Assembly (NCBI GenBank): GCA_016868105.1 | Contig: VGIA01000009.1 | Location: 1-41,385, forward strand | Direction: 5' to 3' | DNA: 41,385 nt | Source of the DNA: Betaproteobacteria bacterium | GTDB lineage: Bacteria > Pseudomonadota > Gammaproteobacteria > Burkholderiales > SG8-39 | Shown: one piece after another, positions 1 through 41,385 of the stretch | Layout of the letters: each line of letters begins with the position of its first letter | Position numbering within the stretch: position 1 is the first letter of the stretch | Notes under the pieces: model-generated | The model's database searches: none | What the model was told of the DNA's origin: nothing | What the model saw: the letters and a program-made list of their open reading frames with translations, nothing else | Made by a program: the position numbers and the translations under genes

Positions 1-277
1 GAAAACCCGCGGTGGTGAGCAGCGCCGTGCGCGCGCCCTTCCTCTCGATCAGGGCGTTGGTGGCGAGCGTGGTGCCATGGATGAGCACGCCGACGCCGGC
101 GGGCGAGAGCCCGGCCTCGGCGAGCACCCGCGCCATGCCCTCCAGCATTCCCTCCTCGGGCGCGCGCGGCGTGGTGAGTACCTTGGCCGAGTGGCGCCGG
201 CCGGCGTGCTCCAGCACGACATCGGTGAAGGTGCCGCCGATGTCGGCGGCGAGGCGGGCCTGGGCTGGGGCTGGCAT
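1..277 (-). CDS. Hydantoinase/oxoprolinase subunit A, N-terminal part (cut by window edge)
   Basis: The first 92 codons of a HyuA-type protein read on the minus strand from ATG at 277. The opening residues contain ADIGGTFTDVVLE, the phosphate-binding loop of the Hydant_A_N / ASKHA fold, followed by IHGTTLATNALIERKG, a hallmark of N-methylhydantoinase A and 5-oxoprolinase. The family hydrolyses cyclic amides such as 5-oxoproline or hydantoins using ATP, usually with a HyuB partner, which would lie outside this window. It is divergent from the marR gene with only 50 bp between start codons, so that regulator probably controls it. The true substrate cannot be told from this fragment; acetone carboxylase subunits share the same fold. 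Confidence 0.88.
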   Translation of the reverse strand, partial: MPAPAQARLAADIGGTFTDVVLEHAGRRHSAKVLTTPRAPEEGMLEGMARVLAEAGLSPAGVGVLIHGTTLATNALIERKGARTALLTTAGF

Positions 278-305
278 TGACTTGCATGCTATCAGCATGT
301 AATGT
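277..305 (+). promoter_or_regulatory. Sigma70-type promoter with palindromic operator for marR/hyuA
   Basis: TTGACT (277-282) and TAATGT (300-305) are separated by 17 bp, a good housekeeping promoter reading toward the marR gene. The spacer holds the perfect inverted repeat CATGCT-ATC-AGCATG (285-299), extended outward by TT/AA. A dimeric MarR protein bound there would block its own promoter and sit 8 bp upstream of the hyuA start codon. Binding by this MarR is inference. Confidence 0.65.
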
Positions 306-327
306 GAATTTAAAGGCTGTCCCCGAC

Positions 328-774
328 ATGGATGCGTCCATCGCGCTCGAGCGCTTCATTCCCTACCTGCTGTTCCGCGTCTCGCGGCAGCTGAATGCCT
401 ACTTGCGCGAGGAAATGCGCGGCGTGGGCGTGACCATCCATCGCTGGCGCATCCTCGCGGTGCTGGCGGCAGGGGACGGCCGCAGCCTGTCGGAACTGGC
501 CGCGGTCACCGTCATGGAGCAATCGGTCGCCTCTCGCGTCGTGGACCAGATGCGGCGCGATGGCCTGGTGCGCCGCGAGCCCGGCGCCAGCGACCGCCGC
601 ATCGGCAGCATCCACCTCACGCCGCGCGGCCGGCGCCTGTTCGGGCGCATCTTCCCGGTCGCGCTCGGGCACCAGAAGCGGGCGACGCGGACGCTGACCG
701 ACGCCGAGGAACGCACGCTCGCCCGTCTGCTGCGCAAGGTGCTCGACGCCATCGACGCGGAGCAACCGGCGTGA
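328..774 (+). CDS. MarR family transcriptional regulator
   Basis: A 148-residue winged-helix regulator. The open frame extends upstream to 277, but ATG 328 (MDASIALERFIPYLLFRVSR) gives the normal MarR length and lies downstream of the promoter -10 box, so it is the likely start. The recognition helix region reads LSELAAVTVMEQSVASRVVDQMRRDGLV, followed by the beta-wing residues REPGASDRRIGSIHLTPRG, which contain the conserved D-R-R of the family. MarR dimers bind short palindromes and are released by small aromatic or acidic ligands. The palindrome in its own promoter and the divergent hydantoinase gene suggest local control of that catabolic gene. The ligand is unknown. Confidence 0.9.
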   Translation: MDASIALERFIPYLLFRVSRQLNAYLREEMRGVGVTIHRWRILAVLAAGDGRSLSELAAVTVMEQSVASRVVDQMRRDGLVRREPGASDRRIGSIHLTPRGRRLFGRIFPVALGHQKRATRTLTDAEERTLARLLRKVLDAIDAEQPA

Positions 775-1022
775 CGCGGGCGCCGCGTTTCGCGGCGGGC
801 ATGCCCGGCTTCCTCTATTTCGACGCCAATTCCATCGGCGCCATGCCGGCGCCGCCGCTGGGCGTGTCGCTGTTCGCGTCGGCGCGCATCGCCGAATGCG
901 ACCTTTCGCTGGTGATCCGGGCCTTGCTGCCGTTCATCGCGGTCGACATCGCCGCGCTGGCGATCGTGTCGGCCTTCCCGGCGCTGTACCTGTGGCTGCC
1001 GCGGCTGGCCGGGCTGCTGTGA
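771..1022 (+). pseudogene. C-terminal stump of a TRAP transporter large permease (DctM)
   Basis: This 83-codon frame overlaps the marR stop as GTGA. From about residue 16 it matches the last transmembrane region of DctM permeases: DANSIGAMPAPPLGVSLF corresponds to the usual N-x-IG-x-x-TPPVG-x-x-LF segment, and FPALYLWLPRLAGLL is a typical DctM carboxyl end. A full DctM has about 430 residues, so more than 350 are missing and no DctQ or DctP gene is nearby. I read it as the remnant of a deleted transporter operon. Translation coupled to marR is possible, but a single helix pair should not transport. Confidence 0.7.
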
Positions 1023-1038
1023 GCGGGTAGCGGCCGGG

Positions 1039-1860
1039 CTAGGTTCCAATCCGCAGCGGGCTCGCCATCTTGCGCAGCGCCGCGATGATGCTGAGCGCGG
1101 TGATCTTCCCGGTCTTCGGGTTCTCGCTCGGGACGTTGGCGATGGAGAAGCTGAACTCCGCGCTGTCGGCCACCACGCTGATGGTGTGCAGGTTGCGGGT
1201 CACCGCGGGATCGGCCCAGATCTGGATCGTGGTCCGGTCCGGCCCGATGCCGGCGAGGCTCAGCGCCGCGGCCACGTTCACGTTGGCCGGGAAGCCCTTC
1301 ACCGCCTCGCGCGCGCTGCCTTCGAACACCTTGAGCGGCGCCTTCAGGTCCCGGACGCTGATGTTGTTCTGCACCAGGTGCGGCGCGCCTTCCAGCCCGT
1401 TGGGGGGCTTGCGCGTCACCATGGTGACCGAGTGGATCACGCCCTCGGCGGCGGCCTGCACTGCGTCCAGCCCGAGCAGCGCGCCGCTCGGCACCACGAT
1501 GCGCGCGCCATGCTTTGCGGCCAGTTCCTTCAGCTCCGGGTGGGCGAGCAGGGCGCCGACGCTGATCAGCACCAGCGTGCGGCCCTGCTTCAGCGCCGGT
1601 TGCGCGATCTGCAGGAACACTTCCGCGGGCGCGCATTCGACGACGATGTCGGCATGGCCGGCAAGGTCGCCCAGGGGAACGACCGGCACCGGGCGCCGGT
1701 AGGCGCCGACCGTGGCCCTCGCCTTCGCCGCGTCGCGCGCGGAGACCGCCACGAGGCAAAGGCCGGGGATGCCTTGGTCCAGCTTCGCCGCGACCTTGCG
1801 CCCGATGGCGCCCAGGCTGCCGATGGCGACCGTGAGTTCCGCTGCTGCAGGATGGTTCAT
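1039..1860 (-). CDS. L-aspartate dehydrogenase (NadX-like)
   Basis: A 273-residue protein starting at ATG 1860 (MNHPAAAELTVAIGSLGAIG); the open frame runs 16 codons further upstream without a better start. The Rossmann motif GSLGAIGRKVA binds NAD(P). The middle holds ADIVVECAPAEVF and VPSGALLGLDAVQAA, and the end has the paired NVNVAAALSLAGIG and ADSAEFSFSIANVPSENPKTG segments characteristic of the DUF108 domain of aspartate dehydrogenases (EC 1.4.1.21). The family deaminates L-aspartate to iminoaspartate or oxaloacetate, or runs in reverse. It is divergent from the gamma-glutamyltransferase gene. A close relative acting on another amino acid cannot be excluded. Confidence 0.85.
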   Translation of the reverse strand: MNHPAAAELTVAIGSLGAIGRKVAAKLDQGIPGLCLVAVSARDAAKARATVGAYRRPVPVVPLGDLAGHADIVVECAPAEVFLQIAQPALKQGRTLVLISVGALLAHPELKELAAKHGARIVVPSGALLGLDAVQAAAEGVIHSVTMVTRKPPNGLEGAPHLVQNNISVRDLKAPLKVFEGSAREAVKGFPANVNVAAALSLAGIGPDRTTIQIWADPAVTRNLHTISVVADSAEFSFSIANVPSENPKTGKITALSIIAALRKMASPLRIGT

Positions 1861-1942
1861 CGAAACGGGGAGGATACCAGCCGCAAGGAAAGCCGCCGCG
1901 CCGGGCAATGCTTCGCTCCTGCTGGGCTATGCTTCGCCCTCT

Positions 1943-3682
1943 ATGAGCCGACGCGCCTACCGCATCCTCGCCACCGAATCCACGACGTTCCATCCGCGCC
2001 TGATGGGACGCCGCGGCGCGGTCGCGTCCAACTCGCACCTGTCGGCCAACGCCGGCGCCGACGTGCTCAAGGCGGGCGGCAACGCCATCGACGCCGCGGC
2101 GGCGATGACCTTGGTCGAGGGCCTGGTCAACCCGCAGATGCACACCATCGGCGGCGAATGCCCGATCCTGCTGCGCCTCGCAGGCGAGAACCGGGTCATC
2201 GCGCTCAACGGCAACACGGCCGCGCCCATGAGGGCGACGCCCGCGGCCTACCGCGCGCGCGGCCTCCAGGATGTGCCGGATTCCGGCATCCTCGCCGCGG
2301 GCGTGCCTGCCGCCTTCGGCGCCTTGCTCACCGCGCTCACTCGCTGGGGCACGATGTCGTTGCGCGACGTGGTGGCGCCGGCGCTCGAACTGGCGAAGAA
2401 CGGCTTCCCGGTGTCCGAGGGCCTTCGCAACCAGCACAAGTACGGCATCGGGCCGATGCAGGCGCGCTTCCTCAAGGAATGGCCGGGCAGCGCAGCGCTG
2501 TACCTGCCGGGCGGGAAGGTGCCCGAGGTGGGGGCGCTGTTCCGCAACCCGGCGCTGGCGCGCAGCTACGAGTACCTCGCCGGCCAGAAGGACCCGCTGG
2601 CCGCGTTCTACAAGGGTGACCTCGCCGCCGAGATCGTGAAGTACTCGAAGGCGCACGACGGCCTGCTCGAAATGGAAGACTTCGCCGCCTTCGAGACCCG
2701 CATCGAGGCGCCGGCCTCGATGAAGCTGGGCGACACCGAGCTCTTCAAGACCGGGTTCTGGAGCCAGGGCCCGGCCGAGCTGCAGACGCTCGCCATCCTG
2801 TGGCAGTTCGACCTGGCGGGAATCGGCTTCGGCACCCCGGACTACTGCCACCTGCTCATCGAGGCCATGAAGCTCGCCTACGCCGACCGCGAGCAGTACT
2901 ACGGCGATCCGGCGCAGGTCAAGGTTCCCGCCGAGACGCTGCTTTCCCACGAGTACGCCAAGCAGCGCGCCGCGCTCATCGACCTGAAGCGCGCCAGCCG
3001 CGAACTGCGCCCGGGCGATGCCTGGCGCAAGGCTGCGCTGCTGCCCGAAGCGGAGAAGCTGACCCCGAAGGACTGGGGCGCGGGCACGGTGCACGTGGAC
3101 GCGGTGGACGCGAAGGGCAACATGGCCTCCTTCACGCCCAGCGGCGCGTGGATTTCATCCGCCGAGGTGATCCCGGCGCTCGGCTTCCCGCTGTCGGTGC
3201 GCATGATGACCTTCTACCTCGGGCCGGAGAGCCATCCCAACGTCATCGCCCCGGGCAAGCGCCCGCGCACCACGCTTACCCCCTCGATGGCGTTCAGGAA
3301 CGGCAAGCCCTGGATGGCCTTCGGCACCATGGGCGGGGACAACCAGGGCCAGTGGCTGCTGCAGTTCTACCTGTGCCGCGCCGCCTTCGGCATGTCCATT
3401 CCGCAGGCGATCGAGGCGCCGCGCCTGTCGAGCGAACACACCCCGGGCTTTTTCGCGCCGCACGCGAGCGAGCCCAACCGCACCCGCATCGAGCCCCGGT
3501 TTGGCGCGAAGGTGCTGGAAGAGTTGAGGGCGCGCGGCCACGACCTCGATATCGCGCCGGACTGGACCGAGGGCTTCGTTTCGGCGACGCAGTATGATGG
3601 CGACACCGGAATGCTGGAAGCCGGATGCGACCCGCGCGGCTCGAAGTCGGAGTGCTTCCCGGCCACCGCGCTGGCGTGGTAA
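1943..3682 (+). CDS. Gamma-glutamyltransferase family protein
   Basis: A 579-residue Ntn-hydrolase. ATG 1943 (MSRRAYRILATESTTFHP) gives the usual family length; the frame is open further upstream but overlaps the divergent gene. Early motifs are ASNSHLSANAGADVLKAGGNAIDAAAA and ALNGNTAAP, standard for the large-subunit side. The autoprocessing and catalytic nucleophile is expected at Thr382 in WGAGTVHVDAVDAKGN, which opens the small subunit. The substrate-binding T-Y-T-L-N-T-T segment of true GGT is replaced by SFTPSGAW, and the end has the family motif KRPRTTLTPSMAF. No convincing signal peptide is visible. It probably hydrolyses gamma-glutamyl or related amide bonds, but the altered substrate pocket makes glutathione an uncertain substrate. 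Confidence 0.88.
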   Translation: MSRRAYRILATESTTFHPRLMGRRGAVASNSHLSANAGADVLKAGGNAIDAAAAMTLVEGLVNPQMHTIGGECPILLRLAGENRVIALNGNTAAPMRATPAAYRARGLQDVPDSGILAAGVPAAFGALLTALTRWGTMSLRDVVAPALELAKNGFPVSEGLRNQHKYGIGPMQARFLKEWPGSAALYLPGGKVPEVGALFRNPALARSYEYLAGQKDPLAAFYKGDLAAEIVKYSKAHDGLLEMEDFAAFETRIEAPASMKLGDTELFKTGFWSQGPAELQTLAILWQFDLAGIGFGTPDYCHLLIEAMKLAYADREQYYGDPAQVKVPAETLLSHEYAKQRAALIDLKRASRELRPGDAWRKAALLPEAEKLTPKDWGAGTVHVDAVDAKGNMASFTPSGAWISSAEVIPALGFPLSVRMMTFYLGPESHPNVIAPGKRPRTTLTPSMAFRNGKPWMAFGTMGGDNQGQWLLQFYLCRAAFGMSIPQAIEAPRLSSEHTPGFFAPHASEPNRTRIEPRFGAKVLEELRARGHDLDIAPDWTEGFVSATQYDGDTGMLEAGCDPRGSKSECFPATALAW

Positions 3683-3702
3683 CGGCGGACAAGGAGACCC
3701 TG

Positions 3703-4665
3703 ATGTCGACGGTCCTGGGCAGCGGCGAGCATCGCTATCGCGTGGTGGAGGACTGGGCCAGGCTGCCCGAGGGCTGGGAATTCAAGGACGCGGCGGCGGT
3801 CGCCTGCGACAGCAAGGATAACGTCTACGTCTTCAACCGCGGCGAGCACCCGATGATCGTGTTCGATCGCGACGGGAATTTCATCAAGTCCTGGGGCGAG
3901 GGCAGCTACCCGCGCGCGCACGGCCTGCACATCGACGCCAACGACATCCTCTACCTGACCGACGATCTCGGCCACGTGGTGCGCAAATGCACCACCGACG
4001 GCAAGGTGCTGCTCGAGCTGGGCGTGCCCGGAAAGCCCGCGCCCTACATGAGCGGCCAGCCCTTCCACCGCTGCACCCACACCGCGCTCTCGCCCAAGGG
4101 CGAGATCTACGTCAGCGACGGCTATGGCAACTCGCGGGTTCACAAGTATTCGCCCGATGGCAAGTTGCTGCTCTCCTGGGGTTCGCCTGGCACCGATCCG
4201 GGACAGTTCAACATCCCGCACAACATCGCCACCGACGCCGAGGGCTGGGTGTACGTCGCCGACCGCGAGAACCATCGCGTCCAGGTGTTCGACGGCAATG
4301 GCAGGTACGAAACGCAGTGGGTCAACATGTCCCGCCCCTGCGGCCTGTACTGTTGCCGGGGGGCGCAGATGACGTTCATCATCGGTGAGCTCGGACCCGG
4401 TATGCCGGTGAACCGCAACATGCCCAACATCGGGCCGCGCCTGACGATCACGGATGGCAGGGGAAAGACGCTCGCGCGCCTGGGCGGAGAGGCGGGCCCG
4501 GGACTGGAAACCGGCAAGTTCGTCGCACCGCACGGCCTGGCGGTCGATTCGCGCGGCGACATCTACGTCGGCGAGGTCAGCTACACCGAATACCCGCGCC
4601 TGTTTCCGGATAGCAAGATTCCATGGCGCATGCGCTCGCTGCAGAAGCTCGAGAAGATCAACTGA
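3703..4665 (+). CDS. NHL-repeat beta-propeller protein
   Basis: A 320-residue protein. Start ATG 3703 is chosen because AAGGAGA lies just upstream. It contains repeated NHL blades: DSKDNVYVFNRGEHPMIVFD, HIDANDILYLTDD, GEIYVSDGYGNSRVHKYSPDGK, GWVYVADRENHRVQVFDGNG and GLAVDSRGDIYVGEVS. This resembles the propeller of peptidyl-alpha-hydroxyglycine alpha-amidating lyase, and such proteins are often annotated as peptidylglycine monooxygenase-like. No copper-monooxygenase domain and no signal peptide are present. It follows the GGT gene by 20 bp and precedes the ABM gene by 13 bp, so the three are probably co-transcribed. Lactonase or lyase activity on a small metabolite is plausible; the substrate is unknown. 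Confidence 0.82.
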   Translation: MSTVLGSGEHRYRVVEDWARLPEGWEFKDAAAVACDSKDNVYVFNRGEHPMIVFDRDGNFIKSWGEGSYPRAHGLHIDANDILYLTDDLGHVVRKCTTDGKVLLELGVPGKPAPYMSGQPFHRCTHTALSPKGEIYVSDGYGNSRVHKYSPDGKLLLSWGSPGTDPGQFNIPHNIATDAEGWVYVADRENHRVQVFDGNGRYETQWVNMSRPCGLYCCRGAQMTFIIGELGPGMPVNRNMPNIGPRLTITDGRGKTLARLGGEAGPGLETGKFVAPHGLAVDSRGDIYVGEVSYTEYPRLFPDSKIPWRMRSLQKLEKIN

Positions 4666-4678
4666 AGAGGAATCCAGC

Positions 4679-4987
4679 ATGGTCCACGTCATCGCCGTCA
4701 TCACCGCCAAGCCCGGCATGCGGGAGCGCATCCTGCAGCTGTTCCGCGCCAACGTCCCCGCCGTGCGCGCGGAGCAGGGCTGCATCGAATACGGTGCCGC
4801 CGTGGACGCCGATCCGGCGCTGCCGATGCAGACCAAGTGGGGCCCGGACACTTTCCTCGTGGTGGAGAAGTGGGAAAGCATGGACTCGCTCAAGGCCCAT
4901 GCCGCCGCGCCCCACATGGCCGCCTACGGCGCCAAGGCCAAGGAGTTCATCGCCGGCCGTGTGATACATATCCTGTCTCCGACCTGA
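4679..4987 (+). CDS. Antibiotic biosynthesis monooxygenase (ABM) domain protein, YgiN-like
   Basis: A 102-residue protein starting at ATG 4679 after AAGAGGAA. The sequence shows the dimeric alpha-beta barrel pattern: MVHVIAVITAKPGMRERIL at the front, RAEQGCIEYGAAVD in the middle and FLVVEKWESMDSLKAHAAAPHM, where W-E and H-x-x-x-x-H/M placements are typical of the family. Members are cofactor-free oxygenases or quinone-related enzymes, and many have no known role. Its place between an NHL protein and a class II aldolase suggests a step in a small catabolic pathway. A non-enzymatic dimeric binding role is also possible. Confidence 0.85.
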   Translation: MVHVIAVITAKPGMRERILQLFRANVPAVRAEQGCIEYGAAVDADPALPMQTKWGPDTFLVVEKWESMDSLKAHAAAPHMAAYGAKAKEFIAGRVIHILSPT

Positions 4988-5001
4988 ACGGGGGAATCGC
5001 C

Positions 5002-5760
5002 ATGTCCGTCCACCCGCTGCGCGCCGCCGATCCCGTCCACCAGGCGAAGGTCCACCTCGCCGCCGCCCACCGCCTGGCGGTGCTGGAGGAGCTGGAAGAG
5101 GGCATCGACAACCACTTCACGGTCACCGTCCCCGGGCGGGAGGACCGCTTCCTGATCCTGCCTTTCGGGCTGCACTGGTCCGAGGCGAAGGCGAGCGAGA
5201 TGATCGTGTTCGACGAGGGCGGCCGGACGCTGGAGGGCAAGGGCGAGGTTGAACTCTCGGCGCAGTGCATCCACGCGCCGATCCACCGCATCACCGGCGC
5301 CAAGGTGGTGCTGCACACCCACCAGAACTGGGCGGTCGCGCTCAACATGCTGGAGAACAACCGCCTGCTGCCCGCCAGCCAGACCGCGGCCTTCTTCCAC
5401 GGCCGCGTCGCCTACGACGACACCTACAGCGGTACCGCGGATGTCCTCGCCGAGGGCGAGCGCCTGGCGCGCCTGATGGGCGACCAGCACGTCATGTTCA
5501 TGAAGAACCACGGCGTGCTGGCGGTGGGCGACACCGTGGCGCAGGCCTACCGCAGGCTCTACATGCTGGAGCGGGTATGCCGCGCCCAGGTGCTGGCCAT
5601 GGGCACTGGGCAGCCGCTGAAGGTGCTGTCGGAGGACATCGTCGCCCAGGTGCAGGCGCCGGCGGCCAACGACAAGCACTCGCGCACCGAGCGCGAGCGC
5701 CTGTACTTCGAGGCCATGATGCGGGTGCTGGACCGGGTCAACCCCGGCTACGCAGACTAG
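5002..5760 (+). CDS. Class II aldolase/adducin family protein
   Basis: A 252-residue protein starting at ATG 5002, 14 bp after the ABM gene. The fold markers are the metal ligands His105 and His107 in VVLHTHQNW and His170 in MKNHGVLAVGD, plus the DNHFTVTVPG segment near the start. In fuculose-phosphate aldolase the active-site Glu sits near the motif SGN; that SGN motif is not seen here (DNHFTV is found instead), so it is not a typical sugar-phosphate aldolase. Members include decarboxylases and retro-aldolases that act on small hydroxy or keto acids. It ends the plus-strand run and its stop codon overlaps that of core-MetE in a shared CTAG. Confidence 0.85.
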   Translation: MSVHPLRAADPVHQAKVHLAAAHRLAVLEELEEGIDNHFTVTVPGREDRFLILPFGLHWSEAKASEMIVFDEGGRTLEGKGEVELSAQCIHAPIHRITGAKVVLHTHQNWAVALNMLENNRLLPASQTAAFFHGRVAYDDTYSGTADVLAEGERLARLMGDQHVMFMKNHGVLAVGDTVAQAYRRLYMLERVCRAQVLAMGTGQPLKVLSEDIVAQVQAPAANDKHSRTERERLYFEAMMRVLDRVNPGYAD

Positions 5761-6776
5761 CGGTACTTCTTCCTGGCGATCGCTGCGCCCGCGGCGAGCG
5801 CCTTCAGCTTCGCCAGCGCGATCTCGCGCCTCATCGGCGCCATGCCGCAGTTGGTGCAGGCAAAGAGGCGCTTCTTCGGCACGTACTTCAGCGCCTGGCC
5901 GATGGTGCGCGCCACTTCCTGCGGCGTCTCCACCCGGTCCGAGGCGACGTCGATCACGCCCAACAGCACGTCCTTGCCCTTCAGGAGCTTCATCAGCTGC
6001 GGCGGCACCTTTGAATGGATGCATTCCAGGGACACCTGGTCGATACTGCTCGCGGCGAGCGCCGGGAAGATCGCCTCGTACTGGCGCCATTCACCGCCCA
6101 GGGTCTCCTTCCAGTCCAGGTTGGCCTTGATGCCGTAGCCGTAGCAGATGTGGACCGCGGTGGTGCACTTGAGGCCCTTGGCGGCCCGCTCCAGGGCCCT
6201 GATGCCCCAACGCTTCACCTCCGACATGTAGACGTTGAACGCCGGCTCGTCGAACTGGATCACGTCGACGCCGTCCTTCACCAGCGCCTTCGCCTCCCGG
6301 TTGAGGAGCCCGGCGAAGGCCATGGCGAGCTTCACCTTGTCGCCGTAGTGCCGGTCGGCGATGGTGTCGACGATGGTCATCGGCCCGGGCAGGGTGATCT
6401 TCAGCTTCTTGTTGGTGTGGGCGCGCGCGATTCGGGCCTCGAACTGGTGCACGCGGCCCTTCAGCTTCAACGGGCCCACCACCACCGGCACCATGGCTTC
6501 GTAGCGGTTGTTGCGGATGCCCATCTTCACCTTGTGCTCGAAGTCGATGCCCTCCACCGCCTCGAGGAAGCCGTGCACGAAGTGCTGCCGCGCCTGCTCG
6601 CCGTCGGTGAGGATATCGAGTCCGGCGTCCTCCTGTTCCTTCAGCCACAGCAGCGTGGCGTCGCCCTTGGCCTGCTGCAGGTCCTCGCCCTGAGCGCGCC
6701 ATTGCGGCCAGAGCTTGCCGGTTTCGGCAAGCCAGCCGGGCTTGGGCAGGCTGCCGGCGATGGTGGTGCTGAACAT
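5757..6776 (-). CDS. Core-MetE cobalamin-independent methionine synthase family
   Basis: A 339-residue protein matching only the C-terminal catalytic half of MetE. It starts at ATG 6776 behind a strong GGAGGAG. The zinc ligands are all present: His and Cys in VHICYGYG, Glu in LECIHSK and Cys in ACTNCGMAPM. LPGPMTIVDTIADRHYGD and DVIQFDEPAFN are also typical. Core-MetE proteins lack the folate-holding N-terminal domain and in several bacteria take methyl groups from corrinoid proteins or other donors rather than methyltetrahydrofolate. It therefore probably makes methionine from homocysteine with a non-standard donor, or demethylates a substrate linked to the neighbouring genes. A metY gene lies further on. 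Confidence 0.85.
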   Translation of the reverse strand: MFSTTIAGSLPKPGWLAETGKLWPQWRAQGEDLQQAKGDATLLWLKEQEDAGLDILTDGEQARQHFVHGFLEAVEGIDFEHKVKMGIRNNRYEAMVPVVVGPLKLKGRVHQFEARIARAHTNKKLKITLPGPMTIVDTIADRHYGDKVKLAMAFAGLLNREAKALVKDGVDVIQFDEPAFNVYMSEVKRWGIRALERAAKGLKCTTAVHICYGYGIKANLDWKETLGGEWRQYEAIFPALAASSIDQVSLECIHSKVPPQLMKLLKGKDVLLGVIDVASDRVETPQEVARTIGQALKYVPKKRLFACTNCGMAPMRREIALAKLKALAAGAAIARKKYR

Positions 6777-6818
6777 GGCGACTCCTCCGGAAATGCGGCA
6801 GCTACAGATTCGGCAACT

Positions 6819-7073
6819 CTACTGCATGGGCGGGTGGGCCCGCAGCGCTTTCCCGTTGGGATCCATCCCCCATCCGGGGACTTCCGGCATCACCAGCTCC
6901 CCGTTCTCGATTCGCGGCGCGCCGCCGAACAGTTCGTCGTCCCACGCCAGGCGATCCATGTCCACTTCCATGACTGGCGTACGCCTTCGAGGTCCGTGAT
7001 CGCCGGCTGGTACCACTCGCCGTGGGCGATGCGGCAGGTGGCCGCGTGCGACCCGTAGAGGGGTAATCTTCAT
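6819..7073 (-). pseudogene. Decayed gene ending in an enolase-superfamily (mandelate racemase-like) C-terminus
   Basis: This 335-bp gap holds a broken reading frame on the minus strand. The 3' part encodes PVMEVDMDRLAWDDELFGG then a stretch ending in PEVPGWGMDPNGKAL, which resembles the carboxyl tail of mandelate racemase/muconate lactonizing enzymes. The 5' part has its coding-like bases in another frame, reading GSHAATCRIAHGEWYQPA with nearly every third base G or C, and a CCCC run next to the nominal ATG could be the site of one indel. A functional enzyme has about 370 residues, so this is a remnant. The identity of the 5' part is not known to me. Confidence 0.5.
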
Positions 7074-7111
7074 GCCGTGACTCTAGCGGAACCCCGCGGC
7101 AAGGAGGAAGG

Positions 7112-7741
7112 ATGACCCGGACCGGGGGCGCGCGCCGCGCGCCGCGCAAGCTGGTCTGCCTCGAGACCTACTGGTCGGACCGCTATCCGCACGCCTTCCG
7201 CGAGCGCTCGGTGCGCCCGTTCTTCGAGGGCCTCGCGGCGCAGCTTGACCCGCCGCTCGCCATCGCGCACCGCTTCCTGGACTCGCCGGCGCAGCTGGCG
7301 GCGTACACCCGGCGCCGCGAGGGACTGCTTTGGCGCGACCCGGAGGCGTTCGACACGCCCGTCTACTACCTGTCCTTCCACGGCTCGCCCGGGAAGATCC
7401 ATACCGCGCTGGCGAAGATCGGCCCGGCGGCGCTGTGCCGCGCCTTCGCCGGCTGGGGCAGGGGCTACGACAACCTGGTGTACTTCGGCGCCTGCAGCGT
7501 GCTTGCAGGAGCGAAGGGAGAGCGCTTCGCGAAGGCGTTCCTGAAGGTTTCGGGCAGCCGCGCGGTGCTGGGCTACACCACGGACGTGAACTGGATGGAC
7601 AGCCTGCTGGCGGACCTCCTGTTCCTGCGGCGCTTCTACGCCGACCCCGATCCGTGGCGAAACCTGCGCGCCATCCACCAGTCGGTGCTCGCCGACTTCG
7701 CCCCTGCGCGGGCGCTGGGGCATAGCCTTTGCCTGCGCTAG
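7112..7741 (+). CDS. Caspase/CHAT-like cysteine-protease-fold protein, uncharacterised
   Basis: A 209-residue protein of no firm family. Two short motifs stand out: VYYLSFHGSPGKIH (His90) and LVYFGACSVLAG (Cys128). A hydrophobic strand ending in HG, followed about 35 residues later by a hydrophobic strand ending in x-C-S, is the His/Cys dyad layout of caspase-like and CHAT peptidases. LGYTTDVNWMDS after it may be the next strand and substrate loop. No signal peptide or membrane segment is visible. From memory it resembles proteins called DUF6642, but I cannot verify that. ATG 7112 follows AAGGAGGAAGG. It converges on the MFS gene with a shared CTAG. No partner such as a TPR protein or effector lies nearby. 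Confidence 0.6.
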   Translation: MTRTGGARRAPRKLVCLETYWSDRYPHAFRERSVRPFFEGLAAQLDPPLAIAHRFLDSPAQLAAYTRRREGLLWRDPEAFDTPVYYLSFHGSPGKIHTALAKIGPAALCRAFAGWGRGYDNLVYFGACSVLAGAKGERFAKAFLKVSGSRAVLGYTTDVNWMDSLLADLLFLRRFYADPDPWRNLRAIHQSVLADFAPARALGHSLCLR

Positions 7742-8973
7742 CGCCGCGGTTCCTTCATCGGCAGCAGCCACAGCAGCACCGCCAGCTGCATGGCGCCGAC
7801 GATGCCGAAGGCCACCGCGTAGCCCTCGGCCGGATAGCGCCCGTCCACGGCGGGCCACAGGCGCAGCAGCGCGCCCACGCCCCACTGCACGCCGAACGAG
7901 GCAAGGAACATGAAGATGTTCGCGGCCGTGATGACGCGCCCGGTGAGCTCGCGCGGGAAGTGCTGCGTCAGGATGGCGTAGGGCAGCGCCGCAGCACAGG
8001 CGCCGAAGCCATAGACCATCAGGACAACGGGCGCGGACTTGTGCATCCCGGCGGCAATGGCGAAGAAGGCGAGCACCGCGAGCGCCATGCCGACCTTGAA
8101 CGCGAGCAGCCGCCGCGCCATGCGGTCGGCCAGGGTACCAAAGATGACAGAGCCAACGCCGTAGGCGATGGAACTGGCGAGCAGCGTATTGGCCACCTGC
8201 TGGCGCGACAGCCCGCCGACGTCGATCAACCAGGGCGCGAGCCACAGGCCCTGCAGCGCCTGGTAGGCGCCGTGCACCACGATGAGCGAGAGCGCCACGC
8301 GCCAGAAGAACACGCTGCTCAGGATGCCACCGATCTCCGAGAACTGGCGCGACCAGGTCTCGCCCGCGCCCGGCAGCGCCCGTTCCGGAACGACGCAGAA
8401 GATGAGCGCGGCGATCGCCGCAGCGCACGCGGCCAGCATGTAGAACACCATGCGCCAGCCCGAGGCGCCGGCAATCGCCTCCACCGGCGCGGTGGCAGCC
8501 ATCGCGCCAAGGGCGCCGATGGCGAGGATCCAGCCGTTGAGCGTCGCCAGGCGCGACAGCGGGAACCAGAGCGTGAAGGCCTTGATCGATCCCATCAGGC
8601 AGCCCGAGACGCCCAGGCCCAGCAGGGCGCGGCCGAGCGCCAGTTCGGTGACGTCGCGCGCGAGGCCGAAGGCGAGGCCGCCGGCGGCGGCGAACAGCAG
8701 CAGCGTCGCCAGCACGCGCCGCGGCCCGAAGCGGTCCAGCAGCACCCCGAGCGGGATCTGGAACGCGGCGAACACCAGGAAATACACGCTGGTGAGGAGT
8801 CCCAGGTCCGAGGGCGAGAGCGAGAAGTCCGCCGCGATGTCGCGCGCGATCACCGCGTTGACGTAGCGCAGCAGGATGGACAGGAAGAAGCCGCTCGCGA
8901 ACGGGATGAAGACGACCGCGATCAGCTTCACCGGCAGCGCAGCGTCGTCCTGGTGGGGATATGCCGGGTTCAC
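7738..8973 (-). CDS. MFS transporter
   Basis: A 411-residue membrane protein with about 12 predicted helices. The conserved MFS loop 2-3 motif appears as GVLLDRFGPRRVLA, and the repeat in the second half as GTLADRMARRLLAFK. Helix 4 has LGRALLGLGVSGCLMGSIKA, typical of the family. It is divergent from the DUF2817/CoA-transferase operon with 31 bp between start codons, so it may import or export a substrate of that operon. The substrate class, for example a nitrate-, sugar- or organic-acid-type molecule, cannot be told from motifs alone. Confidence 0.88.
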   Translation of the reverse strand: MNPAYPHQDDAALPVKLIAVVFIPFASGFFLSILLRYVNAVIARDIAADFSLSPSDLGLLTSVYFLVFAAFQIPLGVLLDRFGPRRVLATLLLFAAAGGLAFGLARDVTELALGRALLGLGVSGCLMGSIKAFTLWFPLSRLATLNGWILAIGALGAMAATAPVEAIAGASGWRMVFYMLAACAAAIAALIFCVVPERALPGAGETWSRQFSEIGGILSSVFFWRVALSLIVVHGAYQALQGLWLAPWLIDVGGLSRQQVANTLLASSIAYGVGSVIFGTLADRMARRLLAFKVGMALAVLAFFAIAAGMHKSAPVVLMVYGFGACAAALPYAILTQHFPRELTGRVITAANIFMFLASFGVQWGVGALLRLWPAVDGRYPAEGYAVAFGIVGAMQLAVLLWLLPMKEPRR

Positions 8974-9004
8974 GCCCGGATTCTAATCGGGTAGGCTTTC
9001 GCGC

Positions 9005-10069
9005 ATGATCCTGGATCATTTCTCCGAAACCTACGCAGACGCGCGCGCGAAGTTCCTCGACGCGGCGCGCGCGGCCGGCGCCGGCGTAACGAGCTATCCG
9101 CACCCGTTGGGCGGCGGGCTGCACCTCGACGTCGCCGTGCAGGGTCCGAAGGACGCGGCGAACCTCCTTGTCATCGGCAGCGGCACCCACGGCATCGAGG
9201 GCTTCTCCGGCTCCGCGGCGCAGACCGCGTGGCTCGCCTCGACGCCGAAACTGCCGGCAGGCACCGCGGTCGCGTTCTTCCATGCCCACAATCCCTGGGG
9301 CTTCCGGCATCGCACCCGCGTCACCGAGGACAACGTCGACCTCAATCGCAACTTCGTCGACTTCGCCGCGCCACCGGCCAATCCGGGCTACGCCGAGATC
9401 CACCCGAACATCACGCCGCAATCCTGGGACGAGGCCAGCATCGCCGCCGCGTTCCGCTGGCTGGACGGCTACCGCGAGCGCGTCGGCGAGAAGGCCTTCT
9501 CCACCGCCTACAACGGCGGCCAGTACAGCCACGCCGACGGCATCTTCTACGGCGGCGCGCGGCGGCAATGGTCGCAGGACGCGTTCCTCGCCGCGGTGCG
9601 CTCGCATGTGGCGCACGCCAAGCGCGCTGCGCTGGTGGACTTCCACACCGGCATCGGGCCCTACCTGGAGCACGTCTACGTCGGCTTCGCGGTTCCGGGC
9701 TCGCCGTTGTGGGAGCGCTGCCGCGCCTGGTGGGGCGAGCGCGCGGTGAACGGGCAGGGCATCACGCACAAGGCGCTGGCCGACTACAAGGGCATCCTGA
9801 CCGACGCGTTCATCGCACAACTGCCGGGCGTGGAGGTGACCACCACGGTGGTGGAGTTCGGCACCCGGCCGCGGGTCGAGATGCAGCGCGCCGGCATGGC
9901 GCAGCGCTGGATGCGGTTCCACGGCGCGAACCATCCGGAGCGCCTGCGGCAGGTGCAGGCGCAGTACGTCGAGGCGTTCTATCCGTCGGACCCGAAGTGG
10001 CGCGCGGCGGTGCTGGAGCAGTCGCGCGAGGTCATCGCGCGGGGGGTGGCCGGGATCAGCGCGACATGA
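9005..10069 (+). CDS. DUF2817 family protein (M14-type zinc carboxypeptidase-like)
   Basis: A 354-residue protein recognisable as DUF2817. Expected metal ligands and catalytic residues are visible: His62 and Glu65 in GTHGIEGFSG, His214 in VDFHTGIGP and the likely catalytic Glu284 in TVVEFGTRP. NVDLNRNFVDF is the substrate-carboxylate-binding N-R segment of carboxypeptidases and aspartoacylases. The fold suggests a zinc-dependent hydrolase of a small amide or peptide in the cytoplasm, as no signal peptide is visible. Its stop overlaps the start of the CoA-transferase gene (ATGA), so the two are translationally coupled and probably serve one catabolic path. Confidence 0.85.
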   Translation: MILDHFSETYADARAKFLDAARAAGAGVTSYPHPLGGGLHLDVAVQGPKDAANLLVIGSGTHGIEGFSGSAAQTAWLASTPKLPAGTAVAFFHAHNPWGFRHRTRVTEDNVDLNRNFVDFAAPPANPGYAEIHPNITPQSWDEASIAAAFRWLDGYRERVGEKAFSTAYNGGQYSHADGIFYGGARRQWSQDAFLAAVRSHVAHAKRAALVDFHTGIGPYLEHVYVGFAVPGSPLWERCRAWWGERAVNGQGITHKALADYKGILTDAFIAQLPGVEVTTTVVEFGTRPRVEMQRAGMAQRWMRFHGANHPERLRQVQAQYVEAFYPSDPKWRAAVLEQSREVIARGVAGISAT

Positions 10070-11247
10070 GCGGGGCGCTGCAGGGCATTCGCGTGCTCGA
10101 CTTCAGCGCCATGATCTCGGGCCCATACTGCGGGCGGCTGCTCGCCGACCTTGGCGCCGAGGTGATCAAGCTGGAGCCGCCGGAGGGTGATTACATGCGC
10201 ACCCGGCCGCCGCTGCGGGACGGCGTCAGCCTCTATTTCGGCGTGCTGAACGCGGGCAAGCGCAGCGTTGCGCTCGACCTGAAGCATCCCGACGGGGTGG
10301 CGCTGGCAAAGGACCTGGCAGCAAAGGCCGACGTCGTGATCGAGAACTTCCGGCCCGGCGTGATGGCACGGCTGGGCCTGGACTACGCTGCGCTGGCCGC
10401 ATTCAATCCGCGCCTGGTGTTCTGCTCCATATCCGGGTACGGGCAGGGCGGCGCCTGCGCCTCGCTCCCCGCGTATGCGCCGATCGTCCAGGCCGCGAGC
10501 GGCTACGACCTCGCCAACCTGTCGCATCAGGACGAACGGCAGCGTCCGCTCAACACCGGGATGTTCCTGGCCGATTACCTGACGGGCGTGCATGCCTTCG
10601 GCGCGGTGTGCGCGGCGCTGGTCAGGCGCGACCGCACCGGCAGGGGCGAGGCGATCGATTGCGCGATGATGGACGCCATGCTGGGCATGCTCGCCTACGA
10701 GGTGGGCGAGGCCCAGGAGCGGCAGCCGAATCCGAGGCCGCTGTACAAGCCCACCCGCGCCAGGGACGGCTTCATCATGCTGGCGCCGGTATCCGAGGCG
10801 AACTTCGCAGCCATGGCGCGCGCCGCCGGCCATCCGGAGTGGGTCGGCGATCCGCGCTTCGCCGGCGCGGCCCGGCTGAAGAACTGGGAGGCCATGCTGG
10901 CCGAAATGGATCGCTGGGCCGCGGGCAAGACCGTGGCCGAATGCCAGGCTGCCATGGACGCGGGCGGCGTGCCTTGCTCACGCTTCGGCACGGTGGCGCA
11001 GTTGATGGCCTCGCCCTATGCCGCGGAGCGCGGGCTGTTTGCCGAGGTTACGGCCGGGGGCACGCGCTTTCTCGCCACCAATCCCCCGTTCCGCATGGAA
11101 GGCGCCGCGACCGGCGCGCGCCTGCCGGCGCTGGGCGAGGACGGCCGCCGGGTGGTCGCGGAGATCCTCGGCCGCCCCGCGCAGGAGGTCGAGCGCCTTA
11201 TCCGGGCGAGGATCCTGCGCGAAGGAACGCCCGCAGCGCCCCGGTGA
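10066..11247 (+). CDS. Family III CoA-transferase (CaiB/BaiF type)
   Basis: A 393-residue protein starting at ATG 10066, overlapping the previous stop. LQGIRVLDFSAMISGPYCGRLLADLGAEVIKLE is the family's opening signature, VIENFRPGVMARLGLDY follows, and the catalytic aspartate that forms the acyl-enzyme anhydride is Asp170 in MFLADYLTG (Asp169 in formyl-CoA transferase). The enzyme swaps CoA between carboxylic acids; the acid here is unknown. Its end overlaps the convergent hydrolase gene by 50 bp. Being paired with a DUF2817 hydrolase suggests activation of the acid released by that enzyme, which is inference. Confidence 0.92.
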   Translation: MSGALQGIRVLDFSAMISGPYCGRLLADLGAEVIKLEPPEGDYMRTRPPLRDGVSLYFGVLNAGKRSVALDLKHPDGVALAKDLAAKADVVIENFRPGVMARLGLDYAALAAFNPRLVFCSISGYGQGGACASLPAYAPIVQAASGYDLANLSHQDERQRPLNTGMFLADYLTGVHAFGAVCAALVRRDRTGRGEAIDCAMMDAMLGMLAYEVGEAQERQPNPRPLYKPTRARDGFIMLAPVSEANFAAMARAAGHPEWVGDPRFAGAARLKNWEAMLAEMDRWAAGKTVAECQAAMDAGGVPCSRFGTVAQLMASPYAAERGLFAEVTAGGTRFLATNPPFRMEGAATGARLPALGEDGRRVVAEILGRPAQEVERLIRARILREGTPAAPR

Positions 11248-11998
11248 AGCCCTCGGGCTGCTCCAGGTTCGCCAGGTGCGCCGCCTGCGGCAGCACCACC
11301 AGTTTCGAGCCCGGCGCGTTGGCGTGGATCTCCTCGGCCATGGCGACCGGCGTGCCGGGATCCTCCTCGCCCACGATCACCAGGATCGGGCAGCGGATCT
11401 CCTTCAGCCGCGCCGTGAGGTTGATCTTCGGCAGTGCGTGGCTGCAGCCGACGTAGCCGGCCACCGGCGTGGCCAGGATCAGCTTGCGGATGCCGTCGAC
11501 GACGCCCGGGTTCTTCTCGCGGTAGGGCGCGGTGAACCAGCGCTCCAGCGTGGGTTGGGCGAGCGGTCCCATGCCCTGGGTCTCCGCGGTCCGAATCCGC
11601 TCTTCCCAGACCCTGGCGGCCTCTGCCGGATAGCGGCAGGTGGTGTCCGCGAGCGCGAGCCTGGTGAACACGCCCGGATACTTCAGGGCGAAGGTCTGGC
11701 CGATCATGCCGCCCATGGACAGGCCGCAGTAGCTCGCCTTGGCGATGCCGAGGTGCTCGAGCAGCGCCTTCAGGTCGTCGGCCAGCATCTCCAGCGTGTA
11801 GGCCGCCTTGGGCGCTTCGGATGCGCCATGGCCGCGGGTGTCGTAGGCGAGGATGCGGTACTCGCCCTTCAGGGCCTCGATCTGCGGGTCCCACATCCGG
11901 GTGCTGCAGGCCAGGGAATGGCTGAGCACCAGCCAGGGCGCGCCTTCCTTGCCGTGGAGCTCGTAGTAGGTCTCGATGCCGTTGGTCCTTGCTTTCAT
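11198..11998 (-). CDS. Alpha/beta hydrolase, 3-oxoadipate enol-lactonase-like
   Basis: A 266-residue hydrolase. The start ATG 11998 is preceded by AGGAGG, and the longer frame in the track runs into the upstream gene. The oxyanion region is LVLSHSLACSTRMWDPQ, the nucleophile elbow is GLSMGGMIGQ, the acid is in VIVGEEDPGTP and the base is His in LPQAAHLANLEQP, all matching PcaD-type lactonases of the beta-ketoadipate pathway. No other pca gene is here, so it may hydrolyse another ester or lactone. It lies 8 bp after the phosphatase-like gene and is probably in the same transcript. Confidence 0.85.
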   Translation of the reverse strand: MKARTNGIETYYELHGKEGAPWLVLSHSLACSTRMWDPQIEALKGEYRILAYDTRGHGASEAPKAAYTLEMLADDLKALLEHLGIAKASYCGLSMGGMIGQTFALKYPGVFTRLALADTTCRYPAEAARVWEERIRTAETQGMGPLAQPTLERWFTAPYREKNPGVVDGIRKLILATPVAGYVGCSHALPKINLTARLKEIRCPILVIVGEEDPGTPVAMAEEIHANAPGSKLVVLPQAAHLANLEQPEGFTGALRAFLRAGSSPG

Positions 11999-12006
11999 CA
12001 CGCCTC

Positions 12007-13158
12007 CTATGCCGTGGCAACGATGAGCGGAACAAGCATTTCCGCCCGCGTCGCGCCACCGTGGTTGCCGATGTGCAGGTGGCGGGGCTCGCCCGTCACC
12101 CAGTCCTTGAGCGTCCAGTCGTCCTTCATCAGGATGGCGACCTCGCCGATGCGCTCGGCGAAGCGTGGATGCGGGGTCCCGGCGCCGAACCAGCCCTCGT
12201 CCTGCAGCTCGCGGCTGGCGCGCACCTCGGCGCGCTCGCCCAGCCAGTCCCGGGCCCGCGCCATGAACTCCCGCGCCGAATGGGCGTGGGCGAAGACGAT
12301 GCGCCGTTCGCCGCACAGCGGATAGCGCAGCATGGCCGCCAGCTCCGAGGCAAGCGTCAGGGAGCGCTCCGCGGGGCTATCCATGAAGCCGTGGTCGGCG
12401 GTGACGACCACCAGCGTGTCGGTGCCCGCGAGCTGCTCCAGCAGCGAGGCGAAGGCGAGGTCCACTTCCGCGTAGTGCCGGCGCACCGGGTCGCTCGCCA
12501 CGCCGTGCTCGTGCGAGAGCTTGTCGAACTGCGGCCAGTACGAGTAGATGAACTTGCGCTCCGGGCCGGATTTCGCCGCGGCGGCGATCTGCGCCATCAG
12601 CTCCTCGAGCCGGTCGTAGGGGCGGCGCTGGGCGCGGCCGCAGTGGTGCAGGTTGTAGATGGAGTCGATGATCGTGCGCTCGGTGACCACCACCGGGCGC
12701 GAGGCGAGGCCGTCGAACAGCGGCGCCTCGCGGAACAGCCGCGCGCTGGGTGCCGGTATCGGCCGCGCTTCGCCGCGACGCCGGTAGGGCAGCGGCGCGC
12801 CGACGCAGCCCGCCTCGCCGAACCAGGTGAACCAGCCGGTCAGACCGTGCTCCACCGGCGAGGCGCCGGTACAGGAGGTGGTGATGGCGGTGGCCGTGGT
12901 CGAGGGGAATACCGCGCTGATGGGATCGCGCCGGCGGCTGTCGAGCGCGCCGCCAGGCCCGTAGGCGCGCACATACTGGTCGCCCAGGCCGTCCACGATC
13001 AGCAGCACGAGGTTGGTCGCGGCCCGCAGTTCGGCCTGGGCCAGGGCGCCAAGCGGCGCGTGGCGCGGCCGGCCGCCCGAGGCCTCGACCAGCGAAGCGA
13101 TCAGGTTGAGGAAGCCGTTGCCGGAATAATCGGGGACGAACCAGGGGCCGTGCATCAC
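12007..13158 (-). CDS. Alkaline phosphatase superfamily protein (nucleotide pyrophosphatase/phosphodiesterase-like)
   Basis: A 383-residue protein. Metal-binding and nucleophile segments are in the order expected for this superfamily: LLIVDGLGDQY (first metal Asp), FPSTTATAITTSCTG (nucleophile Thr), YWPQFDKLSHEHG (Asp and His), VVVTADHGFMDSP (Asp-His) and HLHIGNHGGAT (last His). It hydrolyses phosphate mono- or diesters; the lack of a signal peptide suggests a cytoplasmic location, unlike many nucleotide pyrophosphatases. ATG 13158 and ATG 13155 are both possible starts. The gene is followed 8 bp later by the lactonase-like hydrolase. Phosphonoacetate hydrolase-like activity is another option. 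Confidence 0.85.
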   Translation of the reverse strand: MMHGPWFVPDYSGNGFLNLIASLVEASGGRPRHAPLGALAQAELRAATNLVLLIVDGLGDQYVRAYGPGGALDSRRRDPISAVFPSTTATAITTSCTGASPVEHGLTGWFTWFGEAGCVGAPLPYRRRGEARPIPAPSARLFREAPLFDGLASRPVVVTERTIIDSIYNLHHCGRAQRRPYDRLEELMAQIAAAAKSGPERKFIYSYWPQFDKLSHEHGVASDPVRRHYAEVDLAFASLLEQLAGTDTLVVVTADHGFMDSPAERSLTLASELAAMLRYPLCGERRIVFAHAHSAREFMARARDWLGERAEVRASRELQDEGWFGAGTPHPRFAERIGEVAILMKDDWTLKDWVTGEPRHLHIGNHGGATRAEMLVPLIVATA

Positions 13159-13179
13159 CCCCGATGCTAGCGGAATTCC

Positions 13180-13419
13180 CTAGTGCAGCGAGACCGGGTT
13201 CATCAGCAGGGCGTCGTAGTGCGCGAGGAACTCGTCCACCGACTCGGTGCTCGGTTCCGGTTCCTCGCTGGCGAGGTTGGCCATCCGGGCGCGGAACTTG
13301 ACCTCGACCGCGCCTTCCAGGAACCCGCCGCGGCCGGTGGTCTTGTCCACCAGCTCGATGCCCGCGCTGCCTGGAAACTCGACCACGTAGTAGTTCTCGC
13401 TGCTGTACATGAGGTTCAT
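13180..13419 (-). CDS. DUF3567 family protein
   Basis: A 79-residue protein opening MNLMYSSENYYVVEFPG and ending LMNPVSLH, which I recognise as DUF3567, a small family largely confined to Burkholderiales and relatives. ATG 13419 is preceded by GGAGG, so the longer 197-codon frame in the track is not used. The middle KTTGRGGFLEGAVEVKFRARM is the conserved core. Its function is unknown to me. It is useful mainly as a taxonomic marker. It is divergent from the DUF6806 gene. Confidence 0.88.
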   Translation of the reverse strand: MNLMYSSENYYVVEFPGSAGIELVDKTTGRGGFLEGAVEVKFRARMANLASEEPEPSTESVDEFLAHYDALLMNPVSLH

Positions 13420-13571
13420 GGCGACCTCCGCGTTGTTTGCCATTCCAGGGGCCAGGTGCGCTGCGCCCGCAAGTTCATTCTGGCCCCATTGCCATGAACG
13501 CGCGCCACCGCAGGTCCGTTGACGGTGGCCGGCGGCCGGCTGGCGAAGGGTCCGGGCGGCACCCCGCGTGA

Positions 13572-13577
13572 TAAAAT
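13572..13577 (+). promoter_or_regulatory. Probable -10 box for the DUF6806 gene
   Basis: TAAAAT at 13572-13577, followed by GCGCGC, lies 29 bp before the ATG at 13607 in a 187-bp divergent gap. It fits a sigma70 -10 element. I see no good -35 hexamer at 16-18 bp. Confidence 0.4.
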
Positions 13578-13606
13578 GCGCGCCCATCTCCCCCGGACCA
13601 GCCGCC

Positions 13607-14161
13607 ATGCGCATGGAAGTGCACCTGCACGCCGACATCCCGATCCTCGAAGGGGTGTCCCGCAAGCGGATCGAGGAGGCGCTCGCGCCGCTGCTGGAGT
13701 ACCTGGACGCCGAGGGCCTCGCGGACCTCAAGAGCCTGGAGCAGGACGAGCCGGGCCTGCGCTTCGACGACAAGGAGTTGATGCTGATCCTGTGCTGGAC
13801 CGGCGAGATCGGCCGCAGCTTCCACCCCGCGCTGGACAGCGCGCTGGAGAACCTCGGGCCCTTGTGCTACGAGGCGGTCGAGGTCGAGCTGACCCTGTAC
13901 CTGCAGAACGGCGAGCAGGACTCGCGGCTGCTGTTCGTCGGCCCCACGGCGCAGGCGATCCACGAGGCGCAGCGCCGCTGCATGGTCGAGGACCTCACCG
14001 CCGTGCTCGCGCGCCAGTTCGACAAGGCGCGTGTCGGCGAGCTGGTCGCGCTGGTGAACCGGTTCTTCGACGAGGACTGGAAGAACCGCGCCACGCAACC
14101 GGCCAAACCCGAGCGCGCCTTCGAGACCGCGGCGCGGCCCTCCCGCAAGCACCTGCACTGA
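13607..14161 (+). CDS. DUF6806-like protein
   Basis: A 184-residue acidic protein starting at ATG 13607 (MRMEVHLHADIPILEGVSRK). The pattern of VHLHADIPILEGV, LMLILCWTGEIGRSF and LLFVGPTAQAIHEAQRR with an acidic end matches what I recall of DUF6806 proteins from Burkholderiales. The chemistry and role are unknown. There are no membrane segments or signal peptide. It stands between DUF3567 and metY, with a promoter of its own. Identification is from recalled similarity, so the family name is less certain than the reality of the gene. Confidence 0.75.
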   Translation: MRMEVHLHADIPILEGVSRKRIEEALAPLLEYLDAEGLADLKSLEQDEPGLRFDDKELMLILCWTGEIGRSFHPALDSALENLGPLCYEAVEVELTLYLQNGEQDSRLLFVGPTAQAIHEAQRRCMVEDLTAVLARQFDKARVGELVALVNRFFDEDWKNRATQPAKPERAFETAARPSRKHLH

Positions 14162-14202
14162 GTTTCGAGACCGTGGCCGGTCGGCATTGAACCGGACGTC
14201 CC

Positions 14203-15525
14203 ATGTCCAGCCCTAAATACCCGGGGTTCGACACGCTGGCCCTGCACGCCGGCCATTCGCCCGACCCCGCGACCGGCTCGCGCGCGGTCCCGATCTACCA
14301 GACCACCTCCTACGTCTTCCGCGACAGCGAGCATGCGGCGTCGCTGTTCAACATGGAGCGCGCCGGCCACGTCTATTCGCGCATCTCCAATCCCACGGTG
14401 GCGGTGCTGGAGGAGCGCATGGCCGCGCTGGAGGGCGGCGTGGGCTCGATTGCGACCGCGAGCGGCCAGGCCGCGCTGCACCTGGCGGTGGCGACGCTGA
14501 TGGACGCGGGCTCGCACATCGTCGCCTCGGCGTCGCTCTATGGCGGCTCGCACAACCTGCTGGGCTACACGCTCAAGCGCTTCGGCATCGACACCACGTT
14601 TGTGGTGCCGCGCGACCTGGATGCGTGGCGCCACGCGATTCGTCCCGAGACCCGGCTTCTCTTCGGCGAGACGCTGGGCAACCCGGGGCTGGACGTGCTG
14701 GACATCCCGGCGGTGTCCGCGATCGCGCACCAGGCGGGGCTGCCGCTGCTGGTGGACGCCACCTTCACCACGCCCTGGCTGATGAAGCCCTTCGAGCTGG
14801 GCGCGGACCTGCTGTATCACTCGGCCACCAAGTTCCTCGGCGGCCACGGCATCGCCATCGGCGGCGTGATCGTGGACTCTGGCCGCTTCGACTGGGAGAA
14901 GAGCGGCAAGTTTCCGCAGCTCACCGCGCCCTATTCCGGCTTCCACAACATGGATTTCGAGGAGGAGTCGGGCACGCGGGCTTTCCTCCTGCGTGCGCGG
15001 CGCGAGGGCCTGCGCGACTTCGGCGCCTGCATGGCGCCGATGACCGCGTTCCAGATCCTGCAGGGCATCGAGACCCTGCACCTGCGCATGCCGCGCCATG
15101 TCGAGAGCACGCGCAAGGTGGTCGACTTCCTGGCGGGCCACGCCGCGGTGGGCAAGGTTCTGTATCCCGAGCGGCCCGACCATCCGGACCACGCGCTGGC
15201 GAAGAAGCTGCTTGCGCGCGGCTGCGGCGCGGTGTTCTCCTTCGACATCAGGGGAGGGCCGGGTACAAATCCAAGGCAGGCGGGCCGGAAGTTCATCGAG
15301 TCCCTGCGCGTGTTCTCGCACCTGGCCAACGTCGGGGACGCCAAGTCCCTGGTCATCCACCCGGCGACGACGACCCACTACCGGATGTCCGACGAGGACC
15401 TGGTGCGCGCCGGCATCGGCCCGGGCACGGTGCGCCTGTCCATCGGCCTGGAGGACGCGCAGGACCTGGTGGAGGACCTGGACCGCGGTTTGAAGGTGGC
15501 AATGCGCGCGGCCTCGCCCGGCTGA
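14203..15525 (+). CDS. metY: O-acetylhomoserine sulfhydrylase/aminocarboxypropyltransferase
   Basis: A 440-residue PLP enzyme of the Cys/Met metabolism family. TLALHAGHSPDPATGSRAVP and PIYQTTSYVFRDSEHAA are the usual start; the PLP lysine is Lys210 in YHSATKFLGGHG. The C-terminal SLVIHPATTTHYRM and GTVRLSIGLEDAQDLVEDLD are typical of MetY rather than MetB or MetC. It makes homocysteine from O-acetylhomoserine and sulfide in the cytoplasm and so could feed the core-MetE upstream. I looked for a SAM riboswitch in the 41-bp gap upstream and saw none. The next gene starts within its stop codon (TGATG). Confidence 0.93.
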   Translation: MSSPKYPGFDTLALHAGHSPDPATGSRAVPIYQTTSYVFRDSEHAASLFNMERAGHVYSRISNPTVAVLEERMAALEGGVGSIATASGQAALHLAVATLMDAGSHIVASASLYGGSHNLLGYTLKRFGIDTTFVVPRDLDAWRHAIRPETRLLFGETLGNPGLDVLDIPAVSAIAHQAGLPLLVDATFTTPWLMKPFELGADLLYHSATKFLGGHGIAIGGVIVDSGRFDWEKSGKFPQLTAPYSGFHNMDFEEESGTRAFLLRARREGLRDFGACMAPMTAFQILQGIETLHLRMPRHVESTRKVVDFLAGHAAVGKVLYPERPDHPDHALAKKLLARGCGAVFSFDIRGGPGTNPRQAGRKFIESLRVFSHLANVGDAKSLVIHPATTTHYRMSDEDLVRAGIGPGTVRLSIGLEDAQDLVEDLDRGLKVAMRAASPG

Positions 15526-16325
15526 TGGAAGCGCTCGTCGCCGGAAAGAAGGCCTTCGCCTATACCGCGGCGCATGCCATCGATCCGGCGAGGCCGACGA
15601 TCGTCTTCCTCCACGGCGCGGGGCTGGATCACAGCTGGTGGGGCCTGCAGAGCCGCTACTTCGGCTACCACGGCCGCAACGTGCTCGCCGCGGACCTGCC
15701 CGGGCACGGCCGCTCCGAGGGGCCGCCGCTCGCGGGCATCGAAGCGATGGCCGACTGGGTGATGGCGCTGATGGACGCCGCTGGCGTGGCGAAAGCCGCG
15801 GTGGTCGGGCACTCGATGGGCGCGCTGATTGCGCTGGAGTGCGCGGCGCGCCACCCGGCAAGAGTCACCGGCATCGCCCTCATCGGCGTCGCCTACCCGA
15901 TGAAGGTGTCGGACGCGTTTCTTGAAGCGGCGCAGGCGAACGACCATGCCGCCTACGACATGGAGACCATCTGGGGCCACGCGGCGCAGGTGCCGCTGGC
16001 GGGCAACCCGAGTCCGGGCATGTGGATGTACGGCGACACGCTGGCGCGGCTCGCGCGCCTCGCCTCCGGCGTGCTGCACTGCGACCTCTCCGCCTGCAAC
16101 GCCTACGCCGGCGGGCTTGAGAGCGCGGCCAAGGTGAGGTGCCCGGCGCAGTTCGTGCTGGGCTCGCGCGACGTCATGACGCCCCCGAAGTCGGCGCAGG
16201 CCCTCGCTGCCGCCATCGCGGGGGCGCGCAGCACGCTCATTGCGCCCTCGGGCCATTCGCTCATGTCCGAAGCACCGGATGCGACGCTTGAGGCATTGAT
16301 CGCGTGGGCCAAGCCGCTTTCCTGA
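15525..16325 (+). CDS. Alpha/beta hydrolase
   Basis: A 266-residue hydrolase whose ATG at 15525 overlaps the metY stop (TGATG), so it is translationally coupled. IVFLHGAGLDHSWWGLQ is the oxyanion loop, VVGHSMGALIALE the nucleophile elbow, FVLGSRDVMTPPKSA the acid and APSGHSLMSEAP the base. The layout is that of esterases and C-C or lactone hydrolases. An alpha/beta hydrolase behind a MetY gene might suggest MetX, but the sequence is too short and lacks the MetX signature, so acetyl transfer to homoserine is unlikely. Substrate unknown. Confidence 0.87.
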   Translation: MEALVAGKKAFAYTAAHAIDPARPTIVFLHGAGLDHSWWGLQSRYFGYHGRNVLAADLPGHGRSEGPPLAGIEAMADWVMALMDAAGVAKAAVVGHSMGALIALECAARHPARVTGIALIGVAYPMKVSDAFLEAAQANDHAAYDMETIWGHAAQVPLAGNPSPGMWMYGDTLARLARLASGVLHCDLSACNAYAGGLESAAKVRCPAQFVLGSRDVMTPPKSAQALAAAIAGARSTLIAPSGHSLMSEAPDATLEALIAWAKPLS

Positions 16326-16372
16326 CCGGCGCCACCGGCTTCGTCGGCAGGGCGCTGGCGAACCGCCTTAAG
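16304..16372 (+). pseudogene. N-terminal stump of an NAD-dependent epimerase (extended SDR)
   Basis: From GTG 16304, overlapping the end of the hydrolase gene, the frame reads MGQAAFLTGATGFVGRALAN. The TGATGFVG Rossmann loop is the start of an NAD-dependent epimerase/dehydratase. Homology ends at about 16372 and the frame then runs antisense through the MATE gene. The rest of the roughly 300-residue protein is gone, so this is probably a deletion joint. Confidence 0.6.
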
Positions 16373-16398
16373 TGTGGTGCCGGCGCCCAAGTGAGGTC

Positions 16399-17742
16399 TC
16401 AGCCGGCCCGCCCCCAATTGCTCGCGCGCACCGCCCAGATCGTGGCCGAGCCCCAGATCACGATGCCCAGCGCGATCACCCAGTAGAGCGCCGCGAGCGG
16501 CGCCGCAAGCGCCAGGGCAATCAATCCGCCGCCGATCACGATCACCAGCCGCGCGGTGCCGGCGAGCACCGGCCACACGACGCGCGCGGCGCCCTGCGAG
16601 GCGAAATAGAGCGCGATGCCCGCGCCCATGAAGGGATAGTACGGCCCGACGATGCGCAGGTAGGTGGCGCCGGAGTCGAGCACCGGGGGATCCGCGGAGA
16701 ACAGCCCGACCCACAGGCGAGGGAACAGCGCCACCGTGGCGCCGATGGCGAGGCAGATGCCGGCGGCGATCGCCGCGCCGGTGAAGGCGATGCGCTTGGC
16801 GCGCGCCGGATTCCCGGCGCCGATGTTGGTGCCCACCAGCACCACCAGCGCCTGGCCGATGGCGAGGGCGATCGGCACCTGCAGCAGCTCCAGGCGCACG
16901 CCCACGCCGTAGCCGGCGAGCGCCGCGGTGCCGAAGCGGCCGACCAGGCCGGTGAGCACCACCGCCGTGAACACGGTCTGCAGCGCGGACGCCGAGGAAA
17001 TCAGGCCGACGCGCAGGATCTCGCGGAACTGGCCGCCGACCAGCTTCCAGTCCTCGCGCCGCGGACACAGCGGCGAGCGCCAGATGTACGAACCGGTGGC
17101 AACGGAGGCCAAGCCGAAGCCGACGACATAGGCAAGGCCGGCGCCGGCGATGCCCAGTTGCGGGAACGGCCCCCAGCCCAGGATAAGCGCCGCGGACAGC
17201 GGGATGTGGACCAGGGACGCGGCCACCAGCGCGAGCGCCGGAACCAGCGTGTTGCCGCTGCCGCGCAGCACGCTGGCGAAGGTGTTCGCAATCCACACCA
17301 GCACCGCGCCGCCGAACAGCACGTTGGAGTAGGCGAGCGCGGCGGCAAGCGCGGCGCCTTCGCCGCCCAGCAGGCGGTAGATCGGCCGTCCGAGGACGAT
17401 GACGAACAGGGTGAACGCGAGGCCAGCGACCAGCGCGATCACGATCCCGTGGACCACGAGGGCGCGGGCGCGCGCCGCCTCTCCGGCGCCCAGGGCGCGC
17501 GCGATCGCCGACGCAATCCCGCCGCCCATGGCGCCGGCGGAAGTCATCTGCAGCAGCATCACCAGGGGAAACACCAGCGCCAGGCCGGCGAGGGGCTCGG
17601 TGCCCAGGCGCCCGACGAAGTGCGTGTCGGAGATGGAGATCGCGGACTGGAACAGGACCAGCAGCAGCCCGGGCGCCGCCAGCCGCAGCAGCGTCGGCAG
17701 GATGGGCGCCTCCAGCAGCGCTTGCGCCTTGGCGCCGGTCAT
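16399..17742 (-). CDS. MATE family efflux transporter
   Basis: A 447-residue integral membrane protein with about 12 helices. ATLL-type amino end (APILPTLLRLAAPGLLLVLFQS), DTHFVGRLGTEPLAGLALVFP and the mirrored segment GRFGTAALAGYGVGVRLELLQVPIALAIGQAL are the two MATE half-repeats, and NIGAGNPARAKRIAF is the conserved cytoplasmic loop. MATE proteins export cationic drugs or metabolites using Na+ or H+. Its 3' end lies beside the epimerase stump. It stands 29 bp downstream of the radical SAM gene on the same strand end-on to it, so the pair may share a transcript. Confidence 0.9.
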   Translation of the reverse strand: MTGAKAQALLEAPILPTLLRLAAPGLLLVLFQSAISISDTHFVGRLGTEPLAGLALVFPLVMLLQMTSAGAMGGGIASAIARALGAGEAARARALVVHGIVIALVAGLAFTLFVIVLGRPIYRLLGGEGAALAAALAYSNVLFGGAVLVWIANTFASVLRGSGNTLVPALALVAASLVHIPLSAALILGWGPFPQLGIAGAGLAYVVGFGLASVATGSYIWRSPLCPRREDWKLVGGQFREILRVGLISSASALQTVFTAVVLTGLVGRFGTAALAGYGVGVRLELLQVPIALAIGQALVVLVGTNIGAGNPARAKRIAFTGAAIAAGICLAIGATVALFPRLWVGLFSADPPVLDSGATYLRIVGPYYPFMGAGIALYFASQGAARVVWPVLAGTARLVIVIGGGLIALALAAPLAALYWVIALGIVIWGSATIWAVRASNWGRAG

Positions 17743-17771
17743 GGCACTAGCCTAGCGCAAGACGGCGGGCC

Positions 17772-18854
17772 TCAGCCGAACAGGTTCATCTGCGCGCGGC
17801 TGCCCGGCGGCCGGAAGACGGTGCAATCCAGCCCGCCGCGCGAAGCCATGTGGTTGTCCTCGCTGTTGAGGCCGAACCTTCGGCAGGCGAGGTCGAAGCG
17901 CTTGTCGATCAAATCCGAGAAATTCCCCGACCCGCTCATGCGTGAGCCGAAGTTGGGGTCGTTCTCGCGCCCGCCGCGCACCTGCCTCACGATGCTGATG
18001 ACGTGGTCGGCGCGCTGCGGGGCGTGCGTCGCAAGCCACTCCTTGAACAGCGGCCGCACTTCGTTCGGCAACCGCAGCATGATCCAGCCGGCCATGATGG
18101 CACCGGCTCCGGCGGCGGCCTCGAGGATCGCTTCCAGCGACTTGTCGGTCAGCGCCGGGATCACCGGCGCCACCATGACGCCGGTCGGGATGCCCGCGGC
18201 TGCCAGCGCCCGGATGGCGTCGATGCGCCTGGAGGGGCTGGCTGCCCTGGGTTCCAGCTTGCGCGCCAGCTTGTGATCCAGCGTGGTCACGGACACGAAC
18301 GCCTTCACTAGGTGCTTGTTCGCCATGGGCGCCAGCAGGTCGATGTCGCGCTCGATGAGCGCGGACTTGGTGACCACGGTGAGCGGGTGGTCGCACTCGG
18401 CCAGCAGCTCCAGCAAGCCGCGCATGATCTTGTAGCGCCGCTCGACGGGTTGGTAGGCGTCGGTGTTGGTGCCGAAGGCGATTGGCTTGCAGATGTAGCT
18501 CTTCTTGGATAGTTCCTCGCGCAGCAGCTGCACCGCATTAGTCTTGGCAAACAGTTTGGTTTCAAAATCGAGCCCGGGCGAAAGTTCCAGGTAGGCATGG
18601 CTTGGACGAGCGTAGCAATAGGGGCATCCATGCTCGCATCCGCGATACGGATTGATCGACTGCTCGAACGGAATGTCCGGCGAATCGTTGCGGGCGATGA
18701 TGGAGCGGGCGCGTTCCTCGGCGACCTTCGTCGGCATCTCGGGAGCGGATGCCTCTTCTTGCCCCGATCCGTTCGTCCAGCCGTCCTCCACCGCCTCGCG
18801 TGCGAAGGCCTCGAAACGCCCCGCAATGAACGACCCGGTGCCGCGCAGCTTCAT
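17772..18854 (-). CDS. PA0069 family radical SAM protein (spore photoproduct lyase-like)
   Basis: A 360-residue radical SAM enzyme. The cluster-binding motif is INPYRGCEHGCPYCYARPSH with Cys73, Cys77 and Cys80. FGTNTDAYQPVERRYKIMRG, TKSALIERDIDLLAP and GVMVAPVIPALTDK are characteristic of the PA0069/Rv2578c group, which is related to spore photoproduct lyase. The carboxyl end is RAQMNLFG; QMNLF fits the bacterial sliding-clamp-binding pentapeptide (consensus QLSLF). This suggests DNA-linked work, possibly repair, though the family's reaction is not established to my knowledge. ATG 18854 follows GGAGGG at slightly long spacing. Confidence 0.88.
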   Translation of the reverse strand: MKLRGTGSFIAGRFEAFAREAVEDGWTNGSGQEEASAPEMPTKVAEERARSIIARNDSPDIPFEQSINPYRGCEHGCPYCYARPSHAYLELSPGLDFETKLFAKTNAVQLLREELSKKSYICKPIAFGTNTDAYQPVERRYKIMRGLLELLAECDHPLTVVTKSALIERDIDLLAPMANKHLVKAFVSVTTLDHKLARKLEPRAASPSRRIDAIRALAAAGIPTGVMVAPVIPALTDKSLEAILEAAAGAGAIMAGWIMLRLPNEVRPLFKEWLATHAPQRADHVISIVRQVRGGRENDPNFGSRMSGSGNFSDLIDKRFDLACRRFGLNSEDNHMASRGGLDCTVFRPPGSRAQMNLFG

Positions 18855-18887
18855 TTAGAATGGATTTTCCCTCCCGGTACTGTATAT

Positions 18888-20096
18888 ATGAACAGCCCAG
18901 CCGGCAACCCCCCTGGCGATGTGCGCCTGAACGTCGGCCTGCTCGCCGCCTGCCAGGCGATGCTGTTCACGATCAACTCGACGCTGATCGCGATCAACGG
19001 ACTGGCGGGACTGAAACTGGCGCCGGCCGCCTTCCTGGCGACGCTGCCGTTCACCTGCTGGGTCATCGGTGCGGCGGTCGTCACCATGCCGGCCTCGCTG
19101 CACATGAAGCGGGTGGGTCGCCGCGCCGGCCTGATGCAGGGCTCTGCGATCGGCATCGTGGGCGCCCTGATCTGCGCCGCCGCGCTGTGGACCCAGAGCT
19201 TCTGGCTGTTGTGTTTCGGCGCGCTCGTCTACGGTGCGAGCAACGCCTACGGCCAGTACTACCGCTTTGCGGCGGCGGATGCCGCGCCGCCGGACTTCAA
19301 GCCGATGGCAGTGTCCCTGGTGCTGGCCGGCGGCCTGGTGGGCGGCGTGATCGGGCCGACCGCCAGCCGCTACACCGTGGACCTGCTGCAGGTGCGCTTC
19401 GCCGGCGCCTACCTGGCGCTGATCGTGGCCGCCGTGGTGACGATTGCGCTGCTCAGCCGGATCCGCATCCCGAACCCGAGCGCCGCGGAGCAGGCCGCGA
19501 CCGGCCGGCCGCTGGGCGAGATCGCGCGCCAGCCCAAGTTCATCGTCGCGGTGATGTGCGGCGCCATCGGCTACGGGGTGATGAATTTCCTCATGGTGTC
19601 GACGCCGATCGCGATGGGGGTGTGCGGCCATCCCTACGGCGACGCCTCGCTCGTCATCTCCTCGCACGTGGTGGCGATGTTCGCGCCCTCGTTCTTCACC
19701 GGCGGCCTGATCAAGCGCCTGGGCGTGGTGCCGGTGCTGTTGGCGGGGGCGCTGCTGAACGTGGCGGCGGTCGCGATCGCGCTCGCCGGCATCGCGGTGG
19801 CCAATTTCTGGTGGTCCCTGGTGCTGCTGGGCGTAGGATGGAATTTCCTCTACATCGGCGGCACCACGCTGCTGCTGGAGACCTACCGGCCCGAGGAACG
19901 GGCGCGCGCGCAGGGGACCAACGAGCAGGCCATTTTCTGCATGATGGCGGTATCGTCCTTCACCTCCGGTTTGATCGTCACCAATGCCGGCTGGCAGAAC
20001 GTCAACCTGGCGGCGCTGCCGCTGATCGGTCTGGTGCTGGCCGCGATCATCTGGCTCCGGGCGACGCAGCGCGCCGCGCGCCCCTTGGGAGCCTGA
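18888..20096 (+). CDS. MFS transporter
   Basis: A 402-residue, about 12-helix permease. ATG 18888 (MNSPAGNPPGDVRLNVGLLA) is preferred; the longer frame in the track overlaps the divergent radical SAM gene. Motifs include SLHMKRVGRRAGLMQG in the 2-3 loop and GLIKRLGVVPVLLAGALL in the second half, with LLETYRPEERARAQGTNEQA between helices 10 and 11, typical of YfkF/YxlH-like drug or metabolite permeases of this family. A TAGAAT box at 18856-18861 could serve as its -10. There is no clear ribosome binding site before the ATG. Substrate unknown. Confidence 0.87.
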   Translation: MNSPAGNPPGDVRLNVGLLAACQAMLFTINSTLIAINGLAGLKLAPAAFLATLPFTCWVIGAAVVTMPASLHMKRVGRRAGLMQGSAIGIVGALICAAALWTQSFWLLCFGALVYGASNAYGQYYRFAAADAAPPDFKPMAVSLVLAGGLVGGVIGPTASRYTVDLLQVRFAGAYLALIVAAVVTIALLSRIRIPNPSAAEQAATGRPLGEIARQPKFIVAVMCGAIGYGVMNFLMVSTPIAMGVCGHPYGDASLVISSHVVAMFAPSFFTGGLIKRLGVVPVLLAGALLNVAAVAIALAGIAVANFWWSLVLLGVGWNFLYIGGTTLLLETYRPEERARAQGTNEQAIFCMMAVSSFTSGLIVTNAGWQNVNLAALPLIGLVLAAIIWLRATQRAARPLGA

Positions 20097-20099
20097 AGA

Positions 20100-20255
20100 T
20101 GCAGCAACCGCCCGCGGTCGTTGGCATGCGCCTGGAGGACGTGGATACCCGGGCATGGCGATCCGACGGTGAACCTGTGGGGCTGGTATGTTGGCGTGCG
20201 CGGCGGCGTCGTCGAGGCCCTGTGGCCGATCACCGCCTGCGGCGCCTTGGCCTAG
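20100..20255 (+). other. Inter-gene segment with a possible small coding remnant
   Basis: The 182-bp gap between the MFS and Rid genes has one frame, ending in TAG at 20253-20255, that reads DPTVNLWGWYVGVRGGVVEA then LWPITACGALA. Its third positions are GC-rich and the residues look protein-like, but no start codon lies in the same frame nearby; an ATG in another frame starts MQQPPAVVGMRLEDVDT. It may be a broken small gene. I cannot assign it. Confidence 0.3.
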
Positions 20256-20278
20256 CGCGGACCGAAAAGGGGCAAGAC

Positions 20279-20728
20279 ATGCGCAAGCAGTACCTCAATC
20301 CCAAGGCACTGTTCGACCCGCGGTTCTTCACGCACAGCGTGACCGTCTCCGGGCCGGTGAAGCTGGTGTACGTCTCCGGCCAGGTGAGCTACGACCGCGA
20401 TGGCCATGTCATCGGCAGGGGCGACATGAAGGCCCAGGCCGAGCAGGTGTTCAGAAGCCTGAAGCACAATCTCGCCGCGGCGGGCGCCACCTGGGCGGAC
20501 GTGGTGAAGCTGAACGGCTACATGGTGAACATGAACCCGGACGACCTGAACCTGTACCGGGAGGTGCGCTCGCGCCACATCAACTTCCCGAACATGCCGG
20601 CCAGCACCCTGGTGGGCGTGAGCGCCCTGGTGCACGAGGACCTGCTGCTCGAGGTCGAGCTGATCGCGGCGATCCCGGAGAAGCCGGCGCAGCCAGCGGC
20701 CGGGAACAAGGCGAAGAAGAAGCGTTGA
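20279..20728 (+). CDS. Rid (YjgF/YER057c/UK114) family protein, non-canonical
   Basis: A 149-residue protein starting at ATG 20279 after GGGGCAAG. LVYVSGQVSYDRDGHVIGRG and QAEQVFRSLKHNLAAAGATWADVVKLNGYM are standard Rid sequence. In RidA an arginine in VARLPKD positions the substrate for imine hydrolysis; the matching stretch here is GVSALVHEDLLLEVE with no arginine, so 2-iminoacid deaminase activity is doubtful. A basic lysine tail (NKAKKKR) ends the protein. The next gene starts inside its stop codon. It probably acts in a dedicated pathway with the neighbouring transporter and spermidine-synthase-like genes. Confidence 0.85.
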   Translation: MRKQYLNPKALFDPRFFTHSVTVSGPVKLVYVSGQVSYDRDGHVIGRGDMKAQAEQVFRSLKHNLAAAGATWADVVKLNGYMVNMNPDDLNLYREVRSRHINFPNMPASTLVGVSALVHEDLLLEVELIAAIPEKPAQPAAGNKAKKKR

Positions 20729-21900
20729 GCCGGGCGAATTACGGCTGGGTGGTGGTCGCTGCGGCCTTCACCCTGATGTTCGTCGGCTTCGGCGCCGCGT
20801 ACTCCTTCGCCGCGTTCTTCAGGGCCTTCCAGGCCGAGTTCTCTGCCTCGCGGGCGCACGTCTCGCTGGTGTTCTCCCTTTGCGCTTTTCTGTATTTCCT
20901 GCTCGGCGCCCCCGGCGGCATGCTCGCCGACCGCTACGGCACGCGCAACGTGGCCCTGGTCGGCGTCGCCTTCCTCGCCGCCGGCCTCGCCGCGGCCAGC
21001 TTCGCGCCCTCGGTGATGGTGCTGTACCTCACGTACTCCATCGGCCTGGGCGTCGGCATCGGCCTGAGCTACGTGCCTTCGGTCGGCGCGGTGCAGCCCT
21101 GGTTCGTGAAGAACCGGGTGCTCGCCTCCGGGATCGCGGTGTCCGGCATCGGCGCCGGCAACCTGCTGGGCCCGCCGCTGGCGGCGTGGTGGATCGACCT
21201 CTTCGGCTGGCGCGGCGCCTACCTCGCGCTCGCTGCGGCGACGCTGGTGCTGGGCGGTGCGGCGGCGGCGGCGATCCGCAACCGGCCTGCTGGCCAGGCG
21301 CAGGCCAGCACCGGCGTGCCGTTGCGCGCCGCGCTCGGCACGCGCAACTTCTGGGTGCTCTACGTCACCCTGGCGCTGTCCGGATTCGGCTGCTTCGTGC
21401 CGCTGGTGCACCTGGGACCCTACGCCGTGGACGCCGGCCACCCGGAGTCCTTCGGCGTGCTGCTGGTGAGCCTGATCGGCCTGGGCAGCCTGGCCGGGCG
21501 CTTCGCGATCGGCGCCTTCGCCGACCGCGTAGGGCGCATGCGCTCGCTGGGGCTGATGTACCTCGGCATGGCGCTGATGCTGGTGTTGTGGTGGGCAAGC
21601 ACCGGCCAGGCGGCGCTGGCGCTCATGGCGGTGGGCTTCGGTATCTGCTACGGCGGCTTCGTCGCCACCTTCCCCTCGGTGACCATGGACCTGTTCGGCG
21701 CGCGGTCGGTGTCGGGGATCATCGGTTTCCTGTACACCGCGGCCGGGATCGGGACCTTGCTCGGACCGCCGCTCGCTGGCGCGGCCTTCGACGCCACCGG
21801 CAGCTACACCATGCCCATCCTCGGCGCGGCGCTGCTGGCGCTCGCTGCCGCCATCGGCATCGTGTCCCTGCAGCAGCCGCACGACGGGCGCGCGGCATGA
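20725..21900 (+). CDS. MFS transporter (monocarboxylate/oxalate-type)
   Basis: A 391-residue permease. TTG 20725, overlapping the Rid stop codon as TTGA, gives LSRANYGWVVVAAAFTLMFV, a usual start of the OFA/monocarboxylate branch of MFS. GGMLADRYGTRNVALVG is the 2-3 loop motif and GAFADRVGRMRSLGLMY its repeat. YVPSVGAVQPWFVKNRVLASGIAVSGIGAGN in helix 4-5 is typical of MCT-like carriers. It probably moves an organic acid. A later GTG in the WVVV segment is a possible alternative start. The following gene overlaps as ATGA, so the operon is tightly coupled. Confidence 0.87.
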   Translation: MSRANYGWVVVAAAFTLMFVGFGAAYSFAAFFRAFQAEFSASRAHVSLVFSLCAFLYFLLGAPGGMLADRYGTRNVALVGVAFLAAGLAAASFAPSVMVLYLTYSIGLGVGIGLSYVPSVGAVQPWFVKNRVLASGIAVSGIGAGNLLGPPLAAWWIDLFGWRGAYLALAAATLVLGGAAAAAIRNRPAGQAQASTGVPLRAALGTRNFWVLYVTLALSGFGCFVPLVHLGPYAVDAGHPESFGVLLVSLIGLGSLAGRFAIGAFADRVGRMRSLGLMYLGMALMLVLWWASTGQAALALMAVGFGICYGGFVATFPSVTMDLFGARSVSGIIGFLYTAAGIGTLLGPPLAGAAFDATGSYTMPILGAALLALAAAIGIVSLQQPHDGRAA

Positions 21901-22664
21901 CGAAGGGCCGGCCGGCGCTGACGGTGAGCGAATCGCGCAGCGTGCGCGAACTGCACGTGGGCGGCGAGGCGATCCAGAGCGCGATGCGCATGGACGATCC
22001 CTTCGCCCTGGAGCTGGACTACACCCGCTGCATGATGGCCTTCCTGCTGTTCCATCCTGATCCGCGGCGCGCGCTGATGATCGGGCTGGGCGGGGGGTCG
22101 CTCGCCAAGTTCTTCCACCGCCGGCTGCCCCGCCTGCGCACGCGCGTGCTGGAACTGGACGAGCGCGTCATCGCCACGGCGCGCGCGTTGTTCCACCTGC
22201 CGCCGGACGACGCGCGGCTGAAAGTGGAGCACGGCGAGGGCATCGAAGCGCTCGCCCCGGAGTGCTGCGACCTGCTGGTGGTGGACGGCTTCGAGGACGA
22301 GAGCACGCCGGCGGCGCTGGTGTCGCAGGCCTTTTTCGACGCCGCGTGGTGCGCGCTGGAGGACTTCGGCGTGCTGGTGATGAACTTCATGGACGACGAC
22401 AAGGCCTTCGATCGCAACCTGCAGCGCATGGCGCGTGCCTTCGCCGGCAGTGTGCTGTGCCTGCCGGCCCCGCGCGACCCGAACATCATCGTGCTTGCCC
22501 TGAAGGGTGCGCCGCCCGTGGTGCCCTGGCGCGACCTGCGCCAGGATGCCCAGCGCCTGGAGGTCCGCTACGGCCTGCCCTTTCCGCGCTATGTCGAGCG
22601 CCTGCGCCGGATGAACGCCTGGAACGCCGCGCAACTGCGGCTGCAGACGGAGCTGAAGCCGTGA
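21897..22664 (+). CDS. Spermidine synthase-like methyltransferase-fold protein
   Basis: A 255-residue protein starting at ATG 21897 inside the MFS stop. A short beta domain (LTVSESRSVRELHVGGEAIQ) is followed by the Rossmann-like core: LMIGLGGGSLAKFFHR (nucleotide-binding loop), VLELDERVIATAR (acidic loop), LLVVDGFEDEST (where aminopropyltransferases carry the catalytic Asp) and VLVMNFMDDDKAF. It resembles proteins called polyamine aminopropyltransferase-like, common in betaproteobacteria. Only part of the polyamine site is evident, so the product may not be spermidine. It sits between a permease and a TSUP gene with overlapping start and stop codons on both sides. Confidence 0.82.
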   Translation: MTKGRPALTVSESRSVRELHVGGEAIQSAMRMDDPFALELDYTRCMMAFLLFHPDPRRALMIGLGGGSLAKFFHRRLPRLRTRVLELDERVIATARALFHLPPDDARLKVEHGEGIEALAPECCDLLVVDGFEDESTPAALVSQAFFDAAWCALEDFGVLVMNFMDDDKAFDRNLQRMARAFAGSVLCLPAPRDPNIIVLALKGAPPVVPWRDLRQDAQRLEVRYGLPFPRYVERLRRMNAWNAAQLRLQTELKP

Positions 22665-23404
22665 TCGTGGATGCGATCGAGCTGGCGCTGCTCGCCGCGC
22701 TCGCCTTCGCCGGCTCGGTGGTGTTCGGCATCACCGGCTTCGGCGCTGCGCTGATCACCATTCCGCTCGCGCTGCACCTGGTGCCGCTGCCCTTCGCCCT
22801 GGCGCTGTTCGTGCTGATGGACCTCGCCAACGCCTGCCACATCGGCTTCGAGAACCCGAGGAACGCGGTGCGGGCCGAATGGACGCGGATGGTGCCCGCC
22901 ATCGTGCTCGGGACCGTGGTGGGCGTCACCCTGCTGGTGAATCTGCCGCGCCAGGCGGCGACGCTGGCGCTGGGCGCGTTCGTGTTCCTGTTCGCGCTCT
23001 ACAGCCTGTTCAGCGGCCGCCCATCGAGCCAACGCATCAGTTCGGCGTGGGCATACGTGGCCGGGTTCGGCGGCGGCGTCACCAGCACCGTGTTCGGCGC
23101 CGGCGGGCCGCCCTACGCCATGTACCTTTCGCATCGCGGGCTGTCGAAGGAACAGTTCCGCGCCACGCTCGGATGCGCCGCGTTGACGAGCATCTCGCTG
23201 CGCACCATCGCTTTCTTCGCCACCGGCATCCTGCTCGAGCTCAAGGTCTGGCTCTACGCGCTCGCGATCGTGCCGGCGGGGCTGGTCGGCCTGTGGGCGG
23301 CGGGGCACCTGTTCCGGCGCATCACGCGCGAGACGCTGATGCGCGCCGTGGCGCTGATGCTGCTGGCCACCGGCGTGTCGCTGGTACTCCGGGCCCTGGC
23401 CTAG
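22661..23404 (+). CDS. TauE/SafE (TSUP) family sulfite/organosulfur exporter-like permease
   Basis: A 247-residue membrane protein starting at GTG 22661, overlapping the previous stop as GTGA. The paired TSUP motifs are FGITGFGAALITIPLAL in the first half and GFGGGVTSTVFGAGGPPYAMYLSH in the second, with 7 or 8 hydrophobic segments. Members export sulfite, sulfoacetate, or other small anions, or import some. It is the last gene of the operon and ends in a CTAG shared with the convergent cfa gene. Substrate unknown. Confidence 0.88.
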   Translation: MIVDAIELALLAALAFAGSVVFGITGFGAALITIPLALHLVPLPFALALFVLMDLANACHIGFENPRNAVRAEWTRMVPAIVLGTVVGVTLLVNLPRQAATLALGAFVFLFALYSLFSGRPSSQRISSAWAYVAGFGGGVTSTVFGAGGPPYAMYLSHRGLSKEQFRATLGCAALTSISLRTIAFFATGILLELKVWLYALAIVPAGLVGLWAAGHLFRRITRETLMRAVALMLLATGVSLVLRALA

Positions 23405-24606
23405 CGGTACATGTAGTCCCGCGTCCACGGCAGCGGGTTGCGTGCCGGGTCCGCGGATTTCACCGCCAGCACCTGGTGGATGGTGACCCAGTTGCGCTCG
23501 AAGGCGTGGGCGCAGCCGGCGAGGTACAGGCGCCAGACCCGGGTGCGCTTCTCGCCGGCGTGGCGGCGCGCGGCATCCAGGTTCGCCTCGAGGCGGCGAG
23601 ACCATTGCGCCAGCGTCCGGGCGTAGTGCAGGCGCAGGGTCTCCACGTCCATCGCCTCCAGCCCCGCCGCGGACAGTTCGTGCAGGACCAGCGACAGGTG
23701 CGGCAGCTCGCCGTGCGGGAACACGTACTGCTCGACGAAATCGCCTGCGCCCAGCCCGACCTCGCGGCTGTCCGGGTCCACGGCAGTGATGCCATGGTTG
23801 AGCGCGATGCCGCCGTCGGCCAGCAGCCGGCGCATGGCGGCGAAGTAAAGCGGCAGGTTCTTCAATCCCACGTGCTCGAACATGCCCACCGACGCGATTC
23901 TGTCGAACAGGCCTTCGCCCGCGAGGTCGCGATAGTCCTGCAGCCGCACGCGGCAGCGGTCCTGCAATCCGGCGGCGCGGATGCGCTCGCCGGCGAGCGC
24001 GTGCTGGTTTTCCGACAGGGTGATGCCCGTCGCATCGGCGCCATAGCGCTCGGCCGCGTGCATCACGAGGGCGCCCCAGCCGCAGCCGATGTCGAGCAAG
24101 CGGTCGCCGGGCGCGAGCCGCAGCTTGCGGCAGATGTGGTCCAGCTTGGCCTCCTGCGCCTGCTCCAGGGTCTGCGCGCCGTCGCGGAAGTAGGCGCAGG
24201 AATAGACCATGCGCTCGTCCAGCCACAGGCGGTAGAAGTCGTTGGAGACGTCGTAGTGGAAGCGGATTGCCTGCGCATCGCGGGCGCGGTCGTGGCGCAG
24301 CAGACGCGGCAGGCGGCCCTTGTCCGGCTTGCCCCCGTAGCGCCGCGCCAGCACCTCGGCGGCGCGCAGCGCCTCGTCAATCGGTCCGACGAGCTCGAGG
24401 TCGCCCTCGACGTAAGCCCTACCCAGCGTGGCAAGGTCCAGGCACGTCAGCTTGTGCAGCGCGGAGCCGCGCAGAACGCGGAAGGTGACCGTGGGCCTGC
24501 CGCCCAGTTCGATGCGCCGGCCGTCCCAGAACTCCACCGCCAGGGGCACACCGCCCTGGGCGCCGAGTTCGGCTAGCTTGCGTTCCAGGCTGGCCTGGAA
24601 AAACAT
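23401..24606 (-). CDS. cfa: Cyclopropane-fatty-acyl-phospholipid synthase
   Basis: A 401-residue SAM-dependent enzyme starting at ATG 24606. RFHYDVSNDFYRLWLDERMVYSCAYF is the family's front segment, LLDIGCGWGALVMHAAERYG the SAM loop, and GITLSENQ, GMFEHVGLKNLPLYF, EQYVFPHGELPHLS and AFERNWVTIHQV complete the usual order, including the bicarbonate-site Glu/His region. It adds a methylene group across cis double bonds in membrane lipids, often under stress or in stationary phase. It lies 60 bp downstream of gor on the same strand and may be in that operon. Mycolic-acid type relatives are unlikely here. Confidence 0.93.
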   Translation of the reverse strand: MFFQASLERKLAELGAQGGVPLAVEFWDGRRIELGGRPTVTFRVLRGSALHKLTCLDLATLGRAYVEGDLELVGPIDEALRAAEVLARRYGGKPDKGRLPRLLRHDRARDAQAIRFHYDVSNDFYRLWLDERMVYSCAYFRDGAQTLEQAQEAKLDHICRKLRLAPGDRLLDIGCGWGALVMHAAERYGADATGITLSENQHALAGERIRAAGLQDRCRVRLQDYRDLAGEGLFDRIASVGMFEHVGLKNLPLYFAAMRRLLADGGIALNHGITAVDPDSREVGLGAGDFVEQYVFPHGELPHLSLVLHELSAAGLEAMDVETLRLHYARTLAQWSRRLEANLDAARRHAGEKRTRVWRLYLAGCAHAFERNWVTIHQVLAVKSADPARNPLPWTRDYMYR

Positions 24607-24666
24607 GCTGACAATCCTTTACCTGCGCCCGCGCCGCAGGTTGCGCTAGCTCAAACCCGGCCCGGT

Positions 24667-26007
24667 TCAGCCGGATTTTTCGCGCATGGTAACGAATTCC
24701 TCGGCAGCTGTGGGATGGATGCCGATGGTGGCGTCGAACTGCGCCTTGGTGGCGCCCAGCTTCACCGCGATGGCGATGCCCTGGATGATCTCGCCCGCCT
24801 CGGGGCCCATCATGTGGGCGCCGAGCACGCGCTGCGTCGCAGCATCGACGACCAGCTTCATGAACACCTTTTCCTGGCTCGAGCCCATGGTGTGCTTGAG
24901 CGAGCGGAAGGCGGCCTTGTAGACCTCCACCGCACCGTGACGCTCGCGCGCCTGCGCTTCCGACAGCCCGACGGTGGCGATGTTCGGGTGCGAGAACACC
25001 GCGGTGGCGACGTTTTCGTGGTCCACCGGCGTGGGCTCGTTGCGGAACAGCGTCTTGGCCAGCCACATGGCCTCGGCGGTGGCCACCGGCGTCAGGTTGA
25101 TGCGGTTGGTGACGTCGCCGATGGCATGGATCGAATCCACCGAGCTCTTGGAGTAGCGGTCGACGACGATGGCGCCGTCGGCGGCCAGCTTCACGCCCGC
25201 GGCCTGCAGCCCGATGCCCGCGGTGTTGGGCTTCCTGCCGGTGGCGAACAGCACCAGGCCGAAGCTCTCGCTGCTGCCGTCCTCGAACGCGACCCTGATG
25301 CCGCGCTCCAGCCGCACCGGGTTGGTCTTGAGGCGCACGGCGACGCCTTTCCTCGCCATTTCCTCGGCCAGCCGCGTTCCGATGTCGGAGTCAAAGCCGC
25401 GCAGCAGCTGCGCGCCGCGGTAGGCGAGCGTGGTCTCCACGCCCAGGCCGTTGAAGATGGAGGCGAACTCCACCGCGATGTAGCCGCCGCCCACCACCAG
25501 CGCGCGCGAGGGCAGCTCCTCGAGGTGGAAGGCCTGGTTGGAGGTGATGCCCAGCTCGGCGCCGGGAATCGCGGGTTTCTCGGGCCAGGAGCCGGTGCAG
25601 ACGAGGATGTGTTTTGCCGTATGCCGCCTGCCGCCGACTTCCACTGTGTGCGGATCGACGAGGGTCGCGCGGCCGCGATGGATCTGGACCTTGTTGTCGA
25701 CCAGGATGCGCTCGTAGAGGCCGTTGAGGCGGCCGATCTCGCGATCCTTGTTCCTGAGCAGCGTCTGCCAGTCGAACTTGGGCTGCGGCGTGGACCAGCC
25801 GAAATCGGCCGCGTCCAGCACTTCCTCGCGGAAGCGGGCGGCGTAGGAGAACAGCTTCTTGGGGATGCAGCCCACGTTGACGCAGGTGCCGCCGAAGCTG
25901 CCGGACTCGGCGATGCCGACGCGTGCGCCGTAGGAGGCCGAAACGCGGCTGGCGCGCACCCCTCCCGAGCCGCCGCCGATGGTGAAAAGGTCGTAGTCCT
26001 GCTTCAG
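24667..26007 (-). CDS. gor: Glutathione-disulfide reductase with apparent CTG start
   Basis: A 446-residue flavoprotein if read from CTG at 26007 (then KQDYDLFTIGGGSGGVRASR), which restores the complete FAD-binding loop. The ORF track starts at GTG 25959, inside that loop, so it is too short. No ATG, GTG or TTG lies between an in-frame TGA and that loop. GGTCVNVGCIPKK carries the redox cysteines, ALVVGGGYIAVEFASIFNGLG binds NADPH, FATGRKPNT follows, and HPTAAEEFVTM carries the active-site His-Glu pair. It regenerates glutathione. It starts one base after the stop of the upstream small gene, hinting at re-initiation. A sequencing error is the alternative. Confidence 0.88.
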   Translation of the reverse strand: MKQDYDLFTIGGGSGGVRASRVSASYGARVGIAESGSFGGTCVNVGCIPKKLFSYAARFREEVLDAADFGWSTPQPKFDWQTLLRNKDREIGRLNGLYERILVDNKVQIHRGRATLVDPHTVEVGGRRHTAKHILVCTGSWPEKPAIPGAELGITSNQAFHLEELPSRALVVGGGYIAVEFASIFNGLGVETTLAYRGAQLLRGFDSDIGTRLAEEMARKGVAVRLKTNPVRLERGIRVAFEDGSSESFGLVLFATGRKPNTAGIGLQAAGVKLAADGAIVVDRYSKSSVDSIHAIGDVTNRINLTPVATAEAMWLAKTLFRNEPTPVDHENVATAVFSHPNIATVGLSEAQARERHGAVEVYKAAFRSLKHTMGSSQEKVFMKLVVDAATQRVLGAHMMGPEAGEIIQGIAIAVKLGATKAQFDATIGIHPTAAEEFVTMREKSG

Positions 26008-26008
26008 A

Positions 26009-26253
26009 TTACTTCAGGTTCTTGAGGTTCATGCAGACCAGATCCAGCAGCGCGGCAATGTCTGCGTGCTCCGCCTTGCCGGCGAGCCACTTCTGAGCGT
26101 TGTGAACGCGCTGCTCGATCGCCACCCTGGCATGCCTCCGGCGCCGGAGAACAGCTGCGCCAGGTCCGCGAGGCCCTTGCCCTTGGCTGCGGCGTGCAAC
26201 TGGCCCAGCTGGCCCTCGATCGCCGGGCGATCGAGGTTGGTGACCAGCGTCAT
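26009..26253 (-). pseudogene. Small hypothetical gene with an apparent frameshift
   Basis: From ATG 26253 the product begins MTLVTNLDRPAIEGQLGQLH and continues AAAKGKGLADLAQLFSGAGG; from about 26130 the coding-like residues continue in another frame as ARVAIEQRVHNAQKWLAGKA then HADIAALLDLVCMNLKNLK to TAA at 26009-26011. Joined, this is a protein of about 80 residues rich in helix, with no family I recognise. One missing base near the GGAGGCATGCC stretch explains the break. It may be a sequencing error, a real mutation or less likely programmed shifting. A TTG 48 bp upstream is another possible start. It stands between the NUDIX/MBL gene and gor. Confidence 0.55.
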
Positions 26254-26307
26254 CGTCTTGTCGTCGCTGATGGCGTTCCCCCCGCAGTGCCCGGACTTCA
26301 AACCATG

Positions 26308-27993
26308 CTATCGGGCAAGGGCGGATTCTACCAGCGCATAGCGTCCCGCCGCGGCATGCACCCTGCCCTCGGCCGCGAGCTTCTCGAGGTGCGCGGTCAG
26401 CGAACGTGCCGCCACCGGATGGATGCGGGGGTGGACGTCGTCGTACACCGCGGGCACCAGTTCCTCCAGCGTCGCCGCGCCCAGGCGCGCCAGCGCCGCG
26501 GTCAGCTTCGCCTCTCGCGCCAGGCGGTGAGCGATCAGGCGCCGGATTTCCCTCTCCGGCGCGCCCATCAGGTAGCCGTGCCCCGGCGCGAGGATGGCAG
26601 CATCCTGCTTGATCAGGGCCTGCAGCGCCGCGAGGTAAGCGAGCATGTTGCCGTCGGGCGGGTTGATCACCACGGTGGAACCCTGCATCACCTGGTCGCC
26701 GGTGAAGAGCATCTTTGTCTCCTCCAGCATGTAGCACAGGTGGTTCGAGGCATGGCCTGGGGTGTGGATGGCGCGTAGCGTCGCACCGGGAATGGCCAGG
26801 CGCTCGCCGTGCTCCAGCACGCGGTCGGGCACAAAGCTCGCGTCCTGGTTGCCGTGCGCCGGGGGCGGCCGGCCGAGCAGCTGCGCGCCGCTGAGCTGCT
26901 TCAGCAGAGCGGCCGCCGGGGAGTGATCGACGTGCGTGTGCGTGACCAGGATCCAGCGAATGCGCCCGGCGCCCAGCTCCGCGATCCGCTTCACGTGCTC
27001 GTCGATCGGCGGGCCCGGGTCGATCACGGCGAGCGCCTCGCCCGCGCCGACCAGGTAGCAGTTGGTGCCCGGACCGGTCATGACCCCGGGGTTGGGCGCT
27101 GTGAGGCGTGTGACGAGCGCATCCAGGCGCTTGGGCACGCCGGGCTGGATGACGAAGCAGGTCTTGCCGGATTCCTCCGGGTCGCTCCAGTGGATCTCGT
27201 GGTAAGGCGGGTCGGCGCGTCGGAACAGGCGCGCCGAACCCTCGTGGTCCAGCGCCCAGACCGCTGCATCCACCTGGATCTCGCCCAGGCTCCGGGCGTG
27301 GTCCACCGCAACCGCCGAGGTGGTGAAGCGCGCCAGGTCCGCCAGCGACACGCGCGTCGGGAAGATGATGTCGATCTCGCCGCGCTCCTGGCGCGCCAGC
27401 GCCTCGCGCGGGCTGATCCAGAAGCTGTGCACGGTCTCGCTGTGGTCGTGGGCGCCAGCCTGGTCCAGCGGCGCGCGGGCGACGAAAAAGCGGGTGTTGA
27501 AGCGCCGCGGCCGCCCCGCGGCCGTGATCCAGTGACTGAAGTACACGATCTCCTGCGCCGGGACGTAGAGGTCCTCGGCCTCGAGCAGGTCCGCGAACTT
27601 CGCCCCGCCTGCGTTCATCGGCTCGCGCAGGTATTCCAGCGCCGCGACCCGCGCCGGGGCGACCGGCGCGCCGGCGGCGTCCACCGCGAGCAGGATGCCG
27701 GCCTCCTCGAAGCATTCGCGCGCCGCCGCGATCCAGTAGGCGAGACCGCCGGAATCCAGGCCCAGCTTGGCGCTCGCCTCGGCGTCGGTGAGGCCGCGCA
27801 CGCGGCGCGCGGCGCGCGCGTCGCGGTCGCTCGCCTCCAGCGCGCCGCCGGGGAACACGTAGGCCCCCGGCAGGAATGCCGAGCCCTTGTTGCGCTGGAG
27901 CATGAACACCTCCGGCCCGTGCTGGTCGTCACGCAGCAGCAGGATCGTCGCCGCCGGGCGCGGTTCCATCTTCTTGGGCGCGGCGCTCCTCAC
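26308..27993 (-). CDS. NUDIX hydrolase / metallo-beta-lactamase fold fusion protein
   Basis: A 561-residue two-domain protein. GTG 27993 overlaps the SDR stop (GTGA) and is the likely start; ATG 27969 is an alternative. Domain 1 (about 1-240) is NUDIX: FPGGALEASDRDARAARRV then, after a long insert, AARECFEEAGILL supplying the REUxEExG catalytic half, as in NUDT19-like coenzyme A hydrolases. Domain 2 (about 270-490) is a metallo-beta-lactamase fold: VTHTHVDHSPA, IHTPGHASNH, LFTGDQVM and LAPGHGYL give the two-metal site, followed by a C-terminal winged helix as in LACTB2/glyoxalase II-like enzymes. A joint role in breaking down acyl-CoA or nucleoside by-products is inference. Confidence 0.9.
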   Translation of the reverse strand: MRSAAPKKMEPRPAATILLLRDDQHGPEVFMLQRNKGSAFLPGAYVFPGGALEASDRDARAARRVRGLTDAEASAKLGLDSGGLAYWIAAARECFEEAGILLAVDAAGAPVAPARVAALEYLREPMNAGGAKFADLLEAEDLYVPAQEIVYFSHWITAAGRPRRFNTRFFVARAPLDQAGAHDHSETVHSFWISPREALARQERGEIDIIFPTRVSLADLARFTTSAVAVDHARSLGEIQVDAAVWALDHEGSARLFRRADPPYHEIHWSDPEESGKTCFVIQPGVPKRLDALVTRLTAPNPGVMTGPGTNCYLVGAGEALAVIDPGPPIDEHVKRIAELGAGRIRWILVTHTHVDHSPAAALLKQLSGAQLLGRPPPAHGNQDASFVPDRVLEHGERLAIPGATLRAIHTPGHASNHLCYMLEETKMLFTGDQVMQGSTVVINPPDGNMLAYLAALQALIKQDAAILAPGHGYLMGAPEREIRRLIAHRLAREAKLTAALARLGAATLEELVPAVYDDVHPRIHPVAARSLTAHLEKLAAEGRVHAAAGRYALVESALAR

Positions 27994-28865
27994 GCGGTGC
28001 GCCCGGCGCGGTCCTTGTCGTTCTGGGCCTTGATCTTGGCGCGCATCCGGTCCCAGTCGGCGTCGCTGAGGTGGTCCAGCTCGGTGAACGAGGCGCCGTT
28101 GGCGAGGTAGCCGGCGCCGTCGATGGCGATGGTTTGCCCTGTCAGCCACTCGCAGCCATCCGCCATCAGGAAGGTGGCGAGGTTCTGCAACTCCGGCATC
28201 TGGCCGACGCGGCGCATCGGGTTCGACCCGTTGGCGTCCTCGAACCTGCCGTCGGGCCGCAGGCGCTTGGCGGCGCCCTCGGTGGGGAAGGGCCCGGGGG
28301 CGATGGCGTTCAGCCGGATGCCGTAGCGGCCCCACTCCACCGCGAGGGACTTGGTCATGACGTGCAAGCCGGCCTTGGACATCGCCGAGGGCACGACGTA
28401 GGGCGAGCCGGTGTGCACCCAGGTGACCAGGATCGAGATCACCGAGCCCTTGTGCCCGCCCGCGATCCAGCGCTTGCCCACGGCGTGGGTGACGTAGAAC
28501 GAGCCGTGGAACACGATGTTGGCGATGGCGTTGAAGCCGTTGGGCGTCAGATCCTTGGTCGGGCTGATGAAGTTGCCGGCGGCGTTGTTGACCAGGCCCG
28601 TCAGGGGGCCGGCCTCGTCCCAGAGCCGCTGCACCATGGCCTCCACCGCCTGCGCGTCGCGGATGTCCACGGCATGGGTGCGCACCGCGCCGCCGTGCGC
28701 GGCCATCAGTTCCCTGGCGGTGGCATCCAGCACCGCGCCGCGGCGGCCGGCGAGCCAGACTTCGGCGCCCAGCTTCAGGTACTGCGTCGCGATTTCCTTG
28801 CCCAGGCCGGTGCCACCACCGGTAATGAGGATGCGTTTGCCCTTGAGTAGGCCATCAGTGAACAT
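27990..28865 (-). CDS. SDR family oxidoreductase, 2,4-dienoyl-CoA reductase-like
   Basis: A 291-residue protein starting at ATG 28865 (MFTDGLLKGKRILITGGGTG). The NADPH loop TGGGTGLGKEIA, NNAAGNFISPTKDLTPNGF and the catalytic region SPYVVPSAMSKAG match mitochondrial 2,4-dienoyl-CoA reductase, in which a Ser and Lys four residues apart replace the usual Tyr-x-x-x-Lys. The family reduces 2,4-dienoyl-CoA from polyunsaturated fatty acids to an enoyl-CoA. It heads a minus-strand operon, followed with a GTGA overlap by the NUDIX/MBL gene. Many bacterial homologues are only called SDR, so the exact substrate is unproved. Confidence 0.88.
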   Translation of the reverse strand: MFTDGLLKGKRILITGGGTGLGKEIATQYLKLGAEVWLAGRRGAVLDATARELMAAHGGAVRTHAVDIRDAQAVEAMVQRLWDEAGPLTGLVNNAAGNFISPTKDLTPNGFNAIANIVFHGSFYVTHAVGKRWIAGGHKGSVISILVTWVHTGSPYVVPSAMSKAGLHVMTKSLAVEWGRYGIRLNAIAPGPFPTEGAAKRLRPDGRFEDANGSNPMRRVGQMPELQNLATFLMADGCEWLTGQTIAIDGAGYLANGASFTELDHLSDADWDRMRAKIKAQNDKDRAGRTA

Positions 28866-28894
28866 GGGGAATCCGGACAGGGGAAGCAGGGCCC

Positions 28895-29173
28895 CTATTC
28901 TAAGAGGTACAACCTGCGCTCGGGCGGAGCCGTTGCAGGAGGAGGGCTGCCGCCAGGGCGGCACGACTCCACCCGATCGCAGTCTTCCGTCCAGTTCAGC
29001 GCCACCTCGCTGTCAGTGGATCCGGCGCAGGTGGTGTGGCCGGCGCTGTGGCGCAGCTTGAGCGACTGGCCGAGCACCAGCCACAGGGCCGCAGCGGCGA
29101 GTTCGAGGGTGGCCTCGTCATGGTCATCTGCTTGCAGTTCAGATGCGCGTGTTGCATCCTTGCTGCGCTGCAC
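28895..29173 (-). CDS. Possible small hypothetical protein in the 325-bp divergent gap
   Basis: The gap between the SDR and the acyl-CoA ligase holds one 92-codon minus-strand frame from GTG 29173. Its middle, LELAAAALWLVLGQSLKLRH, is followed by a Cys- and acid-containing tail with mostly G or C in third positions, which is coding-like. It has no recognised family, no strong ribosome binding site and no hydrophobic span clear enough for a confident membrane call. It may be a remnant or spurious. Nothing else is visible in the gap. Confidence 0.3.
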   Translation of the reverse strand: MQRSKDATRASELQADDHDEATLELAAAALWLVLGQSLKLRHSAGHTTCAGSTDSEVALNWTEDCDRVESCRPGGSPPPATAPPERRLYLLE

Positions 29174-29190
29174 TCAAACTGTAAGGGCTG

Positions 29191-30798
29191 ATGATCCGTT
29201 CGACGATGCAGCGGGTGCCGCTGTCCATCCATCACCTGCTCGAGCGCGCGGGCCGGCTCTATCCGGATTCGCAGATCGTCAGTCGCCGTCCGGACAAGTC
29301 ACTGGTGCGGCACCGCTACGCCGAGTTCTACCGCCGCGCGCGGGGGCTGGCGGCGGCGCTCGTCGCCGCCGGGCTGAGGAAGGGCGAGCGCGTCGCGACC
29401 CTGTGCTGGAACCACCATGCACACCTGGAGTGCTACTTCGGCATCCCGGCCGCCGGCGGGGTGATGCACACGCTCAACCTGCGGCTCTCTGCGGAGGAGA
29501 TCGGCTGGATCGCGGCGCATGCCGAGGACCGGATGCTGGTCGTGGACGATGTCCTGCTGCCGTTGTACGAGCAGTTCCGCGACCGGCACCGTTTCGAGCG
29601 CGTGATCGTGGTGCCCTTTGGCGGGGCACCGGTGGAGGCGGCGTACACCGACTACGAGCAGTTCATCGCGGTGGAGGCGGGCGGCTTCGCCTACGTCCCG
29701 CACGCGGAAGACGACCCGGTGGCCATGTGCTACACCTCGGGCACGACCGGACGGCCAAAGGGCGTGGTGTACTCGCACCGCTCGACGATCCTGCACACGC
29801 TGATGGCGAACCAGCCCGATCACTGGGGCCTTGCGGCGAAGGACAGCGTGCTGCCGGCGACGCCGATGTTCCACGCCAACTGCTGGGGCGTGCCCTACGC
29901 CTGCGTGATGATGGGGATCAAGCTGATCTTCCCGGGACCGCACCTGCACCCGGAGGACCTGCTCGACCTGATGGACGCCGAGCGCCCGACTTATGCGCTC
30001 GGGGTGCCCACCATCTGGCTGTCCATGCTCCAGCTGCTCGAGGCGCGACCCGATCGCTGGCGGCTGCCGCCGGGGATACGCATGCTCGTGGGTGGCGCAC
30101 CGGTGCCGGAGGCGATGATCCGGGCCTACCGGCGCCACGGCGCGCAGATCTGCCACGGCTGGGGCATGACCGAGATGAGCCCGCTGGGGACGATCTCGTA
30201 CGTCAAGCCCGAGCTGCAGCACCTGCCGGAGGAGGAGCGTTATCCGTACTTCGCGATGGCGGGCGTGCCGGCGCCGATCATGGACCTGCGCATCGCCGGC
30301 GAGGACGGCCGCGAACGCGCATGGGACGGCAGGAGCGTGGGCGAGGTGCAGGTGCGCGGCCCCTTCATCGCCGGCAGCTACCACGAGGTGCCGCACGACC
30401 CGGAGAAATTCACCGTCGACGGGTGGCTGCGCACCGGCGACGTCGCCACCATGGACCCGCACGGGTACCTGCGCATCACCGACCGGATGAAGGACCTGAT
30501 CAAGTCGGGCGGGGAGTGGATCAGCTCGGTGGACATGGAGAACCTGCTCATGGCGCACCCGGCCGTGGCCGAGGCGGCGGTGATCGCGGTGCCCGATCCG
30601 AAATGGACCGAGCGGCCGCTCGCCTGCGTGGTGCTCAAGCCCGGTCAGCGCGCCACGCCCGAGGAGCTTCGCACGCATCTTGCCTCGCGTTTCGCCAAGT
30701 GGCAGCTTCCCGGCCGCGTCGAGTTCCTCGAGACGATCCCGCGCACCTCGACCGGCAAGTTCTGGAAGCTGAGGCTGCGGGAAATGTTCCGCGGCTGA
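29191..30798 (+). CDS. Medium/long-chain fatty acid-CoA ligase
   Basis: A 535-residue adenylate-forming enzyme starting at ATG 29191 (a second ATG lies at 29206). Core motifs are MCYTSGTTGRPKGVVYSHRS (P-loop), HGWGMTEMSPLG, GWLRTGDVATMDPHGYLRIT and the catalytic-lysine region TIPRTSTGKFWKLRLRE. PMFHANCWGVPYACVMMGIK is typical of the AlkK-like medium-chain group. It activates fatty acids to acyl-CoA in two steps via an acyl-AMP. It is divergent from the dienoyl-CoA reductase operon and close to an enoyl-CoA hydratase and acyl-CoA dehydrogenase, fitting beta-oxidation. The chain-length range cannot be told from motifs. Confidence 0.92.
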   Translation: MIRSTMQRVPLSIHHLLERAGRLYPDSQIVSRRPDKSLVRHRYAEFYRRARGLAAALVAAGLRKGERVATLCWNHHAHLECYFGIPAAGGVMHTLNLRLSAEEIGWIAAHAEDRMLVVDDVLLPLYEQFRDRHRFERVIVVPFGGAPVEAAYTDYEQFIAVEAGGFAYVPHAEDDPVAMCYTSGTTGRPKGVVYSHRSTILHTLMANQPDHWGLAAKDSVLPATPMFHANCWGVPYACVMMGIKLIFPGPHLHPEDLLDLMDAERPTYALGVPTIWLSMLQLLEARPDRWRLPPGIRMLVGGAPVPEAMIRAYRRHGAQICHGWGMTEMSPLGTISYVKPELQHLPEEERYPYFAMAGVPAPIMDLRIAGEDGRERAWDGRSVGEVQVRGPFIAGSYHEVPHDPEKFTVDGWLRTGDVATMDPHGYLRITDRMKDLIKSGGEWISSVDMENLLMAHPAVAEAAVIAVPDPKWTERPLACVVLKPGQRATPEELRTHLASRFAKWQLPGRVEFLETIPRTSTGKFWKLRLREMFRG

Positions 30799-30832
30799 GC
30801 GCGCCGCATCAGCTCGCCCGCCGAGCCGCGTG

Positions 30833-31849
30833 CTACAGCGTGAGCACGATCTTGCCGATGTGCTGCGAGGTCTCCATCAGCCGGTGCGCCTCGTGCGCTT
30901 GCGCCAGCCGGAAGGTCTTGTAGATCACCGGCTTGATCCTGCCGGCCTCGATGAGCGGCCAGATCTTCTCGCGCAGGCTTTTCGCGATCGCGCCCTTGAA
31001 CGCGACCGTGCGCGGGCGCAGCGTTGAGCCGGTGAGCGTCAGGCGCTTGCCCATCACCGCGCTGATGTCCAATTCCGTCCTCCAGCCGCCCAGCACCGCG
31101 ATGAACGCCAGGCGCCCCTCGTCGGCGAGGCACTTCAACTCGCGCGGCACGTAGTCCCCACCCACCATGTCCAGGATCACGTCCACGCCCTTGCCGCCGG
31201 TGGCGGCCATCACCTCGGCGACGAAGTCCTGGGTGCGGTAGTTGATCGCCTTTTGCGCGCCCAGCCTCACGCAGGCGGCGCATTTTTCGTCCGATCCGGC
31301 GGTGGCGAACACGCGGTTGCCCATGGCCGCGGCGATCTGGATCGCGGCGGTGCCGATGCCGGAGGAGCCGCCCTGCACCAGCAGGGTCTCCCCGGGCGCC
31401 AGATGTGCGCGATCGTACACATTGGACCAGACCGTGAAGAAGGTCTCTGGCAGCGCCGCGGCCTCGACCCTGGTGAGGCCCCTCGGCACCGGCAGCGCCT
31501 GCACTTCCGGCGTGACGCAAAATTCCGCGTAGCCGCCGCCGTGCACCAGCGCGCAGACCTGGTCGCCGGGCTTCCACATCCTGACCTCCGCGCCGCAGGC
31601 CGCGACTTCGCCGGCGATCTCCAGGCCCGGCAGGTCGGAGGCGTCCGCCGGCACCTTGTACTTGCCCAGGCGCTGCAGCACGTCCGGGCGGTTGACGCCG
31701 GCGGCGGCGACCTTCACCAGGATCTCGTGGGGTTTGGGGACCGGGAGCGGCCGCTTGGCCGGGACCAGCACCTCGGGGCCCCCGGGCGAGGCAATCTCGA
31801 CGGCTTGCATATGGGTTGGCATCGTCATGGGGCGGGTTGGCATCGTCAT
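30833..31849 (-). CDS. NAD(P)H quinone oxidoreductase (zinc-free MDR family, PIG3-like)
   Basis: A 338-residue protein as drawn. MQAVEIASPGGPEVLVPAKR is a usual family start, so ATG 31810 may be the true one; the longer form adds repeated MTMPT residues from a tandem duplication. GVNRPDVLQRLGKY, PGLEIAGEVAACG, VQGGSSGIGTAAIQIAAAMG (NADPH loop) and LDMVGGDYVPREL are characteristic of PIG3/Qor-type enzymes. Zinc-ligand residues of alcohol dehydrogenases are absent. It reduces quinones or enones with NADPH. It lies 12 bp after the threonine dehydratase stop, and is probably the last gene of that operon. Confidence 0.9.
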   Translation of the reverse strand: MTMPTRPMTMPTHMQAVEIASPGGPEVLVPAKRPLPVPKPHEILVKVAAAGVNRPDVLQRLGKYKVPADASDLPGLEIAGEVAACGAEVRMWKPGDQVCALVHGGGYAEFCVTPEVQALPVPRGLTRVEAAALPETFFTVWSNVYDRAHLAPGETLLVQGGSSGIGTAAIQIAAAMGNRVFATAGSDEKCAACVRLGAQKAINYRTQDFVAEVMAATGGKGVDVILDMVGGDYVPRELKCLADEGRLAFIAVLGGWRTELDISAVMGKRLTLTGSTLRPRTVAFKGAIAKSLREKIWPLIEAGRIKPVIYKTFRLAQAHEAHRLMETSQHIGKIVLTL

Positions 31850-31854
31850 GGGGC
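31813..31854. repeat. Two tandem 21-bp repeats at the 5' end of the quinone oxidoreductase gene
   Basis: GGGTTGGCATCGTCATGGGG plus C occurs at 31813-31833 and again at 31834-31854. The unit is seven codons long, so the copy is in frame and duplicates MTMPT together with a possible start codon. Two exact adjacent copies suggest a recent slippage duplication. Confidence 0.85.
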
Positions 31855-31861
31855 GCGGATT

Positions 31862-32833
31862 CTAGCCTGAGCGCAGCTGGGTCGCGGCCCAGGCGAGGTC
31901 CACGTTGCCGCCGGAGATCACCACGCCGACGCGCTTGCCCGCGATGCGCGCCGGCTCCAGGCGCCTTTGCAGCAGCGCCGCGGCGCCGAGCGCGCCGGTG
32001 GGCTCGCAGATGAACTTCATCCGCTCCCACAGGAAGAACATCGTCTTCAGCAGGTCCGCGTCGGAGGCCGTCATCATCTCGTCCACGTACTGGAGCATCA
32101 GCGGGAAGGTGACATCCCCCATGGATTCGGTGCGCGCGCCGTCGGCGATGGTCTGCGGCGCCTTCACCGACTGCAGCGTCTTGGTCCAGAACGAGCGCGT
32201 GGCGTCGTCGCCGGCTTGCGGCTCGACGCCGATGACCTGGATGCCCGGTGCCAGGTGCTTGGCCGCCACCGCGCAGCCGGTGAGCAGGCCGCCGCCGCCG
32301 CAGGGCACCAGCAGCACATCGAGCGGTCCGGTCTCCTCCAGCAGCTCCTTCGCCGCGGTGCCCTGGCCGGCGACGATGTGCGGGTGGTTGAAGGGCGGAA
32401 TGACGCTCAGGCCGCGTTCGCCGGCGATACGTCGTGCAGTTTCTTCCCTGTTCTCACCCGGGCCGTAGGTCACCACCTGCGCGCCGTAGCCGCGCGTCGC
32501 CTCCAGTTTCACGCGCGGCGCGTCCTGCGGCATGACGATGACGCGCGGGATGCCGAGCATGCGCCCGGCAAGCGCCACCGCCTGCGCGTGGTTGCCCGAG
32601 GAGAAGGCCACCACGCCGCGTTCCTGCGCCTGCGGCGACAGGCGCGACAGCGCGTTGTAGGCGCCGCGGAACTTGAACGCGCCCATCCTCTGGAAGTTCT
32701 CGCACTTGAAGAACACCCGCGCGCCGGTGAGCGCGTTCACCGTCGCCGAATCGAGCACCGGCGTGCGCCGCGCGTGCGCCCGGATGCGCTCGTGCGCCTC
32801 CGCCACGTCGCCCCAGGAAACCTTCAGGCTCAT
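31862..32833 (-). CDS. Threonine ammonia-lyase / serine-threonine dehydratase family
   Basis: A 323-residue fold-type II PLP enzyme. ATG 32833 overlaps the upstream stop (ATGA); ATG 32839 is an alternative. FFKCENFQRMGAFKFRGAYN contains the PLP lysine, VAFSSGNHAQAVALAGRMLGI the substrate loop, LVPCGGGGLLTGCAVAAKHL the phosphate-binding glycine loop, and GVVISGGNVD the C-terminal end. No ACT regulatory domain is present, so it is the short catabolic type rather than IlvA. Serine racemase or hydroxyaspartate dehydratase share these motifs. The product would be 2-oxobutanoate or pyruvate. Confidence 0.88.
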   Translation of the reverse strand: MSLKVSWGDVAEAHERIRAHARRTPVLDSATVNALTGARVFFKCENFQRMGAFKFRGAYNALSRLSPQAQERGVVAFSSGNHAQAVALAGRMLGIPRVIVMPQDAPRVKLEATRGYGAQVVTYGPGENREETARRIAGERGLSVIPPFNHPHIVAGQGTAAKELLEETGPLDVLLVPCGGGGLLTGCAVAAKHLAPGIQVIGVEPQAGDDATRSFWTKTLQSVKAPQTIADGARTESMGDVTFPLMLQYVDEMMTASDADLLKTMFFLWERMKFICEPTGALGAAALLQRRLEPARIAGKRVGVVISGGNVDLAWAATQLRSG

Positions 32834-33711
32834 GTCCATCGCTGCAATGCCTCCCGTGCCACCTCCTCGCCCCATTCCTGCAGGAAATGCCCGCCCTCGG
32901 CGTGCAGCCAGGGCTCGGGGCAGTTACGGATGATCCGTTGCAGCGCGCTCATGACCGGCGGCCCGAGCACCGGATCCTTGGCGCCCACCGCCATGAACGC
33001 CTCGCCCTTCCAGCCGCTGCGCCACCAGTCGCGCGCCCGGCGCGAGACCGCCGCGCCCGGGGCATCGGGAAGATCGGGCACCAGGTTCGGGAAGCGGCGC
33101 ACGCCGGCTTTCGATGCGGCGTCGGGGAACGGCGCCTCGTAGGCGGCGGCTTGCGCCGGCGTCAGGTGCGGGCAGGCGCGCCCGAGCAGCTTGCCGCAGT
33201 CCATGTCCGGGTTCTTGTTCACGTACGCGCGCCAGGCGAGGAAACCCTCGGTGAGCGGCGCATCGCCGGTGCCGAGCGCAGTGTTCATGATGAGCAGCCG
33301 CGAATAGCGCTCGGGCGCTTCCATCGGCGCGGTCAGTCCCAGCAGCCCGCCCCAGTCCTGCACCGCGAGGGCGACGTTCTTCAGGTCGAGCTTCTCCACG
33401 AACTCGAGCAGGAACGCGCGGTGCATCTCGAAGGTGTAGAAGGCCTCCTCCACCGGCTTGTCCGAGCGCCCGAAGCCGATGAAGTCGGGGGCCACCACGC
33501 GCCAGCCCGCGGCCAGGAACGGCGGGATCATCCTGCGGTACAGGTAGCTCCAGGTCGGCTCGCCGTGCAGCGCCAGCAGCACCGGCGCGTCCTTCGCGCC
33601 CTGGTCCAGGTAGTGCGCGCGCAGGCCGCGCCAGTCCAGGTAGTTCGGCCGCCAGGGGAAACCAGGCAGGGAGGCGAAGCGCTCGTCGGGGGTGCGGATC
33701 GGAGGCGGCAT
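32830..33711 (-). CDS. Haloalkane dehalogenase-like alpha/beta hydrolase (HLD-I type)
   Basis: A 293-residue protein starting at ATG 33711. Key residues fit DhlA-type dehalogenases: Glu51 and Trp54 in [12 protein letters not shown], nucleophile Asp119 with halide-binding Trp120 in VQDWGGLLG, acid Asp246 in GAKDPVLG and base His275 in [10 protein letters not shown]. An aspartate nucleophile rather than serine points to dehalogenation or epoxide hydrolysis rather than ester cleavage. Family members occur widely in bacteria not known to meet haloalkanes, so the natural substrate is uncertain. It is divergent from the enoyl-CoA hydratase gene. Confidence 0.88.
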
Positions 33712-33721
33712 GCCTGAATTG

Positions 33722-33727
33722 TAGAAT
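33722..33727 (+). promoter_or_regulatory. Possible -10 box giving a near-leaderless enoyl-CoA hydratase transcript
   Basis: TAGAAT at 33722-33727 lies 7 bp before ATG 33735. A transcript from it would start at about 33734, at the start codon. The alternative ATG at 33726 overlaps the box and would not be transcribed. No clear -35 hexamer is seen. Confidence 0.4.
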
Positions 33728-33734
33728 GCTCTCC

Positions 33735-34544
33735 ATGGACTACTCCAAGTACAGTGAACTGAACATCCGGCGCCTGGAGCCGGGCATCCTGGAAATCGCC
33801 ATGGGCACCGATCCGGCGAGGCTGCCGACCGCGAACGCGCGCATGCACCGGGAGCTGGCCGAAGTCTGGCTGGACGTGGACCGCGACCCGGAGACGCGCG
33901 TGGCGATCCTCAAGGGTTCCGCGAAGGGCTTCTCCGGCGGCGGCGATTTCGCCATGATCGAGAGAATCGTGCAGGACTTCGAGGTGCGCGCGCGCACCTG
34001 GCGCGAGGCGCGCGACATCGTCTACAACGTCATCAACTGCTCGAAGATGATCGTCTCGGCAATGAACGGCCCGGCGGTGGGCGCGGGCCTGGTGGCCGGG
34101 CTGCTGGCGGATGTGTCCATCGCGGCCAAGAACGCGCGCATCATCGACGGCCACACGCGCCTGGGCGTGGCGGCGGGCGATCACGCGGCGATCGTCTGGC
34201 CGCTGCTGTGCGGCATGGCGAAGGCGAAGTACTACCTGCTTCTGTGCGAGCAGGTGTCCGGCGAAGAGGCCGAGCGGATTGGTCTAGTGTCGATGGCGGT
34301 GGAGGAGTCCGATTTGCAGGCGAGGGCGCTGGAGGTGGCGCGCAAGCTCGCCGGCGGGGCGCAGACCGCGCTGCGCTGGACCAAGTACAGTCTCAACAAC
34401 TGGCTGCGCATGGCGGGGCCGGCGCTGGACGCCTCGATGGCGCTGGAGATGCTGGGCTTCACCGGGCCCGAGGTGAAGGAAGGGCTCGCCTCGCATCGCG
34501 AGAAGCGGCCGCCCGCCTTCCCGCCGCCGCCGCAGGACTTCTGA
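33735..34544 (+). CDS. Enoyl-CoA hydratase/isomerase family protein
   Basis: A 269-residue crotonase-fold protein. ATG 33735 is preferred over ATG 33726 because of the promoter position. The oxyanion-hole segments are [15 protein letters not shown] and [20 protein letters not shown], followed by [20 protein letters not shown], where hydratases carry their catalytic glutamates; Asp-His here suggests a variant chemistry. It could act as a hydratase, isomerase or hydrolase on acyl-CoA. The tail [15 protein letters not shown] is proline-rich. It is close to the acyl-CoA ligase and dehydrogenase genes. Confidence 0.88.
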
Positions 34545-34546
34545 TC

Positions 34547-34625
34547 AGCCCGGCTTGCTGAAGTCGAGCGTGTCGCCTGCGCCCGGCCGCTGCGCGCGCC
34601 GGCCAGTTGGTTCCCCAAGCCTGCC
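34547..34625 (-). pseudogene. Possible short C-terminal gene remnant
   Basis: In the 111-bp gap before the DUF1499 gene the minus strand reads RAQRPGAGDTLDFSKPG and a TGA stop. It has no start and a stop 26 codons upstream. The residues look like a protein end, but I cannot name the family. Spurious reading is possible. Confidence 0.25.
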
Positions 34626-34655
34626 TCAAAGTGCGCCGATGTTAGCATTCCCGCC

Positions 34656-35054
34656 GTGTTCTCCTGGAAGCGCCCCGGCAACCTCGGCGTGACGGCCGGC
34701 CGCCTCGCGCCCTGCCGGCGCACGCCCAATTGCGTATCCAGCCAGGCCGACCCCGCCGATTCCGTGCACTACGTCGCGCCGATCCCGTTCCGGGGCGACG
34801 CGGCGGCCGCCATCGCCGCGGCGCGCAGGGCCGTCCAGGGCATGCGGCGCGCCATGGTGGTGGGCGAGGCGCCCGGCTACCTCTATGCCGAGTTCCGCTC
34901 GCAGCTGCTGGGCTTCGTCGACGACGTGGAGTTCGCCTTCGACGGCCAGGCCGGCGTGCTGCATGTGCGCTCCTCCTCGCGCCTCGGCCGGCGCGACTTC
35001 GGTGTCAACCGCGCGCGCGTCGAGTCGCTGCGGCGGCGGATCGCCGGCGGCTAG
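34656..35054 (+). CDS. DUF1499 domain-containing protein
   Basis: A 132-residue protein from GTG 34656. GVTAGRLAPCRRTPNCVSSQ is the conserved start of DUF1499, followed by YVAPIPFRGDAAAAIAAARR, GYLYAEFRSQLLGFVDDVEF and HVRSSSRLGRRDFGVNRARV. The paired cysteines in the first motif are typical. Function is not established to my knowledge. There is no membrane anchor, although some homologues are fused to membrane domains. A GC-rich 168-bp gap with an endonuclease stump follows. Confidence 0.88.
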   Translation: MFSWKRPGNLGVTAGRLAPCRRTPNCVSSQADPADSVHYVAPIPFRGDAAAAIAAARRAVQGMRRAMVVGEAPGYLYAEFRSQLLGFVDDVEFAFDGQAGVLHVRSSSRLGRRDFGVNRARVESLRRRIAGG

Positions 35055-35191
35055 TCCCGGGTTCGCCGCCTCCCGCGCCTCCAGGTGCGCACGGCGCAGC
35101 GGCTCGAGTGTGCGACCTCGGCAATGGGCGCCGGTTCGACCCGGCCGTCCGTGCCGCGGCCGGACTGGATGTTCCAGCTGATCGGATTCAT
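35054..35191 (-). pseudogene. N-terminal stump of an endonuclease/exonuclease/phosphatase family gene
   Basis: From ATG 35191 on the minus strand the frame reads MNPISWNIQSGRGTDGRVEP, then APIAEVA. The I-S-W-N-I-Q-x-G-R-G-x-D-G-R-V pattern is the opening metal-site strand of a betaproteobacterial EEP endonuclease. Homology fades after about 28 residues and the frame stops at 35054. A full gene has about 250 codons, so it is a remnant. Confidence 0.6.
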
Positions 35192-35222
35192 AATCCACGC
35201 TTGGATTGCCCGGGGTCCCGCC

Positions 35223-36221
35223 ATGATCGCACGCCTGCTCGCCCCCTTCGCACTGCTCGTCGTCCTCGCGCTGCCGGCGCAGGCGCAGGACAAGGATGTC
35301 GGGGCGGGACTGGAGGCGGCCGAGATCCTGTCGGCGGTGGTCCGGGTGCGGGCGAAGATCCTGCCCAACGCGCGCAGTGCGCAGACGCTCGGCCTGCAGC
35401 GCGAAGGGTCCGGGGTGCTGGTGCGCGACGGCTACGTCGCCACCATCGGCTACCTCGTCATCGAGTCCGAGACCATCGAGGTCACCGGCGCCGATGGAAA
35501 ATCGGTGCCGGCGATCCTGGCTGGCTACGACCACGCCAGTGGCTTCGGCCTGGTCCGGTTGCTCGCGTCGCTCGCCGGCAAGCCGCTGCTGATCGGCGAC
35601 TCTGCCGCGCTCGACGAGCGCGACCTGGTGCTGGTCGCGGGCCATGGCGGTCGCGAGGCCGTGAGCGTCGTCCAAGTGATCTCGCGCCGCGCCTTTTCCG
35701 GCAGCTGGGAATACCTGCTCGAGTCGGCGATCTGGACCTACCCGGCGGTGCCGAACTGGTCCGGTGCCCCGCTGATCGGGCCGAAGGGTGATTTCCTTGG
35801 CATCGGCTCGCTCATCGTCGGCGATGCCGCCGGGGCCGGGGTCCCCTCGCCCGGCAACCTGTTCGTGCCGGCGGACCTGCTGCGGCCGATCCTGAAGGAT
35901 CTGATTGCGATGGGGCGTTCCAACGCCCCGGTCCGGCCCTGGCTGGGCATCAACGCCGAGGAGATCCGCGGCCACCTCATGGTCGCGAGGGTTTCGCCCG
36001 AAGGGCCGGCGGATGTCGCGGGCGTGAAGGCTGGGGACATCCTGATCGGCGTTGGCGAGGAGCCGGTCTCGACGCTGGCCGAGTTCTACCGCAAGGTCTG
36101 GGCGCGCGGCGCGGCCGGGGTCGAGATTCCGCTGCGCTTCCTGCAGGGCGCGCAGGTGAAGGACCTGAAGCTGCGCTCGATCGACCGCGCCACGCATTTC
36201 AGGCAGAAGCAGAGCTTCTGA
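35223..36221 (+). CDS. HtrA/S1C-like protein with PDZ domain, probable inactive protease
   Basis: A 332-residue exported protein. MIARLLAPFALLVVLALPAQAQ is a signal peptide cleaved after AQA; ATG 35223 is chosen for it. The protease-like domain keeps GSGVLVRDGYVATIGYLVIE, but the HtrA active-site His (TNNHV) is Tyr77 and the Asp (SDIAL) is Gly107. Ser180 in NWSGAPLIGPKGDFLGIG matches the nucleophile. A PDZ domain follows with WLGINAEEIRGHLMVARVSP and GVKAGDILIGVGEEPV. I infer a periplasmic chaperone or scaffold rather than a protease. I recall similar proteins in Burkholderiales, so the change may be conserved. Confidence 0.85.
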   Translation: MIARLLAPFALLVVLALPAQAQDKDVGAGLEAAEILSAVVRVRAKILPNARSAQTLGLQREGSGVLVRDGYVATIGYLVIESETIEVTGADGKSVPAILAGYDHASGFGLVRLLASLAGKPLLIGDSAALDERDLVLVAGHGGREAVSVVQVISRRAFSGSWEYLLESAIWTYPAVPNWSGAPLIGPKGDFLGIGSLIVGDAAGAGVPSPGNLFVPADLLRPILKDLIAMGRSNAPVRPWLGINAEEIRGHLMVARVSPEGPADVAGVKAGDILIGVGEEPVSTLAEFYRKVWARGAAGVEIPLRFLQGAQVKDLKLRSIDRATHFRQKQSF

Positions 36222-36254
36222 TCCTTACCGGATCACCCTGTCCCTTGGATAGGG

Positions 36255-36279
36255 CTCGACGCCCGCGTTGAGCGTCGAG
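36255..36279. terminator. Hairpin candidate after the HtrA-like gene
   Basis: CTCGACGC and GCGTCGAG form a perfect 8-bp stem with a 9-base loop. A second short hairpin, TGATCC-TTACC-GGATCA (36219-36235), overlaps the stop codon of the HtrA-like gene. Neither is followed by a T-run, so intrinsic termination is only possible. Confidence 0.35.
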
Positions 36280-36445
36280 AGCGGCGCCCGGCATACTCGC
36301 AGGGGCGCGACAGCTGCCGGTCCGGGGACCCTTTTCCACGGGTTCCGGAACGGATAGGATGCGCAAAGGTTCAGCGCGGGGCGGTGAGGTAGTTCACGCG
36401 CGCCGCCGCGCGGACGCGGTTCTATCCCATTCTGACAATCAGGGG

Positions 36446-36673
36446 ATGGCGTTGGCAATCCTCACGCTCACCGACGAGGAGCGAGCCCAGATCGAGGCGC
36501 GGATCCTGGCGCTGGAGATCGAGCACCAGGACCTGGACGACGTGATCCTGCGCCTCGCCGAGCATCCGACCCAGGACCAGCTCCAGCTGCGCCGGCTGAA
36601 GAAGAGAAAGCTGCTGCTGAAGGACACCCTCAATCGCCTGCGCGCGCGCCTGGTGCCCGATATCCCCGCCTGA
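36446..36673 (+). CDS. YdcH family protein (DUF465)
   Basis: A 75-residue helical protein starting at ATG 36446 behind [25 protein letters not shown], a heptad-like pattern, is followed by [18 protein letters not shown], the signature ending of YdcH/DUF465 proteins (L-K-K-x-K-L-x-L-K-D). These small coiled-coil proteins are abundant in proteobacteria and have no established function. The 224 bp before it contain two hairpins and no gene that I can see. The gene after it on the minus strand is a CoA-transferase remnant. Confidence 0.87.
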
Positions 36674-36676
36674 GGC

Positions 36677-36860
36677 TCAACCCGGGAGCATCGGCGCGTC
36701 GCGCAAGATGCGCGCGTCCATGGCGCGGTACAGCTGCGCGATCACGCCCTGCGGCCAGTTGTAGGCCTGGACCTTGTTCGCCATCGCGAGCGCACCCAGC
36801 CGCGGCGCCGCGCCCCAGTGGCCGCCGAGGATGCGTTTCACCAGCCCCTGGTGGGGTTCA
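36677..36860 (-). pseudogene. Internal fragment of an acyl-CoA:3-ketoacid CoA-transferase (YdiF-like)
   Basis: The minus-strand frame ending at 36677 reads [20 protein letters not shown] then [20 protein letters not shown] and [19 protein letters not shown]. The segments GGHWG-x-x-P-x-L-G and A-N-x-x-x-AYN-x-PQGV are the conserved front part of YdiF/propionate CoA-transferases (about 520 residues). Both the earlier and the later parts are missing, so the gene is dead. Confidence 0.72.
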
Positions 36861-36892
36861 GCCGCGTGTTTTCGATTATCCTTCACCCAACC

Positions 36893-37962
36893 ATGTCCGA
36901 CCAGTTCACCGGCGTCAAACCGGTCGAGGAACGCCATCGTTTCGATATCGCCCGCCTGCAGGATTTCCTGCGCGGCAAGGTCGAGGGTTTCGAGGCGCCG
37001 CCCCTGGTCGAGCAGTTCAAGGGTGGCCAATCCAATCCCACCTACCGCATCACCGCCGGCGGCAAGCGCTACGCGCTGCGCCGCAAGCCCCCGGGGAAGC
37101 TGCTGCCCTCGGCGCACGCGGTGGACCGCGAGTTCAAGGTCATCTCGGCGCTGCACAAGCAGGGCTTCCCGGTGGCGAAGCCCTACGTTCTGTGCGAGGA
37201 CGATGCGGTCATCGGCACCGCGTTCTACGTCATGGACTGCATCGAGGGCCGGGTGCTGTGGGACCAGTCGCTGCCCGGCATGGACAAGGCGGGGCGCGCG
37301 GCGGTGTGGGACGAGTTGAACCGCGTCATCGCGCTGCTGCATTCCATCGACTACAAGGCCGCGGGCCTCGCCGATTTCGGCAAGGCGGGCAGCTACATCG
37401 AGCGCCAGGTCGGGCGCTGGACCAAGCAGTACCAGGCCTCCGAGACGGTGAAGATCGAGGCCATGGACAATCTCATCGCCTGGCTGCCGCAGAACATCCC
37501 GGCCGCGGCCGAGACCACCGTGGTGCACGGCGACTATCGCCTGGACAACACCGTGTTCCATCCCACGCAGCCCAGGATCCTCGCGGTGCTGGACTGGGAG
37601 CTGTCCACGCTGGGCGACCCGCTCGCGGACTTCTCCTACCACTGCATGAGCTGGCATATCCCGCCGGGCAAGTTCCGCGGCATCGCGGGCCTGGACCTCG
37701 CGGCGCTGGGCATACCGGCCGAGCGCGAGTACGTGGCGCGCTACTTCCAGCGCACCGGGCGAGGCCAGCCCGACCGCTCCACCTGGGACTACTACATGGC
37801 CTACAGCCTGTTCCGCATCGCCGCCATCCTTCAGGGCATCGCCAAGCGCGTCGTGGAGGGCACCGCCGCCTCGACGCACGCGGCCGAGGCGGGCGGCAGG
37901 GCACCGATGATGGCGGAACTCGGCTGGCAGCAAGTGGAGAATATTCTGAAAAGGAGTCGGTA

Positions 37963-37963
<1 letters not shown>
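36893..37963 (+). CDS. Phosphotransferase (APH fold) family kinase, ACAD10/11- or LvaA-like
   Basis: A 356-residue kinase-fold protein starting at ATG 36893. [27 protein letters not shown] is the nucleotide loop with its lysine, [15 protein letters not shown] is the Brenner motif and [16 protein letters not shown] the metal-binding aspartate. This subgroup is not an antibiotic kinase. In human ACAD10/11 and in the Pseudomonas lva system it phosphorylates the 4-hydroxyl of 4-hydroxyacyl-CoA so the dehydrogenase partner can eliminate phosphate. Its stop overlaps the acyl-CoA dehydrogenase start (TAATG), which supports the same two-step role here. Confidence 0.9.
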
Positions 37964-39209
<1,246 letters not shown>

Positions 39210-39210
<1 letters not shown>

Positions 39211-39311
39211 TGAGGCCCCTGGCGGCTTCGCTGCTCGCGCTGGTGGCGACCGCGACGAGCGCGCTAGGAGATCCTGGCGCCGCCGGCCAGGCTCGACCTA
39301 GATCTGCCTGA
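39210..39311 (+). pseudogene. Signal-peptide stub of a secreted protein gene
   Basis: ATG 39210 overlaps the previous stop (TGATG) and encodes MRPLAASLLALVATATSAL then 14 polar residues before TGA. The first 19 residues form a complete signal peptide, but nothing mature follows. The 3' end overlaps the end of the vapC gene. I infer the rest was deleted, possibly when the toxin-antitoxin module arrived. Confidence 0.45.
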
Positions 39312-39729
39312 GGTGCTTGCGCGTCGCGCCGCGAACCGCGCCGAGCGCCAGTGATTCGTCGAGGGTGACCAGGCAGCCGTCATTGTCCACCGCGAGCGCC
39401 AGCAGGTAGGCGTCGGTGATCTGGCGATGACCGTGTAGGCGCGAGAAGTCGAAGCGCCGCTGGTCGCGCAGGCTGAGGTCGTCCGGCCAGAACGCATGAT
39501 CCATCTGCGCGCAGGCCGTACGCAGGTGCCCGGTCACCTGCCCCGGCGTGAGCGAGGCCTCCTTGCTGTACGCGGGGGAACTGAGGATCCGGGCAACGCC
39601 ATTCTCGATGATCGGACAGGTTGCGATCGGCCGCGCCTGTGCCTGCAGCCAGGCATTGGCGCGGTCGGAGAAGACGTGGGCGTCGTCCAGGAGGGCAATC
39701 CAGACGTTCACGTCCAGCAAGGCCCGCAT
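39298..39729 (-). CDS. vapC: PIN-domain toxin, VapC-like
   Basis: A 143-residue protein starting at ATG 39729, overlapping the antitoxin stop (ATGA). PIN active-site acids are Asp6 in RALLDVNVWIALLDD, Glu42 in CPIIENGVARIL, Asp106 in QITDAYLLALAVD and a fourth near GCLVTLDESLAL. TACAQMDHAFWPDDLSL is typical of the subgroup that cleaves specific RNAs. VapC toxins are ribonucleases that stop translation when their antitoxin is lost. The product is of full length and no acid is missing, so it is probably active. Confidence 0.9.
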   Translation of the reverse strand: MRALLDVNVWIALLDDAHVFSDRANAWLQAQARPIATCPIIENGVARILSSPAYSKEASLTPGQVTGHLRTACAQMDHAFWPDDLSLRDQRRFDFSRLHGHRQITDAYLLALAVDNDGCLVTLDESLALGAVRGATRKHLRQI

Positions 39730-39968
39730 CAGAGCCCTTCTTCGTCGGCCACCTTGCGCACATGCGCGAGCGTGACGATTTCCCCGCGCCGGGGCAGCAG
39801 CGCGAGGCGGCCGCGCAGCTTTGCGGCCTTGCCGGCCGGCGCGGCGGGCGAGGACAGGCCGGCGCGCGCCAGCGCCGTCAGCGCCTGGCCTAGGGAGATC
39901 TTCTCCCGTGCGGCGCGTTCCTTCGCCGCGAGCAGGACGTCGTCTTCGATGTCGATGGTGGTGCGCAT
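39729..39968 (-). CDS. vapB: Ribbon-helix-helix antitoxin, VapB-like
   Basis: A 79-residue protein. ATG 39968 (MRTTIDIEDDVLLAAKERAA) is chosen because MRTTIDIEDD is the beta strand and first helix of a ribbon-helix-helix DNA-binding domain; the longer frame runs through the upstream palindromes and another gene's remnant. ISLGQALTALARAGL is helix 2. The rest (GRLALLPRRGEIVTLAHVRK) should wrap the toxin. Such antitoxins bind palindromes at their own promoter, and a 30-bp perfect one starts 25 bp upstream. Confidence 0.85.
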   Translation of the reverse strand: MRTTIDIEDDVLLAAKERAAREKISLGQALTALARAGLSSPAAPAGKAAKLRGRLALLPRRGEIVTLAHVRKVADEEGL

Positions 39969-39992
39969 GGCGGGGCCTTTCCCGGGGTGCTG

Positions 39993-40022
39993 GATGCTAT
40001 GATGCGATCGCATCATAGCATC
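39993..40022. promoter_or_regulatory. 30-bp perfect palindrome, probable VapB operator
   Basis: GATGCTATGATGCGA is followed directly by its reverse complement, centred on GCGATCGC. It lies 25 bp before the vapB start codon. Each half carries TATGAT, which could serve as a -10 box on either strand. Two or more ribbon-helix-helix dimers could fit. Binding is inference. Confidence 0.75.
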
Positions 40023-40050
40023 TGGATGCCCGTGGCCCGCTTTTCCCGCC

Positions 40051-40074
40051 CAATGTAACCGAGCGGTTACATTG
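40051..40074. promoter_or_regulatory. Second palindrome, operator-like, between vapB and kynA
   Basis: CAATGTAACCG and its exact reverse complement are separated by AG. The TGTAACCG-CGGTTACA core looks like a LacI- or TetR-type operator. No such regulator is encoded in the window, so its binding protein would act from elsewhere. It differs in sequence from the vapBC palindrome. Confidence 0.6.
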
Positions 40075-40079
40075 AGCGG

Positions 40080-40247
40080 GGTTTCAGGCCCCCCCGACAG
40101 GACCGTTCCCACCGCCCGCGCCGCCGCCTGCAGCTCCTCCTCCGGGTTCAGGATGTCCGGGCACAGGTGCAGGTATTCCCCGCGGGCGTCGGTCTTGACG
40201 CCGCGGCGCATCTGCTGCGCCGAAATACTCGCCGCTTCCGGAGGTAG
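40080..40247 (-). pseudogene. C-terminal remnant of a fold-type I PLP enzyme (class V aminotransferase-like)
   Basis: On the minus strand the sequence reads ISAQQMRRGVKTDARGEYLH then LCPDILNPEEELQAAARAVG before running into the palindrome. The R-G-V-x-x-D-x-R-G, a C/G-P-D-x-L-x-x-x-E-E-L spacing, matches the end of class V aminotransferases and kynureninase-like proteins. The body of the gene is missing. It sits directly downstream of kynA, where a tryptophan-pathway partner could once have been. The family call is tentative. Confidence 0.45.
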
Positions 40248-40248
40248 A

Positions 40249-41088
40249 TCACGCCCCCAGCCCCGTGCGCACGTCGATAAGCTCCGGGAACAGGGTGCGC
40301 TCGAGCGTCTTCCTCAGGAACGCCACGCCCGAAGTGCCGCCGGTGCCGCGCTTGAAGCCGATGACGCGCTCCACGGTCTTCACGTGCCGGAAGCGCCAGA
40401 GCTGGAAGTTCTCCTCGACGTCCACCAGCTTCTCGCACATGTCGTAGGCATCCCAGTGCGCCTTCGGGTCCTGGTAGATGGCGCGGAACACCGCGACCAC
40501 GCCGGGGTGCGCAGCGTAGGGCTGCGTCCAGTCTCGCTCCACCACCTGCGCCGGCAGCGACATGCCGCGGCGCGCGAGGTGGCGCAGGAACTCGTCGTAG
40601 AGGCTGGGCGATTCCAGCAGCCCTGTCAGCCAGCTGTGGATCGCGGCGTCGTGGCGGTGGACTTCCAGCATGCTGGCGTTCTTGTTTCCGAGCATGAACT
40701 CGATGGCGCGGAACTGGTAGGACTGCAGGCCGGAGGCGGGCCCAAGGTCCGGGCGGAACTGCGCGTACTCGGAGGGCGTGAGCGTCTCCAGCACCGCCCA
40801 CTGCTCGAACAGCTGCCTTTGCACTTGCTTCACGCGCGCCAGGATTTTGAAGCAGGGCGCGAGCTCGCCTGCGCGGATGAGCGCGATGGCGGAGGCCAGC
40901 TCGTGAAGCATCAGCTTCATCCACAGCTCGGAGGTCTGGTGCTGGATGATGAACAGCATCTCGTCGTGGTGCGCCGAGCGCGGCTTTTGCGCGGACAACA
41001 GCTGCGGTAGCGCGAGGTAGCTGCCATAGGAGGTGTCGGCGGCGAGGTCGGTGATGAACTCGGGACGGTCGGTCGGCGTCGTGCTCAT
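40249..41088 (-). CDS. kynA: Tryptophan 2,3-dioxygenase
   Basis: A 279-residue haem enzyme starting at ATG 41088. [39 protein letters not shown] with distal His50, [19 protein letters not shown] and [22 protein letters not shown] with the axial His235 are the family's hallmark segments. It opens the indole ring of L-tryptophan to N-formylkynurenine, the first step of the kynurenine path. No kynB or intact kynU gene is visible in the window; only a possible class V remnant lies next to it. The gene is divergent from the glutathione S-transferase gene. Confidence 0.95.
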
Positions 41089-41097
41089 GCCCCCGAC

Positions 41098-41103
41098 TAT
41101 AAT
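41098..41103 (+). promoter_or_regulatory. -10 box for the glutathione S-transferase gene
   Basis: A consensus TATAAT at 41098-41103 lies 26 bp before ATG 41130, with GGAGGAGG between. The -35 region falls inside the kynA start and is poor. The gap between the two divergent genes is 41 bp, so their expression may interfere. Confidence 0.55.
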
Positions 41104-41129
41104 GCTTCCAACCCCACGGAGGAGGCGTC

Positions 41130-41385
41130 ATGCTGCGGTTGCACGGATTCCGCGTCAGCAACTACCACAACAAGGTGCTCATCGCGCTGCTGGAGAAGGG
41201 CGTGCCCTACGAGGAGGACGCCACGGTGAAGCCCTCGCAGGAGGCGGCCTACCTGGACAAGAGCCCGATGGGCAAGGTGCCCTGGGCGGAGGTGGACGGC
41301 ACGCGCCTGTGCGAGTCCTCGGCGATCCTGGAGTACCTCGAGGACGCCTACCCGGAGAGGTCCCTGCTGCCGAAGGATCCGCTGG
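41130..41385 (+). CDS. Glutathione S-transferase, N-terminal part (cut by window edge)
   Basis: The first 85 codons from ATG 41130, preceded by GGAGGAGG. MLRLHGFRVSNYHNKVLIAL is the first beta-alpha unit of the thioredoxin-like domain, with Ser/Asn rather than Cys at the active position. SPMGKVPWAEVDGTRLCESS contains the cis-proline and the glutathione-binding E-S-S, and AILEYLEDAYPERSLLPKDP continues as expected. The C-terminal helical domain is outside the window. The gene runs away from kynA and probably belongs to a separate transcript. Substrate unknown. Confidence 0.9.
   Translation, partial: MLRLHGFRVSNYHNKVLIALLEKGVPYEEDATVKPSQEAAYLDKSPMGKVPWAEVDGTRLCESSAILEYLEDAYPERSLLPKDPL

Follow-up and report, generated by a model that had tools for sequence, protein, structure and literature searches.

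An intergenic palindrome behind a truncated aminotransferase gene is probably one copy of a lineage-restricted, REP-like dispersed repeat

Introduction

What does a strong palindrome do between a truncated aminotransferase frame and a toxin-antitoxin-like gene pair, with no regulator gene at its side? The question is raised by a contig of a betaproteobacterium, from which we analysed a stretch of 41,385 nucleotides, here called the window. The original prediction, made from the letters alone, proposed that the palindrome might be a TetR/LacI-type site for a distant regulator or the boundary of an inserted segment, and named a genome-wide motif search as the way to check it. That search found many copies. 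We describe their number, placement and conservation across related genomes and conclude that the window site is probably one copy of a REP-like dispersed palindromic repeat with the core ATGTAACCGATCGGTTACAT, restricted to one lineage, and not the operator of a neighbouring gene.

Results

The palindrome and its neighbours

The sequence CAATGTAACCGAGCGGTTACATTG is present in the window letter for letter as first described, with the centre GAGC in place of the GATC that is usual for the family. The palindrome is real and not a product of chance: at up to three mismatches it is the sole match across the whole window, and 100 dinucleotide shuffles of the window gave 0 matches. The inverted repeat extends further (arms 40045–40061 and 40064–40080, 94% complementary), and as a single strand this longer segment is predicted to fold at about −28 kcal/mol. 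No T-run follows the stem, a terminator scan of positions 39900–40300 found no intrinsic terminator, and an Rfam search returned sub-threshold microRNA matches only, as any long hairpin would give.

A first palindrome, 28 bp away, is unrelated in sequence, as the original prediction had noted, and lies outside the dispersed family (Table 1). Its position directly upstream of the antitoxin-like ORF indicates that it is probably the operator of that vapBC-like pair. This small ORF upstream of the PIN-domain gene is also the nearest possible DNA binder and has a palindrome of its own; the statement that no local regulator is present was borne out, with no TetR- or LacI-like gene adjoining. The PIN-domain gene separates the palindrome from the acyl-CoA dehydrogenase gene. 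The supposed truncated aminotransferase frame proved genuine, its codons matching the C terminus of the intact class-V aminotransferase (L061:4565-5713) of a sister species, G066; the frame has no clean end before the palindrome.

Table 1. Features of the window around the palindrome.
Feature	Position	Strand	Basis
Acyl-CoA dehydrogenase	37963..39210	+	profile search
PIN-domain protein, VapC-like	39298..39729	-	PF01850, E=4.2e-7
Small ORF, VapB-like from its antitoxin position	39729..39968	-	profile search; no Pfam match
First palindrome GATGCTATGATGCGATCGCATCATAGCATC, perfect, 30 bp	39993..40022	.	inverted-repeat scan
Extended inverted repeat, 17-bp arms, one mismatch	40045..40080	.	inverted-repeat scan
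Copy of the dispersed palindrome, CAATGTAACCG-AG-CGGTTACATTG	40051..40074	.	sequence match
C-terminal remnant (41 aa) of class-V aminotransferase	40089..40211	-	87.5% identity to G066 copy
Tryptophan 2,3-dioxygenase, first gene of aminotransferase operon	40249..41088	-	PF03301, E=3.8e-63

A dispersed family in three sister species

The window's own assembly (G000; 2.51 Mb in 190 contigs, completeness 96%) contains 7 exact copies of the core TGTAACCGNNCGGTTACA; the count rises to 18 with up to two and to 24 with up to three mismatches, compared with 0–3 matches for the reversed core as a control. Seven more copies with intact arms appeared when a longer centre was allowed; these have centres of 5 instead of 4 nt (e.g., GATCC or GGTTC) and make up 7 of the 15 copies whose arms are intact. 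When 84,980 species genomes were scanned with a 20-mer in which two centre bases were left free, 96 stretches were returned, most of them in assembly JALHLN (matched here to G066) and the others mainly in SXNB (matched to G061). Exact copies exist in only five of 98 genomes of the family-rank group. G066 carries 84 exact copies and 112 at up to three mismatches, where the control gives 2–3, and G061, at 56% completeness, carries 14 and 51, respectively; the other ten members of the genus were at control level. The family is essentially confined to these three sister species of one betaproteobacterial genus. Viral contigs contained no exact match and a plasmid collection no similar stretch, and an origin from viruses or plasmids was therefore rejected. 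No mention of the 16-bp core was found in the literature searched.

Two further repeats were noticed along the way. Thermogemmatispora (L045, L050, L082) has a longer palindrome with arms around GTAATTCAT..ATGTAACCG that shares the core by sequence only. A second dispersed repeat, similar to AAAACGTGGACTGTCCCTG, was seen in noncoding segments, 19 of them within 787 kb of G066 and 5 within 284 kb of G060.

Copies lie behind stop codons

Genes were called with a simple codon-usage gene finder written for this analysis; its calls are approximate, and the genes of the window came out as expected. The three genomes together have about 141 distinct sites, of which 71 fall in convergent, 47 in tandem and 5 in divergent gaps, with the remainder within genes or at contig ends; all three genomes are fragmented metagenome assemblies, and counts across related genomes are not independent. 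Most tandem copies sit within 30 bp behind the upstream stop codon and usually far from the next start. The same preference is seen in an unbiased 787 kb of G066 (94% coding), where a copy occupies 11 of the 110 gaps between convergent genes, 7 of the 543 between tandem genes and 1 of the 111 between divergent genes (convergent vs divergent, p=0.003; convergent vs tandem, p=2e-5) and is absent from promoters and most coding sequence. The palindrome contains a TAA, which is itself the stop codon at 22 of the 189 gene ends next to a copy.

Some copies are located in frame within genes. The palindrome translates as NVTDRLH, and this peptide is encoded at one and the same place in the rdgB genes of the window genome (L194 4977) and of G066 (L097 3292-3549); the residues right after it differ between the two. 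Separately, copies or near-copies of TGTTACCGATCGGTAACA were seen in frame as MLPIGNI or MLPIGHI within housekeeping genes that, judged from sequence, are gltX-like (L293 9679), mnmA-like (L190 3020) and galU-like (L021 2682).

Orthologous positions and gain of copies

Partial sampling recovered 24 orthologous copies common to G061 and G066, 6 common to the window genome and G061, and 4 common to the window genome and G066. Of 666 four-fold sites in four genes, 92 had changed on the G061 branch, 60 on the G066 branch and 76 on that of the window genome. By contrast, nearly all copies in G066 have one and the same sequence, including the centre; most of these loci came from the exact-match scan, which makes their few mutations partly a selection effect. 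In the unbiased 787 kb of this genome, 18 copies were exact, and the sole close variants were other half-site versions, including the TGTTACC type. The copies in G061 and the window genome show scattered changes, mostly one-sided.

Several junctions record the gain of a copy. The stop codons of def and glnD are separated by 42 bp containing the palindrome in G066 and G061 vs 3–9 bp in the window genome, G060 and G059, and the pairs lpxH-metZ and orn-ridA are adjacent without the palindrome in several relatives. Altered versions (TGCAACCGGATCGGTTACA, GCTAACCGATCCGGTTACG) stand at the lpxH-metZ and L022 junctions of the window genome, and its pcm junction has no version at all. From the def-glnD, lpxH-metZ, pcm and rdgB comparisons we infer that each copy arrived as a unit and that coding sequence at times tolerated one; copying by insertion would explain the presence and absence at orthologous junctions.

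In both sister species, a copy orthologous to that of the window follows the same aminotransferase gene. In G066 the gene is intact and the palindrome lies 11 bp behind its stop codon; in G061 (L174 1123-1248) and in the window genome only the C-terminal end of the gene is left, with the palindrome still behind it. The neighbour beyond the palindrome is vapBC-like in the window genome, ccdAB (PF07362, PF01845) in G066 and another gene in G061. In most relatives that lack the family, the aminotransferase and its convergent neighbour overlap or are separated by a short gap (54 bp in G062), and in several palindrome-free species a relative of the acyl-CoA dehydrogenase borders directly on the end of the aminotransferase gene. 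The palindrome has thus been kept with the 3′ end of the aminotransferase gene through exchange of the other side, which suggests an old passenger of that gene end. The proposed insert boundary holds as a description of position, as the aminotransferase side is constant in three species and the far neighbour changes; it does not hold as the end of one particular inserted element, since the same palindrome is found at many unrelated places. As an observation of its own, toxin-antitoxin modules of different families stand behind the aminotransferase in two species, the window genome and G066.

Modular half-sites

In G066 the family extends to a frame TGT-nnn-CGATCG-nnn-ACA that also holds mixed half-site versions (TGTAACCGA, TGTTACCGA, TGTGCACGA). 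In a 1.28 Mb sample of this genome, part of which is biased to the AAC.AAC type, the half-site pairs were AAC.AAC (76), GCA.TAC (9), TAC.TAC (8), GCA.GCA (7), GCA.GTA (3) and AAC.GCA (2). Single half-sites showed no excess, all arms found being accounted for by palindromes, and neither larger inverted repeats nor GC-rich hairpins were clearly in excess in the flanks. G066 also has related palindromes built from different half-sites (TGTTACCGATCGTGCACA, TGTGCACGATCGTGCACA; L290, L295, L287, L313, L017), and its mixed half-site palindromes often lie near gene starts or within gene beginnings, clustered in places.

The same 20 bp at unrelated positions, with the centre included, together with the mixed half-sites of G066, suggest that double-stranded DNA is recognized by a two-subunit protein. 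The additional centre nucleotide in about half of the intact-arm copies of the window genome counts against a rigid dimer site. Recognition by a putative protein is the likelier mode overall.

Discussion

The placement behind stop codons and between convergent genes would also suit a bidirectional terminator or 3′-end RNA hairpin, transcribed from either side and ending or protecting the transcript. The core is predicted to fold at about −10 to −12 kcal/mol, to which the long-arm window copy adds a much stronger stem, the arms are kept in window-genome copies with differing centre length, and few canonical hairpin-plus-U terminators occur in these genomes. However, the flanks of the copies have no U-run, and the hairpin followed by a U-run that defines an intrinsic (Rho-independent) terminator is therefore missing; in G066, conservation of the loop GATC (76/81) equals that of the stem; mutated tandem copies, read on the transcribed strand, retain 8 G.U vs 7 A.C pairs, so that G.U is kept no more than other mismatches; and the mixed half-site pairs cannot fold into a full hairpin, a point in favour of half-sites being recognized in double-stranded DNA. 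An RNA hairpin under selection on the transcript was rejected on the negative strand test, the conserved loop and the lack of a U-run, and a terminator in the wider sense appears doubtful, if still worth serious consideration. A roadblock or insulator made of double-stranded DNA, where a dimeric protein at gene ends would halt RNA polymerase in both directions and copies would be under selection, fits the near-exact symmetric site of G066 including its centre, the modular half-sites around a fixed CGATCG, the freedom of promoters and most coding sequence from copies, and the positions common across species. Against it, the binding protein is only putative, the spacing varies in the window genome, and copies within rdgB and other genes would block transcription. 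We consider it unlikely as a separate explanation; it overlaps with the dispersed-repeat reading, which does not commit the binder to any one role. More speculative still, and rather improbable, is an extension to clade-specific gene-end marks, in which about a hundred palindromes would be occupied by a predicted dimeric protein that blocks or insulates transcription and replaces intrinsic terminators, with related specificities for the half-sites TGT-AAC-CGA, TGT-TAC-CGA and TGT-GCA-CGA.

A scar or recombination site left by deletion or exchange of DNA initially seemed attractive. Genes flanking the palindrome were neighbours in relatives in 2 of 14 cases, compared with 56 of 95 at other intergenic gaps; at the window copy, one neighbour is constant and the other varies; and one G061 copy stands where the window genome, G066 and several other relatives have about 0.7–1.4 kb of additional sequence between the same two genes (in the window genome a 1.2-kb gene, window 23401-24606). 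In a larger, hand-tallied set, however, adjacency was 18 of 35 vs 28 of 36 for controls, a weak difference between non-independent counts, and copies were gained without gene loss at the def-glnD, lpxH-metZ and pcm junctions. These clean gains contradict a general deletion scar, and we give this explanation a small chance. Least probable of all is the operator of a distant TetR/LacI-type regulator that the original prediction had put forward. A symmetric site of 18–20 bp has a suitable size, and no local regulator is present, but the copies lie at gene ends and hardly ever in promoters of genes that such a regulon would control; this placement, with hardly any divergent gaps, takes promoter-regulon logic out. 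Nor would an operator be expected to number about a hundred near-exact copies in one genome and to be missing from most members of the genus.

We therefore favour the dispersed repeat for the window site, with good though not full confidence. In this account, the repeat would have spread among the ancestors of a few sister species, settling where it was tolerated, in the great majority of cases in the short intervals that follow stop codons and now and then in frame within coding sequence, and the palindrome may be read as double-stranded DNA by a candidate two-subunit protein, either a mobiliser or a binding factor of gene ends. No mobilising enzyme for it was found in the genomes examined. 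An apparently orphan operator hence becomes a member of a dispersed family, and strong intergenic palindromes call for a genome-wide and positional check before they are called operators.

Comparison with known systems

Operators of the TetR family are symmetric sites of 18–20 bp; the present family differs in being outside promoters and in having far too many exact copies. DNA uptake sequences (DUS/USS) can form inverted pairs at gene ends that could double as terminators, and their typical copy number is far above that of the family described here. An uptake sequence was rejected, as single half-sites are not over-represented in the genome. Rickettsial palindromic elements likewise include in-frame copies within genes or copies altering protein ends (PMC3733652), whereas the present family is short, mostly outside genes, and unrelated in organism and sequence.

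The closest likeness is to REPs, which are 20–40 bp long and present in high copy, lie between convergent genes or after tandem ones, in many cases less than 20 bp from a stop codon, which they sometimes supply, are in some cases intragenic and are often lineage-specific (PMC3733652). Copy number (112 in G066, 24 in the window genome), size, location near the stops of convergent or unidirectional genes and stop-codon supply all correspond, and in this broad sense the family belongs with them. REPs of the GTAG/CGTC kind are tagged, whereas the present family is fully symmetric, untagged and of one nearly invariant sequence; of 236 flanks examined over 16 bp, 19 contain GTAG, some of them through TAG stop codons, and 12 contain CGTC, and neither qualifies as a tag. 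It further differs in its few pairs or clusters, its modular half-sites and the lack of flanking of a RAYT gene. A RAYT-like PF01797 gene exists at one locus common to the window genome, G066 and G061, where the palindrome is absent, and this gene family is also present in five genus members without the palindrome family. Mobilisation by RAYT as a REP/REPIN was rejected for want of a tag and of palindromes flanking the gene. In G068 (L135 1067, 1132, 1905), a RAYT-like gene is flanked by inverted copies of another sequence, AAATCGGGGTCAGAGCCCGATTT. With REP-like features and neither tag nor RAYT link, we file the family as a REP-like, untagged variant and not as a tagged REP family. As such it offers a clean test case, a fully symmetric repeat at positions common to sister species and near-invariant in one of them, whose binder or mover would reveal a new spreading route for very small palindromes or a protein-based marking of gene ends.
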